The notes under the pieces: generated by a model
Databases searched by the model: none
What the model was told of the DNA's origin: nothing
The model's input: only the letters and a program-made list of their open reading frames with translations
Program-made: the position numbers and the translations under genes
In this document: positions 1 through 46,625 of the stretch, in pieces
How the letters are laid out: each line of letters opens with the position of its first letter
How positions within the stretch are numbered: position 1 is the stretch's first letter
IMG/VR virus record: IMGVR_UViG_3300031576_000089
Span: 1-46,625 of that record
Source: a virus
Reading direction: 5' to 3' (one strand)
Length of the DNA: 46,625 nucleotides

Positions 1-127
1 CTTGAGGAGTGCGCTCTGGATCGGAGTTGGGGGTGAGAGAGAAAAGAAATTCTTCTTGGGAGAGAGGGGGGATTCTACGCTGATTTTCGGGCGTGTCAAG
101 AAGTATTTTTACCACAGTGATTTCTCT
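1..127. repeat. Terminal direct repeat, left copy
   Basis: Bases 1-127 match bases 46499-46625 exactly, as read by eye. The length of 127 equals a common maximum assembler k-mer, so this is most simply the overlap left on a closed circular contig, not a biological terminal repeat. It shows that the window is circular or circularly permuted. The repeat contains a purine-rich tract at about 33-72. Confidence 0.95.
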
Positions 128-218
128 GTAAAATCGCGGCGTCGCGTCTGTATCAAAAATGCACTTGTTGAGTGGAGTGGTCAAGAAGTATGGTTGCAAA
201 AAGGAGACACCTTTTCGC

Positions 219-247
219 TTGACAGGTGATTTTCGGAGGCGTATACG
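219..247 (+). promoter_or_regulatory. Sigma-70-type promoter of the rightward arm
   Basis: TTGACA at 219-224, a 17-base spacer, and TATACG at 242-247. The expected start of transcription is near 254, which is also the first ATG of the first gene. The transcript may therefore be leaderless, or the first gene may be read only from upstream transcripts, where GGGGGG at 247-252 could serve as ribosome-binding site. Confidence 0.6.
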
Positions 248-253
248 GGGGGT

Positions 254-550
254 ATGATGTCTTTTCGGCGTGGGCGGAAAGGGTCGCGGTTTGAGCGGAA
301 GCCGGTTCCAGCCGGGCCGATCGAGGCCCGTGCCGGGGTGCATGAGTGGGTGTGGTCGAACGAGTGCGGGTTGGTGTGCGCCTGGTGCGGGGAGCCGGAG
401 GCGATGGCGCTGTCGAAAGGCTGTCCGGCCGTGGCGATTCGGGACCGGGATCAACAGGTCTTTATCACCCGGTTATTGGAGCCTGAGCCGGAGCATTCCA
501 TTGTGGATGGTGTAGGGGTGGTGGACCTGGAGGGGGAGGCGGTGGAGTAG
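254..550 (+). CDS. Small CxxC protein, unknown function
   Basis: 98 residues, no family recognised. The N-terminal 20 residues are basic. A single CAWCG knuckle near residues 43-47 suggests half of a zinc site, and the C-terminus is acidic. Its stop codon is directly followed by the ATG of the next gene at 551, so the two look translationally coupled. It is the first gene after the 219-247 promoter. An in-frame ATG at 257 is an alternative start. Confidence 0.6.
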   Translation: MMSFRRGRKGSRFERKPVPAGPIEARAGVHEWVWSNECGLVCAWCGEPEAMALSKGCPAVAIRDRDQQVFITRLLEPEPEHSIVDGVGVVDLEGEAVE

Positions 551-937
551 ATGGGCCGGCCGATTACGAAACCGGATCGGGCGACGCCGGCGCAACGGGC
601 GAAATGCAACGCCCTCGCCAAGGCCCGGTACGAAGTGTTCTCGGTCAAGAAGGCCAAGTCCGTCGCCAAAGAAAAGCTGGATTTAGCGGATAAGATCGAG
701 CGCGGGGTCAAGGACTGTATTGACAAGATTCTGAGCGTCAAGGGCGGGATCAAGGGCTATCAGATCAAGGAACTGGTGGCGGTGGCGCGGGTTCTCCGGC
801 GCGATGCGGAGGAGGTCTTGCTGAAGCCCAAAGGCGAGAGGATCCCGGACGATCTGGCGGACGCCGCGCGCAAGGCCGGGGTGCTGACCGGCCCATTTGG
901 AGGCGCCAGTGGATCCAAACAGTCCCAATCCGCCTGA
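551..937 (+). CDS. Putative terminase small subunit
   Basis: 128 residues, highly charged and mainly helical, with a basic N-terminus (MGRPITKPDRATPAQRAK). I assign it as terminase small subunit from size, helical character and position at the head of the packaging genes, not from a diagnostic motif. Unlike most phages, two appendage-like genes separate it from the terminase ATPase at 2488. Its 3' end overlaps the next gene by 29 bases. A plain helical DNA-binding protein is the alternative. Confidence 0.45.
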   Translation: MGRPITKPDRATPAQRAKCNALAKARYEVFSVKKAKSVAKEKLDLADKIERGVKDCIDKILSVKGGIKGYQIKELVAVARVLRRDAEEVLLKPKGERIPDDLADAARKAGVLTGPFGGASGSKQSQSA

Positions 938-1199
938 GATAGATATGTGCCAGGTCAACGTCCCGCTGCCCGAGGGCCAGACCGTCGTCAATTACGCCGT
1001 CGTGCTGCTCACCGATCAAGGTTTGATCCTCGTTCATGCCCCCAAAGATGAAACCGGCAACATCGATGGTCTCAATGCGGTGGATCTGCTCATCCAAGGT
1101 GCCGCCACCGTGACCAGTCAGATCAAGGTCAAGAAACAGAAAGAGAAGCAACGCATTGCAGTCGTGCCGGCCAACGGCCTTCCGAGGCTCGTCCATTGA
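909..1199 (+). CDS. Hypothetical protein
   Basis: 96 residues from a GTG at 909, chosen because GGAGG at 899-903 sits five bases upstream. The centre looks like beta strands (VVNYAVVLLTDQGLILVHA) and the C-terminus is Lys-rich. No family is recognised. It overlaps the previous gene and is followed by a coupled TTGA junction at 1196. Association with the appendage-like gene downstream is suggested by position only. Confidence 0.55.
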   Translation: MDPNSPNPPEIDMCQVNVPLPEGQTVVNYAVVLLTDQGLILVHAPKDETGNIDGLNAVDLLIQGAATVTSQIKVKKQKEKQRIAVVPANGLPRLVH

Positions 1200-1663
1200 C
1201 GACCCGCACCGCTGAAGCCAAAGACCAAAAAGATGCTGCCTCCGGCTACGCCGGGCTGACCGGCGCAACGCTGGTGCCGGCCGCGGAATTGGGGACCGGC
1301 ACGCCGGATGCCACGAAAGTCCTGCTCGGCAATCAAGTCTGGACGCTCCTCACGTCCATCGTTGCGGTCCTCACGGGTGGCAAGATCACCAAAGGACAGA
1401 TCCTCAAGGAATACGAAGCAGACTTCACGACGTCGGCTCGAGCGCGCACCTTCACGGTCAGCGATAGCGATGCGGCCGCAGGGGACAAGATCGTGGCGTT
1501 TCATTCCGGCAACGCGGCGACCGGCCGGGATGCCAGCGAGAACGAGATGGACGCGCTGATCGTCCGCGCCGTCTGTTTGGTCAACGGCACGATCACGTTT
1601 TACGTGGATTCGCTGTTCGGCCCCGTTTTTGGGAAATACCGACTGCATTATTTCCTCGGGTAA
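1196..1663 (+). CDS. Appendage or tail-fibre-type virion protein
   Basis: 155 residues. The start is a TTG at 1196 overlapping the previous TGA. Residues 10-40 (AASGYAGLTGATLVPAAELGTGTP as pattern) resemble the repeat of many phage tail-fibre and collar proteins, where AxGYAxLxxxxxVPAAxLGSGTP precedes a beta domain. The rest is beta-rich and ends in an aromatic strand (FGKYRLHYFLG). It lies in the packaging region, not the tail cluster, so it may belong to a head fibre or neck appendage. The family resemblance is recalled, not searched. Confidence 0.55.
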   Translation: MTTRTAEAKDQKDAASGYAGLTGATLVPAAELGTGTPDATKVLLGNQVWTLLTSIVAVLTGGKITKGQILKEYEADFTTSARARTFTVSDSDAAAGDKIVAFHSGNAATGRDASENEMDALIVRAVCLVNGTITFYVDSLFGPVFGKYRLHYFLG

Positions 1664-1675
1664 GGAGATCACGGC

Positions 1676-2308
1676 ATGGCACAAATTCTCGGTTTTGACG
1701 GCGCCACATTATTGAAAGTAGATAGCGGGTCAGGCGCAGGGCGGATCACGCATTACCGCTCCGATGGGATCGAATCGAATCTCTCGATGGACGGCGGATA
1801 TTTCTTGGGCTTCGAGATCCGGCAGACCGGCACCGGCGCCGCACCCTTGACCGTCTGGGCGATGCGAAACGGCGGGACCAAAGTGGTCTATATTCGCCGG
1901 ATCCGCGGTTACATGATCTTCGACGGCACGGCCGGGGCTGCGACGAAACGGCAGTACCAGTTTGCCAGATTCTCCACGGCGACGCCGACCGGAGGCACGT
2001 CCATTCTGGCGAATATCGTCAAGCGCAGGTCAGGAGATGCTTCCACGACGATCACGGATGTGCGCTTCGTGGACACCGGCCTAACGGTTGGTGGCGTGGT
2101 ATTCGAGGCCGCGTTCCAGCAACTCGCCATTCCGATCTCCGTGACCAGCATGATTATCCCGTTCGATTTCCAATATAAGCAGGCCAACGATCCCCGCGGA
2201 GAATTTCAGTTGGCGATCAACGAGGGGGTGTGCATCCGGACCTTGACGGATGCCGCGACGGTGGGCCAGGGGATCTACGGGACGATTGAATGGGACGAGA
2301 AAACCTAA
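1676..2308 (+). CDS. Beta-rich virion protein, paralogue of the 13170 gene
   Basis: 210 residues preceded by AAGGAG at 1663-1668. Gly/Thr-rich, predicted all beta. The C-terminal part (AINEGVCIRTL, then a W-D/E strand) resembles the C-terminus of the 13170-13877 product (AQNEGISIRGTV, then a KW strand), so the two look like distant paralogues, perhaps head decoration or tail-tip beta-sandwich proteins. Exact role unknown. Its end overlaps the next gene at 2290. Confidence 0.6.
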   Translation: MAQILGFDGATLLKVDSGSGAGRITHYRSDGIESNLSMDGGYFLGFEIRQTGTGAAPLTVWAMRNGGTKVVYIRRIRGYMIFDGTAGAATKRQYQFARFSTATPTGGTSILANIVKRRSGDASTTITDVRFVDTGLTVGGVVFEAAFQQLAIPISVTSMIIPFDFQYKQANDPRGEFQLAINEGVCIRTLTDAATVGQGIYGTIEWDEKT

Positions 2309-2481
2309 CGACCTGTCCGCGCTGTGGCGGGTGTTGTGCGGTGGATTTTCAGATGGTGCATGATTTGGAAGAGCGTGATTTGCCGGTCGTGTTTCATGGG
2401 GTCGTGCCGACCTATTGCCTCAACTGCGGCTGGAGGAGTCAATGTTCCCATGTACCGCCTGCGGCGCTTGTTGCCGCATGA
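2290..2481 (+). CDS. Small zinc-ribbon protein
   Basis: 63 residues with CPRCGGC near the N-terminus and CLNCGW near residue 43, a standard four-Cys zinc ribbon. The ATG lies inside the last codons of the previous gene, giving a 19-base overlap. The product may bind nucleic acid or protein and lies directly upstream of the terminase ATPase. It is one of roughly twenty Cys-knuckle miniproteins in this genome. Confidence 0.6.
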   Translation: MGRENLTTCPRCGGCCAVDFQMVHDLEERDLPVVFHGVVPTYCLNCGWRSQCSHVPPAALVAA

Positions 2482-2487
2482 CGATAA

Positions 2488-3132
2488 ATGTACGAAACGG
2501 CTGAGTCGGTCGCGGAGCGCACGCTTCGCAGCTACAATGGCCGGCTCGAAGAATTGATCCTGGACACCGGATGGTTTCTCACACGCGACGAACACCGAGG
2601 CGACGAGATTCATCCCCTGCCGGCCGATCTGCCAGGCCTGCGGGCGTTGCTCCAGCTCTATCAGACCGAGCGGATGATCGTCTTGACGAAAGGCCGGCAG
2701 TTGAAAGTGTCGTGGGGAACGATGGCCTATCTTTTGGCGCAGGGCCTCATGCACGAACACGAACTGGAGATCGTGCAGACCAAGCGCGAGGAAGATGTGG
2801 AGAACCTACTGGAGCGGGCGCGCTTCATGTACGATCACTTCCCGACATGGCTCCAGGCGATCCGGCCGCGGATCTCCGGCACGCGGGAGCATCGGCTGAA
2901 GATCGAGTTTGCGGACCGCGATACGAAGATGTGGGGGATCCCGCAGGGCGCGGACGTCATTCGCTCCAATACGGTCACGCGGTATTTCAGCGACGAAACG
3001 GATTTCCAGCCGGACGCCAAAGCCTCCCTGCGCGCCGCCGCGCCGTCGTTGGGCGATACGGGGCAGGCGATATTTGTCAGTACGCCCGAGCTAGGTGGCC
3101 TGGTCGGGCAATTAATCAAGGGTGAATGGTGA
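2488..3132 (+). CDS. Terminase large subunit, ATPase half
   Basis: 214 residues. Deviant Walker A region KGRQLKVSW at 68-76, like terminases with KSRQMMVSW-type motifs. An adenine-region-like QTKREEDVENLLERA follows at 97-111. Walker B is RYFSDETDF with DE at 169-170, and the coupling motif is FVSTP at 196-200. The frame stops 14 residues after the coupling motif, where terminases normally continue into the RNase H-like nuclease. That domain is encoded separately at 3520-4701. Two small ORFs lie between, so the enzyme is either a two-chain protein or interrupted by an inserted element. Confidence 0.85.
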   Translation: MYETAESVAERTLRSYNGRLEELILDTGWFLTRDEHRGDEIHPLPADLPGLRALLQLYQTERMIVLTKGRQLKVSWGTMAYLLAQGLMHEHELEIVQTKREEDVENLLERARFMYDHFPTWLQAIRPRISGTREHRLKIEFADRDTKMWGIPQGADVIRSNTVTRYFSDETDFQPDAKASLRAAAPSLGDTGQAIFVSTPELGGLVGQLIKGEW

Positions 3133-3299
3133 TTCCAGAGTATTGCGAGTGGTGCAGAGAAAAACGAATGTTGGCGAAATTCCAAGATCGAAATTTGCAT
3201 GTGTGTCACCCTTGCCGTCGTGCTTGGATGAAGGGCTACGAGGAAGGGGCCGCACAAGCAGTCATGGGAGATTTATGCCAGGCGACGAAAAAGAGCTGA
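3126..3299 (+). CDS. Miniprotein with two Cys pairs inside the terminase gap
   Basis: 57 residues, ATG at 3126 overlapping the end of the terminase ATPase by seven bases. It has CEWC at 7-10 and CHPC at 27-30 with a basic segment, so a four-Cys zinc knuckle is likely. It overlaps the next ORF by 25 bases. Its compact Cys pattern recalls the zinc finger at the N-terminus of many HNH homing endonucleases, so it may be the remnant of an element that split the terminase gene. Function unknown. Confidence 0.5.
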   Translation: MVIPEYCEWCREKRMLAKFQDRNLHVCHPCRRAWMKGYEEGAAQAVMGDLCQATKKS

Positions 3300-3520
3300 C
3301 CTGCAAGGAGCAGTCGGAGCGCGATAAGTTTATCCGCAAGCAGCTCGAGCAGAATAAGAAGATTTTTAAGGTGGGTGGGTTTGTCGAGATCGAGGGCGCC
3401 TTGTTCATCGTCCACAAGATCACGAAGAAGGGCGAGATCCATCTACGCCGGTACACCGGCAAGATTGCGGTGTTGAGAGCCGATGCCACAGGTACGATGG
3501 TCAACGCGGTGAAAGCCTAA
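3275..3520 (+). CDS. Small charged protein inside the terminase gap
   Basis: 81 residues from ATG 3275. The N-terminal third is charged and helical (KEQSERDKFIRKQLEQNKK) and is followed by beta strands (VGGFVEIEGALFIVHKI). No family recognised. Its stop overlaps the ATG of the terminase nuclease gene (TAATG at 3518-3522), so it is probably translated with it. It could be a splicing or homing remnant, or a genuine packaging accessory. Confidence 0.5.
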   Translation: MPGDEKELTCKEQSERDKFIRKQLEQNKKIFKVGGFVEIEGALFIVHKITKKGEIHLRRYTGKIAVLRADATGTMVNAVKA

Positions 3521-4701
3521 TGGCGAAGATGGACTACCCCATATCGGTGACGCAAAAGCTCTGCATGCGATGTGGGGAGACAAAGCCGGCCTATCAATTC
3601 TGCCGCAATCGGCAGTCTAAAAGCGGCCTCCAGACCTATTGCAAGACGTGTCAGTTTGCCGAGCGCAACCCCAAACCGCCCCTGCCGACGATCCCCGCAT
3701 CGAGCGTTCCGGCACTTGATTCGCTCGAGCAGTATCCGATGAGCGAAGTGCCGCCAGGCATCTTGAACGGCGTCAAGGTGCCGCGCCAAGTGCATTCGCC
3801 GTGCGCCGGCATGTGGACGTGGCGGAACAAGAAGAATTGGTGCGTGATCGCGCTACACCATTCTTCGGAGCCGGCAAAGATGGCCGGCACGCCAGCTGGC
3901 GACGCTTGGATCAAGCAAGAGAAGGCGAAGTGTTCCGAGCGCGATTGGTTGCGTGAGCATCAGTTGGACTTTACCATCCGGACTGGCGACCCGTTTTTCA
4001 GTAAGTTCAACCGGGCCGTCCATGTGCAGCCGTGCGAGTACGATCCGGACAAGCCACTGATTAGGGGATGGGACTTCGGACGTGCGCGGCCGGCCTGTGT
4101 GTGGGCGCAACTCTCCGACAAGAATCAACTCCGTATCCTCTCGTCGTATCTCGGCAAGGCAATCAATATCTTCGATTTCGCGCCGGTCATTGTCGCTATG
4201 ACGAATGCCAAATACCCAGGCGCGAAGCTCACGGACTACGGGGATCCGTCCGGCGCGCAGGAAACCGACAAGGGCGCGACGACCGCGATCCTCCTTCATC
4301 AATTCAAGATCAAACTGCACTTCCGGTTCTCCTACGTTGAGGAAGGCTTGAAGCTCATGGAGCAACGGCTTCTCATGGATTCCTCCACCGGAGAGCCGGG
4401 CCTGATTATCAACTCGCAGGACAATCAGGATCTCATTGACGGCTTCGCGGGGGGCTATGTGCTGGATACCGGCGCGTCTGGCAAGGACAACGAGGGCCGA
4501 ATGAAAAACTCTCCGAAGAAGGACGGCTTCTACGAGCATCTGATGGATGCCGCTCGCTACTTGCATATCGGGCTGTATTCGCTCATGCCGGCCGGATCCG
4601 AGGACGATGAGCCATGGAAGGGTATTGGGCTGTGGCGTAGCAACGACCAGCACGCGGCGCATAAGCGCGATCGGGATAACGTTGGAGAATTTTGTACATG
4701 A
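3520..4701 (+). CDS. Terminase nuclease half with N-terminal zinc finger
   Basis: 393 residues. Residues 15-46 form CMRCGETKP, a GLQTY turn and CKTC, the zinc finger usually seen in phage HNH endonucleases. A Pro-rich linker at 50-80 follows. From about 85 it matches the second half of a large terminase, with RNase H-type acidic residues D185 (RGWDFG), D242 (YGDPSG) and D343 (LMDAARY). The ATPase half is at 2488-3132 in the same reading frame, separated by about 390 bases containing stops. Translation could also begin at an internal ATG at residue 74 (MSEVPPG), which would drop the finger. Confidence 0.85.
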   Translation: MAKMDYPISVTQKLCMRCGETKPAYQFCRNRQSKSGLQTYCKTCQFAERNPKPPLPTIPASSVPALDSLEQYPMSEVPPGILNGVKVPRQVHSPCAGMWTWRNKKNWCVIALHHSSEPAKMAGTPAGDAWIKQEKAKCSERDWLREHQLDFTIRTGDPFFSKFNRAVHVQPCEYDPDKPLIRGWDFGRARPACVWAQLSDKNQLRILSSYLGKAINIFDFAPVIVAMTNAKYPGAKLTDYGDPSGAQETDKGATTAILLHQFKIKLHFRFSYVEEGLKLMEQRLLMDSSTGEPGLIINSQDNQDLIDGFAGGYVLDTGASGKDNEGRMKNSPKKDGFYEHLMDAARYLHIGLYSLMPAGSEDDEPWKGIGLWRSNDQHAAHKRDRDNVGEFCT

Positions 4702-4814
4702 GAGAGCCGGCCTTCATCGCATTCATCTGGATCCTGAATCTCGGTCTGGCGATGGCTCTGTTCCTGTTCTGGAACGCAAACCGGGCCGCGGAGTTCATGT
4801 GGAGGTTCCATTGA
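4698..4814 (+). CDS. Single-pass membrane miniprotein
   Basis: 38 residues starting in an ATGA overlap with the terminase stop. Residues 5-25 (AFIAFIWILNLGLAMALFLFW) form one transmembrane helix and a short basic tail follows. The next gene starts in a TTGA overlap at its stop, so it is embedded in a coupled chain and is probably real despite its size. Function unknown. Confidence 0.5.
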   Translation: MREPAFIAFIWILNLGLAMALFLFWNANRAAEFMWRFH

Positions 4815-5125
4815 AATTCTGGCCGTTCAAGTGCGCCTCTTGTGCCGAGAAGGAACGGCTGATCGAAACGCTGGCGCAGGATGTCCTGCACGCCAGGACA
4901 GAGGTAGAGGGAGCGCGTGTCCGGGAACAGTCGGCCGTCAATGCACTCCTCCAGTGGCAACTAAAGCCACAGATCCATACTCCCTCGAAGATGATGCGGA
5001 CGGAAGCCGAACAAGCCCATAAGCAAGCCTTCGGGTTTTTCAAGGACGAGCTGGATGATGGTAAAGGCAACATTCTGGAGGCCGACCAGTTTCCGGAAGG
5101 TGAGCCGGTACGGACGATAAATTGA
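4811..5125 (+). CDS. Coiled-coil protein with CxxC start
   Basis: 104 residues from TTG 4811, chosen because GGAGG at 4801-4805 is five bases upstream and the start overlaps the previous TGA. It opens with FKCASCAEKERLIETL, then a helical, probably coiled-coil, stretch to about residue 70, and an acidic C-terminus. No family recognised. It lies between terminase and portal, so a packaging or portal-associated role is possible. Confidence 0.5.
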   Translation: MKFWPFKCASCAEKERLIETLAQDVLHARTEVEGARVREQSAVNALLQWQLKPQIHTPSKMMRTEAEQAHKQAFGFFKDELDDGKGNILEADQFPEGEPVRTIN

Positions 5126-5310
5126 CAATACAGGCATCTGTTGATACAAGTGCGCTAAAGGAGCGGTTAGCTCCACTGGTCGAAAAGTATCCGCGGTATT
5201 TTATGTTGGTGGCGAATTTCCTTGGGCGAGATCGCGCATGGGGCTATATCCAACTCAATCGTGGAGGTAAAGACGAAGTAGAGTGGGCTGAACACTATAC
5301 GCACAGATAA
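5122..5310 (+). CDS. Small hypothetical protein
   Basis: 62 residues from TTG 5122, which overlaps the previous TGA, the third TTGA junction in this arm. The N-terminus is helical and the C-terminus is rich in aromatic and charged residues (WGYIQLNRGG, EWAEHYTHR). No recognised domain. It is followed by the hairpin at 5335-5368, so it ends this group of genes. Confidence 0.5.
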   Translation: MTIQASVDTSALKERLAPLVEKYPRYFMLVANFLGRDRAWGYIQLNRGGKDEVEWAEHYTHR

Positions 5311-5334
5311 GAGCAGGCCAAACCGGATAACGAC

Positions 5335-5374
5335 AGGCTTGTTGGGGAGCGATCTCCCTGGCAAGCCTTTTGTA
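5335..5374 (+). terminator. Intrinsic terminator or attenuator before portal
   Basis: AGGCTTG at 5335-5341 pairs with CAAGCCT at 5362-5368. An inner GGGAG / CTCCC stem closes a CGAT loop, and TTTTGTATTTT follows. The structure ends only about ten bases before the portal ATG, so it may attenuate readthrough into the virion genes as well as terminate. Confidence 0.6.
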
Positions 5375-5378
5375 TTTT

Positions 5379-7607
5379 ATGGGCGAAACAGACAAATCAG
5401 ACAAGGGCATTATCCAGATGGCGGACGATCATCACGATCGGACCCGCTATATGCGCTACGGCTTCGAGCGCGACTGGTACGCCAACCTCCTCTACCGGCA
5501 AGGGCATCAGTGGATCGTGTGGGATGGGATTGCGCGTCGGTTCCGCCAGAAGCAACTTAAATCCTGGGTGCCGACACCCGTTACCAATAAATTCGCCTCA
5601 TCGCTCGATGCGCTGGTATCGCTGGTTCTCCGGGTGCAGCCGGAGATGATGTGGAAGCCGACCGATCCCAACGACGAGGAACAAAAGTCGCTAGCTGAAA
5701 CCTACACGAAAGCAACGGAGCTGGCGAAAGAGCGCACGCTGTTCCGGTTCTGGCGCCATGAGGCCGCTCAGTGGATGGTCTACACCGGCAACGCCTTCCC
5801 GGTCACGTTCTACGATCCGAAAGGCGGATCAGACATGAGCGTGCCGTACCTCAAGTGTGACGTCTGCAATTACGAGGAGATGCCGACCGCGTTTGAGCAG
5901 GGCTGTCCTCAGTGTGAAGGGACCAATACCAGCTATGTGCTTGAGAACGGGATCCCGAAAGAGGAGAAGTTCAAGGGCGGCGAGCTGATTACGGAAGTCG
6001 GCACGCCGTTCGAGATGTTCTTCGATTTCACCGTGACGCGCTGGCAGTTTCTCCAGGAGATCCAACGGATCAAACATCGGCCGGTAGACTACTTCAAACG
6101 GTACGGACCTCGCGGGAAGAAAGTGCAGGCCGGCAGTCCATCCACCATCTCTGAGTTTTATGCCGGTACGCTGGCATATCTCTCGGGATCTCCAGGCATC
6201 GTATCCGGCGCAGCCTCGGCCGGGAAGAATCCCACGGCACCGGAGCATCTATACCTCCGCAAGCCCGACGACGATTTCCCCAACGGCCTCTACCTGATTT
6301 ATTCCGGCGACACCATCCTCGAGAAAAGCGATCTGCCGTGCAAGGACGTCTACGGCAACTACATTCTGCCAGTCAACCATCTCTGCTTTGATCCTATCCC
6401 TGGTTGTGCGCTCGGGAAAACGGTCGGCAACGATCTGCGTCCGAAGCAAAAGCAGCGGAACGAGCTGGAGTCGCTGATCCAGTTGATTACGATGCGCTGT
6501 GCGAATCCGGTGTGGATTGTCCCCTACGGCACCGACGTCGAGGGATTCAGCGGAGAGCCTGGCGCCGTACTGAAGTCCATCCAGATCACGCCGAACGCCT
6601 CCGGGGAGCCGCGCCGGTTGGCAGGAGAGAACATTCCCTCCTCGCTCATCGAGTGGATGAAAAACATTGACGCCGACTTCGAGGAGATCACGTCCATCTA
6701 CGACGTGCTGAAAGGGCAGACGCCTCCTGGGGTGACGGCCGGCTATGCGATCCAGCTCTTGACCGAGCGCGGACAGTCGCGGTGGGGTCCGTTGTTCCAG
6801 CGATGGGAGAACGGCCACACCGATTGGGGCATGGTCGTCACGTCGTATATCAAAAACTATATGCCGGCTGAACAGCTCCGGCTGATGCTCGGAGAGCATG
6901 GCGAATGGGATCTCGAGAAGTTTAAGAGCGATGATCCGATTCGCATGACCCTGACGGTCGAGGCAGGGTCCACGAAGCCGCAGTCCGCGCTGGCCGAACA
7001 AGCCCTGATTGATAGCGCGATCGAGAAGGGGCTGATAGATCCCACGGATCCGGCGAACAAGTCGCAGCTCTTACGTTCGATGGGTCTGAGCCGCTTCGAC
7101 AATCAATCCGATTGGGACATGAAGGACGCCGCTCGAGAGGAAGAAGCCTTCCTACAGATCGCCGCGCAAGTGGATCTGTCGGCCGTCTATCAGAAGATGG
7201 CGTTTGCCGAGGAATCGGGTGACATTGAAGGGATCCAAACGTTGATCGCGGAAGTGAAGAAAACCGAGGAAGTGGCGATTCGCTTCCGTCCTCAGATTGA
7301 CAACAACCTCATCCATCTCTGGAGCCACAAGCGGTTCGCCAAGACCGACAAGTTTCTCCAGATGCCGGCCGAGTGGCAAGCCGTCTGGATGCAACACGTC
7401 GAGGCCACGGCGCAGCGGATCATGCAGGAATCCATGATGGCCGCAGGGATGGGGCAGGAACCGGGCCAGCCGGAGCCGGCCGGTCCTCCGAAACAGAACG
7501 CCGGTCCGCCGAAGCCGGCACAACCCGGTCAGCCGTCGAATGTGGCCGCGTCCCCGCAAGGTGGACACGCGCCGAGTCCGTTGGCGATGCAACCCGCGAT
7601 TCCCTGA
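5379..7607 (+). CDS. Portal protein
   Basis: 742 residues from ATG 5379; a second ATG at 5418 (MADDHHDRTRY) is possible. Size, position after the terminase, and the core (NKFASSLDALVSLVLRVQP, later LLTERGQSRWGPLFQRWE) fit podovirus-type portals, the dodecameric ring through which DNA is packaged. An inserted zinc ribbon near residues 160-180 (CDVC and CPQC) is unusual for portals. The last about 45 residues are Pro/Gln/Gly-rich and disordered. The next gene starts inside its stop codon. Confidence 0.85.
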   Translation: MGETDKSDKGIIQMADDHHDRTRYMRYGFERDWYANLLYRQGHQWIVWDGIARRFRQKQLKSWVPTPVTNKFASSLDALVSLVLRVQPEMMWKPTDPNDEEQKSLAETYTKATELAKERTLFRFWRHEAAQWMVYTGNAFPVTFYDPKGGSDMSVPYLKCDVCNYEEMPTAFEQGCPQCEGTNTSYVLENGIPKEEKFKGGELITEVGTPFEMFFDFTVTRWQFLQEIQRIKHRPVDYFKRYGPRGKKVQAGSPSTISEFYAGTLAYLSGSPGIVSGAASAGKNPTAPEHLYLRKPDDDFPNGLYLIYSGDTILEKSDLPCKDVYGNYILPVNHLCFDPIPGCALGKTVGNDLRPKQKQRNELESLIQLITMRCANPVWIVPYGTDVEGFSGEPGAVLKSIQITPNASGEPRRLAGENIPSSLIEWMKNIDADFEEITSIYDVLKGQTPPGVTAGYAIQLLTERGQSRWGPLFQRWENGHTDWGMVVTSYIKNYMPAEQLRLMLGEHGEWDLEKFKSDDPIRMTLTVEAGSTKPQSALAEQALIDSAIEKGLIDPTDPANKSQLLRSMGLSRFDNQSDWDMKDAAREEEAFLQIAAQVDLSAVYQKMAFAEESGDIEGIQTLIAEVKKTEEVAIRFRPQIDNNLIHLWSHKRFAKTDKFLQMPAEWQAVWMQHVEATAQRIMQESMMAAGMGQEPGQPEPAGPPKQNAGPPKPAQPGQPSNVAASPQGGHAPSPLAMQPAIP

Positions 7608-7966
7608 TGCACGAACAATCGCGGACACATAGAAATCCTTACGGGTCGTGGGTCAATTCTCCTGGCAACTCACCGCGATCACGGTTGCGTCCAAAATTTG
7701 CCTTCGAGAGAGATTTTTATGAAACGCCAGAAGGTGCTGGCAACGCGGCCGCGCTTCGCTCCACGTTGATCGAGGAACCGCATGATCGTCCGATGCCGGC
7801 CGTTCCTGAGTTTCGGCAGAATCCGTACGGTCCGGTCGAGGACTATCTTCGCACGGCCGCGCCGATGAATGAGCAAGAGAGCATGGGTGACTTCGATCCA
7901 GCACTATTAAATAACCCGATTGTACGAATGTTGCTTCTGCGGTCGCGTCAACAGAGGGTGAAGTGA
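7607..7966 (+). CDS. Hypothetical protein between portal and scaffold
   Basis: 119 residues from an ATG overlapping the portal stop. Pro/Arg/Glu-rich and largely disordered, with two NPYG motifs, and ending in a helix LLNNPIVRMLLLRSRQQ. No family known. It shares TGATG coupling with both neighbours, so it is probably made in step with the portal. Confidence 0.6.
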   Translation: MHEQSRTHRNPYGSWVNSPGNSPRSRLRPKFAFERDFYETPEGAGNAAALRSTLIEEPHDRPMPAVPEFRQNPYGPVEDYLRTAAPMNEQESMGDFDPALLNNPIVRMLLLRSRQQRVK

Positions 7967-8136
7967 TGCCATATTCCTCAATGGCACAATCGAGGCTCAT
8001 GCACGCGAAGCATCCTAAAATAGCCGCAAAATGGGATCGAGAGTATCCGGATCAAAAGAATCTGCCCGAGCGAGTCGGGCCGATCGTCCGACGTCTACAA
8101 GGTGGACGTCGAGGGAGCCACGCCCCGGCCCATTAA
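7966..8136 (+). CDS. Basic miniprotein
   Basis: 56 residues, ATG overlapping the previous TGA. Rich in Lys/Arg and His (RLMHAKHPKIAAKWDREYP). The beginning resembles phage proteins of the PYSSKAQARKMHAQKPEIAARWD type, small basic proteins found near portal genes. Function unknown. A small hairpin (TGGGC / GCCCA, 8177-8190) lies between it and the scaffold ribosome-binding site. Confidence 0.55.
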   Translation: MPYSSMAQSRLMHAKHPKIAAKWDREYPDQKNLPERVGPIVRRLQGGRRGSHAPAH

Positions 8137-8202
8137 AGAGGGGTGCAATCTGACGCCGGCAGTATCCGGTGTGTGTTGGGCGGATGCCCACAAGGAGGCC
8201 GT

Positions 8203-9033
8203 ATGACGATGCCAGCCGATTTACCGCCAAGTGATCCGAACGCCCCGCCAGTCGGGGATCCGCCAGAACCTCCGGTTCTTGGCGAGGGTGGTGAACCTGG
8301 AGATCCGGATGGTCAGCCGCCTGACCAGCGGACAGTTCCGGTAGCCGAGCTGATTAAGCAGCGGACGAAGTACCGCGGGAGAGAGAACTGGCTGAAAAGC
8401 CAGATCGAGGAAAAGGATCGGCAGATTGCACGGCTGCAAGGCCCCAAGCCTCCAGCCAAGCAGCTGCCGACTGCTCCTCCTAGCGGGGATCCGACGACCG
8501 ATGCCTATACCAAACAGCTCATGTCGCGGTTGGGTCTGGATAAAGTGTTCGATCGCATGGAAAAGCTCGAGGAGAAGCTGGCGACAGTCGGTGAGATGGA
8601 GCAGCAATTTCCTCAAGTGAAGCGTGCAACCGAACTAGCGATGAATAATTACTTCACCGCCGTCCAGAACTACGCCGCGTCACAGCATGACCCGAAAACC
8701 ATGCCAATCAGCCTGGATGGGTTCTTGAACATGGTGGCCGGGGGCATGACGCCGGAAATAACCGAAGCCATATACGAGGGCAACAATCAGCCGTATATGG
8801 AATTGGTGGCCTCCTGCAAAAAGCAATTCAAGTCGGGTGCGCCGGCTCCTCCAGCGAGTCCGAACGCACGCGATGCGGCAAAAGTCAAAAACCTCCCGAA
8901 TGTTCCCGGTCCTGGTGGCACCCCTCCGGGGTCGCCGCCAGAAAAGCCGTTGACCGGCCGGCCCTTACACCATCGCGCCGCGGAGCGTTTCATGCAATCC
9001 GTATCGCGTGGCAAGGGTGGTGGCACGTCCTGA
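8203..9033 (+). CDS. Putative scaffolding protein
   Basis: 276 residues. ATG 8203 is chosen because AAGGAGG at 8192-8198 precedes it. Pro-rich disordered N-terminus, central coiled coil (KSQIEEKDRQIARLQ and later VFDRMEKLEEKLATV), and a Pro/Gly-rich tail with a short basic C-terminal segment. This layout and its place directly before the major capsid gene are typical of phage capsid scaffolds. The family is assigned from context. Confidence 0.7.
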   Translation: MTMPADLPPSDPNAPPVGDPPEPPVLGEGGEPGDPDGQPPDQRTVPVAELIKQRTKYRGRENWLKSQIEEKDRQIARLQGPKPPAKQLPTAPPSGDPTTDAYTKQLMSRLGLDKVFDRMEKLEEKLATVGEMEQQFPQVKRATELAMNNYFTAVQNYAASQHDPKTMPISLDGFLNMVAGGMTPEITEAIYEGNNQPYMELVASCKKQFKSGAPAPPASPNARDAAKVKNLPNVPGPGGTPPGSPPEKPLTGRPLHHRAAERFMQSVSRGKGGGTS

Positions 9034-9076
9034 TCGGACAGCGGGAGCGTAGTAAAAAGAAAGGGACTGTAGCCTT

Positions 9077-10411
9077 ATGGGTCTGTTGACAGACACTCAA
9101 TCAACTGCGGTTGGTGCGTTTAACGAAGTCCTGAAGATTGACTACGAAAAGGGCATCGTGGACGCGCTCAACAACGAGCAGTTGGTTCTGAACACGATGA
9201 AGCGTGACAGCGAATCGTGGACAGGACAAAGCGTGCAGTTTCCCGTTCGGCTTGGCCGGAATGCGTCGGCCGCGGCCACGTCGGAAGGGTACAAGGTTCA
9301 TGCTCCGGGAAAACAGACCTACAAGGATTGGGTCATTCCCGCGAAGTATAACCACGGTCGGATTCGTCTGACCGCGCAGGTTATGAAGGCGTCGGAGAAA
9401 AGCAAGGGCGCCTTCGAGCGTGCATTGGGATCGGAAATTGACGGACTGGTGGAAGATCTCGCCAACTACCGCGGCCGCGTGATTTTCGGCTTCGGCAAAG
9501 GCGTCCTCTGCCTCGTCAACGGCGATCCTGGCACCGGCACGACAGTCACCGTGGACGCGCCGCATGGCGTGGCGGGGGTCGACAACGGTTCGCGCTTTAT
9601 CCAGGTGGGTATGTACGTGGCCTTCATTGATCCGGCCACCGGAGCAATCCGGGCGGGTGGAGCGCGGACAGTGGCAACGGTGCCTGCGGCCGGAACCACG
9701 TTCACGATCTCAGCCGCGGCCGATGCAGCCGTGGCGGACAACGATTTCATCGTTGCCGCGATGGAATCCGGCACCACAGACGTCAACGAAACGACGTACG
9801 GCGGTGGTGGGACCAATGGATCCAACTGCGCGGAGCAGATGGGCCTGTTGGGACTGGTGGACGGCACCACGTTCGTCAGCACGTTGCACGGCATTGACCG
9901 TTCGACGTCGCCTGGCACGTATCTGCAATCCACAATCATCACGTCAGTCGGCGCGTTGTCGGCCGATGTGATTCAGCGTGGCATTGACGCGGCCTATCAG
10001 AAGGGCCGTGGACGTGTGAAGGCGCTGGTGTGCGAACATTCCGTTCGCCGGGCCTATCAGATCATGCTGGAGAACGATCGGCGCTACATGGCCGCGTCGC
10101 TCCTCCGGCCGGATGGTGGCACGGTGGCCGCGAAGCAGAAGGAGTTGGACTTCGGGGGCATTCCGTTGATTGCGGACAAGGACTGTCCGTACGGAACGAT
10201 GTTTGGCCTCGATACCGACACCTTCACGCGGTATATCCTGACGGAAGGGGAGTGGGCCGATGAGAGCGGGTCCGTCCTGCGGTTCGTAGACGGATACGAT
10301 GCCTATGAGGGCATCTACCGCGTGTTCGATAACTTCGCGTGCGAAGCGCCGAACAAAAACTTCGCACTCTTTGGAATCAGCTCGAACATCGTGGTCGTAC
10401 ACCTTAATTAA
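9077..10411 (+). CDS. Major capsid protein
   Basis: 444 residues. The N-terminal part (DYEKGIVDALNNEQLVLNTMK), the central beta strands and the C-terminal sequence (LRFVDGYDAYEGIYRVFDNF) fit HK97-fold capsid proteins of podoviruses and relatives. A Gly/Thr/Ala-rich strand-forming insert at about residues 150-240 may form a surface domain. AAAGAAAGGG precedes the start. The gene ends inside a perfect palindrome and is followed by two more hairpins, which may set its transcript level. Confidence 0.85.
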   Translation: MGLLTDTQSTAVGAFNEVLKIDYEKGIVDALNNEQLVLNTMKRDSESWTGQSVQFPVRLGRNASAAATSEGYKVHAPGKQTYKDWVIPAKYNHGRIRLTAQVMKASEKSKGAFERALGSEIDGLVEDLANYRGRVIFGFGKGVLCLVNGDPGTGTTVTVDAPHGVAGVDNGSRFIQVGMYVAFIDPATGAIRAGGARTVATVPAAGTTFTISAAADAAVADNDFIVAAMESGTTDVNETTYGGGGTNGSNCAEQMGLLGLVDGTTFVSTLHGIDRSTSPGTYLQSTIITSVGALSADVIQRGIDAAYQKGRGRVKALVCEHSVRRAYQIMLENDRRYMAASLLRPDGGTVAAKQKELDFGGIPLIADKDCPYGTMFGLDTDTFTRYILTEGEWADESGSVLRFVDGYDAYEGIYRVFDNFACEAPNKNFALFGISSNIVVVHLN

Positions 10412-10484
10412 GGTGTACCACGGTTCACTTGAATTAACGAGTGAACAAACGGTGAGATGGTGTGGCGGTGGATGCCGCCACACC
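10397..10484 (+). promoter_or_regulatory. Three consecutive hairpins after the capsid gene
   Basis: First, a perfect 22-base palindrome at 10397-10418 spanning the capsid stop. Second, TTCACTTG / CGAGTGAA at 10424-10445 with loop AATTAA. Third, GGTGTGGCGG / CCGCCACACC at 10459-10484, a ten-pair stem. None is followed by a long U run, so processing or protection of the capsid mRNA is as likely as termination. Confidence 0.65.
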
Positions 10485-10510
10485 GTTCATCAGAGAAAAG
10501 GAGAAGTCAC

Positions 10511-11029
10511 ATGGCAGATCCATTTCGCGGAGTCACAATCGTCAATCGCCGGCTGGTGCCGTACGAGTCCATGTTCAACAGCATCCCGATCATCATTGGG
10601 CCGCTTGAGGAAGCGTCCTATCCTCCAGAAATTGCGATCGCGTTGGTCGAGGGCAGTGCGATGCGAATTGACGCAGCCAGTGGTGTTCCGCACACCTACG
10701 CGCTTGGGATCAAAGGAGATCCGTCATATCCATCAGACCCTATCGAGCAGATTATCACTGAAGGTGGGAGAAAGATTGACTTGGCGCAAGATCGTCCGCT
10801 GGAGGCGCTGGATCGTTCCGCGTTGCCTCCGCTCAGGCACTCTGAGCCAAAGGGTCTGACGAAGGATGGCGAAGTGGATCTCGGGATCGGCAAGAAAGAG
10901 GATCTGCCACCGGCAGACAGCATGAAGCCATTGTCGTTCGTTAATCCTGAGAAACGGACCGGGCCGCAGTACGGCGGGTCGGATCTGCACGGAGGCGGGT
11001 CGCGCACCATCTCCAGGCCGCACGAATAA
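10511..11029 (+). CDS. Hypothetical virion-region protein
   Basis: 172 residues. The start at 10511 follows AAAAGGAG at 10497-10504. The N-terminal half is mixed beta (FRGVTIVNRRLVPYESM). The C-terminal half is Pro/Gly/Lys-rich and probably disordered. No family recognised. It sits immediately downstream of the capsid hairpins and may be a minor head protein. Confidence 0.6.
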   Translation: MADPFRGVTIVNRRLVPYESMFNSIPIIIGPLEEASYPPEIAIALVEGSAMRIDAASGVPHTYALGIKGDPSYPSDPIEQIITEGGRKIDLAQDRPLEALDRSALPPLRHSEPKGLTKDGEVDLGIGKKEDLPPADSMKPLSFVNPEKRTGPQYGGSDLHGGGSRTISRPHE

Positions 11030-11071
11030 GACAGCGCGAAGTTTTCGCTCGTAGCTAACAAGGAGAACTGT

Positions 11072-11431
11072 ATGCGTCAAACATTTTCAGCATTAGCAGC
11101 CACGGCGCAGCTCGTTCGCACCGGGCGCACGTTACTCAGGAGTGTGCGGATCAGGCAAAAAACCGGCGCCGCGCCAGAGCTATATATCCAGTTCTTCAAC
11201 AACGCCGCGCCGACTGTCGGCACGACGGCGCCGAACATGGTGATCCCGGTGCCGGCTGGTGCTGCTGGTGAGATCAAGCTGGACAATATTGATTTCCAAG
11301 GGATCTACGGGGGACGAGATTTCGGCACGGCCCTCTCGATCGCCTGTACTACAGTCCACGATGGCGCGGTCGCGCCGACTGCCGGTGATGAGCCGGTTGT
11401 GGACGTGGACTATAACGCAGTCGGGGCGTAA
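11072..11431 (+). CDS. Possible head decoration protein
   Basis: 119 residues with a good AAGGAG at 11059-11064. Ala/Val/Thr-rich and probably all beta, with GAAGEIKLDNIDFQGIYGGRDFGTALSIA in the middle. Size, composition and place two genes after the capsid gene would suit a decoration protein. No motif proves it. Confidence 0.55.
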   Translation: MRQTFSALAATAQLVRTGRTLLRSVRIRQKTGAAPELYIQFFNNAAPTVGTTAPNMVIPVPAGAAGEIKLDNIDFQGIYGGRDFGTALSIACTTVHDGAVAPTAGDEPVVDVDYNAVGA

Positions 11432-11440
11432 GGAGGGAGC

Positions 11441-11839
11441 ATGGCAACTATCCCTTATACGATTGTGCCGGCGCTCGATGCGGCCGGTGCAGCGATGGCG
11501 GGTGTGTTCACGGTCACATGGACCGGACTGGCAAACGGCGATCAAGGTAAATGGCTCCGGATGCCGAACTACTCAGATCGGAGCATCCAAGTATGGGGAC
11601 AAGCCGGTGGCACCCCGACGTGGAACATCGAGGGGTCCAACGAACAGACGGCCGCTGGTACGGATCCGGCGGATCCCGCGTTCCTGACCAACCCTGGCGG
11701 CACAACGCTCTCAGTGCGCACGACGGAGGAGATTCAGCAGATCCTCCAGAACACTCAATGGATCAGACCGACACTCACGGTCGGGGCCGGAACGTGCAAC
11801 TTCACGCTCCTGGTCAATTCGATGGCACGGAGGTCGTAA
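11441..11839 (+). CDS. Small beta-rich virion protein
   Basis: 132 residues with AAGGAGG at 11431-11437. Ser/Thr/Gly-rich strands such as GVFTVTWTGLANGDQGKW and ending in NFTLLVNSMARRS. It resembles its neighbours in composition and spacing, so it is probably one of a set of small head or neck proteins. No family recognised. Confidence 0.55.
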   Translation: MATIPYTIVPALDAAGAAMAGVFTVTWTGLANGDQGKWLRMPNYSDRSIQVWGQAGGTPTWNIEGSNEQTAAGTDPADPAFLTNPGGTTLSVRTTEEIQQILQNTQWIRPTLTVGAGTCNFTLLVNSMARRS

Positions 11840-11840
11840 T

Positions 11841-12314
11841 ATGTCGTCCGCAAGACAAATATTTTCAGGAGTAGAGCAGGTGGTCGCGCAATTTGACAGC
11901 CTGTTCAAGTTGCGCGACCTGTTGCGCGAGGCGGTGAATGCAGAGGGGATGGCCGAGCAAGCCGAGGAGCGGTGTGCAAAGGCCGACCGGGACTGCAAGC
12001 TCCTAGATGAGAAGTTGCAGTCAATGGCCTCATCCGCAAAGAGCCGGATGGACACGCTCGAGGCCGAGCATCAGGCCGCAGTCGTACAGATGGATGCGGC
12101 CTACGATCGTGCGGAAGCCAGCCGGCGCGCCGATCACGACGCCACGATGAAGGAGCGCAAGGCCCAGCTCGATGAAGTGGAACGATCGTTGGATTCTGAA
12201 CGGGCGAAGCTCGAGGAAGTGACCCGTGATCGTCAGTTGGTGCAGAACGAGCTGTCGGAGTTGACGGCCAAACTGGAACGGCTCAAGCAAAGCGTAGCCG
12301 GCATCACGGCGTAA
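11841..12314 (+). CDS. Coiled-coil protein in the head gene cluster
   Basis: 157 residues, one base after the previous stop. Residues 25-150 are almost entirely alpha-helical heptads with Glu/Arg/Ala/Leu (ERCAKADRDCKLLDEKLQSM, later LDEVERSLDSERAKLEEV). It could be an internal core or chaperone-type protein. The ribosome-binding site is weak, so coupling to the previous gene is likely. Confidence 0.6.
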   Translation: MSSARQIFSGVEQVVAQFDSLFKLRDLLREAVNAEGMAEQAEERCAKADRDCKLLDEKLQSMASSAKSRMDTLEAEHQAAVVQMDAAYDRAEASRRADHDATMKERKAQLDEVERSLDSERAKLEEVTRDRQLVQNELSELTAKLERLKQSVAGITA

Positions 12315-12326
12315 GGAGGCTCCGTC

Positions 12327-12785
12327 ATGGGGAATCGTTACGTTGTCAAGCGCGTCAATTTTACGCCGGCCAACACGACCGACGACATTCTGACCATCCG
12401 ATCCGCGGCCTCCCGACGCCTCCGCCTGATTTCCGTGGACGTCAACGGGCAAGGAGCCTCGTCGGCGCCGCAAGGGGTCACGATCTCGCGGGTCACGACG
12501 GTTGGCGTCACGCCGGGCGGGGTGATCGTGCCTGACAAGGGCGATCACAACGATCAGCCAGCGGCCGCTTTCACAACCGCAACGACATGGGTCACTCAGC
12601 CCGTGGTCAACACGAACGGTAAAACGCTGTCCTTTAATGCGCTGGGCGGGAAGGATCAGTGGACAGCCACGCAGTTTACGAAGGGGATGTTCGAGGCGCG
12701 CAACGCGGAAGAATTAAGCATCCGTCCGACTGCCGGCACGACGCCACAGCTTACGTCGCTCAGTGTGGTGTGCGAGGAAGATTAA
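12327..12785 (+). CDS. Beta-rich virion protein
   Basis: 152 residues, AAGGAGG at 12314-12320 before the ATG. Thr/Val/Ala-rich with alternating strands; no recognised motif. It shares style, length and tight spacing with the 12786 and 13170 genes, and the three may be related beta-sandwich proteins of the neck or head surface. Confidence 0.55.
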   Translation: MGNRYVVKRVNFTPANTTDDILTIRSAASRRLRLISVDVNGQGASSAPQGVTISRVTTVGVTPGGVIVPDKGDHNDQPAAAFTTATTWVTQPVVNTNGKTLSFNALGGKDQWTATQFTKGMFEARNAEELSIRPTAGTTPQLTSLSVVCEED

Positions 12786-13160
12786 GTGGGGGCGCAGGGA
12801 ACGGCGGTTTTGGATTTCGGGGCGTTCCCAGGTTCAAGCGTCACGACGGTTGATGTCGTGGCTTCTGGGGTGATCTCCACGTCGGCGGTGGAAGCCTGGA
12901 TTCGTCCGGTCGCGTCGGCAGACCATACGGCCGAGGATCACATGGTCGTGCCGATGCGCGTGGTGGGATCGTATCTATCGGATGGGAACATTCGCATCAT
13001 GGGATTCAACACGAACGACGTGATGCCGCCAGAGGAAGTGCAGCCGGCTTCGCCTCGAGCGAGAGAATCTGGCACCTATCTGAGGCTCAAGAGCAAGCGC
13101 GACCGTCAGAATGCGCCGATGCTCGTTGGTCAATACAACGTCTGGTGGGTCTGGAACTAA
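12786..13160 (+). CDS. Beta-rich virion protein
   Basis: 124 residues from GTG 12786 directly after the previous TAA. The central block (SAVEAWIRPVASADHTAEDH) and the aromatic C-terminus (GQYNVWWVWN) suggest a beta-sandwich. Sequences with AWIRPxxTxDHSxDEH-type blocks occur in phage structural proteins as I recall them, but I cannot name the family. Followed by AAGGAG for the next gene. Confidence 0.55.
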   Translation: MGAQGTAVLDFGAFPGSSVTTVDVVASGVISTSAVEAWIRPVASADHTAEDHMVVPMRVVGSYLSDGNIRIMGFNTNDVMPPEEVQPASPRARESGTYLRLKSKRDRQNAPMLVGQYNVWWVWN

Positions 13161-13169
13161 GGAGCGACG

Positions 13170-13877
13170 ATGGCAGGTATCCAAATCCAGGGCGCAGGCG
13201 GGACCGTTGTTGGGGCTGGTGCGGAAAGTTTTAAGGGTCTGCACGTCACCAACAAGCCACACGACTACGGGGCGCTCGGCCATTACCGGGCGATCCTGAC
13301 GACTGGCACGATCGCGGCAGGCATGGCCGCGAATGGCGAACTGGTGCAGATGCGATGGGTGGATGCGACTCGATTCTGCGTCATCCAACAGGTCACGGTC
13401 CTAGAGTTTCGGAACATCACGACGGCCTTTGCAGTCGGCGTCTATCAGTTCAACGTCATCCGGTCTACCGTGTGGTCCGCAGATGGATCAGGCGGCGGTG
13501 CCATCTCTGTTGCCGACCCGCAACTCCAACTACGCGCCGCGACGATGGGCGCCTCACTGTTCTCCACGGGATTCCGGCTGGCGACCACGGCCGCCCTTGG
13601 CGCAGGCACAAAGACCTTGGACACCTTGGCGATGGGGGCGTGCTTTGGGAACGTCGGGTCCACCCCGGCGATTGCCGAGTATTTTATTCCGAAGGGCGGC
13701 GGCGCGTCTGGCACGGGCGGTCCCGGCGTGGATGTGATCGCCCCGGACGTGGGGAACGGCGAGCATCCGATTGTGCTGGCGCAAAATGAGGGAATTTCCA
13801 TTCGTGGGACCGTGCCGGCCACCGGCACGTGGATCGCCTCGTTTCTTGTGAAGTGGTGTGAGGTCACGGCTTTTTGA
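13170..13877 (+). CDS. Beta-rich virion protein, paralogue of the 1676 gene
   Basis: 235 residues, Gly/Ala/Thr-rich, predicted all beta. The C-terminal NEGISIRGTVPATGTW and KWCEVTAF resemble the NEGVCIRTL and IEWDE end of the 1676-2308 product. A Gly-rich loop (KGGGASGTGGPGVDV) near residue 175 may be flexible. Possible head or neck surface protein. The HNH gene begins three bases after its stop. Confidence 0.6.
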   Translation: MAGIQIQGAGGTVVGAGAESFKGLHVTNKPHDYGALGHYRAILTTGTIAAGMAANGELVQMRWVDATRFCVIQQVTVLEFRNITTAFAVGVYQFNVIRSTVWSADGSGGGAISVADPQLQLRAATMGASLFSTGFRLATTAALGAGTKTLDTLAMGACFGNVGSTPAIAEYFIPKGGGASGTGGPGVDVIAPDVGNGEHPIVLAQNEGISIRGTVPATGTWIASFLVKWCEVTAF

Positions 13878-13880
13878 GCT

Positions 13881-14456
13881 ATGAAATACAGCGACGAGCA
13901 GAGGCATGAAATGAAGCGAAGGTATGAATCTGGACAGTCCACGCCGCAGATTTCAGAGGCAATGAATTGTCCCTTGCCTACGGTATGGTGGACGCTGCAA
14001 CGGCTTGGCGTACAATGTCGTCCTACGAGCGACAGTCTGAGAGGACGAAAATTGTCCGTGGAACATATCCGAAAGGTAGTTGATTCACGCAAAGGGTACA
14101 GACATTCGGATGAATCTCGAAGGAAAATGTCAAGACTTGCCAAGCAACGAGGGCCTTACCATAACTGGTACGTTGACGGTCACGGAAAATTCAGAGACAC
14201 ATTGAGGAAGCAGGAGATGGACAGGTTGGAGTACCGGCTATGGAGAGAACATGTTTTTAAGCGCGACTTGTTTACGTGCCAAGAATGCGGACGGCGTGGC
14301 GGGATGCTTCATGCTGATCATATTGTTCCGTGGCGCGACGATAAGGAGTCTCGATACAAACTAAGTAACGGTCGTACGCTATGTGTCGAGTGTCACCAAA
14401 AGACTCCGACTTATGGTTTTAGATCAAGGCGATTGACTCAACTCACAGCGTTCTAA
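13881..14456 (+). CDS. Freestanding HNH homing endonuclease
   Basis: 191 residues. The N-terminal HTH-like part (residues 8-45) recalls resolvase-type recognition helices. A NUMOD-like DNA-binding segment follows at about 62-90 (VVDSRKGYRHSDESRRKM). The HNH nuclease is at 121-175, with zinc pairs C133/C136 and C168/C171, D146-H147 in HADHIVP, and N163. It is visibly richer in A/T than the genes around it and interrupts the head cluster, as expected for a mobile endonuclease. Probable target: the same intergenic site in phages that lack it. Confidence 0.85.
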   Translation: MKYSDEQRHEMKRRYESGQSTPQISEAMNCPLPTVWWTLQRLGVQCRPTSDSLRGRKLSVEHIRKVVDSRKGYRHSDESRRKMSRLAKQRGPYHNWYVDGHGKFRDTLRKQEMDRLEYRLWREHVFKRDLFTCQECGRRGGMLHADHIVPWRDDKESRYKLSNGRTLCVECHQKTPTYGFRSRRLTQLTAF

Positions 14457-14471
14457 CAAGGAGAAGCCCGT

Positions 14472-14732
14472 ATGTCTGCCACAGGAAATTTTATCATCGC
14501 AGAAACACGGTCGGATATTGTCGAGGGGGAACTGCTCTACCTGACGAACTATCGGTATAAGTTTGCCGCGCCCAACGGCAACGCAGATGGCCTGGTGACG
14601 ACGGCGGTAGTCGGGCTAACGGAGAGTACCTTCAACCTCTCGGTGCAGCAGAAAGTGGCGGATCGCGCCAATCTGGAGAGCGCCGAATCAGAGGGGTTTA
14701 CGGTGAGTGATGTCTACGGAGGGAGGATCTAA
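14472..14732 (+). CDS. Small virion-region protein
   Basis: 86 residues with AAGGAG at 14458-14463. The pattern NFIIAETRSDIVEGELLYLTNYRYKFAAP looks like a short beta-barrel or decoration-type fold. Its stop overlaps the next ATG (TAATG). Function unknown. Confidence 0.55.
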   Translation: MSATGNFIIAETRSDIVEGELLYLTNYRYKFAAPNGNADGLVTTAVVGLTESTFNLSVQQKVADRANLESAESEGFTVSDVYGGRI

Positions 14733-14998
14733 TGCCGCAATCTACAGCGAGAGTCTTTGCGCGGGTGATGGATTGGGCGGATCCGACCGGGACGCCGGCT
14801 GACGGGGCCGAACAGGTCCGGGTGGAATGGACGTTGCTCGAAGGCGGGAGGCAAAAAGGAAAGTTTATCGCCACGCTCACGCTCACGACCAAGAACCGGC
14901 TGGCGAACGATCTGACGGAGGCGCTGGTCGCGCATTTGAACGCGCAGTTCCCGTCCGCAGGCTTTCTCGACCGCGATGTGATTCTGTGGGGAGCGTAA
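14732..14998 (+). CDS. Small hypothetical protein
   Basis: 88 residues, ATG overlapping the previous TAA. Alternating strands (RVEWTLLEGGRQKGKFIATLTLTT) followed by a helix (DLTEALVAHLNAQF). No family recognised. Part of the run of coupled small genes from 14472 to 16267. Confidence 0.55.
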   Translation: MPQSTARVFARVMDWADPTGTPADGAEQVRVEWTLLEGGRQKGKFIATLTLTTKNRLANDLTEALVAHLNAQFPSAGFLDRDVILWGA

Positions 14999-15001
14999 TG
15001 A

Positions 15002-15292
15002 ATGTCGCTCCTGCTGGCGTTTCAGGCTCCTCCGGCTGCTGACGATCCGGAAACTCGATTCCGGTGCCTCGAGACGGAGGAAGATTTTGACGATGAGGAT
15101 ACCGCGCTTGCGATCTTCGATTTCGAGAGTGTGGCGGCGCCGATTCTGGCGATGCCGGAAGTCACCTATCTTGAGGATGGGGAGTGGAACGACGACTGGC
15201 CGACCGGCGAACAATTTATCGAAGCTCCTCCGGCCCCGGTTGTTGACGCTGGCATCTTCATCCCGACTTTCCGGCCGAGGAGAGGGCGATAG
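15002..15292 (+). CDS. Acidic Pro-rich protein
   Basis: 96 residues, very acidic (TEEDFDDEDTALAIFDFES) and Pro-rich, probably disordered, ending in a basic RPRRGR. No recognised domain. The four-base gap to the previous gene and two-base gap to the next suggest coupled translation. Confidence 0.5.
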   Translation: MSLLLAFQAPPAADDPETRFRCLETEEDFDDEDTALAIFDFESVAAPILAMPEVTYLEDGEWNDDWPTGEQFIEAPPAPVVDAGIFIPTFRPRRGR

Positions 15293-15294
15293 CG

Positions 15295-15606
15295 ATGGCT
15301 GAGGAAGAAGTTTCCATTGATCGCCGTTCTTTCAAACTAAAGGGCCGCGATGCCTTTTACATGACGATTATTGCCATTATGGGGCTAGGCATCTTTTTAT
15401 TGATGCGCTTCAGTCTCAGCCAGTGGGGGGAGCCGTTTAATATAGACAAGACGTTCACGGAGCATCGTTACGATATGACGACACAGCACACTGCGACCAA
15501 CGAGGCTATTTCAGAATTAACGTATGTCATGTCGCTCACTGAAGATGAACGGAAGAAACTTCGACTTACGATGCCAGAATCATTAAAGAAGAAACAACTT
15601 CGGTAA
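15295..15606 (+). CDS. Single-pass membrane protein
   Basis: 103 residues. Residues 19-40 (DAFYMTIIAIMGLGIFLLMRF) form one transmembrane helix with a charged N-terminal tail and a helical C-terminal domain. Placed a few genes before the lysis cassette, it could be an accessory holin or antiholin, but nothing in the sequence proves this. AGAGGGCG precedes the start. Confidence 0.55.
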   Translation: MAEEEVSIDRRSFKLKGRDAFYMTIIAIMGLGIFLLMRFSLSQWGEPFNIDKTFTEHRYDMTTQHTATNEAISELTYVMSLTEDERKKLRLTMPESLKKKQLR

Positions 15607-15836
15607 TGCCTGATCGCGTTAAGATTCACTTCGATACCGATGCCGTCAAGCCAGTTGTTCCAGACAAGCCGTGCGTCACGGTCTGCACGATGGACGGCAA
15701 GATCTTGGAGCGTGGCCGCAAGGTCCGGCTGACAGGGGAGTGGATCTTGAGACAATACAGAAACCCGGTCCCGTGCGGAGCCAGCGTGGTTCTGTATCCC
15801 GAAGGGGATAATTTCAGTTACCGAGTGGTGACGTAA
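15606..15836 (+). CDS. Small hypothetical protein
   Basis: 76 residues, ATG overlapping the previous TAA. Short beta strands (CVTVCTMDGKILERGRKVRL) suggest a small beta-barrel. No family recognised. Confidence 0.5.
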   Translation: MPDRVKIHFDTDAVKPVVPDKPCVTVCTMDGKILERGRKVRLTGEWILRQYRNPVPCGASVVLYPEGDNFSYRVVT

Positions 15837-16267
15837 TGCCTGACCACACTCCTCCTTCGGGCGTCGTTGCCAGGCTCAAGCGGTTCGATCGCTTTCTGGA
15901 TCTCCGCTGGTGCGGCGAGGTATGGGGCGTCTACCGCAAAGGCCAACGGATCGGGTCGGTTCGGCCGGATCTCTTGGGCGATGGGGGTGGGTTGATCGCC
16001 AAGCTCCATGCCTCTGATCTCCAGCGGCACTACGACAACTCCGGCACGAAAGCGGCCAACGAGTTCGATGAACACGATCGGCAAGAGAAACGGCAACGCC
16101 GTGAGAACCGCAAAAAAGAATTTGGCGCGATTGCGCGAGAAGGTTATGACCATATCGCTAGGCGCACCGGCCGACGCGTCAATAGCTCCGGAGTGCCGGA
16201 GACTGAGAAGCCTCGGGCCACGCCTGATTTCGTGGTTGGCCCGGCGTCGACGAGGAACTGGCCGTGA
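15836..16267 (+). CDS. Hypothetical protein
   Basis: 143 residues, ATG overlapping the previous TAA. The N-terminal part is mixed (RFDRFLDLRWCGEVWGVYRKG). Residues 70-115 are a highly charged helix, and the tail is disordered. No family recognised. Its stop overlaps the GTG of the lysis-associated gene downstream. Confidence 0.5.
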   Translation: MPDHTPPSGVVARLKRFDRFLDLRWCGEVWGVYRKGQRIGSVRPDLLGDGGGLIAKLHASDLQRHYDNSGTKAANEFDEHDRQEKRQRRENRKKEFGAIAREGYDHIARRTGRRVNSSGVPETEKPRATPDFVVGPASTRNWP

Positions 16268-16677
16268 CGGAAATGGTGATCCTCCGAATCGGCCGTGACG
16301 ATGATGCCATGTCGCAAGGTGTCATGCTGCATCTCGGCGTGGCCTTTGCCGTGACGCTGGAGCTTCCAGACATGAACAACGAGCCAGAGAAATCCTGCAT
16401 TCCGGCCGGAACCTATGTCTGCAAGCGGGTGCAGTCTCCAAAGTTTGGGGATACCTTTGAGATTACTGGCGTACCTGGTCGAACCAACATTCTCTTTCAT
16501 AAGCTCAACGAAGTTCGGCAGACGCTCGGGTGTGTCGGTGTTGCGGAGAAGTTCGTTGGCAACGGTATCGGGGAAAGCATGGAAGGATTCAACGAGTTTA
16601 TGGCGAAGCTCAAAGATCGTGACAGCTTCATGCTCTCCATCTTAGACGTGAACAAATACCTCCCCGTGACACAATGA
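16264..16677 (+). CDS. DUF5675-type protein, possible lysis enzyme
   Basis: 137 residues from GTG 16264, overlapping the previous TGA. The block IPAGTYVCKRVQSPKFGDTF, then GVPGRTNILFHK and TLGCVGV matches the core of DUF5675, a phage family that often stands in the lysis module. A peptidoglycan-cutting role for this family is suggested by context, not established here. It lies directly before holin and spanins and I see no other endolysin candidate, which favours a lysis role. Confidence 0.65.
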   Translation: MTEMVILRIGRDDDAMSQGVMLHLGVAFAVTLELPDMNNEPEKSCIPAGTYVCKRVQSPKFGDTFEITGVPGRTNILFHKLNEVRQTLGCVGVAEKFVGNGIGESMEGFNEFMAKLKDRDSFMLSILDVNKYLPVTQ

Positions 16678-16721
16678 TCTATGGTGAGCAAGAGTGACGA
16701 TTATGACTACTTATTTAGGAA

Positions 16722-17069
16722 ATGGGCATTGACGTGTTTCAAGACTTCGACGGAATGCACGTACTCCTCGGATCGGTAGGTGCGATCATCGCCTTCTCGT
16801 TCTGGCGGATGCACAAGAATCCCAACGTGAAATTCAGCCTGTTCGATCTGGTTATGGAAAACGGTCGTGCGTCGAAGGTCGGCGTGGCCTTCATGCTCAC
16901 GCTCGGCGTGACGACTTGGGCGATCATTGACCTAGAGATGAAGGGGAAACTGACCGAGGGATTGTTCGGCGCGTACTGCCTTGCCTGGGTCGCGCCGCTG
17001 ACGGCCCGAGTGATCTTCGGCAAGACGGAACCGCTGAAGATCGAGCAGAACGGAAAGGCCACGAAATGA
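16722..17069 (+). CDS. Putative holin
   Basis: 115 residues with TAGGA before the start. Three hydrophobic segments at about 13-30, 52-71 and 80-101 and a polar C-terminus give a class I-like holin layout. It is placed between the DUF5675-type protein and the spanins and would form the inner-membrane lesion that starts lysis. Its stop overlaps the i-spanin ATG. Confidence 0.65.
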   Translation: MGIDVFQDFDGMHVLLGSVGAIIAFSFWRMHKNPNVKFSLFDLVMENGRASKVGVAFMLTLGVTTWAIIDLEMKGKLTEGLFGAYCLAWVAPLTARVIFGKTEPLKIEQNGKATK

Positions 17070-17458
17070 GCCTGTTGCTCGGCAACCCCTATGTCCTCGC
17101 CGGCCTCGTCGTCGCGTTGTTCATCTCGCACACCAGCGCCTACGTGAAGGGCCGCGTGGATGCCTCGCGCAGTTGCACGATCGAGAAGGCCGAGATGAAG
17201 GAAGCGTCACAGAAACAAAAAGACGCAGAAGCGAAGAAAGCCACTGACGCTTCGATGAAACTGGAGGCCGACAATGCAAAACTTCGGATCGAGTACCGCG
17301 CTCTGGCAAACCGGGTTCCAAAGATTGTGGACCGGCCTATCTATCGGAATGTGTGCCTCGATGCTGACGGCCTGCTGCTTGCCAACGCCGCCCTTGCCGG
17401 AACGAGCGTTGTTGCCCCCAAACCTGGTCCAGCCGTGTCCGGACCTCATGCTCCTTGA
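17066..17458 (+). CDS. Rz-like inner-membrane spanin
   Basis: 130 residues. An N-terminal hydrophobic anchor (residues 8-24) is followed by a periplasmic coiled coil (KAEMKEASQKQKDAEAKKA, LEADNAKLRIEYR) and the RPIYRNVCLDADGLLLANAA block typical of Rz proteins. It pairs with the lipoprotein spanin encoded in another frame inside its 3' half and destroys the outer membrane at lysis. This pair is the main evidence for a Gram-negative host. Confidence 0.85.
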   Translation: MSLLLGNPYVLAGLVVALFISHTSAYVKGRVDASRSCTIEKAEMKEASQKQKDAEAKKATDASMKLEADNAKLRIEYRALANRVPKIVDRPIYRNVCLDADGLLLANAALAGTSVVAPKPGPAVSGPHAP

Positions 17459-17567
17459 GGACGGCACCGGCGCGGCCGTGTTGCGTAAGCTGGTCGAAGT
17501 GTCCGAGCAGTACCATGCGTGTCAGAGCGGGAAGTCTGCGTTGATCGAAGCCGTAGGGAACAGATAA
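17274..17567 (+). CDS. Rz1-like outer-membrane spanin lipoprotein
   Basis: 97 residues from ATG 17274, embedded out of frame in the Rz gene for most of its length. A signal sequence leads to a lipobox MLTAC with C34 as the lipid-bearing Cys. The mature part begins with a Pro-rich stretch (CCLPTPPLPERALLPPN), typical of o-spanins. Its end overlaps the ATG of the tail connector. Longer than most Rz1 proteins. Confidence 0.8.
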   Translation: MQNFGSSTALWQTGFQRLWTGLSIGMCASMLTACCLPTPPLPERALLPPNLVQPCPDLMLLEDGTGAAVLRKLVEVSEQYHACQSGKSALIEAVGNR

Positions 17568-18229
17568 TGAATCGTGGCGAGATCCGAAGCCTAGTGCGCG
17601 GGTATCTGAATGAACCGTTTGCGTCCTTCTGGACGGACGCTGAGCTGAACACCTATATCAACATCGCCATCCGGAAGGCGACGGACACGATCAAGAATCT
17701 CTCCCGGCATCACTTCACGACGAGGGCGACGTTCTCCACGACGGCAGGACAGGAATACTACCAACTGCCGGCGACGTGCAAGGACGTCAAGCTCATCACG
17801 GTTATCAACTCCGATGGGATTGAAGTGCCGGTCTACTTCGCCACTTGGCCGGATCCGTTCAAGACGACGGATAGCGCGCTTGGGCCGGGTTCGACGGCCG
17901 GGGATCTCGTCAACACGGTCTGGATTGTCGGTGGCTCCTTGCGGATGGTGCCGATCCCGCAGTCGGTGTTCACCATGCGGATCTACTTCGAGGCGCGGAT
18001 CAATAACATGACGGCCGATGCCGATATTCCAACCTTCGATGAGGACTATCACGACATGGCCGGGAAGTGGGCCGCGATCGAGGCGCGAGCAAAGAACAAG
18101 GAAAGTTCGGCGGATCTCTTGGCCTTATGGCAAGTGCGGGAGCAAGACTGCATCCGTGATCTGTTTCATCGGGTTCCGGCGCCAGCGACACAGGTGATCG
18201 GCTATCTCCAGGATATTGCGGGGTCGTAA
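17567..18229 (+). CDS. Head-to-tail connector (adaptor) protein
   Basis: 220 residues from ATG 17567, overlapping the previous TAA. The N-terminal helices (REIRSLVRGYLNE-type, FWTDAELNTYINIAIRKA) followed by a strand domain (QEYYQLPATCKDVKLITVI) fit podovirus adaptor proteins of the tail tubular A / gp11 type that sit under the portal. The following genes (fibre, nozzle, ejection proteins) are those expected downstream of such a connector. Confidence 0.7.
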   Translation: MNRGEIRSLVRGYLNEPFASFWTDAELNTYINIAIRKATDTIKNLSRHHFTTRATFSTTAGQEYYQLPATCKDVKLITVINSDGIEVPVYFATWPDPFKTTDSALGPGSTAGDLVNTVWIVGGSLRMVPIPQSVFTMRIYFEARINNMTADADIPTFDEDYHDMAGKWAAIEARAKNKESSADLLALWQVREQDCIRDLFHRVPAPATQVIGYLQDIAGS

Positions 18230-19435
18230 ATGGGCCAGGATCTTGCCGCAGGACTGAGCAACTACCACACTACCGGCACGCCGGATACCGGCACGCCACA
18301 GTCTAATGGGCCAAGCGGATCCGATGGGGTGGCAGAGAACGTCAACGGCCTCTACATCGCGGTCCCGGCTCTCCAAACGCTCCTCGGTAACGCGCTCACA
18401 CTGAAAGGATCCGTTGCGGATCTTGTCACGCGCCTGTCTCGAGCGATCTCGGCCGATGGGGTATTGCCGAAAGGCACGTCGTTCCCGGCCTCTCCGATTG
18501 ACGGCCAGTTGTTTTATCGTACCGACCAGGATATTCCGTACGTCTATGATTCTGGATCCGGAACGTGGAAGCCAGGTTTCGATAACGTCCTCTATGCCCT
18601 GCTCGATGGCACGCGCAATTTTACAGGCGATGTGACGATCAAGAAGGCCGCGCCGGGTGTGCGGTTGATAGGGACAGAGGGGAGCGCAAAGGACGTCCTG
18701 ATTCGTGAAAGTGCCGGCGTAGTCACGATCTCGAAGAATACCGGCACAGAGCTTTCACCAGTCTGGACAGAAATGTTCCGTGTAGAGATGGCGGTTGGAT
18801 TCTACACGCCGAAAACGCGAGTCGTCTATACGGCCAATGACAACTTCACGGTGCCTGCTGGTGTAACGTCTATCCGTGTCAAAGTATACGGAGCGAGTGG
18901 AGGAGGAGGAGGAGGCGGCGGTGGTGGTGGGAACACTTCTGGATTTGGCTTCAAAGGCGGCGATGGCGGTATTGGACAACGCGGTGTTCGCGGAGGGTAC
19001 GGAGAAGATGTTTTTGTTGTTACGCCTGGAACGATTTATGCGGTCACAGTTGGAACGTCCTCTGGTGGTGGTGGTGGAGCCGGTGGAGGCGGCACCGGAG
19101 GAACTGGTACAACTGGTGGAACTGGTGGTACGTCTAGTCTAGGGGCATTGATTTCTGCAACTGGTGGCGGCGGGGGGGGCGGCGGGGGCGGAGGAACGGA
19201 AGCGACTGCATGTGCTAATGGAAGTCCTGGGAGTGCGCAAGAAAATAGATTTGAAGATTTAACATTAACTCTAGGAACGTCCTCTGCATCTATCAACTTG
19301 AAGGGGGGAGCAATCGAACCCGGAGGCAATGGTGGAGCTGGAGGAGCCGGGAAGCCTTCAGGTCAAACCGGCTCTGGCGCGGCTGGTTCTGCTGGTGCGA
19401 ATGGAGAATCTGGCATGGTGATCGTGGAATACTGA
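18230..19435 (+). CDS. Tail fibre with Gly-rich C-terminal domain
   Basis: 401 residues. The N-terminal part (to about 150) is polar and includes GQLFYRTDQDIPYVYDSGSGTWKP, a common phage fibre motif. A strand region VVYTANDNFTVPAGVTSIRVKVYGA follows. From about 222 on it is extremely Gly-rich, like polyglycine-sandwich tail-tip adhesins and other Gly-rich receptor-binding domains. The DNA contains a G8 run at 19172-19179, a candidate for slipped-strand variation. It likely mediates host binding. Confidence 0.75.
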   Translation: MGQDLAAGLSNYHTTGTPDTGTPQSNGPSGSDGVAENVNGLYIAVPALQTLLGNALTLKGSVADLVTRLSRAISADGVLPKGTSFPASPIDGQLFYRTDQDIPYVYDSGSGTWKPGFDNVLYALLDGTRNFTGDVTIKKAAPGVRLIGTEGSAKDVLIRESAGVVTISKNTGTELSPVWTEMFRVEMAVGFYTPKTRVVYTANDNFTVPAGVTSIRVKVYGASGGGGGGGGGGGNTSGFGFKGGDGGIGQRGVRGGYGEDVFVVTPGTIYAVTVGTSSGGGGGAGGGGTGGTGTTGGTGGTSSLGALISATGGGGGGGGGGGTEATACANGSPGSAQENRFEDLTLTLGTSSASINLKGGAIEPGGNGGAGGAGKPSGQTGSGAAGSAGANGESGMVIVEY

Positions 19436-19896
19436 TGCGCCAGTTTGCTCAAATACAAGACGGAAAGGCGCATTGGGTATTTTCATCCGAGAAAGACCCT
19501 GTGTTTGCACCGTACATAAAGATAATCGAAATTACTGATTTGCAAGTTCAGCCGAAAGAGGGGTGGTTGTACGATGAGCAGAATGGAGTATTTGTGGAGC
19601 CACCAACGCCTCAGACGGTCGCCTTGAAACGTCTTACGTTCAAGAATGCTCCTATAGAGACAGGACTTGAGGCGTTCATTTACGTTTTCGATGAAATGAA
19701 CGATGAGGTTCCAATCCACCAGCATTCCGTAGATCATTGGGTGTATATTCTGTCCGGATCAGTTGAAATCATAGATGCAGGAATAAAATCACAGCATTCG
19801 TCAGGTGAGATGGTATTTTTAAAGCGCGGCCAAGATCATTCAGTCACAGGGAAAGTCCAAAACACAAAAATCGTGACGATGTTCTTTGGGAACTGA
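19435..19896 (+). CDS. Cupin-domain protein in the tail cluster
   Basis: 153 residues, ATG overlapping the fibre stop. Residues 1-55 look like the short strand-rich N-terminal module of phage fibre-associated proteins. Residues about 60-153 are a single cupin with HQHSVDH near 97-103, GSVEI and a later GQDH. The histidines would bind a metal. The gene is A/T-rich relative to its neighbours, suggesting recent entry. A second cupin (22042-22392) has the same HQHSxDH motif. Role unknown: virion decoration, sugar modification or assembly are all possible. Confidence 0.7.
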   Translation: MRQFAQIQDGKAHWVFSSEKDPVFAPYIKIIEITDLQVQPKEGWLYDEQNGVFVEPPTPQTVALKRLTFKNAPIETGLEAFIYVFDEMNDEVPIHQHSVDHWVYILSGSVEIIDAGIKSQHSSGEMVFLKRGQDHSVTGKVQNTKIVTMFFGN

Positions 19897-21689
19897 TGCC
19901 AACGACTCAAGACAATATGCTCTCTCGCCCTGTCCAGATCACCGGGGGGATCCATCGTGAACTGTCACAGTGGACGCCTGCTGGTGGTTTGTTTACCTGC
20001 AAAGGGATGCACGGCTATCAGCTCGACAAGTTGATGAAATGGAGCGGATCGGAACTATTCAACACGACGCAGTTTGGATCAGGGTTGCGCGTCAACGGAT
20101 TGTTCCAAGCCACACTCGGCACCAACACGTTTTTCTTTGCGATGGTCGGTGGCATCATCTACCGCGTGGATTATCTCGGTGGCGGGTTCGCACAGCTCAA
20201 GACCGGCGAAGTGCCAGCCTACTATGATGCAAAGGTTTTAGGGTCGCTGTTGTTCTTGGCTTCCGGCAACAATCCGAACCGCAAGATTGACGGATCGCTG
20301 AACGTCCAGAACGTCGGGATCGCCGCGCCGACAGCGGTGCCGGTGATTGCCGATGGCGGGGCCGGTGCCTTGACCGGCACGGCCTACAGTCACAAATACA
20401 CGTTCAGAAACTCCGTGACCGGGCAAGAGTCGAATCCGTCCCCAGTCTCGAACAGCCTGAACATCACGAATAGGCAGATCACGGTCAGCGGCCTGAATGA
20501 TTCGACGGATCCGCAAGTTGACCGGAAGGTGATCTATCGCTGCACGTCTACGAATCAGGGCCAGTGGTTTCGCGTGGCGGAAATAATCGCGGCGCAATCA
20601 ACCTATCTCGATAACGTTTCTGACGGAAATCTTGGAGAACAAGTCCTCGAGGATAACGGGGTGCCTCCGCAGTCGAAGTATCTGGAGGTCTACAACGGCA
20701 TGATCGTCTACGCGGGGCTGGCCGCACCGGATCAAAGCAAGGTGCTGCTCTCCGGCGTGCTTCGTCCGGAAGCGGTGGACGAGGAGAACGACTACGACCT
20801 GGATCCTGAAGAAGCCGACATTATCACGGGCGTCAAGAAATTCGGTGGGGCGATCGCGGCCTATAAACGCAAGGGACTGTTCCTTGGATCAGGCGAGTCA
20901 CCGGATCAAATGACGTTCATCCGCACGCGAGTCACGGAAGGCGCGCTCGGCAATCGCGGGATCGTGGCCTACAAATCATCCCATCTCTATCTGAGTGAAC
21001 GTGGCCCTCATGCGTTCTCCGGCCTCATGGAAGAATATATCGGCCGGGCAATCGAGGAGATCTACAAGACGCTGGATCTGACGTCGTTAATGAATGCCAG
21101 TGGAGTCTACTATAACCGGTTCGGATTCATCATCTGGAACGTCAAGTCTGTCGGCGCCGGCGATTACGATAGCTGGTTGATCTTCAATGTGGACACAAAG
21201 GAATGGTACACCCGCCCGTACAATTCCTCCATCGTCACGTCGTACCTGGACGCCTTCGGGCAACAAAAACTATGGTTGGGTGGCACGACCGGCTATCTGT
21301 TCACCGGGGATATCGGCAACGCCGACAATGGTACTAATATCGCCGTCGAAGTCGTCACGCGGCCGATCGCACTCAAATACAAGGCCCAAGGCATACCCGA
21401 TCTGGACCAGCTCTATTGCTTCCGGCACGTCGAGTTTCACTACGCTCCGAACGGAGGAACGTCCCCGATCACGGTCAGCTATTGCATGGACACACCGGAC
21501 GGCCCGTACCTGCCGATGGTCAACAAGGACACCGGGGTCAGCACGTTCATCCCTGGCACCGGCAATAGGGTGCGCTTTGATCTCGCCGGCTACGGCCGCG
21601 TGCTGTTCGTGAAGTTCACCCTAAGCAGCCAGGAGTATTTCGAGTTGTTGGGGATGCAGGCGGAAGGCATCGAATTGGGGCGGCGATGA
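19896..21689 (+). CDS. Tail nozzle-type protein
   Basis: 597 residues, ATG overlapping the cupin stop. Repeated beta blades (YRVDYLGGGF, LGSLLFLASGNN, YLFTGDIGN) suggest a beta-propeller body. The length and position after the adaptor match tail tubular B / gp10-like nozzle proteins that close the short tail of podoviruses. It contains a fibronectin-like stretch near 150-250 (YSHKYTFRNSVTGQESNPSPVS). Confidence 0.65.
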   Translation: MPTTQDNMLSRPVQITGGIHRELSQWTPAGGLFTCKGMHGYQLDKLMKWSGSELFNTTQFGSGLRVNGLFQATLGTNTFFFAMVGGIIYRVDYLGGGFAQLKTGEVPAYYDAKVLGSLLFLASGNNPNRKIDGSLNVQNVGIAAPTAVPVIADGGAGALTGTAYSHKYTFRNSVTGQESNPSPVSNSLNITNRQITVSGLNDSTDPQVDRKVIYRCTSTNQGQWFRVAEIIAAQSTYLDNVSDGNLGEQVLEDNGVPPQSKYLEVYNGMIVYAGLAAPDQSKVLLSGVLRPEAVDEENDYDLDPEEADIITGVKKFGGAIAAYKRKGLFLGSGESPDQMTFIRTRVTEGALGNRGIVAYKSSHLYLSERGPHAFSGLMEEYIGRAIEEIYKTLDLTSLMNASGVYYNRFGFIIWNVKSVGAGDYDSWLIFNVDTKEWYTRPYNSSIVTSYLDAFGQQKLWLGGTTGYLFTGDIGNADNGTNIAVEVVTRPIALKYKAQGIPDLDQLYCFRHVEFHYAPNGGTSPITVSYCMDTPDGPYLPMVNKDTGVSTFIPGTGNRVRFDLAGYGRVLFVKFTLSSQEYFELLGMQAEGIELGRR

Positions 21690-22033
21690 GTAAACCGACC
21701 TTGCGAAAAGACTTCTTTGTGCAGCCGGATTGGACGGAGGATCAAGCGCGTGCGCTCAACGATTTTCTGGATCGTGTCACGGCCGCGATGCCGTGCGTGC
21801 GGACCGGCGGCTATATCGGCACCGGACGCGAGAACGAGATTGAGCTGGTGGATATGCCTGGCGCGCCATTGCTGGTCATGCTCCAAGCGGATACGGGCGG
21901 GGCGATCTATACCGCGCTGGTGCCGTACTTGAGTGGGGAAATCACGCTCTGGAGTCGCAAGAGCTTTACGTTGGCCGCGGCCGCAGCGCACAATGCCGCG
22001 AACACGTCGTATCGGTATCTGAGCGTGGCGTAG
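21686..22033 (+). CDS. Small tail-region protein
   Basis: 115 residues, ATGA overlap with the nozzle gene. One helix (TEDQARALNDFLDRVTAAM) and beta strands rich in hydrophobic residues. No family recognised. It sits between the nozzle and the second cupin. Confidence 0.55.
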   Translation: MSKPTLRKDFFVQPDWTEDQARALNDFLDRVTAAMPCVRTGGYIGTGRENEIELVDMPGAPLLVMLQADTGGAIYTALVPYLSGEITLWSRKSFTLAAAAAHNAANTSYRYLSVA

Positions 22034-22041
22034 GAGTGATT

Positions 22042-22392
22042 ATGAATGAACCGACCGTACAGTTATCATTGGTTTCAAATGTATTTATCAAACAACTGGA
22101 CTTCAAGAAGAAGGATGATTTCGTGGTGTCCCATCAGCATTCCTTCGATCATCAGACTCTCTTGGCGCGTGGTCGCTTACGGGTGTTCGTGGACGAAGAT
22201 CATGTCAAGGAATTTACGGCGCCGGCGATCATCGTGATCCGCTCTGGGCAGAATCATGTCATGCACGCACTCGAAGATAACACGGTGGCCTACTGCGTCC
22301 ATGCCGTTCGCAACGGTGAGCGGGTCGAAGATATTGTGGATCCTGCGCATGAAGTTGTGGCCGACGAATCGGCTTTTGTAAGGAAGGGGTAA
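22042..22392 (+). CDS. Second cupin-domain protein
   Basis: 116 residues. ATG 22042 is chosen because AGGAG at 22032-22036 is five bases upstream. Single cupin domain: HQHSFDH near residues 31-37, ARGRLRVFVD, and SGQNHVMHA with a late His. The metal ligands have the HxHxxxH spacing shared with the 19435 gene, so the two are paralogues in separate places of one tail operon. Function unknown. Confidence 0.7.
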   Translation: MNEPTVQLSLVSNVFIKQLDFKKKDDFVVSHQHSFDHQTLLARGRLRVFVDEDHVKEFTAPAIIVIRSGQNHVMHALEDNTVAYCVHAVRNGERVEDIVDPAHEVVADESAFVRKG

Positions 22393-22396
22393 GACC

Positions 22397-23125
22397 ATGC
22401 CGATAATAGCAGCCGGAGCAATCGCTGGTGCGGGGGCACTCGGTGCTGGTGCCTTTGGGTTCATGGGGGCCAGCAAGCAAGCGAAGGCGGCCGAACGAGC
22501 CGCGCGGATGTATATTGACTATCTGCAAGGCCAGCGCGATACGTTCCTTAGACAGCCGGAAGTCGGGCCGATCCGTTCCAAGTTGGCGGCATACTCTCGC
22601 GGCGAATTGCCTGACTATCTGAGCAATCAGATCCAAGAGGACTACGGGAAGTCGCTGGCCGATATGACGCGCTTGATCCCGAAAGCTGGTGTGCAGCCTG
22701 GCGGTGGGTACACGCCTGGCCGTCGTGAGCGCACGGCGCGTCTGCTCGGTGAGAATATCGCCGCGAACAAGGCGAATACGATGCGTGCCGCGAAGCAAGA
22801 AGGGGAACGCTTTGCGATCTCCTCGTTGCCGACATGGATGCCAGGTACACCGTCCACGCCGATTGCTGATCCAGGCACGTTTATGACGTCGGCTGGCGGG
22901 AATCAGCCAAATATCTTCTCGTTCTTGGGGCCGACTGTGGGACAGGCCGGGCAGTACGGTGGATTGGCGGTTGCTGGTGGACCGATCCTCGATAGGCTGT
23001 ATGGGAACCGCAACCCGCTTGCGGCCGCGACGATGGATATTCCGCAACTTGATACCATGACGCCGATGAGCCTAATGAGCGGTACGTCACCCTACTACTC
23101 ACGCTTCGCGTCGTCGTTCAGGTAA
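22397..23125 (+). CDS. Putative ejection (internal virion) protein
   Basis: 242 residues. A hydrophobic Gly/Ala-rich N-terminus (residues 3-25) is followed by a long amphipathic helical region (SKQAKAAERAARMYIDYLQ) and a Gly/Pro-rich C-terminus. This architecture and position fit T7 gp14-like internal proteins that leave the virion to build the DNA channel. GGAAGGGG precedes the ATG. Confidence 0.55.
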   Translation: MPIIAAGAIAGAGALGAGAFGFMGASKQAKAAERAARMYIDYLQGQRDTFLRQPEVGPIRSKLAAYSRGELPDYLSNQIQEDYGKSLADMTRLIPKAGVQPGGGYTPGRRERTARLLGENIAANKANTMRAAKQEGERFAISSLPTWMPGTPSTPIADPGTFMTSAGGNQPNIFSFLGPTVGQAGQYGGLAVAGGPILDRLYGNRNPLAAATMDIPQLDTMTPMSLMSGTSPYYSRFASSFR

Positions 23126-23128
23126 CGT

Positions 23129-23485
23129 ATGGCTGACGATCCGATCCTCAAAAAACTCAAAGAGGGCAGAGCCAAACGCTCGGCCCTACGTGGTGGACGT
23201 TCGATGCGCGGACCGTCACAGCGGCCGTTTACTCCGCGTGGCGGACGTCCAAGCAAGACACCGATGCCGAGAACAGGCGGAGGTCTTGGAATCCAGCCGC
23301 GTTCAGCCTTCTGGATTGGTCGTGCGCTCATGCGTGACATGGAGCGCGAGGAAAGCATGATGGCCGGGCAGCAAGGCCGGCAGCTATTGGAAACCGGACG
23401 GATGAACGAGTTTGGGAGAATCAGCCAAACGTACGATGCCGCGATCAAACAAATAGACGATCTACTTATGGAGGACGTACCATGA
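23129..23485 (+). CDS. Basic virion-region protein
   Basis: 118 residues, Arg/Gly/Pro-rich N-terminal half (RGGRSMRGPSQRPFTPRGGR) likely disordered and able to bind DNA, and a helical acidic C-terminal half. Its stop overlaps the next ATG. Probably packaged with the ejection proteins; no family recognised. Confidence 0.55.
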   Translation: MADDPILKKLKEGRAKRSALRGGRSMRGPSQRPFTPRGGRPSKTPMPRTGGGLGIQPRSAFWIGRALMRDMEREESMMAGQQGRQLLETGRMNEFGRISQTYDAAIKQIDDLLMEDVP

Positions 23486-24039
23486 ATCCACAAATGATGA
23501 ATCCGATCATTCGCCGGCTCTTGGCGATGAAAATGATGCAGGGTGGCGGGGTCGGTGGTCCGGGGATGCTGGATCCCGGCATGGATCCTGGTATGTCGCG
23601 GATGCCGCCGATGGGCGGTCCTGGCGGGACAGGCCCGGATATGGACATGGACTTCCCGCAGGGCGATGCCGACTACGAGGCGCAGGAAGCGCGCTTGGCG
23701 CGGCCGCAGCTCGTTCACTCCATGCCGGAGATGGCGAAGCAATACGGTGGCAACCCGCCTCCCGAGGCGCGAGAAATGACCGGCATGATGGAACGGGCGC
23801 CGCAAGGTCCGATTAAGGAGCGTCTGCACGCCGATCAGCATGGCATGATGCGCCGGCACAAGAGCGCGGATCTGAGCATCCAGCGCATGACGTTGGCGCA
23901 GAAGAAGGCACAGCTCATGGAACGGATTCGGATGCTGAAGGAAACCGGCCGGACCGATGAGTTGCAACGGATCCTCGGTGTGTTGCAGAAGCAAGGGATC
24001 ACGCTGGATCAGATGCTTGGTGATGAACCGCAACAGTAA
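23482..24039 (+). CDS. Met/Gly/Pro-rich virion-region protein
   Basis: 185 residues, ATGA overlap with the previous gene. The N-terminal 60 residues are low complexity (Met, Gly, Pro, Asp). The C-terminal 100 are helical (MRRHKSADLSIQRMTLAQKK, ERIRMLKETGRTDELQRIL). Likely an ejection-complex component by position; function not shown. Confidence 0.55.
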   Translation: MNPQMMNPIIRRLLAMKMMQGGGVGGPGMLDPGMDPGMSRMPPMGGPGGTGPDMDMDFPQGDADYEAQEARLARPQLVHSMPEMAKQYGGNPPPEAREMTGMMERAPQGPIKERLHADQHGMMRRHKSADLSIQRMTLAQKKAQLMERIRMLKETGRTDELQRILGVLQKQGITLDQMLGDEPQQ

Positions 24040-24044
24040 CCCTT

Positions 24045-27000
24045 ATGGCGAAGCGGATCCTGACGCCAGAGGAAGAATTTGATCTCGCCCATCGCGCCTA
24101 CGAAGCGGAACGGCTTAAGCGTGCGATGGGTGGCGAGATCCCCCCACTGCCAGTCACACCTGAATGGCAAAAATCCACCAGCGCGCTCTTTGGCGACTGG
24201 CTGACCAGCCGGCCAGGAGCGATCTACGACACCCTCAAGGAAGGGGCGAAATACTGGACGTCCAGCCCCTACCGTGCGCTCGAGTTTCCAGCAGAATTAC
24301 TCAGCCATGTAGCCGTTCCAGCCACTCGCGGAGGCGAGGTCATTGACGAATTGATCGGGACTCCGGAAGGGACCGGCTATCAAACGCTTGGTGAGGCAGG
24401 CCGGAAGATCGGCGGGAAGCTCCACGAAAAGGCGGTCAAGTACGGCACAAAAGCCGGTGGCTACGAACCGTCAACCGCGCTGGCGCTGGCCGGATCGCTG
24501 AAATGGCCATGGCCTGGTCCAAAGCCGGTCGGCACGGCCGAGAAGTTCATTCCGACCCTCAAAGAAGCCACCCCGCTCATCCGTGAAACGGCCAAAGGTG
24601 GTGCGGCCGGGACCGGCTATGGGGTGTTGGCGGATCCCGAGAATGCCGGCGAGTGGGGGGCATTTGGAGCGGCCGGACAACCGATTGTCGGGCGTTTGGC
24701 CGCTGGCAGACTGGCCGCGTCCACCGTGCGGAAACCTCCAGAATCGGCCTCTGGCACGGTCATCCCTGAGATCTGGCCCACTGAGCCTCCTCCGAAGCCG
24801 CCAGCCCCACAGCACCGAGAAGTGCCTCTCCAGGCACCCTCAGAACGGCCACTGGAGCCTGAACCGACCCTTTTTGAGCGTCCAGAGGCGCCGGCCGAAC
24901 CACCCACAGCCAGCACCGAAGATCTTGTCCGGGAAGTGTTGCAAGAAAGCCACACTCCAGAGCTTCCTCCAATGCCGGCCGGAGAGGGGTTTCCAGCCGC
25001 AGAACAGCCGATTGCCCCTCATCGGGTTTACGGTCAGTCATTGCTGAATTTCATCCGGAGCAAGGGTGGGATTGCCGGCGATCGAGGCGACGTCCGGGGC
25101 ATGGAAATCCCGAACCTGCTCAACAACAAGCGGGGGCTTCCGCTGGATACCATCGCAGAGTTGGCCCAGGAAGCCGGGTATATTCCTGAGCGGAACATAA
25201 ACCAGCTCCTCGAGGCAATTGACCGTGAGGCACGCGGGAAGGCCGTCTACGCGCCAGGCAAGGAGAATGCGCGCTTGCTCGAGCAACAGATGGAACAGGA
25301 CTATGCGCGCTACCTGCGGGACCGGCCGGCTGAACCGATGTCTCCAGAAGAACCGGCCATGACAACGGCCGAGCTTGTGCAGCAGATCATTGCCAAACTG
25401 GACGAGGAACCGGTGCGCGGATTGTCCATGCGCGATCGGTTGCCGGATGATGTGGTGGACGTCCAGGAAATCACACGTGGCGCCCCAACGGTCGAGGAGA
25501 TTCATTCCCTGGCGCAATCGAAGGGGATCCGCACCGACAACGATCCGGTCTTTATGGATCTGACGGAACGCCTGACCGGGAAGCGGCACTTGGACGACCT
25601 GACCGCCGATGAGCGCGTGCGTGTGCTGAACGAGATCGAAGCCACTTCGCCACAACCCATGCCCGGAGAACTTTTCCCCGGATCCGAAACGATGGAAGTG
25701 GGGGCCGCACCGATCATCGGCCGAGAGGCGACGCTGGAGGAAGCCCCGTTGTTCTCTAGGCAGGCGCAGACGCCGGAGCCGGAGCAAGTGCCGTTGGCTC
25801 AAGCTCCAGATGAGCGCGTAACTAAATTTATGGAGCTGGCAAACTTACAACGTGGAGAACCTGAGTCCGCCATGCTTCGAGTCCAAAAAGCGATGAGCGG
25901 TGGCGTCCTCAGTCATACAGCCGAACACGTTGGCGACCTGACGAATCGCATGACGAATCTGGCGAAGTGGGGAGGATCTGGATGGGAGAATGTTCGTGAA
26001 AAGCTGGACAAGACTATCAAAACGCTTGACCATCCATACGGGTTTGCAAGGGAACACGCCGAAAATATAAAAAACAATGCGGAGTATTTCAATGTTCCCG
26101 TTGAGCAATTTGAAGCTAGAGTGGATGCAGCCCTAAAGGAATACGCTGACGCGCATCGTGCGCTTCCTGTCTACAATGAAGTGCAGCGTCTTGCGCGTGA
26201 CGCGGCCGTAGCGGTTGGAGAGAAACGATGGGAAGATGCCTCAGATCTTCTCCATACACTCAGCGATAAAGCAAAAACTCCTGAACAATTCGCACGCGAA
26301 GCAGAGAAGTTTGAAACTTCCGTTGCGCCGAAGGCTGGACTTCCCGACGAATCTCCCATGTCCGAGGCCGGCCAGGTGCAGCGCGAAGTGTCGCACGAAA
26401 CCAACGAGAACCGTTCGTTGCTGGAGCGGATCACGGAGGATCTGAACGACGAGGGAGGCGGTATCCATATCGGCACGATGGGGCCGCTGGAGAAAACCGT
26501 GCTGACGCCGCGCCGGATTGCCGAACGGCATCCAGAGTTCAAGCCGGTCTACGAGCTGGCGTCCCAACGCTCGGAGTTCTCCCATGCGATGAGCAGCGAC
26601 CTGCACGAAATCGGGGCCGACTACTTCCGCCTGCCGGAAGCCGACCGGAAGATCCTCGATGCGTTCCTTCGCACGCGCCGGCGCATGGGAACGGAAGGGC
26701 CGCAAGGCACGATGTTCCCGAAAGAGATGGGTGAGTTGCCGGAGCGGTTGAAGCCGGCAAAGCAGGCGATGGACCGGATGATGGATTCTGCTTGGCAGCT
26801 CATCAACGACGTCCGGGGAACGAAAGGCATGGCGCCGATCGAGCGCGATGAATACTACGTGCCGTTCTCGAGATCCGGGGATTATCTCGTCGTGGCGAAA
26901 GGCCAGAACGTGCCGAAGTGGGTCACAGCGGCCAAGACCTTCCGGGAGGCGAAGCAGATTGCAAAGGATCTGCAAGCCAAGCATCCGACTGCCCAAGTGG

Positions 27001-28979
27001 ACGTCAAGAGCGCCAGTCACCGCAAGGGCGATCTGCCGGCATTGGATTTCGGCACGCTCCACCAGCTTGAGAAAGCTGGCTTCCTCTCGCCGGAGGATCT
27101 GGCGCGTGCGATCGAGGAATTTGATCTGCCCCCTGGCTTCTCCGAACACTTCCGCAAGGCCGAGCTGGTTTTGGGCGAGGCGACGGATCTCCTGGATCCC
27201 ATCGAACGCTATCTGCACGGCATCTCCGCCTACGCCGGCCGGTTCCTGTACGACGAGCGCATGAACGAAGCGGCCTCGAAGATTCTGGATCCAGAATTGC
27301 GGCCCTACAGCGACCGCTATATCAAATACCTCAACGAGAAGCCGCGGGAGTTCGGCCGGATCCGCGGGGCGGTGGCGACGTGGGATCTCATGCTCAATTT
27401 TGGCAGCATCATGCAGAACGCTTCTCAGGTGCCGTTGCTTGGCGTGCCGATGCTGGAATCGCTCGGCCACTCGAAGATTGACGCGGTGAAGTTCATCGAA
27501 ACTGGCTTCCAGCGCAATCTGAGCAAGGACAAGCCGGTGACGATCGGAGACTTCACCTACACGCCGGCCGACGTGCTGGAGCGCGCACAGCGGGAAGGGC
27601 ATATCCGGCCGGTGAACGCGGAGGAATTGTTCGGTACGATTGGCGTAGAGCCGTTGGGGGTGGAGTTGGGAGATCCGACGCTCTACAAGACGTTGCCCTC
27701 TCAAGCCTACAATGCGATCGAACAGCCGCTCTACGCGGTCACCGGCGCGCTCGAGAAGGGCTACGATCGGCTGTCCCATGCGAATCGTGCGCTCGGCCAG
27801 AAGCTCAGTTACGCCTTCAGCCGACTGACCGGCAAGACGACGGAGATTGCGGCCGACAAAGCGCGAGTGGCGCATGGCGCCGGAATGCAGGGCTTCGCTT
27901 GGATCGAGGAGAACAACCGGGCCGCGTCTATTCTCGGATCCTTCGAGGCCGGACTATCGAAAGGGATGGATCCCGGGCTGGCCTATACCTTCGCCACGCA
28001 GTTCTCCCGCGACGTGAATTTCGACTACTCGCCGGTTTCGCGCGCACCGGCCTTCCGTGGGATCGGCGCGCCGCTCGGTCTGTTTATGACGTTCCAGACG
28101 GAGTATATGTCCACGTTGAGCAAGCTGGCGAAACAACAGCTCAAGGCGGAAGGCATCACCGGGAAGGCATTGGGGCCGGCCTCTACCGCGCTGGTGGCCT
28201 TCTGGACGCTCGGTGGGATCAAGGGTCTGCCCGGCATGGAGGATCTGGACCTGTACGGACTCGGCGGTACGCTCTCGAGGAATCTGCCGGATCTGCTCTG
28301 GCAAGGGCCGGCCAGCACGATCACCGGACTGGACGTGGCGAGTAAGTTCAAGCTCGGGCCGCGCCTGCCGATAGATCCGCTGCACGGCGAATTGGATCTC
28401 TCGCAGTTGGCGATCGCGGATCCATTCTTCAAGGCGATGAAAGCCAGCCAGTGGTATGCGGATAGTCCGAAAGATCCGCCGTCCACGCAACGGCTGGTCG
28501 AGCGGATCCTGCCTCCGGCCGCACGCAACCTGTTTGAAGCCGGCCGATGGGCTGGCCTAGGACCGCTCGGGGAGCTGGAGCAGGGGGCAGTCGGCACGAT
28601 TCGTGGCCATACACCGGGGCCGACCGATGAAGGCAAAAAAGAGTTCTTCCATCCGTCCGCAAAAGATATTGCCGGCAAAGCTCTCACGTTCACGCCGCTG
28701 GAGCTGTCGAAGCGGTATCAACGCGGCCGGCTGGAGAAGATCGAGGGCGTGAAGCATCGGGCCGAACAGACCCGCGCCGTCATGGAGGCCGCGAATCATC
28801 TGGATCGCAACGGGCCGAATGTTCCAAACGAAGCTCTCCGGAAACTCTCGCCACAGACACGCGCCGCACTCCTCAAGGCGCACGGAAAGAAAATGGCCGG
28901 CCGGGAGAAGGCCAGCACCTACCAACTGTTCCGAGAGAGCCAGGAGCCGAAAGCCAAACAAGCTGCCGGGCAGAAGTAA
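24045..28979 (+). CDS. Giant polyvalent virion protein
   Basis: 1644 residues, the largest gene. The N-terminal part is membrane-associating and helical. Residues about 290-420 carry a domain recurring in phage and plasmid polyvalent proteins (GQSLLNFIRSKGGI, LDTIAELAQEAGYIPE). A linker (about 430-590) and an A/T-richer helical stretch (about 590-765) follow. The last 800 residues resemble large polyvalent protein-associated domains (WDLMLNFGSIMQNASQVPLL, LFMTFQTEYMSTLSK). By place and size it is the large ejection protein, injected with DNA, possibly carrying effector domains. I see no transglycosylase motif. Confidence 0.65.
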   Translation: MAKRILTPEEEFDLAHRAYEAERLKRAMGGEIPPLPVTPEWQKSTSALFGDWLTSRPGAIYDTLKEGAKYWTSSPYRALEFPAELLSHVAVPATRGGEVIDELIGTPEGTGYQTLGEAGRKIGGKLHEKAVKYGTKAGGYEPSTALALAGSLKWPWPGPKPVGTAEKFIPTLKEATPLIRETAKGGAAGTGYGVLADPENAGEWGAFGAAGQPIVGRLAAGRLAASTVRKPPESASGTVIPEIWPTEPPPKPPAPQHREVPLQAPSERPLEPEPTLFERPEAPAEPPTASTEDLVREVLQESHTPELPPMPAGEGFPAAEQPIAPHRVYGQSLLNFIRSKGGIAGDRGDVRGMEIPNLLNNKRGLPLDTIAELAQEAGYIPERNINQLLEAIDREARGKAVYAPGKENARLLEQQMEQDYARYLRDRPAEPMSPEEPAMTTAELVQQIIAKLDEEPVRGLSMRDRLPDDVVDVQEITRGAPTVEEIHSLAQSKGIRTDNDPVFMDLTERLTGKRHLDDLTADERVRVLNEIEATSPQPMPGELFPGSETMEVGAAPIIGREATLEEAPLFSRQAQTPEPEQVPLAQAPDERVTKFMELANLQRGEPESAMLRVQKAMSGGVLSHTAEHVGDLTNRMTNLAKWGGSGWENVREKLDKTIKTLDHPYGFAREHAENIKNNAEYFNVPVEQFEARVDAALKEYADAHRALPVYNEVQRLARDAAVAVGEKRWEDASDLLHTLSDKAKTPEQFAREAEKFETSVAPKAGLPDESPMSEAGQVQREVSHETNENRSLLERITEDLNDEGGGIHIGTMGPLEKTVLTPRRIAERHPEFKPVYELASQRSEFSHAMSSDLHEIGADYFRLPEADRKILDAFLRTRRRMGTEGPQGTMFPKEMGELPERLKPAKQAMDRMMDSAWQLINDVRGTKGMAPIERDEYYVPFSRSGDYLVVAKGQNVPKWVTAAKTFREAKQIAKDLQAKHPTAQVDVKSASHRKGDLPALDFGTLHQLEKAGFLSPEDLARAIEEFDLPPGFSEHFRKAELVLGEATDLLDPIERYLHGISAYAGRFLYDERMNEAASKILDPELRPYSDRYIKYLNEKPREFGRIRGAVATWDLMLNFGSIMQNASQVPLLGVPMLESLGHSKIDAVKFIETGFQRNLSKDKPVTIGDFTYTPADVLERAQREGHIRPVNAEELFGTIGVEPLGVELGDPTLYKTLPSQAYNAIEQPLYAVTGALEKGYDRLSHANRALGQKLSYAFSRLTGKTTEIAADKARVAHGAGMQGFAWIEENNRAASILGSFEAGLSKGMDPGLAYTFATQFSRDVNFDYSPVSRAPAFRGIGAPLGLFMTFQTEYMSTLSKLAKQQLKAEGITGKALGPASTALVAFWTLGGIKGLPGMEDLDLYGLGGTLSRNLPDLLWQGPASTITGLDVASKFKLGPRLPIDPLHGELDLSQLAIADPFFKAMKASQWYADSPKDPPSTQRLVERILPPAARNLFEAGRWAGLGPLGELEQGAVGTIRGHTPGPTDEGKKEFFHPSAKDIAGKALTFTPLELSKRYQRGRLEKIEGVKHRAEQTRAVMEAANHLDRNGPNVPNEALRKLSPQTRAALLKAHGKKMAGREKASTYQLFRESQEPKAKQAAGQK

Positions 28980-29101
28980 TGCCGACTCGCTTCAAGTGCT
29001 GCAAGAATATCGTGCTTGCGTGTGAGCGATGCAATTTAAGAAAAGGGAATAAGCTTCCCGAAGAATGGAGAGGGCCAAAACTTCTCTATGCCTGTAATTA
29101 G
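28979..29101 (+). CDS. Cys-rich miniprotein
   Basis: 40 residues, ATG overlapping the stop of the giant gene. CC at 7-8, CERC at 15-18 and a final Cys at 39 suggest one zinc site. It overlaps the next gene by 14 bases. Function unknown. Confidence 0.45.
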   Translation: MPTRFKCCKNIVLACERCNLRKGNKLPEEWRGPKLLYACN

Positions 29102-29561
29102 ATTTAAGTGGGGCGTAGGTACTAAGTGGGGAGTAGGTTGGAAGTACGGTTATGGGATAGCCGATCCAGGTTTCACCTGCGGTACAGTTCAACGCTATCA
29201 GATCGAGGAAGGCGCGGTCGTTGCGTTCGTCCAGGGCGGACCAGGCCTCATCTCCATAGACAATCGCGGCGATCTCACAGTCCTCTACGACGTTGGCGGA
29301 TCCCTCTCGAATCAAGTCTTTTATCTCCAGGCTCCGAACGGAACGTGGTGGCAAGTCACGGCCAACGGAACGACTGGCGCTTTGACGTGGACCGATGGGA
29401 TCCAGGGCGCACCGGTAGGCTTGCAGGTGCCGTCCCCGGACGGCCGGCTGTGGAATTTCTCGATGAGCAACGGTGGGGATCTGTCGTGGAGTGACGGCGA
29501 TGCCGTCTACACGATCGAGTCGAGTGCTATGCCGACCTATACGGATGATCCCAAATGCTGA
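29088..29561 (+). CDS. Beta-rich late protein, possible tail or host-binding protein
   Basis: 157 residues with GGAGAGGG shortly before ATG 29088. The N-terminus is Trp/Gly-rich (FKWGVGTKWGVGWKYGYG). The remainder consists of three related strand repeats with PNGTWWQV, PDGRLWNFS and SGDLSW-like turns, a pattern seen in carbohydrate-contacting beta proteins. It is the last rightward gene before the convergent boundary, only three bases from the leftward gene that follows. Confidence 0.55.
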   Translation: MPVIRFKWGVGTKWGVGWKYGYGIADPGFTCGTVQRYQIEEGAVVAFVQGGPGLISIDNRGDLTVLYDVGGSLSNQVFYLQAPNGTWWQVTANGTTGALTWTDGIQGAPVGLQVPSPDGRLWNFSMSNGGDLSWSDGDAVYTIESSAMPTYTDDPKC

Positions 29562-29564
29562 CGC

Positions 29565-30023
29565 CTACCCCTCTCCCCCTGTGCGTGGCGGCTGGAGGGC
29601 GGCTTGCTTCTCGTTTATAAACTTCACAATTCTATCAACCTTTCTGGCTCCTGCTTCGCTGACGCCGAGCGCATGGTCAAAATCATCGCGCACTGTTAAG
29701 CAGAAGTTCAGAACGTCAGTGATCGCCTCCCGCATCCGCTCTAGGTCGGCTTCGGCCTGTTCACGTTGAGATTTTAATTCTTCGATTGTCACAATACAGG
29801 TGCATTCCTGTGGCGGACGTACCTTGCACGTTCCAGGTGGACATAGCCTGACTAGTCCATGCTCCAATTCCTTGACTCGCGCCTCGGCTGCAGCAAGCCG
29901 CTTTTCAAGCGGGTGATCAAGCATCGCGTCTATGCGTTTAGCAAACCGTTCCCGCTCCGCCTCGGCGTGGGCGAGGGAGGCTTGGACAAATGAGGCCACT
30001 TTATAAGATCGAGAATAGGGCAT
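29565..30023 (-). CDS. Coiled-coil protein at the end of the early arm
   Basis: 152 residues, ATG at 30023. Two long helical heptad regions (ERERFAKRIDAMLDHPLEKR; EELKSQREQAEADLERMREAI) are separated by a Cys-containing loop (CPPGTCKVRPPQECTCIV). The C-terminus RTGGEG is encoded by the recurring AGG-type junction sequence. No strong ribosome-binding site. It is the most distal gene of the leftward arm. Confidence 0.55.
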   Translation of the reverse strand: MPYSRSYKVASFVQASLAHAEAERERFAKRIDAMLDHPLEKRLAAAEARVKELEHGLVRLCPPGTCKVRPPQECTCIVTIEELKSQREQAEADLERMREAITDVLNFCLTVRDDFDHALGVSEAGARKVDRIVKFINEKQAALQPPRTGGEG

Positions 30024-30095
30024 GGGAACGTAGCTTCTCTATGTGAGTGTCCCAAAGCATTACTGCACACTTTCTTAGCCATTTCAATAAGCTGG

Positions 30096-30263
30096 TTATC
30101 CATCACGCGCCTCCTTCGGATAGCCGTGCTTCTTGTCCCACTCTCTATTCAAAGCTGCTTCAAATTTATCAAAGCAAGAGGCGCACACAAAGAAGTCAAA
30201 ACCTTCCTGCGTCTCACCGAAGTTTTTACAACCTTTACAAGCGCACTTTTGAGGTTCACTCAT
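30096..30263 (-). CDS. Zinc-ribbon miniprotein
   Basis: 55 residues. ATG at 30263 lies in the end of the methyltransferase gene, after CCGAAGGAG. CAC-KGC at 7-12 and CASC near 27-30 make a four-Cys site. The tail KHGYPKEARDG contains the PKE signature of the recurring junction. Function unknown. Confidence 0.55.
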   Translation of the reverse strand: MSEPQKCACKGCKNFGETQEGFDFFVCASCFDKFEAALNREWDKKHGYPKEARDG

Positions 30264-30855
30264 GCGACTCCTTCGGCTGGCAGGCGGTCATGTACCTCCC
30301 CCACTGGTCTGCCATAGCTTCTGCTATTCCAGGAAATGTTTTATCCCGCTTGCGCGTCCTGTTCGAGTACCATTTTGGAAACTTCTTGCCGCCATGAATG
30401 ACAAACTCACCCTTACCAACAATCTGAGTGGGTATGAGTTCCGGCAGATTTTTAAGCCATAGGCAAGTTGTCTTTTGGTAGCTGTCCCCAAACTGCCATG
30501 GCTGGATGATTTGGTCTGGTTTGCGAATACGCGTACTGATTATCCCCACAGGATTTTCCAGTGCGATATATTCAATTGGGGCATCCATTATTTGCTGAAT
30601 AAAAAACAACGCGCTTTTTTGCAAGTCGGCTTTTCGATGAAAATGCTTTGCCCCACTTGAAGCAAGATGAGTGCATGGCGGAAAAGCAATCATTAAATCC
30701 CATATTCCAAGATCATATATATATTGAACGTCCTCTTGGATATGCTGCCCAGGCCGTTCAGTCGGCAGCAGGTCGCAACTCCATGCGTCATGCCCCTTGG
30801 CGGCAAACGCATCACGGACAATGCCGCTGAACTCACAGGCGATCAGCACCTTCAT
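30256..30855 (-). CDS. C5-cytosine DNA methyltransferase-like protein
   Basis: 199 residues. SAM-site-like start VLIACEFSGIVRDAF, catalytic PC motif in AFPPCTHLASSGAKHF, and ENPVG, the latter two corresponding to motifs IV and VI of C5 methyltransferases. The variant belongs to a short phage family lacking a large target-recognition domain. It probably protects phage DNA from host restriction. Its last residues QPKESHE come from the repeated 23-base junction at 30270-30292. GGGGTGAGGAG precedes the ATG. Confidence 0.8.
   Translation of the reverse strand: MKVLIACEFSGIVRDAFAAKGHDAWSCDLLPTERPGQHIQEDVQYIYDLGIWDLMIAFPPCTHLASSGAKHFHRKADLQKSALFFIQQIMDAPIEYIALENPVGIISTRIRKPDQIIQPWQFGDSYQKTTCLWLKNLPELIPTQIVGKGEFVIHGGKKFPKWYSNRTRKRDKTFPGIAEAMADQWGRYMTACQPKESHE
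30270..30292 (-). repeat. Gene-junction repeat, type A copy 1
   Basis: This 23-base sequence is identical to 31010-31032. On the leftward strand it contains GCCTGCCAGCCGAAGG and leads into the ribosome-binding site of the next gene. Here it is coding (end of the methyltransferase). Confidence 0.85.
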
Positions 30856-30882
30856 CTCCTCACCCCTTGTAGGCGTGGACGG

Positions 30883-30999
30883 TCATTTATTACTCTCTAC
30901 TTCTTCCTTGTGTCGTAGACACGCGAAGGTATAAACACCCTTCTTCGTCTTGACCATCGGGCAGTGCGGTAATCGGCAAATTTTACACGGACCCGGCAT
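30883..30999 (-). CDS. Cys-rich miniprotein
   Basis: 38 residues from ATG 30999, preceded by GAAGGAAGGGGAG three bases upstream, one of the best ribosome-binding sites in this arm. CKIC at 5-8, CP at 12 and a later Cys suggest a zinc site. A longer frame exists upstream but overlaps the antitoxin gene and has no start signal. Confidence 0.5.
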   Translation of the reverse strand: MPGPCKICRLPHCPMVKTKKGVYTFACLRHKEEVESNK

Positions 31000-31009
31000 T
31001 ACTCCCCTT

Positions 31010-31032
31010 CCTTCGGCTGGCAGGCGGTCATG
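31010..31032 (-). repeat. Gene-junction repeat, type A copy 2
   Basis: Identical 23 bases to 30270-30292. Here it is mostly intergenic, covering the stop of the Phd-like gene and the ribosome-binding site of the following miniprotein. The same sequence is thus coding at one site and non-coding at the other. Confidence 0.85.
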
Positions 31033-31234
31033 GGTTCGCCTTTGCTGGAAGTTTTGGGCCGCTGATTCGCTTGCCATGACGGTCAATCGTGGTGGCTTCG
31101 TCGAACGGAACCAGTCGAGCAACCGGCTTGCCCTGACTGGTAATGATATACGATTCTCCATCGTGCTTTATGCGGAACATTAAGAATCCCGTTCGCTTGC
31201 GTAAATCCATCAACGTGATTGTTACCTCACTCAT
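31028..31234 (-). CDS. Phd/YefM-type antitoxin-like protein
   Basis: 68 residues, GAGGAGAAG before the ATG. The order EVTITLMDLRKRTG, then GESYIITSQGKPVARLVPF is the classic Phd/YefM fold. These proteins bind DNA and neutralise a partner toxin. No toxin gene is adjacent, so it may counter a host toxin-antitoxin defence or regulate transcription. It overlaps the HicB-like gene upstream by eight bases. Confidence 0.75.
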   Translation of the reverse strand: MSEVTITLMDLRKRTGFLMFRIKHDGESYIITSQGKPVARLVPFDEATTIDRHGKRISGPKLPAKANP

Positions 31235-31592
31235 GGCTTCTCCTCACACCCAAGCAGGCGGTAAGGGTCGTCGCCTTGCGTTTAACTATGCGAACTTCAA
31301 CCAATCGAGGGCGCGGCTCATTCACAGAATTGTACGGGTCGCTTGCCAACATTACTTTCTTACCGTGCCGATGAAACAATTTCCAAAACACAACAGGAGC
31401 CTTCGACTTACCGCCCCACACATCAATGTTCTCCTTCTTCCCAATGACGCTGTATCCTAACAATAGGCGGTAGAGTTCATGGATAAGTTTCTCGAATGTT
31501 TTGGCCTGAGCCGCAATATCGTATTCCAGACATTGGGCAACCCACCAGCCGTTTTCCTCGAACGCGATAGCCCGTATCGTTCTACACATCAT
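31227..31592 (-). CDS. HicB-like antitoxin-fold protein
   Basis: 121 residues. Residues 6-48 (AIAFEENGWWVAQCLEYDI, FEKLIHELYRLL) match the partial RNase H-like fold of HicB-type antitoxins. The remaining 70 residues are basic and unassigned. No HicA-like toxin is beside it. Two ATG codons start the gene inside the end of the adenine methyltransferase, so the genes are coupled. Confidence 0.6.
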   Translation of the reverse strand: MMCRTIRAIAFEENGWWVAQCLEYDIAAQAKTFEKLIHELYRLLLGYSVIGKKENIDVWGGKSKAPVVFWKLFHRHGKKVMLASDPYNSVNEPRPRLVEVRIVKRKATTLTACLGVRRSHE

Positions 31593-32148
31593 AAAAGCCT
31601 ACTTCGTTACCCCAAGCATCCCACCCAGCTACGCGCTGACGAGCAAACAATTCAATGCGCGGAACATCCCCGCATAAAGAAACAATCCGTTCCATTACCT
31701 CGTTCGGTTTTCGGCTGTGTGTCGTTCGCACCGCCTCTACAAGTTGCTTGACGTTACGAGACTTTTTTAGTTGAAGAGACCTGCCACGCACGCCAAGTAA
31801 AACCGGCTCAACGCTTTTCATTGTCCATACCCCAACATTGAAGCACGGACTTCCACTGGCATATCGCTTGACCCAATAAAAAGCGACCGTACAGTACCGA
31901 AATCCCCACGCGTCTAAGACTTTCAATGCCGATGGGATATGTGAGTCTACCGTCCACAGAAAGCAGCATGATGTCTCATTAGATATGCTCGCAACTGGTA
32001 ACGCGCATATGTCCTTGATGTTCATAAGTTGGTACTGCTGATTCACCAGTCGGCGCGGCCTACCGCCATCTTGCACTTGTCCGGCCCCATCAAACGGCCA
32101 AGGCGGATCGGCATAGATAACGCTGTATTTCTTGTCAGGCAGATTCAC
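31582..32148 (-). CDS. MT-A70 family adenine DNA methyltransferase
   Basis: 188 residues from GTG 32148; a TTG at 32160 would add four residues. DPPW in VIYADPPWPF is the catalytic motif IV. Further family features are WGFRYCTVAFYWVK and HSRKPNEVMERI. It transfers methyl groups to adenine N6 in DNA (or RNA in eukaryotic relatives) and likely protects against restriction together with the cytosine enzyme at 30256. Sequence specificity cannot be read from the sequence. Confidence 0.85.
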   Translation of the reverse strand: MNLPDKKYSVIYADPPWPFDGAGQVQDGGRPRRLVNQQYQLMNIKDICALPVASISNETSCCFLWTVDSHIPSALKVLDAWGFRYCTVAFYWVKRYASGSPCFNVGVWTMKSVEPVLLGVRGRSLQLKKSRNVKQLVEAVRTTHSRKPNEVMERIVSLCGDVPRIELFARQRVAGWDAWGNEVGFYDV

Positions 32149-32176
32149 TTCCTCACCCAATAGCAGGCGGGGCCGG

Positions 32177-32311
32177 TCATAGGGTGGGCTGTGCTTTTCG
32201 CTGACACTTCATCGCCAATCGCTCCCAATTTACTAACCAAAAGAACACCGCACAGACCAGCCAAAAGCGTTGCCTGAATGTTTGCGTTTTAATGTCCAGT
32301 AGGTCGCGCAT
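32177..32311 (-). CDS. Membrane miniprotein
   Basis: 44 residues from ATG 32311, directly after the GAAGGAG of the junction at 32315. FWLVCAVFFWLVNW (16-29) is a short hydrophobic helix flanked by basic residues. Function unknown. Confidence 0.45.
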   Translation of the reverse strand: MRDLLDIKTQTFRQRFWLVCAVFFWLVNWERLAMKCQRKAQPTL

Positions 32312-32314
32312 CTA

Positions 32315-32346
32315 TTCACTCCTTCGGCTCCCGCACCGAGCCTGCC
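32315..32346 (-). repeat. Gene-junction repeat, type C copy 1
   Basis: Thirty-two bases that differ from 34104-34135 at one position. They encode the REPKE C-terminus, contain GCCGAAGGAGTGA, and so carry both a stop codon and the next ribosome-binding site. Confidence 0.85.
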
Positions 32347-32633
32347 CCATAGCCGCCATGTTTTAGGGCTTTAACTAAAGATTGATAACGCACGGGCGAT
32401 GGATTTAACCGCAAGGGTTCGCTGTTCAGGCCGTATTCCACCATCAAGTTCGCTTCGTTGGCTATTCGTTCTAATGCCCTCACCCGCTCCTCGTGCTGGC
32501 GGTCGGCGAAGGAGATGGCGTCACGGAGCAGTTGCCCAAGCGTGTCAATATCCTTAAATATCGCTCCACCATCACGCTTCCGTATCCGAAGGCTCAGTTG
32601 TTTATCAATCCACCGCTCCCGTTCGTCAGTCAC
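32316..32633 (-). CDS. Paralogous helical protein, copy 1
   Basis: 105 residues from GTG 32633, chosen because the alignment with the 34104 gene begins at that residue (MTDERERWI) and GGAGGGAG precedes it. Shared blocks are TDERERWI, AxxxADRQHEERVxALE and the REPKE end. Helical, charged, no known function. Confidence 0.6.
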   Translation of the reverse strand: MTDERERWIDKQLSLRIRKRDGGAIFKDIDTLGQLLRDAISFADRQHEERVRALERIANEANLMVEYGLNSEPLRLNPSPVRYQSLVKALKHGGYGAGSVREPKE

Positions 32634-32820
32634 GGCTCCCTCCTGCGCTGTAGGTGTGGCCGTATGGTTTAGAACCCGCTGGTTTCCCATACTGCGGCCC
32701 ATGAATCGCTGTGTGTTTTTGAAACCCGCACACCGTACATTTTCCGCACCGGCACTGACGCTTATATCGAAACGTCCACTGAGGGCAATTCTCCGCTTTA
32801 ACTGCCCCGCGTTCACTCAT
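32626..32820 (-). CDS. Zinc-knuckle protein
   Basis: 64 residues from ATG 32820 after AGGAGGG. CRCGKCTVCG at 23-32 provides four Cys. The C-terminus YSAGGSRD is encoded by an AGG-type junction. It overlaps the next gene by eight bases. Function unknown. Confidence 0.55.
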   Translation of the reverse strand: MSERGAVKAENCPQWTFRYKRQCRCGKCTVCGFQKHTAIHGPQYGKPAGSKPYGHTYSAGGSRD

Positions 32821-33343
32821 GCATCCCTCCTGCCTGCTCCTGTGCGCGGATGGTGGTGATTATTTGGATGCCTAGTGTTGTTAAGCTGTTTTCTACGCGC
32901 TGAGACTTTCGCACGCCATCAATTTCCTCCTCAGCATGTTTAATGCGCCATCGCTTTTCAGCCTTGATAGCCGCTTGCGTCTCCGACTCAACCGCTTCTA
33001 CATCTACCTTTCGTTGCGCCTCTACCGCAGCGGCGAGTGACGCTTTCAGTTGCGCGTTCTCAGTCACAAGCTGAGTTAGGCTATGCTTCTCCCACGTATC
33101 ATGGTCTTGGAGTAGAAGCAGCACGGCTTCGTTCCAATTAGTAGGCGCAACGTCTGTATGCACGGCCTTTTTGATACGCTCGGCTGTGTCTTTTGGAACA
33201 GCTTGAACAGTGGCGAGGGCGGCGTCCAGATCACGAATCGCATGGTTTGCTAATGAGTGAATCCTATCTCTCCTGTCAGCATCAATAGGATGTACATTGG
33301 TAATGTTGGCGATCTTATCTAGGGCTTCGCGTACAAGATTCAT
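32813..33343 (-). CDS. Coiled-coil protein
   Basis: 176 residues from ATG 33343, after GGGAAGGTG. Helical throughout: REALDKIANI, then a long heptad region at 80-150 (LVTENAQLKASLAAAVEAQRK). Its end RAQEQAGGMHE is encoded by the AGG-type junction also found at 35402. Function unknown. Confidence 0.55.
   Translation of the reverse strand: MNLVREALDKIANITNVHPIDADRRDRIHSLANHAIRDLDAALATVQAVPKDTAERIKKAVHTDVAPTNWNEAVLLLLQDHDTWEKHSLTQLVTENAQLKASLAAAVEAQRKVDVEAVESETQAAIKAEKRWRIKHAEEEIDGVRKSQRVENSLTTLGIQIITTIRAQEQAGGMHE
32818..32851 (-). repeat. Gene-junction repeat, type B copy 1
   Basis: Leftward strand CGCGCACAGG-AGCAGGCAGGAGG-GATGC before an ATG. Closely similar to 35402-35437, with the same reading frame giving a QAGG tail. 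Weaker relatives lie at 29567, 32631, 33423 and 35162. Confidence 0.7.
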
Positions 33344-33423
33344 GCTTTCACCTTCCCACATTTCGTACATATGAACCACGTCCAGTCACGGCTAAGTGTC
33401 CACCAATGAGGCCAACATATCAT
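33340..33423 (-). CDS. 27-residue Trp-rich zinc-knuckle peptide
   Basis: ATG at 33423 follows GGGAGCAGGTGAAGCG. The sequence holds CWPHWW at 3-8 and CTKC at 19-22, giving Cys/His ligands in a zinc-ribbon spacing, and five Trp residues. The TGA overlaps the next ATG (ATGA). The small size lowers certainty, but signal, motif and coupling agree. Confidence 0.45.
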   Translation of the reverse strand: MICWPHWWTLSRDWTWFICTKCGKVKA

Positions 33424-33448
33424 CGCTTCACCTGCTCCCTGCGCGTGG

Positions 33449-34102
33449 TCATGGGGTGAGTTCTCGCTTGGCATCGTCGTAGGCACGATTGAGTTCTTGC
33501 ATGGCATTTTCGTGACCGCCGCGATCTGGATGCCGACTTTGCGCCAGTTGTCGGTAACGGTCTTTGGCCTGTTCCAGCGTCGGCGTGTTCTCGAATCCCA
33601 TGACGTGCCGCCAGTCATTCGGTGAAGGCAGAGCCTCAAAGCCGGTGAAGGCACGCTCCAAAATCACCGCGCCACCGTGCCGTTCAATGGCTCGCATCGC
33701 TTCGAGTGTCGCCGCAATCGCCGCGAGGTTATCTGCCACGCGATCATAGCGATCAATCGCCATGACCTTGTGCTGCTTGGCCGTGCGCGTTTTCCAGTAG
33801 ACCGCCACGCCGGGGTCAGCCGGTTCCTGCTGCCCAGAGCGTGGCAAACCATCGAGTTTCAGGTGAAGGTTGGTAGAGATAATAGCCTCGCCCACTGCAC
33901 CGAGCATTTCCAATGACTTCAAGACGCGCCCTGCACCTTCGGCAATCGTCACTTGGCCGCGCACTTTATAGGAATGATTCTGCGTCGTGTCGTTTGGATT
34001 GTCGTGGTACTTCGTCGTGGCCTTGCTGAATTTTGCGCGTGTTCGGCTATACGCCTGAGTGCGTTTCCAGCCAGTCGGCCACGTCAACGGATACTTCGTC
34101 AT
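33449..34102 (-). CDS. J-domain protein
   Basis: 217 residues, ATG after GCCGAAGGAG. The C-terminal 60 residues form a J domain (LEQAKDRYRQLAQSRHPDRGG) with the HPD at 191-193 that stimulates host DnaK. The N-terminal 150 residues are unassigned and may pick the client. Phage J proteins of this layout are common in accessory blocks. It may recruit the host chaperone for phage proteins or disarm a host protein. Confidence 0.8.
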   Translation of the reverse strand: MTKYPLTWPTGWKRTQAYSRTRAKFSKATTKYHDNPNDTTQNHSYKVRGQVTIAEGAGRVLKSLEMLGAVGEAIISTNLHLKLDGLPRSGQQEPADPGVAVYWKTRTAKQHKVMAIDRYDRVADNLAAIAATLEAMRAIERHGGAVILERAFTGFEALPSPNDWRHVMGFENTPTLEQAKDRYRQLAQSRHPDRGGHENAMQELNRAYDDAKRELTP

Positions 34103-34103
34103 T

Positions 34104-34135
34104 TCACTCCTTCGGCTCCCGCACCGGGCCTGCCT
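34104..34135 (-). repeat. Gene-junction repeat, type C copy 2
   Basis: One mismatch to 32315-32346 over 32 bases. It encodes the end of copy 2 and supplies the ribosome-binding site of the J-domain gene. Confidence 0.85.
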
Positions 34136-34376
34136 TGAACTTCACGATAGCGTCGTAGGCAATCTGACATCCTTCGCAGTTAGTACTCATTGCAACCGCC
34201 TCGTGGACTGACTCAAGCAACGCTTCCAACGCCCCCACCCGCTCCTCGTGCTGGCGGTCGGCAAGGAAGAAGGCGTCACGAGCAACCCTGCGGATATTGC
34301 CAGGGTAGGCATCAGACCCATTTGGGCAATGCTTATCCACTTGCTCCTCTATCCACCGCTCCCGTTCGTCAGTCAT
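34104..34376 (-). CDS. Paralogous helical protein, copy 2
   Basis: 90 residues. MTDERERWIEEQ, AFFLADRQHEERVGALE and GPVREPKE align with the 32316-32633 product, so a gene duplication including the flanking junction repeat is likely. CEGC in the middle may bind zinc; copy 1 lacks it. It overlaps the upstream gene by four bases. Confidence 0.6.
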   Translation of the reverse strand: MTDERERWIEEQVDKHCPNGSDAYPGNIRRVARDAFFLADRQHEERVGALEALLESVHEAVAMSTNCEGCQIAYDAIVKFKAGPVREPKE

Positions 34377-34549
34377 TTGTCACCCCAATCGCCATCTTCA
34401 GGCAGCCCCATCTCTCGGTTTGCATCGGCATTCTCATCTCGAAGCGGAACGGTAGCGCGACAAACCATGCGATGCACCGGACAGGTAAACCCCCAACACT
34501 CAGGATTTTGGCAAATACATTCATCCACCACCATCCTGCGGTCAGTCAT
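34373..34549 (-). CDS. Small Cys-rich protein
   Basis: 58 residues from ATG 34549 (MTDRRMVVDECICQNPEC) with CxC, C and CPVH further on, so a Cys/His zinc site is likely. A longer open frame upstream to 34630 lacks support and overlaps the Zn-rich gene. Function unknown. Confidence 0.55.
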   Translation of the reverse strand: MTDRRMVVDECICQNPECWGFTCPVHRMVCRATVPLRDENADANREMGLPEDGDWGDK

Positions 34550-35133
34550 GGCTTCTTCATGGGGTAAGCGTACCACCCGCAGTTGAGGCATTTTGCGTAG
34601 TCCTCGTGTTCTTCTAAGCATCCGCCACATTTTTGACAGACGATGGGCACTGACACTCTCTTCTGGCGCAGCTTCCTGATTTTTGAACGGTAGCGTGTCC
34701 GCTGGTAAATGCGCCGCTGTTCCTGTAATTCTTCACTGCCATGGTAGCGTTCCCGTGCATCTGTCGAACGTTTTATCCGCCACGCCGTCCAGTGTGCGAG
34801 GCACCGTTCACGCTTCACTCGTGGTTGGTTACATTCAATACATTCGCCGCGCTGTTTCTTCTCGGTGACAAATTTCACCACTCCGGCTAACTCCGTGTTG
34901 CGAGGATTCGGTCTCTTTTGTAGCCCGACTCGAATGCGGTCTTTATATCCGAACTCTGGTGAGAGGGGATCGTGTGGTCGCCGACCATGCCGCCGCCGTG
35001 ACCATTCTCGTGCCTGCCGCCGTAATTTTTCAAGGTGATAGGCGCAAGACTGACAGGAGGTCGGCGCGAGGGGCTGATCACATCGGTAACAAAGTCCCAG
35101 AGCTTGCCTACGCTGTAGTCGTACATCAGCCAT
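34546..35133 (-). CDS. Basic multi-zinc-finger protein
   Basis: 195 residues. Three Cys clusters: CYRC plus CQSC at 15-30, CIEC at about 98-101 with a later C-H, and CQKCGGC plus CLNCGW at 166-185. Arg/Lys-rich between them (KLRRQAREWSRRRHGRR), so nucleic-acid binding is probable. GCGGGAGG precedes the ATG. Such fingers accompany homing endonucleases, but I see no nuclease motif. Confidence 0.6.
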   Translation of the reverse strand: MADVRLQRRQALGLCYRCDQPLAPTSCQSCAYHLEKLRRQAREWSRRRHGRRPHDPLSPEFGYKDRIRVGLQKRPNPRNTELAGVVKFVTEKKQRGECIECNQPRVKRERCLAHWTAWRIKRSTDARERYHGSEELQEQRRIYQRTRYRSKIRKLRQKRVSVPIVCQKCGGCLEEHEDYAKCLNCGWYAYPMKKP

Positions 35134-35150
35134 GTAGCGTCCTCCCGCGC

Positions 35151-35405
35151 TCAGTCAATTCCATGCTCCCCTCCTGCGCGTTTATACAATCTTACGGAGA
35201 TACCGCGTTGCGTAACTCTCTTATGAAACGTATTACGGTTCACGCCAAGAAGCCGCGAGGCGGCAGACTGATTGCCCCGCGTTCTACTCAGCGCATACGC
35301 AATCAAGCATGAATCTACCTTGTAGATAATAAATGTACGAATATTCCTTGTATACCTGTCGCACATATTGTGCAGGATGGCATCAAGCTCTGTAAGCCCA
35401 CTCAT
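35151..35405 (-). CDS. Fis-type helix-turn-helix regulator
   Basis: 84 residues. Residues about 38-68 (ALSRTRGNQSAASRLLGVNRNTFHKRV) are a Fis/NtrC C-terminal HTH, where GNQSxAAxLLGxNRxT is the family signature. There is no AAA+ or receiver domain, so it is a stand-alone DNA-binding protein. The tail RAGGEHGID comes from an AGG-type junction. It may regulate phage or host genes; note the sigma-54-like promoter at 44830. Confidence 0.8.
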   Translation of the reverse strand: MSGLTELDAILHNMCDRYTRNIRTFIIYKVDSCLIAYALSRTRGNQSAASRLLGVNRNTFHKRVTQRGISVRLYKRAGGEHGID

Positions 35406-35437
35406 TGCTCTCCTCCTGCCTGCCCCCGTGCGCGAAT
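35402..35437 (-). repeat. Gene-junction repeat, type B copy 2
   Basis: Leftward strand CGCGCACGGG-GGCAGGCAGGAGG-AGAGC before the next ATG, matching 32818-32851 apart from a few substitutions and in the same reading frame. Confidence 0.7.
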
Positions 35438-35488
35438 GGCGGCGGCGAGTTCTTTCATCGTCTCAGCAAATAAAATAGGCTGCTCCAT
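35402..35488 (-). CDS. 28-residue peptide, tentative
   Basis: MEQPILFAETMKELAAAIRA followed by an RGQAGGEQ end. No ribosome-binding site is visible at the ATG. Support comes from the C-terminal frame, which is the same as in the 32813 gene, and from the ATGA overlap with the Fis-type gene. It could be a gene remnant left by cassette exchange. Confidence 0.35.
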   Translation of the reverse strand: MEQPILFAETMKELAAAIRARGQAGGEQ

Positions 35489-35505
35489 TGTTGGTAACTG
35501 TTTTG

Positions 35506-36117
35506 CTACGACGAAATGAATCCCTTGTTGCAGAGCCGTTGCAAATAAGTGTCCCTCGAGGATCGTTTGTACCCGGTCAGCACCGTGATCTGTTCGCGGG
35601 AGGCACCGTTCGGATACTGGCAGACGACCGTGAGGATTGCCCGTTCGCCTTTCGTCAAACTTCCATCGAGTTTGACAATGACCCCTGGCTCCAGCGGCTT
35701 GTGAAACACGGCCCTATCTATTTTCAGGATCGGACGATCTGGTATACACGGCTTCTGCGCCATACTGACAGAGCTTATGACCTTCGTTAAAACGCCAGCA
35801 AGATCGTTCAAGTCCTGCATAATCACCATCGCTTTATAGTGGCGATTGCGCTCCTTGATAACCTTATCAAAAAGTTTTTCCAGTCGCTTGATCTGGCTGT
35901 CCTTGATCGCCGGCACCTTTTCATGGACGGTGACGGTCTTGATCGGCTGGCTGAGTTGGCGCTGCGCGACGTCCAGCGTCACGCTGGCGGACTTCTTGAG
36001 TGCCGCCTTCAGCTCGATAATCTGCCGGCGCAGTTCTTTGGGATCCTCCGCTTTGGCCTTTTCGATCGTATCGGCCATGCGCTGCCGGATCTTGAGCGTG
36101 TCAGATATTTTTAGCAT
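35506..36117 (-). CDS. Coiled-coil protein with C-terminal winged helix
   Basis: 203 residues, AAGGAG before ATG 36117. Residues 1-110 are helical. The last 55 (LTKGERAILTVVCQYPNGAS, YKRSSRDTYLQRLCNKGFI) match a winged-helix module common at the ends of phage and prophage proteins (GERALLxAxAQ, LTGYKRSSRDTY). DNA binding is likely; exact role unknown. Confidence 0.6.
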   Translation of the reverse strand: MLKISDTLKIRQRMADTIEKAKAEDPKELRRQIIELKAALKKSASVTLDVAQRQLSQPIKTVTVHEKVPAIKDSQIKRLEKLFDKVIKERNRHYKAMVIMQDLNDLAGVLTKVISSVSMAQKPCIPDRPILKIDRAVFHKPLEPGVIVKLDGSLTKGERAILTVVCQYPNGASREQITVLTGYKRSSRDTYLQRLCNKGFISS

Positions 36118-36355
36118 TCCGCTCCTTCGCCATCACGTCTATTTCTTTATTGATTGCATCGCCGCAGGCCCGGTAGCCGGCTTCCCATGCTTGCTTGTAG
36201 TAGTCCTTGAACCGGCCCTCGCAAGCGTGGAGTCCTTTCTGGAATCCCTTTTCGTAGATCTGGCTGTCGCGGATGAGCAGCTTGTCGGCGCGCATGAGCT
36301 TGAAGTGGAGCCGGCGCCAGCCAGCCACGATCCAGTTGGAAAAGATACTTTTCAT
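36101..36355 (-). CDS. Small helical protein
   Basis: 84 residues. ATG 36355 after AGGGAACG, overlapping the resolvase stop. The N-terminal basic amphipathic helix (NWIVAGWRRLHFKLMRADKL) could touch membrane or DNA. The end KERNAKNI overlaps the next gene by 17 bases. Function unknown. Confidence 0.5.
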   Translation of the reverse strand: MKSIFSNWIVAGWRRLHFKLMRADKLLIRDSQIYEKGFQKGLHACEGRFKDYYKQAWEAGYRACGDAINKEIDVMAKERNAKNI

Positions 36356-36669
36356 ATTCGTTCCCTAAAATCGAGCCACGCTGTAAGTTGTGCTAAGGTC
36401 ATAGTTATAATGATCGGGCTTTTTCTACCGTTCCCGCGCCTGACTTTTGTACAGACGACGCCGAGTTTTGAGTCCGCTGCCCCGGCCGCGTCCATTTCTT
36501 CCGCCAATTTTGTCAACGATTCAAGGCTGAGATTCTTGACGAGTTTGCATTGTCCAATGACGTGAGGGCCAGTGAAGTCCACTCGCTCGCCGGCATTGGC
36601 CCAATGCCGTTCTGCTCCAAACGCTTTAGCGCAGTCGCGCTCAAAGGCTTTCCACGCCTTATCACTCAC
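36352..36669 (-). CDS. Putative PD-(D/E)XK resolvase-like nuclease
   Basis: 105 residues from GTG 36669 (GGAGGG upstream). The layout fits archaeal-type Holliday junction resolvases and related phage nucleases: E10 in the first helix, D31 (ERVDFTGP), then VIGQCK with Q40 in place of the usual Glu and K42, and a later helix-strand unit (LGVVCTKVR). It could resolve recombination intermediates before packaging. The Q-x-K variant may affect activity. Assignment rests on motif spacing only. Confidence 0.55.
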   Translation of the reverse strand: MSDKAWKAFERDCAKAFGAERHWANAGERVDFTGPHVIGQCKLVKNLSLESLTKLAEEMDAAGAADSKLGVVCTKVRRGNGRKSPIIITMTLAQLTAWLDFRERI

Positions 36670-36883
36670 GATATTTACCCTCCTCCAGTGGAAAGACCGC
36701 GCTGGCTTCCTTGAACGTCAGTTTATTGCCATGCGCCTTCACCCATTGGTGATGCCCGACTCCGGCATAGGCCGCGTAGTCATTTACGCCACCGGCCACC
36801 AGCACGATCGTTACAGTCACGTCCGGAAGGCCGGCCATCTGGCACGGGTAGATCCGGTTGGCGATCCCGATTATGTCGCCCAT
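36662..36883 (-). CDS. Hypothetical protein in the recombination block
   Basis: 73 residues. Alternating strand-helix pattern (DVTVTIVLVAGGVNDYAAYAG), Gly and His rich. Overlaps the resolvase-like start by eight bases and follows the annealing protein by four bases, so it is part of the same transcript. No family recognised. Confidence 0.5.
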   Translation of the reverse strand: MGDIIGIANRIYPCQMAGLPDVTVTIVLVAGGVNDYAAYAGVGHHQWVKAHGNKLTFKEASAVFPLEEGKYRE

Positions 36884-36887
36884 CGTG

Positions 36888-37928
36888 TTATGTCGTCCAG
36901 ACTTTTGCTTTCGTTTCGTCGTAGACGTTCTGCAAGGCTTCCTGTTCGCCGTTCGTGAGCATCAGCGCATCTTGCTTCATCGTGTGCCACATATCCTCGA
37001 GCGACTTGAGACTCTTGCACCCTCCCAACGCCTGAGACATGATGGCAAAGGTCGGTGCGTCATGCTTTCCTGCCGGCGCCGGCTTCGCGTTGCCCTTGTC
37101 TACCGGCTTCGGATCTGCCGGAGGAGCATCGGCTGGCTTTTCCCTGCGCGCAATCTCTTTCTCGATCTCGACGGAGAGCTTCTTGTCGCGTGGCGCAAAC
37201 TTACTGTTCGGATCGTTCGCGCTCTGCCGGCACCGTTCCAGGTAGAATTTCAGGTCTTGGAGCGACACGGCCGGATCCGCGAGAGACTTCCCGGCCGATG
37301 GGCCGTAGTTTGGCAGATTGGTCGCGGCCGCAAACGTCACCTTACCGCAATCGTTCCGCTTGAAGCCGGTGTAGGCTTCGACGTCCTCCCAGGTGAGGTT
37401 TCGCAGGCCCAAGAGGTTCGTCACGCCGCGTACGATGCAGTTGGAGTACGCGGCCTTTTTCACGTCCTCATGGTCCACTTCCAGCGGGGAGATCTGGATG
37501 CGCTTGCCGGCACCGTCCGTGTCGGCCGAGAAGAAGTCGTCATAGCTGCTCCGGGATCCGATCTCCGTCACTGTCCGAGCGATGCCCTTCTTCGACGTGT
37601 ACCAAAACGCACCCTGATAGGTGTAGGTGAAGTGGCCGTCCGGCCGGCTCTCGAGCGTGGGGCTGCCGTCAATCTTCCACTCGACCCCGAAGATGGGGGC
37701 AACCTTCGCGGCGCCGGTTTCCTGCATATACGGCTTACCCTTCATGTCCACCCAATCGAGCTTACTGGTCATTCTCAACGCGACCCGCTTGAGCTTGGTC
37801 AAGGCGTCCATCGCCTTTTCCGCCATGTTCGCACGCTCAATCAGTTCGGTGAGATCGGATTCCTCGGCCGGCGTCGTCGTGGTGAGCGCGCCGGGTGTCT
37901 GTTCTTGTGCTTGATTCGCTTCGGTCAT
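36888..37928 (-). CDS. Putative single-strand annealing protein
   Basis: 346 residues. The core KLDWVDMKGKPYMQETGAAK, TVTEIGSRSSYDDFF and HEDVKKAAYSNCIVRGVTNL recalls a phage family found next to recombination exonucleases. The C-terminal third has a Pro/Lys linker and a helical tail. Pairing with the Cas4-like exonuclease at 38544 is the usual exonuclease-annealase arrangement (as in Red or RecET), so I propose an annealing role. It is not a recognisable RecT or Rad52 by motif. Confidence 0.5.
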   Translation of the reverse strand: MTEANQAQEQTPGALTTTTPAEESDLTELIERANMAEKAMDALTKLKRVALRMTSKLDWVDMKGKPYMQETGAAKVAPIFGVEWKIDGSPTLESRPDGHFTYTYQGAFWYTSKKGIARTVTEIGSRSSYDDFFSADTDGAGKRIQISPLEVDHEDVKKAAYSNCIVRGVTNLLGLRNLTWEDVEAYTGFKRNDCGKVTFAAATNLPNYGPSAGKSLADPAVSLQDLKFYLERCRQSANDPNSKFAPRDKKLSVEIEKEIARREKPADAPPADPKPVDKGNAKPAPAGKHDAPTFAIMSQALGGCKSLKSLEDMWHTMKQDALMLTNGEQEALQNVYDETKAKVWTT

Positions 37929-38248
37929 GGAGTCCTCCGTTGAGTTAAGTTACGTTTCGGTGATCGTTTACTCAACTGCTCTTGCCCTGCTGAGATCGTG
38001 AGAGCCTCCCTATGTTTATTTTTGAGATACTTTTTGAGACATGGCGGACAGTTGCCCCTGTATCTGTATTTTCGATAACAGACAAGACATTCCCATAGAA
38101 TCGGCACCAATCTTGGATCACGCTTATCAATGTGTATCGTGAAACCTGCCGTGACGTATATGCCTTTTCTTTGCAGGGTAATGGTACTGTCGTCGCTAAA
38201 TTCACCTATAAGACTCCTTATAAGACCTATTGGCACTTCGATTGCCAT
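37925..38248 (-). CDS. Zinc-knuckle protein
   Basis: 107 residues from ATG 38248, which overlaps the TGA of the upstream small gene (TGATG); a GTG at 38293 is the alternative. The middle has strands (STITLQRKGIYVTAGFTIHI), then CLVC and CPPC, and the tail is very basic. Overlaps the annealing protein start by four bases. Possibly nucleic-acid binding. Confidence 0.5.
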   Translation of the reverse strand: MAIEVPIGLIRSLIGEFSDDSTITLQRKGIYVTAGFTIHIDKRDPRLVPILWECLVCYRKYRYRGNCPPCLKKYLKNKHREALTISAGQEQLSKRSPKRNLTQRRTP

Positions 38249-38367
38249 CAATTGCGCTTCACCGATCCGTACGGGCCGGTGTGTTCCTTCCACGTTTCAT
38301 TGCACGTCGGACACGAAAACTTCTCTGGATCCGGCCAGCGGTGCCGCGGCGCTCGAGGATTGGGCAC
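38248..38367 (-). CDS. Small zinc-knuckle protein, tentative
   Basis: 39 residues from GTG 38367 (MPNPRAPRHRWPDPEKFSC). CPTC plus WKEHTGPYG follow, an arrangement seen in short zinc fingers. No clear ribosome-binding site. Its TGA overlaps the next ATG, and the upstream gene ends nine bases before, so coupling is plausible. Confidence 0.4.
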   Translation of the reverse strand: MPNPRAPRHRWPDPEKFSCPTCNETWKEHTGPYGSVKRN

Positions 38368-38376
38368 AGATGAATT

Positions 38377-38547
38377 TCATAAAGGCTCGATCGTGAATAC
38401 CGTCTGAGGATATTCCTTCTGTAATTCCTTCCCGCAAGGCAGGCAGATTTTCCCTTCTTGTGATTTTGGCTCACCGTCTGGCCCACGACTCAAAAACCAT
38501 TTGACGATCACCTTAGCCTCGTTCGCATTACAGATAACGCACTTCAT
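38377..38547 (-). CDS. Zinc-ribbon protein
   Basis: 56 residues with CVIC at 3-6 and CLPC near 35-38, a four-Cys ribbon with a hydrophobic strand between (VIVKWFLSRG). ATGA overlap with the nuclease gene upstream. Function unknown; may assist the recombination proteins. Confidence 0.6.
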   Translation of the reverse strand: MKCVICNANEAKVIVKWFLSRGPDGEPKSQEGKICLPCGKELQKEYPQTVFTIEPL

Positions 38548-39491
38548 GTCGGCATGATACCCACGTCCATATTCCAGACTTTCTTTCCGTCCTTCCTGTC
38601 CTGCCACTGGCCGGTGATAATGTATTTCCCCACCAACACCTTCTCCCGGCCCTTGAAGTGTTCCTTGCGCCAGTCGTTCAGTTCTTCCCGTTCCTTGTGC
38701 AGAGGATCCAGCATATACAGCCGGTCCAGCTTGGCCTCGGCCTCGGGATCGTCTGAGACTTCCATCGCCTGACTGCGAAACTCCGGCGCGCAGATATGGA
38801 GAAACTTGCAGTCGCCACAAATGCTTTCGGAATAGGGAATTGCCGGAGGAACCGTGCCGGCTGCAACGTGCGCGTTGACCTGTTCACACTTCTTGAGGAG
38901 CGTTTCGGCGTACTCCATGTCCAGCACGATAAAGACTTCCTTGAGCTGGCCGTTCACCTTATTCTTGAAGATGAACATACCGACCTCGACGCCTTCGAGG
39001 AGATTGTAAACCGTGAGCTGCGCCGGATATTTTTGGTGGTAGTGCTTCTTGGATGCCAGCATATCGGCCATGCTGCTGATCTTCTCGATTGCATACGGCG
39101 AGGCGGATTTCACTTCCAGCGGGAGTGGCTTCGACAAGACCATGAAGGGCCGCACTTGTTCGGGCGCGGCGTCTATCATCCATTGTTCGGTGACGATCTT
39201 GCCGTCAATGGAGCCGGTGAGCTGAAACTTCGGCCAGGAAAAGGCGCGCTGCTGTTCGATAACCCGGATCCCGGCGTCGTCCAGTTCGCGCAAGACGGCG
39301 CGCTCATGGAGGTTGCCTTCATCGAAAATGTATTGGAGGTCTACGTCGTGCAGGATCGCTTCTTTCCAGCGCGTGCGGAGAAACGTCAAATACCGTAAAC
39401 ATGGGTGTCCAAGCTCACTCGCCCGGTTGGAATGCACCGGCCACTGTTCGATCTTCTGCTGCTTGCGCGCTGTTATTCTCTCGATAAACAT
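38544..39491 (-). CDS. Cas4-like PD-(D/E)XK exonuclease
   Basis: 315 residues from ATG 39491. SELGHPC with C31, acidic residue D96 (LTGSIDGK), E126-x-K128 (LPLEVKS), Q158 in the QLTVY motif, and CGDCKFLHIC (C225, C228, C234). Together these match the RecB/Cas4 nuclease core with a four-Cys iron-sulfur cluster. It probably resects DNA ends to supply the annealing protein. Its 5' flank is the whole GGNNN array 1, whose final units GGCGA GGCTC double as ribosome-binding site. Confidence 0.8.
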   Translation of the reverse strand: MFIERITARKQQKIEQWPVHSNRASELGHPCLRYLTFLRTRWKEAILHDVDLQYIFDEGNLHERAVLRELDDAGIRVIEQQRAFSWPKFQLTGSIDGKIVTEQWMIDAAPEQVRPFMVLSKPLPLEVKSASPYAIEKISSMADMLASKKHYHQKYPAQLTVYNLLEGVEVGMFIFKNKVNGQLKEVFIVLDMEYAETLLKKCEQVNAHVAAGTVPPAIPYSESICGDCKFLHICAPEFRSQAMEVSDDPEAEAKLDRLYMLDPLHKEREELNDWRKEHFKGREKVLVGKYIITGQWQDRKDGKKVWNMDVGIMPT

Positions 39492-39496
39492 TTTAA

Positions 39497-39786
39497 GAGC
39501 CTCGCCGTACCATGCTGGACCCAATCCCACCTGACCGAACACGGCCTAAGACTGCCGTGCCTTAACTCACCAAACCATACCCCACTCTACCGAATCCCGC
39601 CCTGACACGACCGACCCGACCGAACCATAACTCGCCCCACCTAACCATTCCATGCCAGGCCAGATCCTGCCGGACCTAACCGCGCTCTACCGGAGACTGC
39701 CACACCATACCTCTCCAAATCCTAGCTTGCCTATCCAGTCCTTGCCACGCCCAAACAGACCGGACCTTTCCTATCCATGCCGCGCC
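39497..39786 (-). repeat. Period-5 GGNNN array 1
   Basis: On the leftward strand, 58 consecutive five-base units without insertion or deletion. By hand count 42 begin with GG, and most of the others keep one of the two G. Units vary: GGCAT GGATA GGAAA, then GGTTA GGTCC and so on. The array fills the entire space from the stop codon of the 39788 gene to the ribosome-binding site of the nuclease gene. Every run of intact units fits a two-tetrad G-quadruplex pattern. Confidence 0.9.
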
Positions 39787-39787
39787 C

Positions 39788-40393
39788 CTAATCGAATTTG
39801 ACGACGGCGAACCGTCCGTAGCTCGGACGAAAATCTCCGACCCCGACCAGCCGGCCGGCATTGTTCACGACTTGGATGAGCAATTCCCGGCTGATATATT
39901 CCGGCAGATTGATCGTGAACTCGAACGACGCCTGCCAGCCTTTATAGAAGGCCGGACGCACGCGGTTGATTCCGTTCTGCTGAATCACGACGCGCCGCTT
40001 ATCGAGGTAATCCCACTCCTTGCTCCCCAAGCTGGCAAGCTCGGTGTCCATGACGATCCCAGCCTTAAACAGATCCATCGCGCTCTTGCGAGGACTGCGC
40101 GGATCCTGGACAAACTTCGCGGCCTTGATAATCGCCTGCCGCAGATATTCCCCCGGCAAGCAGATCTCGTTGGCCTTGTTCCGATAGACGTAGGATTCGA
40201 CATTATCGGTTTTCTTGCTCTTGCTGCCCTTCGCGGATGCGGCCTTCTCGTCCATCGCTTCCGCGTTCCATGCGTGAAACAACAGCGCGGCGGTTCCCTC
40301 GATCGTCACTTTCACCGAATAGGGTTCGCCGGATTGCACCGCGGCCTTCGCACCGTTGCTGGCCGGACCTGTTGCTGGCATCAATTTACCCAT
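39788..40393 (-). CDS. Conserved phage protein of unknown function between GGNNN arrays
   Basis: 201 residues, AAGGGAG before ATG 40393. A strand (YSVKVTIEGTAALLFHAW) is followed by a Lys/Ser-rich insert, then ICLPGEYLRQAIIKAAK, QDPRSPRKSAMDLFKAG, and a C-terminal AGRLVGVGDFRPSYGRFAVV. I recall relatives in phage recombination regions. The late Gly-rich GVGDFRPSYGRF loop after a beta-alpha-beta unit is reminiscent of RAMP-type RNA-binding folds, but this is speculation. It is flanked by array 1 downstream and array 2 upstream. Confidence 0.75.
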   Translation of the reverse strand: MGKLMPATGPASNGAKAAVQSGEPYSVKVTIEGTAALLFHAWNAEAMDEKAASAKGSKSKKTDNVESYVYRNKANEICLPGEYLRQAIIKAAKFVQDPRSPRKSAMDLFKAGIVMDTELASLGSKEWDYLDKRRVVIQQNGINRVRPAFYKGWQASFEFTINLPEYISRELLIQVVNNAGRLVGVGDFRPSYGRFAVVKFD

Positions 40394-40421
40394 CTGCTCT
40401 CCCTTCTATTGTTAAAGGCTC

Positions 40422-40546
40422 ACCGAACCACACCGGACCTCAACCTGCCCATCCCCAACTCAGCGTGCCATGCACAACCTAACCGCGTCGTACCCCGCCC
40501 GGCCTTACCACGCCCTGCCTAGCCAGAGCCTTCCCTGGACTGCCAA
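40422..40546 (-). repeat. Period-5 GGNNN array 2
   Basis: On the leftward strand, 25 units in unbroken register, 18 of them starting GG (for example GGCTA GGCAG GGCGT GGTAA). It starts six bases after the CCA end of the tRNA-like element and ends about 28 bases before the start of the 39788-40393 gene, whose ribosome-binding site follows. Same strand and period as array 1. Confidence 0.9.
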
Positions 40547-40551
40547 AATTG

Positions 40552-40630
40552 GTAGCGGGGGCAAGTGGTTTCACCTTGCGACCTCCTGAGTATGAGCCAG
40601 GCGAGCTACCGTCGTTCTCCCTAGCACGCT
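40552..40630 (-). tRNA. tRNA-Met(CAT)-like gene, divergent or degenerate
   Basis: 79 nt ending in ACCA. Anticodon arm CCTGG / TCAGG with loop CTCATAC gives T33, CAT and A37. The variable region AGGTC, D-loop ending GGTA and 3' CCCCGCT ACCA resemble bacterial initiator tRNA. The A11:T24 pair also fits initiators. Oddities: two acceptor mismatches (positions 5 and 7), a D-stem mismatch, and a nine-base T-loop GTGAAACCA in place of TTCRANY. Its 5' end overlaps the stop codon of the upstream gene. It may be a functional but odd tRNA, a decayed tRNA or a tRNA mimic. Confidence 0.5.
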
Positions 40631-40817
40631 ACTCTAATTTCTGTCGGTTCAATTCATTGTTCATCAGCTTGCGGAAACACTGTCGGCAAAGATCGTGCTG
40701 CTTCATGTACCGATGGTGCGTCTTGTAGCTCCGGGGATTGCGAACCGGATGCACCTGAATCTTGATCTCGTTGCCGCACGCGCAATACTGCTTCTCCTTG
40801 CGGAGATGCTTGGACAC
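40629..40817 (-). CDS. Basic zinc-ribbon protein
   Basis: 62 residues from GTG 40817; a longer frame to 40904 overlaps the upstream gene fully. CACG at 12-15 and CRQC at 44-47 with Lys/Arg/His between. The stop codon overlaps the 5' end of the tRNA-like element by two bases, so processing of that RNA would cut this message at its end. Confidence 0.5.
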   Translation of the reverse strand: MSKHLRKEKQYCACGNEIKIQVHPVRNPRSYKTHHRYMKQHDLCRQCFRKLMNNELNRQKLE

Positions 40818-40821
40818 CGGC

Positions 40822-40989
40822 CTACTTCTTGGCCTCGAGGATCCGGCGAATGAGCTTGCCGGTGGAGCTGGCAATCTTGGCCGGCGTTGCGCCGTAGGCT
40901 TCAAGCGATTGCCCTTCTCCGGTCACGGCTGCTCGGAATCCTCCTTCGACCTGCGAGATGTTGACTGCCAGAATTGAGTCGTTTCCCAT
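40822..40989 (-). CDS. Small conserved-looking protein
   Basis: 55 residues, AAGGAGG before ATG 40989. Pattern SILAVNISQVEGGFRAAVTG then a helix (ATPAKIASSTGKLIRRILEA). Looks like a compact beta-beta-alpha protein. Function unknown. Confidence 0.55.
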   Translation of the reverse strand: MGNDSILAVNISQVEGGFRAAVTGEGQSLEAYGATPAKIASSTGKLIRRILEAKK

Positions 40990-41031
40990 GCGGTCCTCCT
41001 TATGTGGTTGGAATCTCCTGCTGATCTTCAT

Positions 41032-41310
41032 TCATGGCTGCTTCGGCTTCGTGATTTTGCAGTCCTGCTTGTAGCGGCCGTTGTCGTACTGTTGGGCTTG
41101 GCATTCCATTCGCTGCACGATCTGGCCGTTGTGCGTGGTCAATTCATCGCGCAGTTTCAGGAAGTCCGGGAGCATCATCGCTGTCGGGCTGAACTCGTAG
41201 AGGCCAGTCGTGGTCGTCGTGGACCCATCGGCCTCCAGCGTGTTGCGCTGATAGCTGCTGGAGCATCCAGCCAAAATCAGCACCATTAAAACTGGCATAA
41301 GATATTTCAT
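41032..41310 (-). CDS. Lipoprotein
   Basis: 92 residues from ATG 41310 after GGAGGGC. Signal peptide MKYLMPVLMVLILAGC with a lipobox and lipid Cys at 16. The mature part is polar with Thr run (STTTTT) and two further Cys. It would sit in the outer or inner membrane on the periplasmic side. In the early arm, a superinfection-exclusion or cell-surface role is more likely than lysis; this is inference. Confidence 0.65.
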   Translation of the reverse strand: MKYLMPVLMVLILAGCSSSYQRNTLEADGSTTTTTGLYEFSPTAMMLPDFLKLRDELTTHNGQIVQRMECQAQQYDNGRYKQDCKITKPKQP

Positions 41311-41555
41311 GCTGCCCTCCTCTGTCTGTTCTTGCGCCGGCTCAACCGGGCAATCCGGTTCCGTCGCTGCCGGCGCGCCCACCAGGAATTGCTCTTGACC
41401 CTGCGTGCCGTGCCGGGATGCCAGCGTTTCGATTTCTTCTTGCCGGCCAGGGCGTCCATGTTCGAGGCCAGCTCGGTCAACGGCGAATCGTTGCGCTCCG
41501 ATTTCCTCGGCGCCGTGAAGAAGCCTGGCAAAGTGAGGAATAGAGGGAGTCTCAT
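41307..41555 (-). CDS. Basic hydrophobic-start protein
   Basis: 82 residues, GGAGAT before ATG 41555. A short hydrophobic start (MRLPLFLTLPGFFTAP) and a strongly Arg/Lys-rich C-terminal half (RRQRRNRIARLSRRKNRQRR). Could be a nucleic-acid-binding protein. ATGA overlap with the lipoprotein gene. No family recognised. Confidence 0.45.
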   Translation of the reverse strand: MRLPLFLTLPGFFTAPRKSERNDSPLTELASNMDALAGKKKSKRWHPGTARRVKSNSWWARRQRRNRIARLSRRKNRQRRAA

Positions 41556-41725
41556 TTGATCTCCGTCAGTTGAGGCTCATACTTAAATCCTTTGAGGCCG
41601 ACTGATTGTAAATTTTCCAATGCGATCGGATAGTGGGTTTCCCACTGTGCCGGCACCAGCGCGTCACCCGTCCATTCGATGATCTTTTGTCCATCGTCAA
41701 AGTGCAGGGCAATGGTCACTCTCAT
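41552..41725 (-). CDS. Small hypothetical protein
   Basis: 57 residues from ATG 41725 after GGGGGA. Beta-rich start (VTIALHFDDGQKIIEWTG). A longer frame to 41749 lacks a good start signal. Overlaps both neighbours by four bases. Confidence 0.5.
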   Translation of the reverse strand: MRVTIALHFDDGQKIIEWTGDALVPAQWETHYPIALENLQSVGLKGFKYEPQLTEIK

Positions 41726-42033
41726 GCGTCCCCCATCTCCTTCGCGCACCGTTTACACTGGATAGGCTCTCGGATCACGGCGCCGTGGTGGTAGTCCGTC
41801 ACAATATCTTCCTCCGGCAATCTGTTGTTCCCGCAGTAGAAACAGGTATACAGCGGCTCGTCGGGTGGATCAAGTTCGTTGTCCGGCAGGCTCACTCTAC
41901 ACTCCTTGCAAAGATGAACGATCCGCGTTCCCTTGACAATCGTTTCGAGATTCTTCCAAAAGCGGCGCTTCCGGCACTTGGAACAGACGCCTTCTTTGGC
42001 GATGGGCGGCTGCTTGTATCCCCTTCTCGGCAT
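41722..42033 (-). CDS. Multi-Cys zinc protein
   Basis: 103 residues from ATG 42033, overlapping the TGA of the regulator gene (TGATG). CSKC, CKEC, CFYC and CKRC form two probable zinc ribbons. It is coupled to the ribbon-helix-helix gene and might act with it. Function unknown. Confidence 0.6.
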   Translation of the reverse strand: MPRRGYKQPPIAKEGVCSKCRKRRFWKNLETIVKGTRIVHLCKECRVSLPDNELDPPDEPLYTCFYCGNNRLPEEDIVTDYHHGAVIREPIQCKRCAKEMGDA

Positions 42034-42215
42034 CAGGCCGGCACCAAGTACCCGGATTGGTCTTTCTTCCATTTGCCAAAGATGAACTTGGCCACTCCGC
42101 GCCGGATCAGATCGGATCGGGTGGTGCCTGGGGCTGAGTGCCGGACGTAACTATCGAGGATTTTAGAATGCGTGGTGGGAAGTTTGACGTGGACCGTGAC
42201 GAATTTCTTAGACAT
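42033..42215 (-). CDS. Ribbon-helix-helix DNA-binding protein
   Basis: 60 residues from ATG 42215, GGAGG seven bases upstream. FVTVHVKLP forms the beta ribbon, followed by two helices (THSKILDSYVRHS; TRSDLIRRGVAKFIFGKW), the Arc/CopG fold. An inverted repeat covers the ribosome-binding site and presumed transcription start, so it probably represses its own promoter and the recombination genes downstream. Confidence 0.65.
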   Translation of the reverse strand: MSKKFVTVHVKLPTTHSKILDSYVRHSAPGTTRSDLIRRGVAKFIFGKWKKDQSGYLVPA

Positions 42216-42222
42216 AGCGTAC

Positions 42223-42267
42223 CTCCGAATGATACGGAGCATACACACAACTAATATGTCCAGTCAA
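42223..42267 (-). promoter_or_regulatory. Leftward promoter with operator-like inverted repeat
   Basis: TTGACT (42262-42267), 18-base spacer, TATGCT (42238-42243) on the leftward strand. CTCCG at 42223-42227 and CGGAG at 42235-42239 form an inverted repeat spanning the likely transcription start and the ribosome-binding site of the regulator gene. Either a protein operator or an RNA hairpin that hides the site. Confidence 0.6.
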
Positions 42268-42270
42268 GCC

Positions 42271-42441
42271 CTATTTTGTGGCGGCTATAAACGTGCGGAA
42301 TAGCTGATATTTGAGGAACCAGCACCAGGAACAGTCCAGGCTATCCTTGTGCGGGAACGGCAGGCATAGCTCCAGGCAGGTCGCACAATGGCGCAGGTTT
42401 TCGGATCCTTCCCGATAGGAACGGCGGAACACAGTCGGCAT
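42271..42441 (-). CDS. Cys-rich small protein
   Basis: 56 residues from ATG 42441, directly after the upstream stop. HCATCLELC and CSWC motifs and a C-terminal hydrophobic stretch. The stop lies four bases from the -35 box of the leftward promoter. Function unknown. Confidence 0.5.
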   Translation of the reverse strand: MPTVFRRSYREGSENLRHCATCLELCLPFPHKDSLDCSWCWFLKYQLFRTFIAATK

Positions 42442-42720
42442 CTACTTCATCCCGGCGAGTATGGCTTCCAGCCGCCGTTCCTTCTTCTGGTGAAAGTCCA
42501 GGTGCGTTCGGACGGCCACAGCCTTCAGTTGGATGCCGGCCATCCTCCGGCGCAACTCCTTCTCGCGCTCGTCCATCTTTGCCAGCGTCGCCTTCTCGTC
42601 CACGATATGCTCCCGGCACCGATTGATCTGGTCCAGCACGTCCTCCCGTGTCGGCTCCTTCTTTGCCTGGCGGATCGGGCTTGGGATGCTACGGGTCAAG
42701 GCAAGTGGGTCTGTAGTCAT
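42442..42720 (-). CDS. Coiled-coil protein
   Basis: 92 residues, AAAGGAGAAGGC before ATG 42720. Residues 25-90 are helical heptads (DEKATLAKMDEREKELRRRM). Resembles small phage early proteins of unknown role. ATGA overlap with the upstream gene. Confidence 0.55.
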   Translation of the reverse strand: MTTDPLALTRSIPSPIRQAKKEPTREDVLDQINRCREHIVDEKATLAKMDEREKELRRRMAGIQLKAVAVRTHLDFHQKKERRLEAILAGMK

Positions 42721-42896
42721 GCCTTCTCCTTTCTGATTATCACAACCTCATCGTAGTCGTAACGCTGTCGCTTCAGCTTCTTCTCGGCCTTTTTGATCGC
42801 TTCCTGCTCCGTCCTGGCCTTGATCCGACTCTGCCATACGTGCATCTTGGAACAGCACTCGCCCATCACGGCGGAAACGACGGTGTACGCGTTCAT
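42717..42896 (-). CDS. Small helical protein
   Basis: 59 residues from ATG 42896 after GAGGTAAG. A strand-like start (AYTVVSAVMGECCSKMHVW) and a Lys/Glu-rich helix, then VVIIRKEKA. No family recognised. Overlaps both neighbours by four bases, so it is firmly within the chain of early genes. Confidence 0.5.
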   Translation of the reverse strand: MNAYTVVSAVMGECCSKMHVWQSRIKARTEQEAIKKAEKKLKRQRYDYDEVVIIRKEKA

Positions 42897-43120
42897 AGTC
42901 TTACCTCACTGAGCCAATCGTGGCCGTTCGGACAAAGCATCGTGGCGCGTTCATCCTCCTCGTTGGCGTCCTTCTGATCGTCCCAAAACATCTTTGTCTC
43001 TCCGGCATACTCCGCGCTGCCGGCCTCGTCCCATTGGAGCAAGGCTCGGCCCGGTACAATTTCAAGCGTCCCATCGGCTCGTTCTCCGCACTCCGGGCAA
43101 ATCGGCGTCGTGTATCTCAT
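42893..43120 (-). CDS. Zinc-ribbon protein
   Basis: 75 residues from ATG 43120, AAGGAG upstream. CPEC at 8-11 and CPNGH near 65-69 frame an acidic middle. Typical of small phage zinc ribbons of unknown function. Confidence 0.6.
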   Translation of the reverse strand: MRYTTPICPECGERADGTLEIVPGRALLQWDEAGSAEYAGETKMFWDDQKDANEEDERATMLCPNGHDWLSEVRL

Positions 43121-43317
43121 GCGTCGTACTCCTTTACCTTCTTGCGGGTGTCCGCGCTCATTTGCTTCAATGGTACGGTGGGAATGCACGGCCCGGCTGC
43201 ATTTTCGCCCACTTCTTCGTTGTCGTGATCCACGATCAACACATCGAGCGGCTTCCTGCTGTAGACGGCGGATACCAACCCACCACGGACGGATATGACG
43301 ATCCTGGGATAGCTCAT
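43117..43317 (-). CDS. Small hypothetical early protein
   Basis: 66 residues from ATG 43317 (GAGGAAGCT upstream). Beta strands YPRIVISVRGGLVSAVYSRK and LDVLIVDHDNEE. Related short proteins with the pattern RGGxVxxVxS, VxVLIxDxDN are common in phage early regions as I recall. Function unknown. Confidence 0.55.
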   Translation of the reverse strand: MSYPRIVISVRGGLVSAVYSRKPLDVLIVDHDNEEVGENAAGPCIPTVPLKQMSADTRKKVKEYDA

Positions 43318-43514
43318 AGCTTCCTCCTTTTCATTTGATCCAAGATTGACTGCGCGGCATCCCTCATTTCGCCGGCGCAACACAGGATATGCCGATCCGT
43401 CGCTTGCTCTCCGCCATTCTCCGCGATGGTCTTGAGGCAATCCGCCACTCCCAACTGTTCGGAGCTTCCGGATTCCTCCATGCCTTCCAAAATATCCTGT
43501 AGCTTCTTCGTCAT
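43314..43514 (-). CDS. Small helical early protein
   Basis: 66 residues, AAAGGAG before ATG 43514. Helical and acidic first half, Cys pair CC near residue 45 in a second helical half. No family recognised. Confidence 0.5.
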   Translation of the reverse strand: MTKKLQDILEGMEESGSSEQLGVADCLKTIAENGGEQATDRHILCCAGEMRDAAQSILDQMKRRKL

Positions 43515-43516
43515 GT

Positions 43517-43792
43517 CTATTTCTCCTTTCCGGTTACGCCGCGCAGGGCGGCTTTGGCTTTGTTTTTGTAGATGTGCGAAGTGCAGATACGCGCACTCCT
43601 GTTGTCTAGGTTTGTCATTGGTCTGAACGCATACTGTCCAACTTTAATTTCCTTAGAGCAGTAGGCACAGGATACGTTCTTTCGCACCTTTGATGCAGTC
43701 CACACCTGCCGGAATATCTGCCCATGACTTTCTGTTTCCATGAACGCCAACAACTCAGTACTGTCTGCTCGGTGGATTTCAAGAATTTCCAT
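43517..43792 (-). CDS. Zinc-site early protein
   Basis: 91 residues from ATG 43792, chosen because AAGGA lies six bases ahead; an ATG at 43798 abuts that site. CAYC in the middle and a late CTSH suggest one zinc ribbon. Surrounding strands (KEIKVGQYAFRPM) resemble treble-clef domains. Function unknown. Confidence 0.55.
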   Translation of the reverse strand: MEILEIHRADSTELLAFMETESHGQIFRQVWTASKVRKNVSCAYCSKEIKVGQYAFRPMTNLDNRSARICTSHIYKNKAKAALRGVTGKEK

Positions 43793-43794
43793 TG

Positions 43795-44070
43795 TCATTC
43801 CTTGCCGCTTGCATGAACGACAGATTCAGCTATTTCGACCATCTTTTTCATAATGGTCTGCGGGTAAGGCTCGTTAGCTAAAGGCAACGCGATGATTTTC
43901 TCAAGAGCCTCCCGCAACCCCTGCGCCTCGTTATGGTCGCGGACGATGGCTTGCGCGTCGTACATCGCGTTCACTCCTGATTGCCTCAACGTACAGACCT
44001 CAAAACCTGATTCGGTTTGCACAACCCAAGATTCTCCTGGACCTCTATGTGCCGTCCAGCGTGTCGTCAT
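43795..44070 (-). CDS. Small early protein
   Basis: 91 residues from ATG 44070, AAAGGAG upstream. The strand region RWTAHRGPGESWVVQTESGF and helix DAQAIVRDHNEAQGLREAL make a small alpha/beta domain that recurs in phages, as I recall it. Function unknown. The 3' end overlaps the next gene by four bases only in the alternative start. Confidence 0.5.
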   Translation of the reverse strand: MTTRWTAHRGPGESWVVQTESGFEVCTLRQSGVNAMYDAQAIVRDHNEAQGLREALEKIIALPLANEPYPQTIMKKMVEIAESVVHASGKE

Positions 44071-44272
44071 GTCGTCTCCTTTCTGAATTGTCCAGCTTTC
44101 CATCGCAAGCCAGTGCGTGCATGATGCTCTTGCCAAGCTCGAAAGCCGCTTGACCATAAGACAGGCCACGCTTGACCTGCTTCCCATATACAACACGGAA
44201 CAAGCCGCTTGCGCCGTACTGTTCAAGCCGAACAGGAAACGCAAGCCGAGTTATCTTTATGCACGTTTTCAT
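44045..44272 (-). CDS. Small early protein
   Basis: 75 residues, GGAGGG five bases before ATG 44272. Strand-helix layout (LFRVVYGKQVKRGLSYGQAA then LGKSIMHALACDGKL). Overlaps the next gene by 26 bases. No family recognised. Confidence 0.5.
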   Translation of the reverse strand: MKTCIKITRLAFPVRLEQYGASGLFRVVYGKQVKRGLSYGQAAFELGKSIMHALACDGKLDNSERRRHDDTLDGT

Positions 44273-44526
44273 GTGCGGCCCTCCATCTTGGCTAAGGATT
44301 GTTTGACCATTGCAATTGTTTCAGCACGGCACGCCCGATCCACTACCTTTTGATTCAATTCCTCATAGGCCGCGTGTAGTGCCACCTTTGCCTCGTCAAA
44401 GGTGTTCACCGCGCGGACGATGGTTTCCAAATACTCGATTTCGCCTCGCACAACTTCACGATTGCCGACGACGATCACCCCATATCCCTTCGTGGGGTGT
44501 CGGTCATGGTCTATTGTCCAGTTCAT
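44269..44526 (-). CDS. Small early protein
   Basis: 85 residues from ATG 44526, AAAGGAG upstream. GYGVIVVGNREVVRGEIEY strands followed by a long helix. ATGA-type overlaps on both sides. Function unknown. Confidence 0.5.
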   Translation of the reverse strand: MNWTIDHDRHPTKGYGVIVVGNREVVRGEIEYLETIVRAVNTFDEAKVALHAAYEELNQKVVDRACRAETIAMVKQSLAKMEGRT

Positions 44527-44621
44527 AATGCGCGCTCCTTTCTGCCGGGAACCGCACCGTTCTGGCTGCTGGCCCCAGGCTGTGGCTCCTTCTTCTGTGT
44601 GCCACCTTCTTTGTTCGCCAT
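44523..44621 (-). CDS. Short basic peptide, first leftward gene
   Basis: 32 residues (MANKEGGTQKKEPQPGASSQ and a GRKERAL end) from ATG 44621 with AAGAAGAAGG upstream. Disordered and basic. First candidate gene of the leftward operon; its stop overlaps the next start. Low certainty because of size and simple composition. Confidence 0.35.
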   Translation of the reverse strand: MANKEGGTQKKEPQPGASSQNGAVPGRKERAL

Positions 44622-44879
44622 GCCTTCTTCTTTGCAATCGTGGTGCCTGATTTTATTTTCTGATCGTGCTGATTTTATTCGCGGTGCGTTTTCGACACAG
44701 GAACAATTATTTGTTGACTGGACAAAAAAGGCGCAAGAAATTGTCAAGGGACGTTCTGACAATATCCAGGAAGAAACATCCTCTTGAAAATCCCCTGTAT
44801 TCATGCGGCTTTTGTGCGTGTTGGCGTTCTGGCACGGGTAATGCTTTATATCAATTAGACTTTAACAAGGGGGTGCTGC
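44622..44879. promoter_or_regulatory. Divergent control region between the two early units
   Basis: 258 A/T-rich bases without a convincing gene. Two copies of CTGATTTTATT (44648-44658 and 44669-44679), 21 bases apart. An inverted repeat TTGTCA-N10-TGACAA at 44741-44762, overlapping a leftward TTGACA. Purine/pyrimidine tracts in between. It should hold the leftward early promoter and the rightward promoter at 44830. Confidence 0.6.
44830..44845 (+). promoter_or_regulatory. Sigma-54-like promoter
   Basis: TGGCACGGGTAATGCT: GG and GC separated by exactly ten bases, as in -24/-12 promoters (TGGCACG-N4-TTGCW); the only departure from the core is A for T before TGC. Expected start near 44856, 24 bases before the ATG at 44880. 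A weak sigma-70 alternative (TTGGCG, 18 bases, TTTATA) overlaps. Confidence 0.5.
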
Positions 44880-45599
44880 ATGAGCCTACTTGAATTCAAA
44901 TGGACGGTGAGCCGTGGCCGGGATACAGACGGCTACAATATCTGTTCGCTCTATGTGGATGGTCGCAAGGTCGCAAGCTGTAACGGTGGCGGCTACGACA
45001 TGAAGGGCACGGCGCTCGGTAATTGGATCGCCAAAGCCTACGCTGACAGACTCCGCAAGCTGCGGCTGTCGAAGTTCCCGGAGCAATCCCATTGGGAGCG
45101 CGCCGACCCGGTGCCGTACATCTGCCGGAGTATTGACTGTGTTTTGAAGAACAAAAAGCCCCCGGTCTATCCGGCGGGGACAACGGTTTGTCCGGTCTGT
45201 GGTGGCGATGTGTCGCAAGACTGGCGAGCTGGTAAGCGTGTCAACGACGGACGCGGCTTCTATGGGCTGTCCTTCCACGATCCAGACTTTGACCCCGGCA
45301 AGGTGAAGGTGCCGCACGCGCCCTGCTTCGGCAAAGACGAGGACGCCGGAAAGACGGTCGAGGCATTGGAGAAGGAAGGCAAGAGCCTGGGGCTTGAGCG
45401 TTACCAAGCCTTTTATTCTGGAAGCGCCAAGACGCCGAGCAAACGGCACCGAATCCCATTGATAGACGGCGGCTGCGGCTTCTCGTCCGTCGAGAAGATT
45501 GCCGAGACAATCGGGCTGCGGTTGGAGTATGTCCCGGTCCGCTCCAAGTCGCTGACGATCTACAAGTTACACGACAAGCGAGTGAAGAAGTACGCCTGA
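44880..45599 (+). CDS. Hypothetical protein of the rightward early unit
   Basis: 239 residues, AAGGGGG before the ATG. The N-terminal domain (NGGGYDMKGTALGNWIAKAY) is of a type I recall from phage and plasmid proteins of unknown function. A zinc-type CPVCGGD lies near residue 103, followed by an alpha/beta C-terminal half. It is one of only two genes reading rightward from the divergent region. Confidence 0.6.
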   Translation: MSLLEFKWTVSRGRDTDGYNICSLYVDGRKVASCNGGGYDMKGTALGNWIAKAYADRLRKLRLSKFPEQSHWERADPVPYICRSIDCVLKNKKPPVYPAGTTVCPVCGGDVSQDWRAGKRVNDGRGFYGLSFHDPDFDPGKVKVPHAPCFGKDEDAGKTVEALEKEGKSLGLERYQAFYSGSAKTPSKRHRIPLIDGGCGFSSVEKIAETIGLRLEYVPVRSKSLTIYKLHDKRVKKYA

Positions 45600-45616
45600 A
45601 TTTCTCAGGCACGGAC

Positions 45617-45636
45617 GCCGGGGCCGTTTCCCCGGC
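45617..45636 (+). promoter_or_regulatory. Hairpin ahead of the 45653 gene
   Basis: GCCGGGG at 45617-45623 pairs with CCCCGGC at 45630-45636 around CCGTTT, four bases before AAGGAGG. There is no U run, so it is more likely an mRNA-stabilising or translation-tuning element than a terminator. Confidence 0.5.
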
Positions 45637-45652
45637 ATAAGGAGGTTCTCTC

Positions 45653-46012
45653 ATGCGCGACTATCTCACCATCGGGGCGACGCCCTGCGAGGAGTCCTGC
45701 GAGCCAGTCCCCTACAAGGACGGCGGCATCAAAGCCAAGGCCGAATGCGCGGCGTTCATCGAAGCGATCAGGCGCAAACTCGGACCGGAACCGGCTGGCG
45801 CTCAGCTGCGTGTCAAGTCCTTTCCACACGACTTCGGCACCTACTATGAAGTGGTCTGCTGGTACGAGGAGGACGATGTGGAAGCCTGCCAGTATGCCTA
45901 CCGCTGCGAGTCCGATGCGCCGACGACTTGGGCCGACGCGGGGCTTGATCTCCCGCCTCTCTTCAAGGAGAACGATCCGCTCCATCTCCTCGCCGGCAAT
46001 TCGGGTCTATAA
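45653..46012 (+). CDS. Conserved hypothetical protein
   Basis: 119 residues, AAGGAGG before the ATG. Contains AAFIEAIRRKLGPEPAGAQL and SFPHDFGTYYEVVCWYEEDD, a conserved pattern in many phages and mobile elements as I recall, with no established function. Acidic. Last gene before the terminator at 46040. Confidence 0.65.
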   Translation: MRDYLTIGATPCEESCEPVPYKDGGIKAKAECAAFIEAIRRKLGPEPAGAQLRVKSFPHDFGTYYEVVCWYEEDDVEACQYAYRCESDAPTTWADAGLDLPPLFKENDPLHLLAGNSGL

Positions 46013-46039
46013 GGGCAAGCTGCGCTTCCCTCTGAATTA

Positions 46040-46076
46040 GGCCGGATGCTCTACCGAGTGTCCGGCCCTTCTTTTT
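46040..46076 (+). terminator. Intrinsic terminator of the rightward early unit
   Basis: GGCCGGA at 46040-46046 and TCCGGCC at 46061-46067 form the stem, with a possible inner CTC / GAG pairing. CTTCTTTTT follows. Clear rho-independent terminator 27 bases after the last rightward gene. Confidence 0.85.
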
Positions 46077-46498
46077 CCCTCGTACACTCGAGTCCATCGG
46101 CTTCGCTCTCTGCCCCTTCCTGCCCAACGGCTCTATGCCCTCGCTTCTCTCCGGCCTGTGCTTCAACCTCGTTCAGTCTGTATCCGATCCGATACGCTTC
46201 GGCCATCGGACGTGTGAGAGTATCCAAAGAGATACAGATAGCCTTTCGATGGGATTATCGGAGAGGGAGAGGGGAAGGACAAAGACCATCCGTGGGGGTC
46301 CAGTCGGTCATGGGTTGCTCGCTGTCTCTGACCTCTATAAAGAAGCGTATTTTGGCCGGATCCAATCCGAAGCCGATCAGTGAAAAAATTATGAAAAAAA
46401 GACCGAATCTTCGGCCCTCTGAGCATCGGTCACGATGCGTTCAGTATCTCTCTGGCGCGCACGATCTGATGATCGTGGCTTCTGAGCCGCGCACCTTG
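46077..46498. other. Non-coding region with inverted repeats
   Basis: 422 bases without a gene I would support. It holds two copies of GTATC-N6-GATAC (46180-46195 and 46220-46235) exactly 40 bases apart, and CACGATC-TGAT-GATCGTG at 46460-46477, plus a purine-rich stretch near 46260-46290. In the circle it lies just upstream of the packaging genes. Origin, packaging site or operator are possible roles. Confidence 0.6.
46394..46415 (-). terminator. Leftward intrinsic terminator
   Basis: On the leftward strand GGCCG / CGGTC stem around AAGATT, followed by seven T. It would stop transcription arriving from the circular junction, though no leftward gene lies there. It may insulate the rightward early unit from antisense readthrough. 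Confidence 0.5.
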
Positions 46499-46625
46499 CT
46501 TGAGGAGTGCGCTCTGGATCGGAGTTGGGGGTGAGAGAGAAAAGAAATTCTTCTTGGGAGAGAGGGGGGATTCTACGCTGATTTTCGGGCGTGTCAAGAA
46601 GTATTTTTACCACAGTGATTTCTCT
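46499..46625. repeat. Terminal direct repeat, right copy
   Basis: Identical to bases 1-127. See the left copy: probably an assembly overlap showing that the sequence closes on itself, so unique length is 46,498 bp. Confidence 0.95.

Follow-up and report, generated by a model that had tools for sequence, protein, structure and literature searches.

In class 1 CRISPR effectors, RNA-guided recognition proceeds with periodic unpaired bases, and a five-base period is found in the RNA bound by the trp RNA-binding attenuation protein (TRAP), an oligomer whose repeated motif is (G/U)AG. VIPR is an RNA-guided phage system related to CRISPR, combining an ancestral RAMP protein with RNAs termed vrRNAs (bioRxiv, April and June 2026; PMC13142463). 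According to the preprint, each vrRNA comprises 9-16 pentamers of the GGY/NN type, in which NN base-pairs with DNA while every unit passes over one base of the target; Vipr itself is a RAMP of about 20 kDa having an RRM-like core with a G-loop, and other features include a structured, invariable 3' tail carried by every vrRNA and an accessory gene, vap (PMC13142463). Seven types are distinguished there, acting by transcriptional repression and with rival phages as natural targets (PMC13142463). GGY was kept in all 137 vrRNAs inspected from the SUSP1 and P. fulva clades, a rule that the same text does not state as required of all seven types, and its disturbance abolishes silencing (PMC13142463).

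The window analysed here is a stretch of viral DNA of 46,625 nucleotides, in which a sequence-only reading had pointed out an array of five-base units and had known of no named element like it. Such an element is described in the VIPR preprint (PMC13142463), and the anonymous pentamer array can now be placed in the VIPR class: it is held with high confidence that this is a VIPR locus and that its arrays are guide-RNA arrays, because of the identity and fold of the Vipr protein, the association of similar arrays with vipr genes (81/120), the GGY/NN code and a 22/22 target match. The closest described system is VIPR type II (Escherichia phage SUSP1, Pseudomonas fulva prophage), with which the locus shares a RAMP of about 20 kDa, homologous over almost its full length, GGY/NN pentamer arrays flanking vipr, the 1-nt skip code, and a coding-sequence target in a rival phage gene with the skips on wobble bases. 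Type II has separate vrRNAs with a structured tail, whereas in the window 58 units run on continuously in one register; no vap gene is identifiable, and the gene that comes next looks like an ordinary Cas4-domain exonuclease. Unlike the SUSP1 and P. fulva clades, the window contains units without GG (16/58 and 7/25 in the two arrays). The 11 units of the matched guide fall within the 9-16 repeats of a vrRNA, and the larger array would hold several guides serially; staggered, overlapping arrays occur in other VIPR types (PMC13142463).

The resemblance to class 1 CRISPR effectors lies in the Csm3/Cas7-type RAMP fold. Unlike those systems, the window carries neither cas1/cas2 nor direct repeats with spacers, and guide information is non-contiguous. 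A repeat search of the window returned no CRISPR-type identical repeats, and the ORFs scanned contained no cas families except the Cas4-domain phage exonuclease. TRAP differs in its motif, is an unrelated protein and carries no guide information.

Two pentamer arrays and the gene between them

Read on the minus strand, array 1 (Table 1) consists of 58 five-base units with zero indels in a single phase, of which exactly 42 start with GG, compared with 14.7 ± 1.5 (maximum 22) in 2000 dinucleotide-preserving shuffles. The GG autocorrelation is 30 at each of lags 5, 10, 15 and 20, whereas the shuffles give 10.8 ± 2.9 at lag 5. The uninterrupted run of units, about 42 of them with GG, and the lag-5 signal expected by the sequence-only reading are both borne out; its five-base register also stands, but its GGNNN composition has to be revised to GGYNN, base 3 being C or T in 52 of the 58 units. 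Bases 4-5 are almost random. Sixteen units (28%) do not begin with GG, mostly with one G missing, and a pyrimidine occupies base 3 in all 16. An exact-pattern search of the phage's own genome did not pick up the array because of this degeneracy.

Array 2, missed earlier, sits on the opposite side of the vipr gene, and both arrays and the gene they flank are on one strand. GG opens 18 of its 25 units (7.8 ± 1.0 in shuffles) and is absent from 7. Its end resembles that of array 1, GGCGAGGCTCTTAAAATG, the two sharing the form GGYGAGSCT..TTAA. No Rfam family was matched by the arrays, and sigma-70 promoter and terminator scans recognised none within them.

Table 1. Features of the locus, in coordinates of the window
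Feature	Position	Strand	Remarks
Cas4-domain exonuclease gene, 315 aa	38544..39491	-	PHROG 1990
Array 1 (vrRNA array), 58 in-register GGYNN units	39497..39786	-	between vipr and nuclease gene
Putative last vrRNA guide, array 1 units 46-56, 11 units	39502..39556	-	NN match 22/22 bases in L213, 1-nt skip rule
Inferred guide, array 1 units 33-43	39567..39621	-	13-unit spacing of GGYGA-GTTWW-like junctions
Inferred guide, array 1 units 20-30	39632..39686	-	13-unit junction spacing
Inferred guide, array 1 units 7-17	39697..39751	-	weakest of the four
vipr gene, 201-aa Cas7-type RAMP protein	39788..40393	-	PDB 36pp; Csm3/Cas7 fold; PHROG 4652
Array 2, 25 in-register GGYNN units	40420..40544	-	upstream of vipr; ends GGTGAGCCTTTAACAATA
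Possible guide, array 2 units 13-23	40425..40479	-	21/22 match in HNH endonuclease gene, L214

By sequence comparison and structure prediction, the 201-aa product is a RAMP of the Vipr family. In a phmmer search of the PDB, it matched 36pp, "SUSP1 Vipr protein" (E = 1.2e-8), and a profile of 40 homologs matched a 36pp chain over almost the full length (E = 4.2e-40) and nothing else. An AlphaFold2 model with a pLDDT of 90.9, for which only the window and IMG/VR loci served as input, was matched by Foldseek to Csm3/Cas7 subunits of type III and VII CRISPR complexes (E 3e-7 to 1e-5, probability 1.00). The homologs share a conserved Gly-rich motif, GRLVGVGDFRPSYGRF. The PHROG family matched has no assigned function, and Pfam and NCBIfam returned no match. 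The neighbour had previously been taken for an annealing protein, an assignment that the 36pp profile match and the Csm3/Cas7 fold overturn; the accompanying ideas that the spacing itself is kept and that the array is partnered by a neighbouring protein hold, with Vipr as the partner.

A search of related phages for such repeats had also been proposed. When IMG/VR was scanned for (GGNNN)12, no protein information being used, at least 120 stretches were found, and a Vipr homolog is encoded in 81 of the 120 listed, a fraction that may be an underestimate because many stretches are short fragments. The pattern can therefore serve as a simple vipr detector. Across the listed Vipr loci the unit is GGYNN, with GG lost in about 10-12% of in-register units, compared with which the window stands at the degenerate end. 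The closest Vipr relatives among the listed matches (53-62% identity) have long in-register arrays, up to 141 units. Arrays of relatives occur downstream of vipr too, and some contain internal junctions that preserve register, such as GGCATGGCGATATCTGG in L129.

The array of about 130 units at L129:4620-5275 has in-register junctions GGCATGGCGAYNTNTGG that are irregularly spaced, and one phase shift near unit 66. Loci L023, L081, L091, L095 and L014 have an architecture unlike that of the window: their arrays, of about 9-16 units, are linked by a junction that recurs (e.g. GGCAGGC, TAATGG, CGTTCA) and causes a shift of register. Megablast of positions 1-25000 against a phage collection revealed no DNA-level relatives, and blastn of 39450-40650 against the same collection gave short matches only.

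Candidate targets of the guides

Every 11-unit window of both arrays was compared, under the 1-nt skip rule, with both strands of 2.4 Mb of sequence. The sole clear outlier was array 1 units 46-56, matching 20/22 bases in L008, with nothing comparable at skip 0 or 2; the site lies inside ORF 1982-3007(-), a Cas4-domain exonuclease gene of PHROG 1990. In relatives of this gene, the same motif matched at 19-21/22 in about 50 loci. An exact IMG/VR scan with units 46-55 then returned one contig, L213, in which the match extends to 22/22 over units 46-56 at skip 1; with skip 0 or 2 the guide scored no higher than 18. Outside the match, both bases disagree in each of units 40-45 and one base in unit 57, which delimits a guide of 11 units. 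The site reads ASVIGHPCDRYLW and lies in frame in an exonuclease ORF (4536-5639; PHROG 1990 Cas4-domain exonuclease, E = 1e-95), with all skipped bases at codon wobble positions.

With 400 permutations of the guide searched against the same 3.9 Mb, the best match was 19/22. Of three 18-base patterns taken from the arrays, two had no match in IMG/VR and the third had one, counts from which the expected number of chance 22-base matches would be well below 0.01. The exact 11-unit target of units 46-56 was absent from GTDB bacterial and archaeal genomes. Genes on L213 run in the order Sak4-like annealing gene, second small gene, exonuclease, so that the matched site lies in a recombination module, about 100 bases from the start of the nuclease gene. 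The matched motif is conserved across a large nuclease family, and L213 is therefore only a candidate for the rival. The window's own nuclease belongs to the same PHROG as the target gene, and the best match of units 46-56 in the phage's own genome (15/22) is at its corresponding motif, SELGHPCLRYL. This new natural guide-target pair from metagenomic phages gives independent support to the published one-base-skip code. An all-against-all search with the arrays of other loci (2600 sampled of 4368 windows) yielded, beyond the targets of the window, one match of 20/22, from L122 to L026.

For the rest of array 1, a tail-like junction GGYGA-GTTWW occurs at unit 30 and again at unit 43, and the end sequence GGCGA-GGCTC-TTAA follows at unit 56; this spacing of 13 units suggests 11-unit guides separated by 2-unit junctions. 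Units 46-56 are the only guide with a firm target: IMG/VR target searches with the putative guides at units 20-30 and 33-43 found none, and eight selected viral records yielded none even when three mismatches were allowed. Units 13-23 of array 2 match in frame in the L214 HNH endonuclease gene, with 9 exact units and 21/22 bases over 11 units. This gene is a possible second target, but the match is kept as suggestive only, because IMG/VR is so large that an 18-base match could well arise by chance, and one of the three such patterns did match. The HNH endonuclease ORF, L214:1001-1579 (-), overlaps an intein-like insertion in a terminase-like gene.

The arrays would be transcribed from the minus strand to give vrRNAs with guides of about 11 GGYNN units, a length shown for one guide by its target match and presumed for the others. 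Following the model in the preprint, Vipr may oligomerise along the RNA with, probably, one subunit for each pentamer, in which GGY would be held and NN displayed (PMC13142463). Of every three bases in the target, two would pair with an NN and the third would be skipped. The last guide of array 1 would address the start of a rival phage's Cas4-domain exonuclease gene, most likely blocking its transcription; since the skipped bases fall on wobble positions, few silent mutations would offer the rival an escape.

Loss of GG and competing readings of the arrays

A 28% loss of GG while the pyrimidine, the register and the target match persist is unusual for VIPR. In the matched guide, 4 of 11 units lack GG, and given the GGY requirement in the preprint it could be weakened or decaying; its GG loss may reflect either a relaxed scaffold or early decay. 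We tentatively propose, at somewhat short of even confidence, that the scaffold in this clade consists of five-base spacing plus the pyrimidine, that GG is optional in about one-quarter to one-third of units and guides with 4/11 non-GG units function, that guides follow head to tail in one register (11 units plus a 2-unit junction), and that they target the rival's version of the phage's own nuclease, the own copy differing at the guide site. The locus offers a test case for the strictness of the GGY scaffold and for the way in which a phage avoids hitting its own homologous gene.

A variant of the VIPR reading, not an alternative identity, is that the array once had GGY throughout and is now decaying, its function lost. 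The excess of GG loss over the 10-12% of other loci would be explained in this way, but 58 units have not acquired a single indel, the pyrimidine is kept in every non-GG unit, and a guide with four such units still matches its target completely, so that this variant is considered unlikely.

It is very improbable that the arrays are autoregulatory leaders, in which a ring- or filament-forming protein would bind its own mRNA at the GG repeats, controlling translation of the flanking genes. The five-base period does run in the mRNA sense, and the leaders of vipr and of the nuclease gene each contain an array, but the fold and sequence match of Vipr would be left unexplained, as would the fact that the variable bases fit a rival gene at 22/22 positions, the skips lying on its wobble bases; moreover, the arrays of relatives are far longer and are also found downstream of vipr. 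Least credible of all is a DNA element (recombination hotspot, G-quadruplex or replication origin) for the neighbouring recombination proteins, for which the adjoining exonuclease and the frequent company of Sak4, SSB, RusA or RuvC and helicase genes in relatives could be cited, but against which stand the agreement of array and vipr strands, the conserved pyrimidine and hypervariable NN, a predicted RNA folding energy no better than that of shuffled sequence (z = -0.24), the association with vipr among the listed stretches and the decoded target.

The G-quadruplex, TRAP-like leader and recombination-hotspot readings were accordingly rejected in favour of VIPR. Among the roles offered by the sequence-only reading, recombination hotspot and replication start left no sign of either, while an RNA role gains indirect support from the strand-constant arrays, the published VIPR mechanism and the decoded target; of a riboswitch there was no sign.

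The neighbouring nuclease and genome context

The gene next to array 1 had been described as Cas4-like, in agreement with its match to a Cas4-domain exonuclease family. It is probably the phage's own recombination nuclease and not a dedicated VIPR accessory protein. Five relatives of this exonuclease (L001-L005) had no vipr in the DNA stretches examined. In this clade vipr is often found among Sak4, SSB, exonuclease, RusA or RuvC and helicase genes, and for that reason the neighbouring nuclease may be ordinary.

In L104, L021, L059, L008, L129 and L062, vipr and its arrays are embedded in recombination modules (Sak4, SSB, exonuclease, RusA/RuvC, helicase, RecT-like) and do not form a separate two-gene locus. 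Elsewhere in the window, a portal protein is encoded at 5370-7607 (+), its only near-full-length relative being in a Manatee Spring phage (MW202554, 32%). A 1644-aa gene at 24045-28979, with a PLxRFG-domain match below the curated cut-off, contains an antisense open frame of 544 aa (26241-27875, -). Short G-rich tandem repeats with periods of 3-12 cluster at 18899-19191, inside the coding region 18230-19435.

Follow-up and report, generated by a model that had tools for sequence, protein, structure and literature searches.

The tract of 25 GGYNN units upstream of a small gene on the minus strand of a virus record (IMGVR_UViG_3300031576_000089, here called the window, that is, the whole stretch of 46,625 bases that was analysed) very probably codes for guide RNA of a VIPR system, in which the gene at 39788-40393 would encode Vipr and the transcripts would guide this protein to the DNA of rival phages. 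By computation we find two such arrays on either side of the gene, a RAMP fold for its product, a tight association of gene and arrays among relatives, a code with one skipped base, and a target for the other array. We favour the VIPR identity because the protein, the repeat rule, the strand and the flanking layout all fit the system (Viral Interference Programmable Repeat) first described in 2026 (PMC13142463; bioRxiv 2026.04.26.720920). In that description, VIPR combines a phage-encoded ancestral RAMP (Vipr) with vrRNAs made of YNNGG repeats, the NN dinucleotides read double-stranded DNA and pass over one target base at each repeat, and rival phages are repressed; the experiments used Escherichia phage SUSP1 and a Pseudomonas fulva prophage, the vrRNAs comprised 9-16 repeats and, after these, a structured 3' tail, and a survey gathered 664 loci of types I-VII (PMC13142463). 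Our literature search found no other paper on VIPR. VIPR is carried by viruses or mobile elements, and the window is a virus record. The arrays are already explained by the published system, and what we add is one guide decoded together with its target, and the possibility that self alleles are spared. The features concerned are as follows.

40420-40544, minus strand: array 2, 25 GGYNN units upstream of vipr, proposed to code for one or more vrRNAs
39788-40393, minus strand: vipr, a 201-residue RAMP (Cas7/Csm3-fold) protein, PHROG 4652
39497-39786, minus strand: array 1, downstream of vipr, with 58 GGYNN units that would code for several vrRNAs
39502-39561, minus strand: units 46-57 of array 1, guide AC AG TA CG TC CA GG TG CC AT AC GA, read with a one-base skip
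38544-39491, minus strand: Cas4-like PD-(D/E)XK exonuclease (PHROG 1990, E 2.5e-28), the presumably spared homologue of the array 1 target

Array 2 runs from 40544 down to 40420 as 25 contiguous 5-nt units in a single, unbroken register; 18 units start with GG and 16 with GGY, position 1 is G in 23 units, and position 3 is a pyrimidine in 23. Our recount agrees with the original prediction on the 25 units, the 18 GG, the register, and the strand and period common to both arrays; the stretch is also the same one, although its coordinates had been set at 40422-40546, 2 nt away from the array. In 20,000 dinucleotide-preserving shuffles of its own 125 bases, the best-phase GG count had a mean of 7.9 (sd 1.05) and a maximum of 13 against the 18 observed, and elsewhere in the 46.6-kb window in-phase GG reaches at most 9 per 125-nt stretch on both strands. 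Array 1 has 42 GG units among its 58, against a shuffle maximum of 23, so that the earlier view of the arrays as unlikely products of chance is borne out. Only one gene, vipr, separates them, as had been claimed, and both lie on its coding strand. Array 2 ends about 26 nt before the vipr ATG, i.e., in the vipr leader, and array 1 directly precedes the exonuclease gene, the ATG of which starts six bases past the array end. The starts of the two arrays are 758 nt apart, which places them mutually out of register, and they do not align: the best identity in a unit-by-unit comparison of NN is 0.46, a value equalled by 23% of unit-order shuffles. Array 2 as a duplicate of array 1 was rejected on this ground, in keeping with the earlier argument against a tandem duplication. 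A protein-coding role of the tracts was also rejected, the long ORFs across them being artefacts of the 5-nt period. No tRNA or Rfam RNA was found within or beside the arrays, a stem-loop 5' of array 2 was no more stable than its shuffles (z -0.5), and single-sequence folds gave no stable structured 3' tail after either tract.

The product of the intervening gene matches PHROG 4652 (E 1.3e-19), a family of unknown function with homologues in Felix O1-like, Gordonia, Mycobacterium and Pseudomonas phages, and has no Pfam match; unlike its PHROG entry, the window protein can be tied to guide arrays. An AlphaFold2 model built on an alignment of 65 relatives reached a pLDDT of 88.2 (32, and not usable, when folded without alignment). 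The listed top PDB matches of this model, by both Foldseek and VIA-align, are all CRISPR Cas7/Csm3-type RAMPs, with type VII Cas7 and Csm3 prevailing among the best solved structures (E 5.6e-07 in Foldseek, Z 11.7 in VIA-align). The protein also contains a conserved glycine-rich, RAMP-like segment that resembles a G-loop, AGRLVGVGDFRPSYGRF. In both respects it is like Vipr, a single small RAMP-fold protein with a G-loop. Beyond the fold, the likeness to class 1 CRISPR-Cas (Cas7/Csm3 of types III and VII) presumably extends to oligomerisation on RNA at a fixed nucleotide step, but the step in the window is 5 nt with GGY rather than 6 nt, and CRISPR repeats, crRNA spacers and other cas effector genes are lacking: no CRISPR array of identical repeats was found in the window and no other cas effector among the nine neighbouring proteins scanned. 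PHROG 1990, to which the Cas4-like nuclease is assigned, is a family of phage exonucleases. No DNA-level relative of the window was found among GenBank phages.

The original prediction had proposed that relatives be checked for a pairing of arrays with the 39788-type gene, and such a pairing is what we see. Every homologue first examined adjoins period-5 GGYNN tracts, including those of Pseudomonas, Salmonella (Felix O1-like), Gordonia and Mycobacterium phages, and across 100 non-redundant loci a tract lies upstream, downstream or on both sides of the vipr relative in 97, the three exceptions including one contig cut off at the gene. Strong tracts have a density of 0.66 per kb up to 1.5 kb from the gene and of 0.011 per kb farther off in the same loci, a 60-fold difference in density, and 3.3 Mb of other phage contigs held only two. 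The strand is as strict, with 229 strong tracts sense and 4 antisense in the clade loci. Over 5,388 units the column composition is G 0.94, G 0.84, C/T 0.91 and then two near-flat positions. Related tracts differ at 0.07 and 0.14 of the two GG positions against 0.24 and 0.25 of the NN positions, even though similarity at NN was the basis on which the pairs were picked. At position 3 the difference amounts to 0.32 of unit pairs, but 0.91 of all units have C or T there. GGY is thus conserved and NN variable, as in VIPR. The earlier reading of the arrays as a general constraint on sequence around the 39788 gene is, overall, partly supported: the rule does belong to that gene, but what it describes would be a row of guide RNAs, not a sequence constraint. 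Two loci deserve mention beside these counts. One contig (L074) carries two vipr genes (4001-4588 and 6286-6873), and a 15-unit GGCNN tract (L243:1749-1823) on an otherwise unrelated contig fetched by an array 1 pattern is perhaps another VIPR locus.

We then ask what the NN dinucleotides encode. The guides of 264 decoded tracts were compared with about 0.86 Mb of the same loci, on both strands and after masking of the tracts. A one-base skip yielded 130 matches with a score of at least 16, many of them common to related tracts or related targets and so not independent events, and a maximum of 26 that corresponds to 16 consecutive units; skips of 0, 2, 3 or 4 bases and guides in reversed order gave 1 to 3 matches each. 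The targets are coding genes of related elements, with the skipped base typically at the codon wobble position. They include the vipr of other elements (the motif KKTDDVES and the C-terminus; guides from L083 and L078), the Walker A of a DEAD-type helicase (L096, L102) and a small gene upstream of vipr (L094). In the first case, the guides of the tracts at L083:4577 and L078:951 spell conserved vipr codons, a case of VIPR against VIPR, and match their own loci less well.

The same code applies to array 1. Three of its 7-unit seeds (units 4-10, 17-23 and 46-52) were scanned in IMG/VR, and the last of these hit 69 contigs, only four of which (L324, L334, L337 and L363) extend by at least two further units. 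All four sites fall at a common position on the antisense strand of homologous genes (37-43% identity to the exonuclease of the window), on the motif SxxGHPC(E/D)RYL (GHPCxRYL), with the skipped base at the wobble position. Units 46-57 agree with the four rival exonucleases at 21-23 of 24 bases, the four being mutually homologous and hence not independent matches, and with the window's own gene at 15 of 24. Exonucleases of this subfamily are uncommon, with matches at E below 1e-10 in just 3 of 50,697 phage records. The other two seeds (units 4-10 and 17-23; at least 69 and 120 contigs) gave no comparable extension and no exonuclease among the matches listed, and the full records of the four target contigs held no match to other array 1 units; within the scan of these three seeds, units 46-57 are the only array 1 guide with a target. 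For each of the eight guides examined (that against the exonuclease and seven from the clade), the match is poorer in the own locus than in the rivals. We infer that units 46-57 recognise the antisense of the Cys motif of the Cas4-like exonuclease in rival phages, the own allele having diverged enough to be spared, and that guides are aimed more generally at core-gene alleles which the element itself carries in a diverged form. Together with the clade matches, this suggests that target recognition by NN with one skipped base operates both in the clade and in array 1. These comparisons add independent computational support for the noncontiguous NNxNNx RNA code in phages beyond those of the preprint's experiments, and yield a concrete guide-target pair with a spared self allele; the sparing in eight of eight guides makes self/non-self discrimination by VIPR directly testable.

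For array 2, two 8-unit patterns and one 7-unit pattern in IMG/VR, as well as two tblastn searches with decoded peptides, returned nothing convincing; in one contig (L116) the match reaches 9 units, within a reading frame of zinc-ribbon HNH-like type, and may be due to chance. We read array 2 as a guide because it shares the rule of array 1.

The alternative that survives best, though we consider it improbable, is an autoregulatory RNA, in which the RAMP would bind GGYNN in the leader mRNA of its own gene and of the neighbour and repress translation, NN being uninformative. The placement of array 2 in the vipr leader and of array 1 in that of the exonuclease, both on the sense strand, is what this model expects. 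It does not account for the NN content, from which targets in other phages can be predicted if one base is skipped but not at any other spacing, nor for the discrimination of own alleles, nor for the relatives in which tracts are solely upstream or solely downstream of vipr. Still less credible is a decoy or a packaging or replication element, i.e., periodic DNA, rather than RNA, bound by a phage DNA-binding protein: the tracts are long, noncoding and near replication and recombination genes, but their strand bias (4 antisense against 229 sense), the RAMP fold of the gene product and the coding nature of the decoded targets all argue against it. A neutral slippage repeat or chance pattern, for which the simple 5-nt period speaks, was rejected and is in the main refuted, its residual probability being negligible, since the units are not copies of each other (Tandem Repeats Finder detected almost nothing on the arrays), shuffles never reach the GG count, such tracts accompany a single gene family in distant phages and 3.3 Mb of other contigs hold only those two examples.

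Under the VIPR reading, which we retain, the minus-strand transcript of each tract would be bound by Vipr subunits every 5 nt, with GGY as a fixed scaffold inside Vipr and NN as the variable targeting code. NN would pair with double-stranded DNA, one target base being skipped between dinucleotides (NNxNNxNN). Once in place, the complex would keep the target gene of competing phages or prophages in the same host from being transcribed. We propose, by analogy with the SUSP1 and P. fulva experiments, that the tracts are transcribed, that Vipr assembles on the RNA at a 5-nt step, and that it then binds DNA and represses transcription of the rival gene. The likeness to the published system (PMC13142463) is extensive: a phage-encoded RAMP of about 20 kDa, GGY/NN (YNNGG) tandem repeats with variable NN both upstream and downstream on the strand of the gene, and a target code with one skipped base, usually the wobble base, aimed at competing phages and at other VIPR loci. 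There are also clear differences. The window tracts have 25 and 58 units as compared to the published 9-16, which implies that several vrRNAs of 9-16 units are cut from one tract or that vrRNAs overlap, and they have no recognisable 3' tail; the one decoded guide has 12 units. Moreover, no conserved accessory (vap) gene was recognised in the clade of the window, where no tested neighbour in the window has a homologue in the other clade loci; this includes the adjoining exonuclease, which has no homologue there and is not conserved beside vipr. It is conceivable, and we propose it tentatively as somewhat short of an even chance, that these loci form a variant of VIPR, with tail-less tracts of 25 to about 140 units that hold several guides of about 9-16 units against core genes (recombination exonuclease, helicase, replication protein, vipr), the element's own diverged alleles being spared. 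If true, self and non-self would be told apart by allele divergence, and not by a PAM or the repeat.

Structured elements were seen around the tracts of some relatives. VIPR loci of Gordonia and Mycobacterium phages contain, beside or between GGYNN tracts, an element of about 45 nt that resembles a tRNA minihelix, with an acceptor-like stem and a T-arm (GGGGTTCGACTCCCC) and with about 10 nt in place of the anticodon and D arms; it looks as though tRNA-processing enzymes cut the ends of the vrRNAs. These elements were located as follows.

L008, positions 6602, 6723 and 6832: minihelix-like elements
L010, positions 1671, 3004 and 3122: minihelix-like elements
L011, position 5692: minihelix-like element

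A repeated, structured-looking insert of about 85 nt separates successive GGYNN tracts in two other contigs (L066:2486-2569 and 2735-2819; L069:4837-4920) and has no Rfam match at gathering score. Staggered arrays and ribozyme-interspersed arrays are mentioned in the published description (PMC13142463), and the insert is possibly one of the latter. Finally, away from the tracts, contigs that carry VIPR contain two type II hammerhead ribozymes and one twister-P5 ribozyme (L081:973-1039 and 1675-1743; L069:1398-1474).
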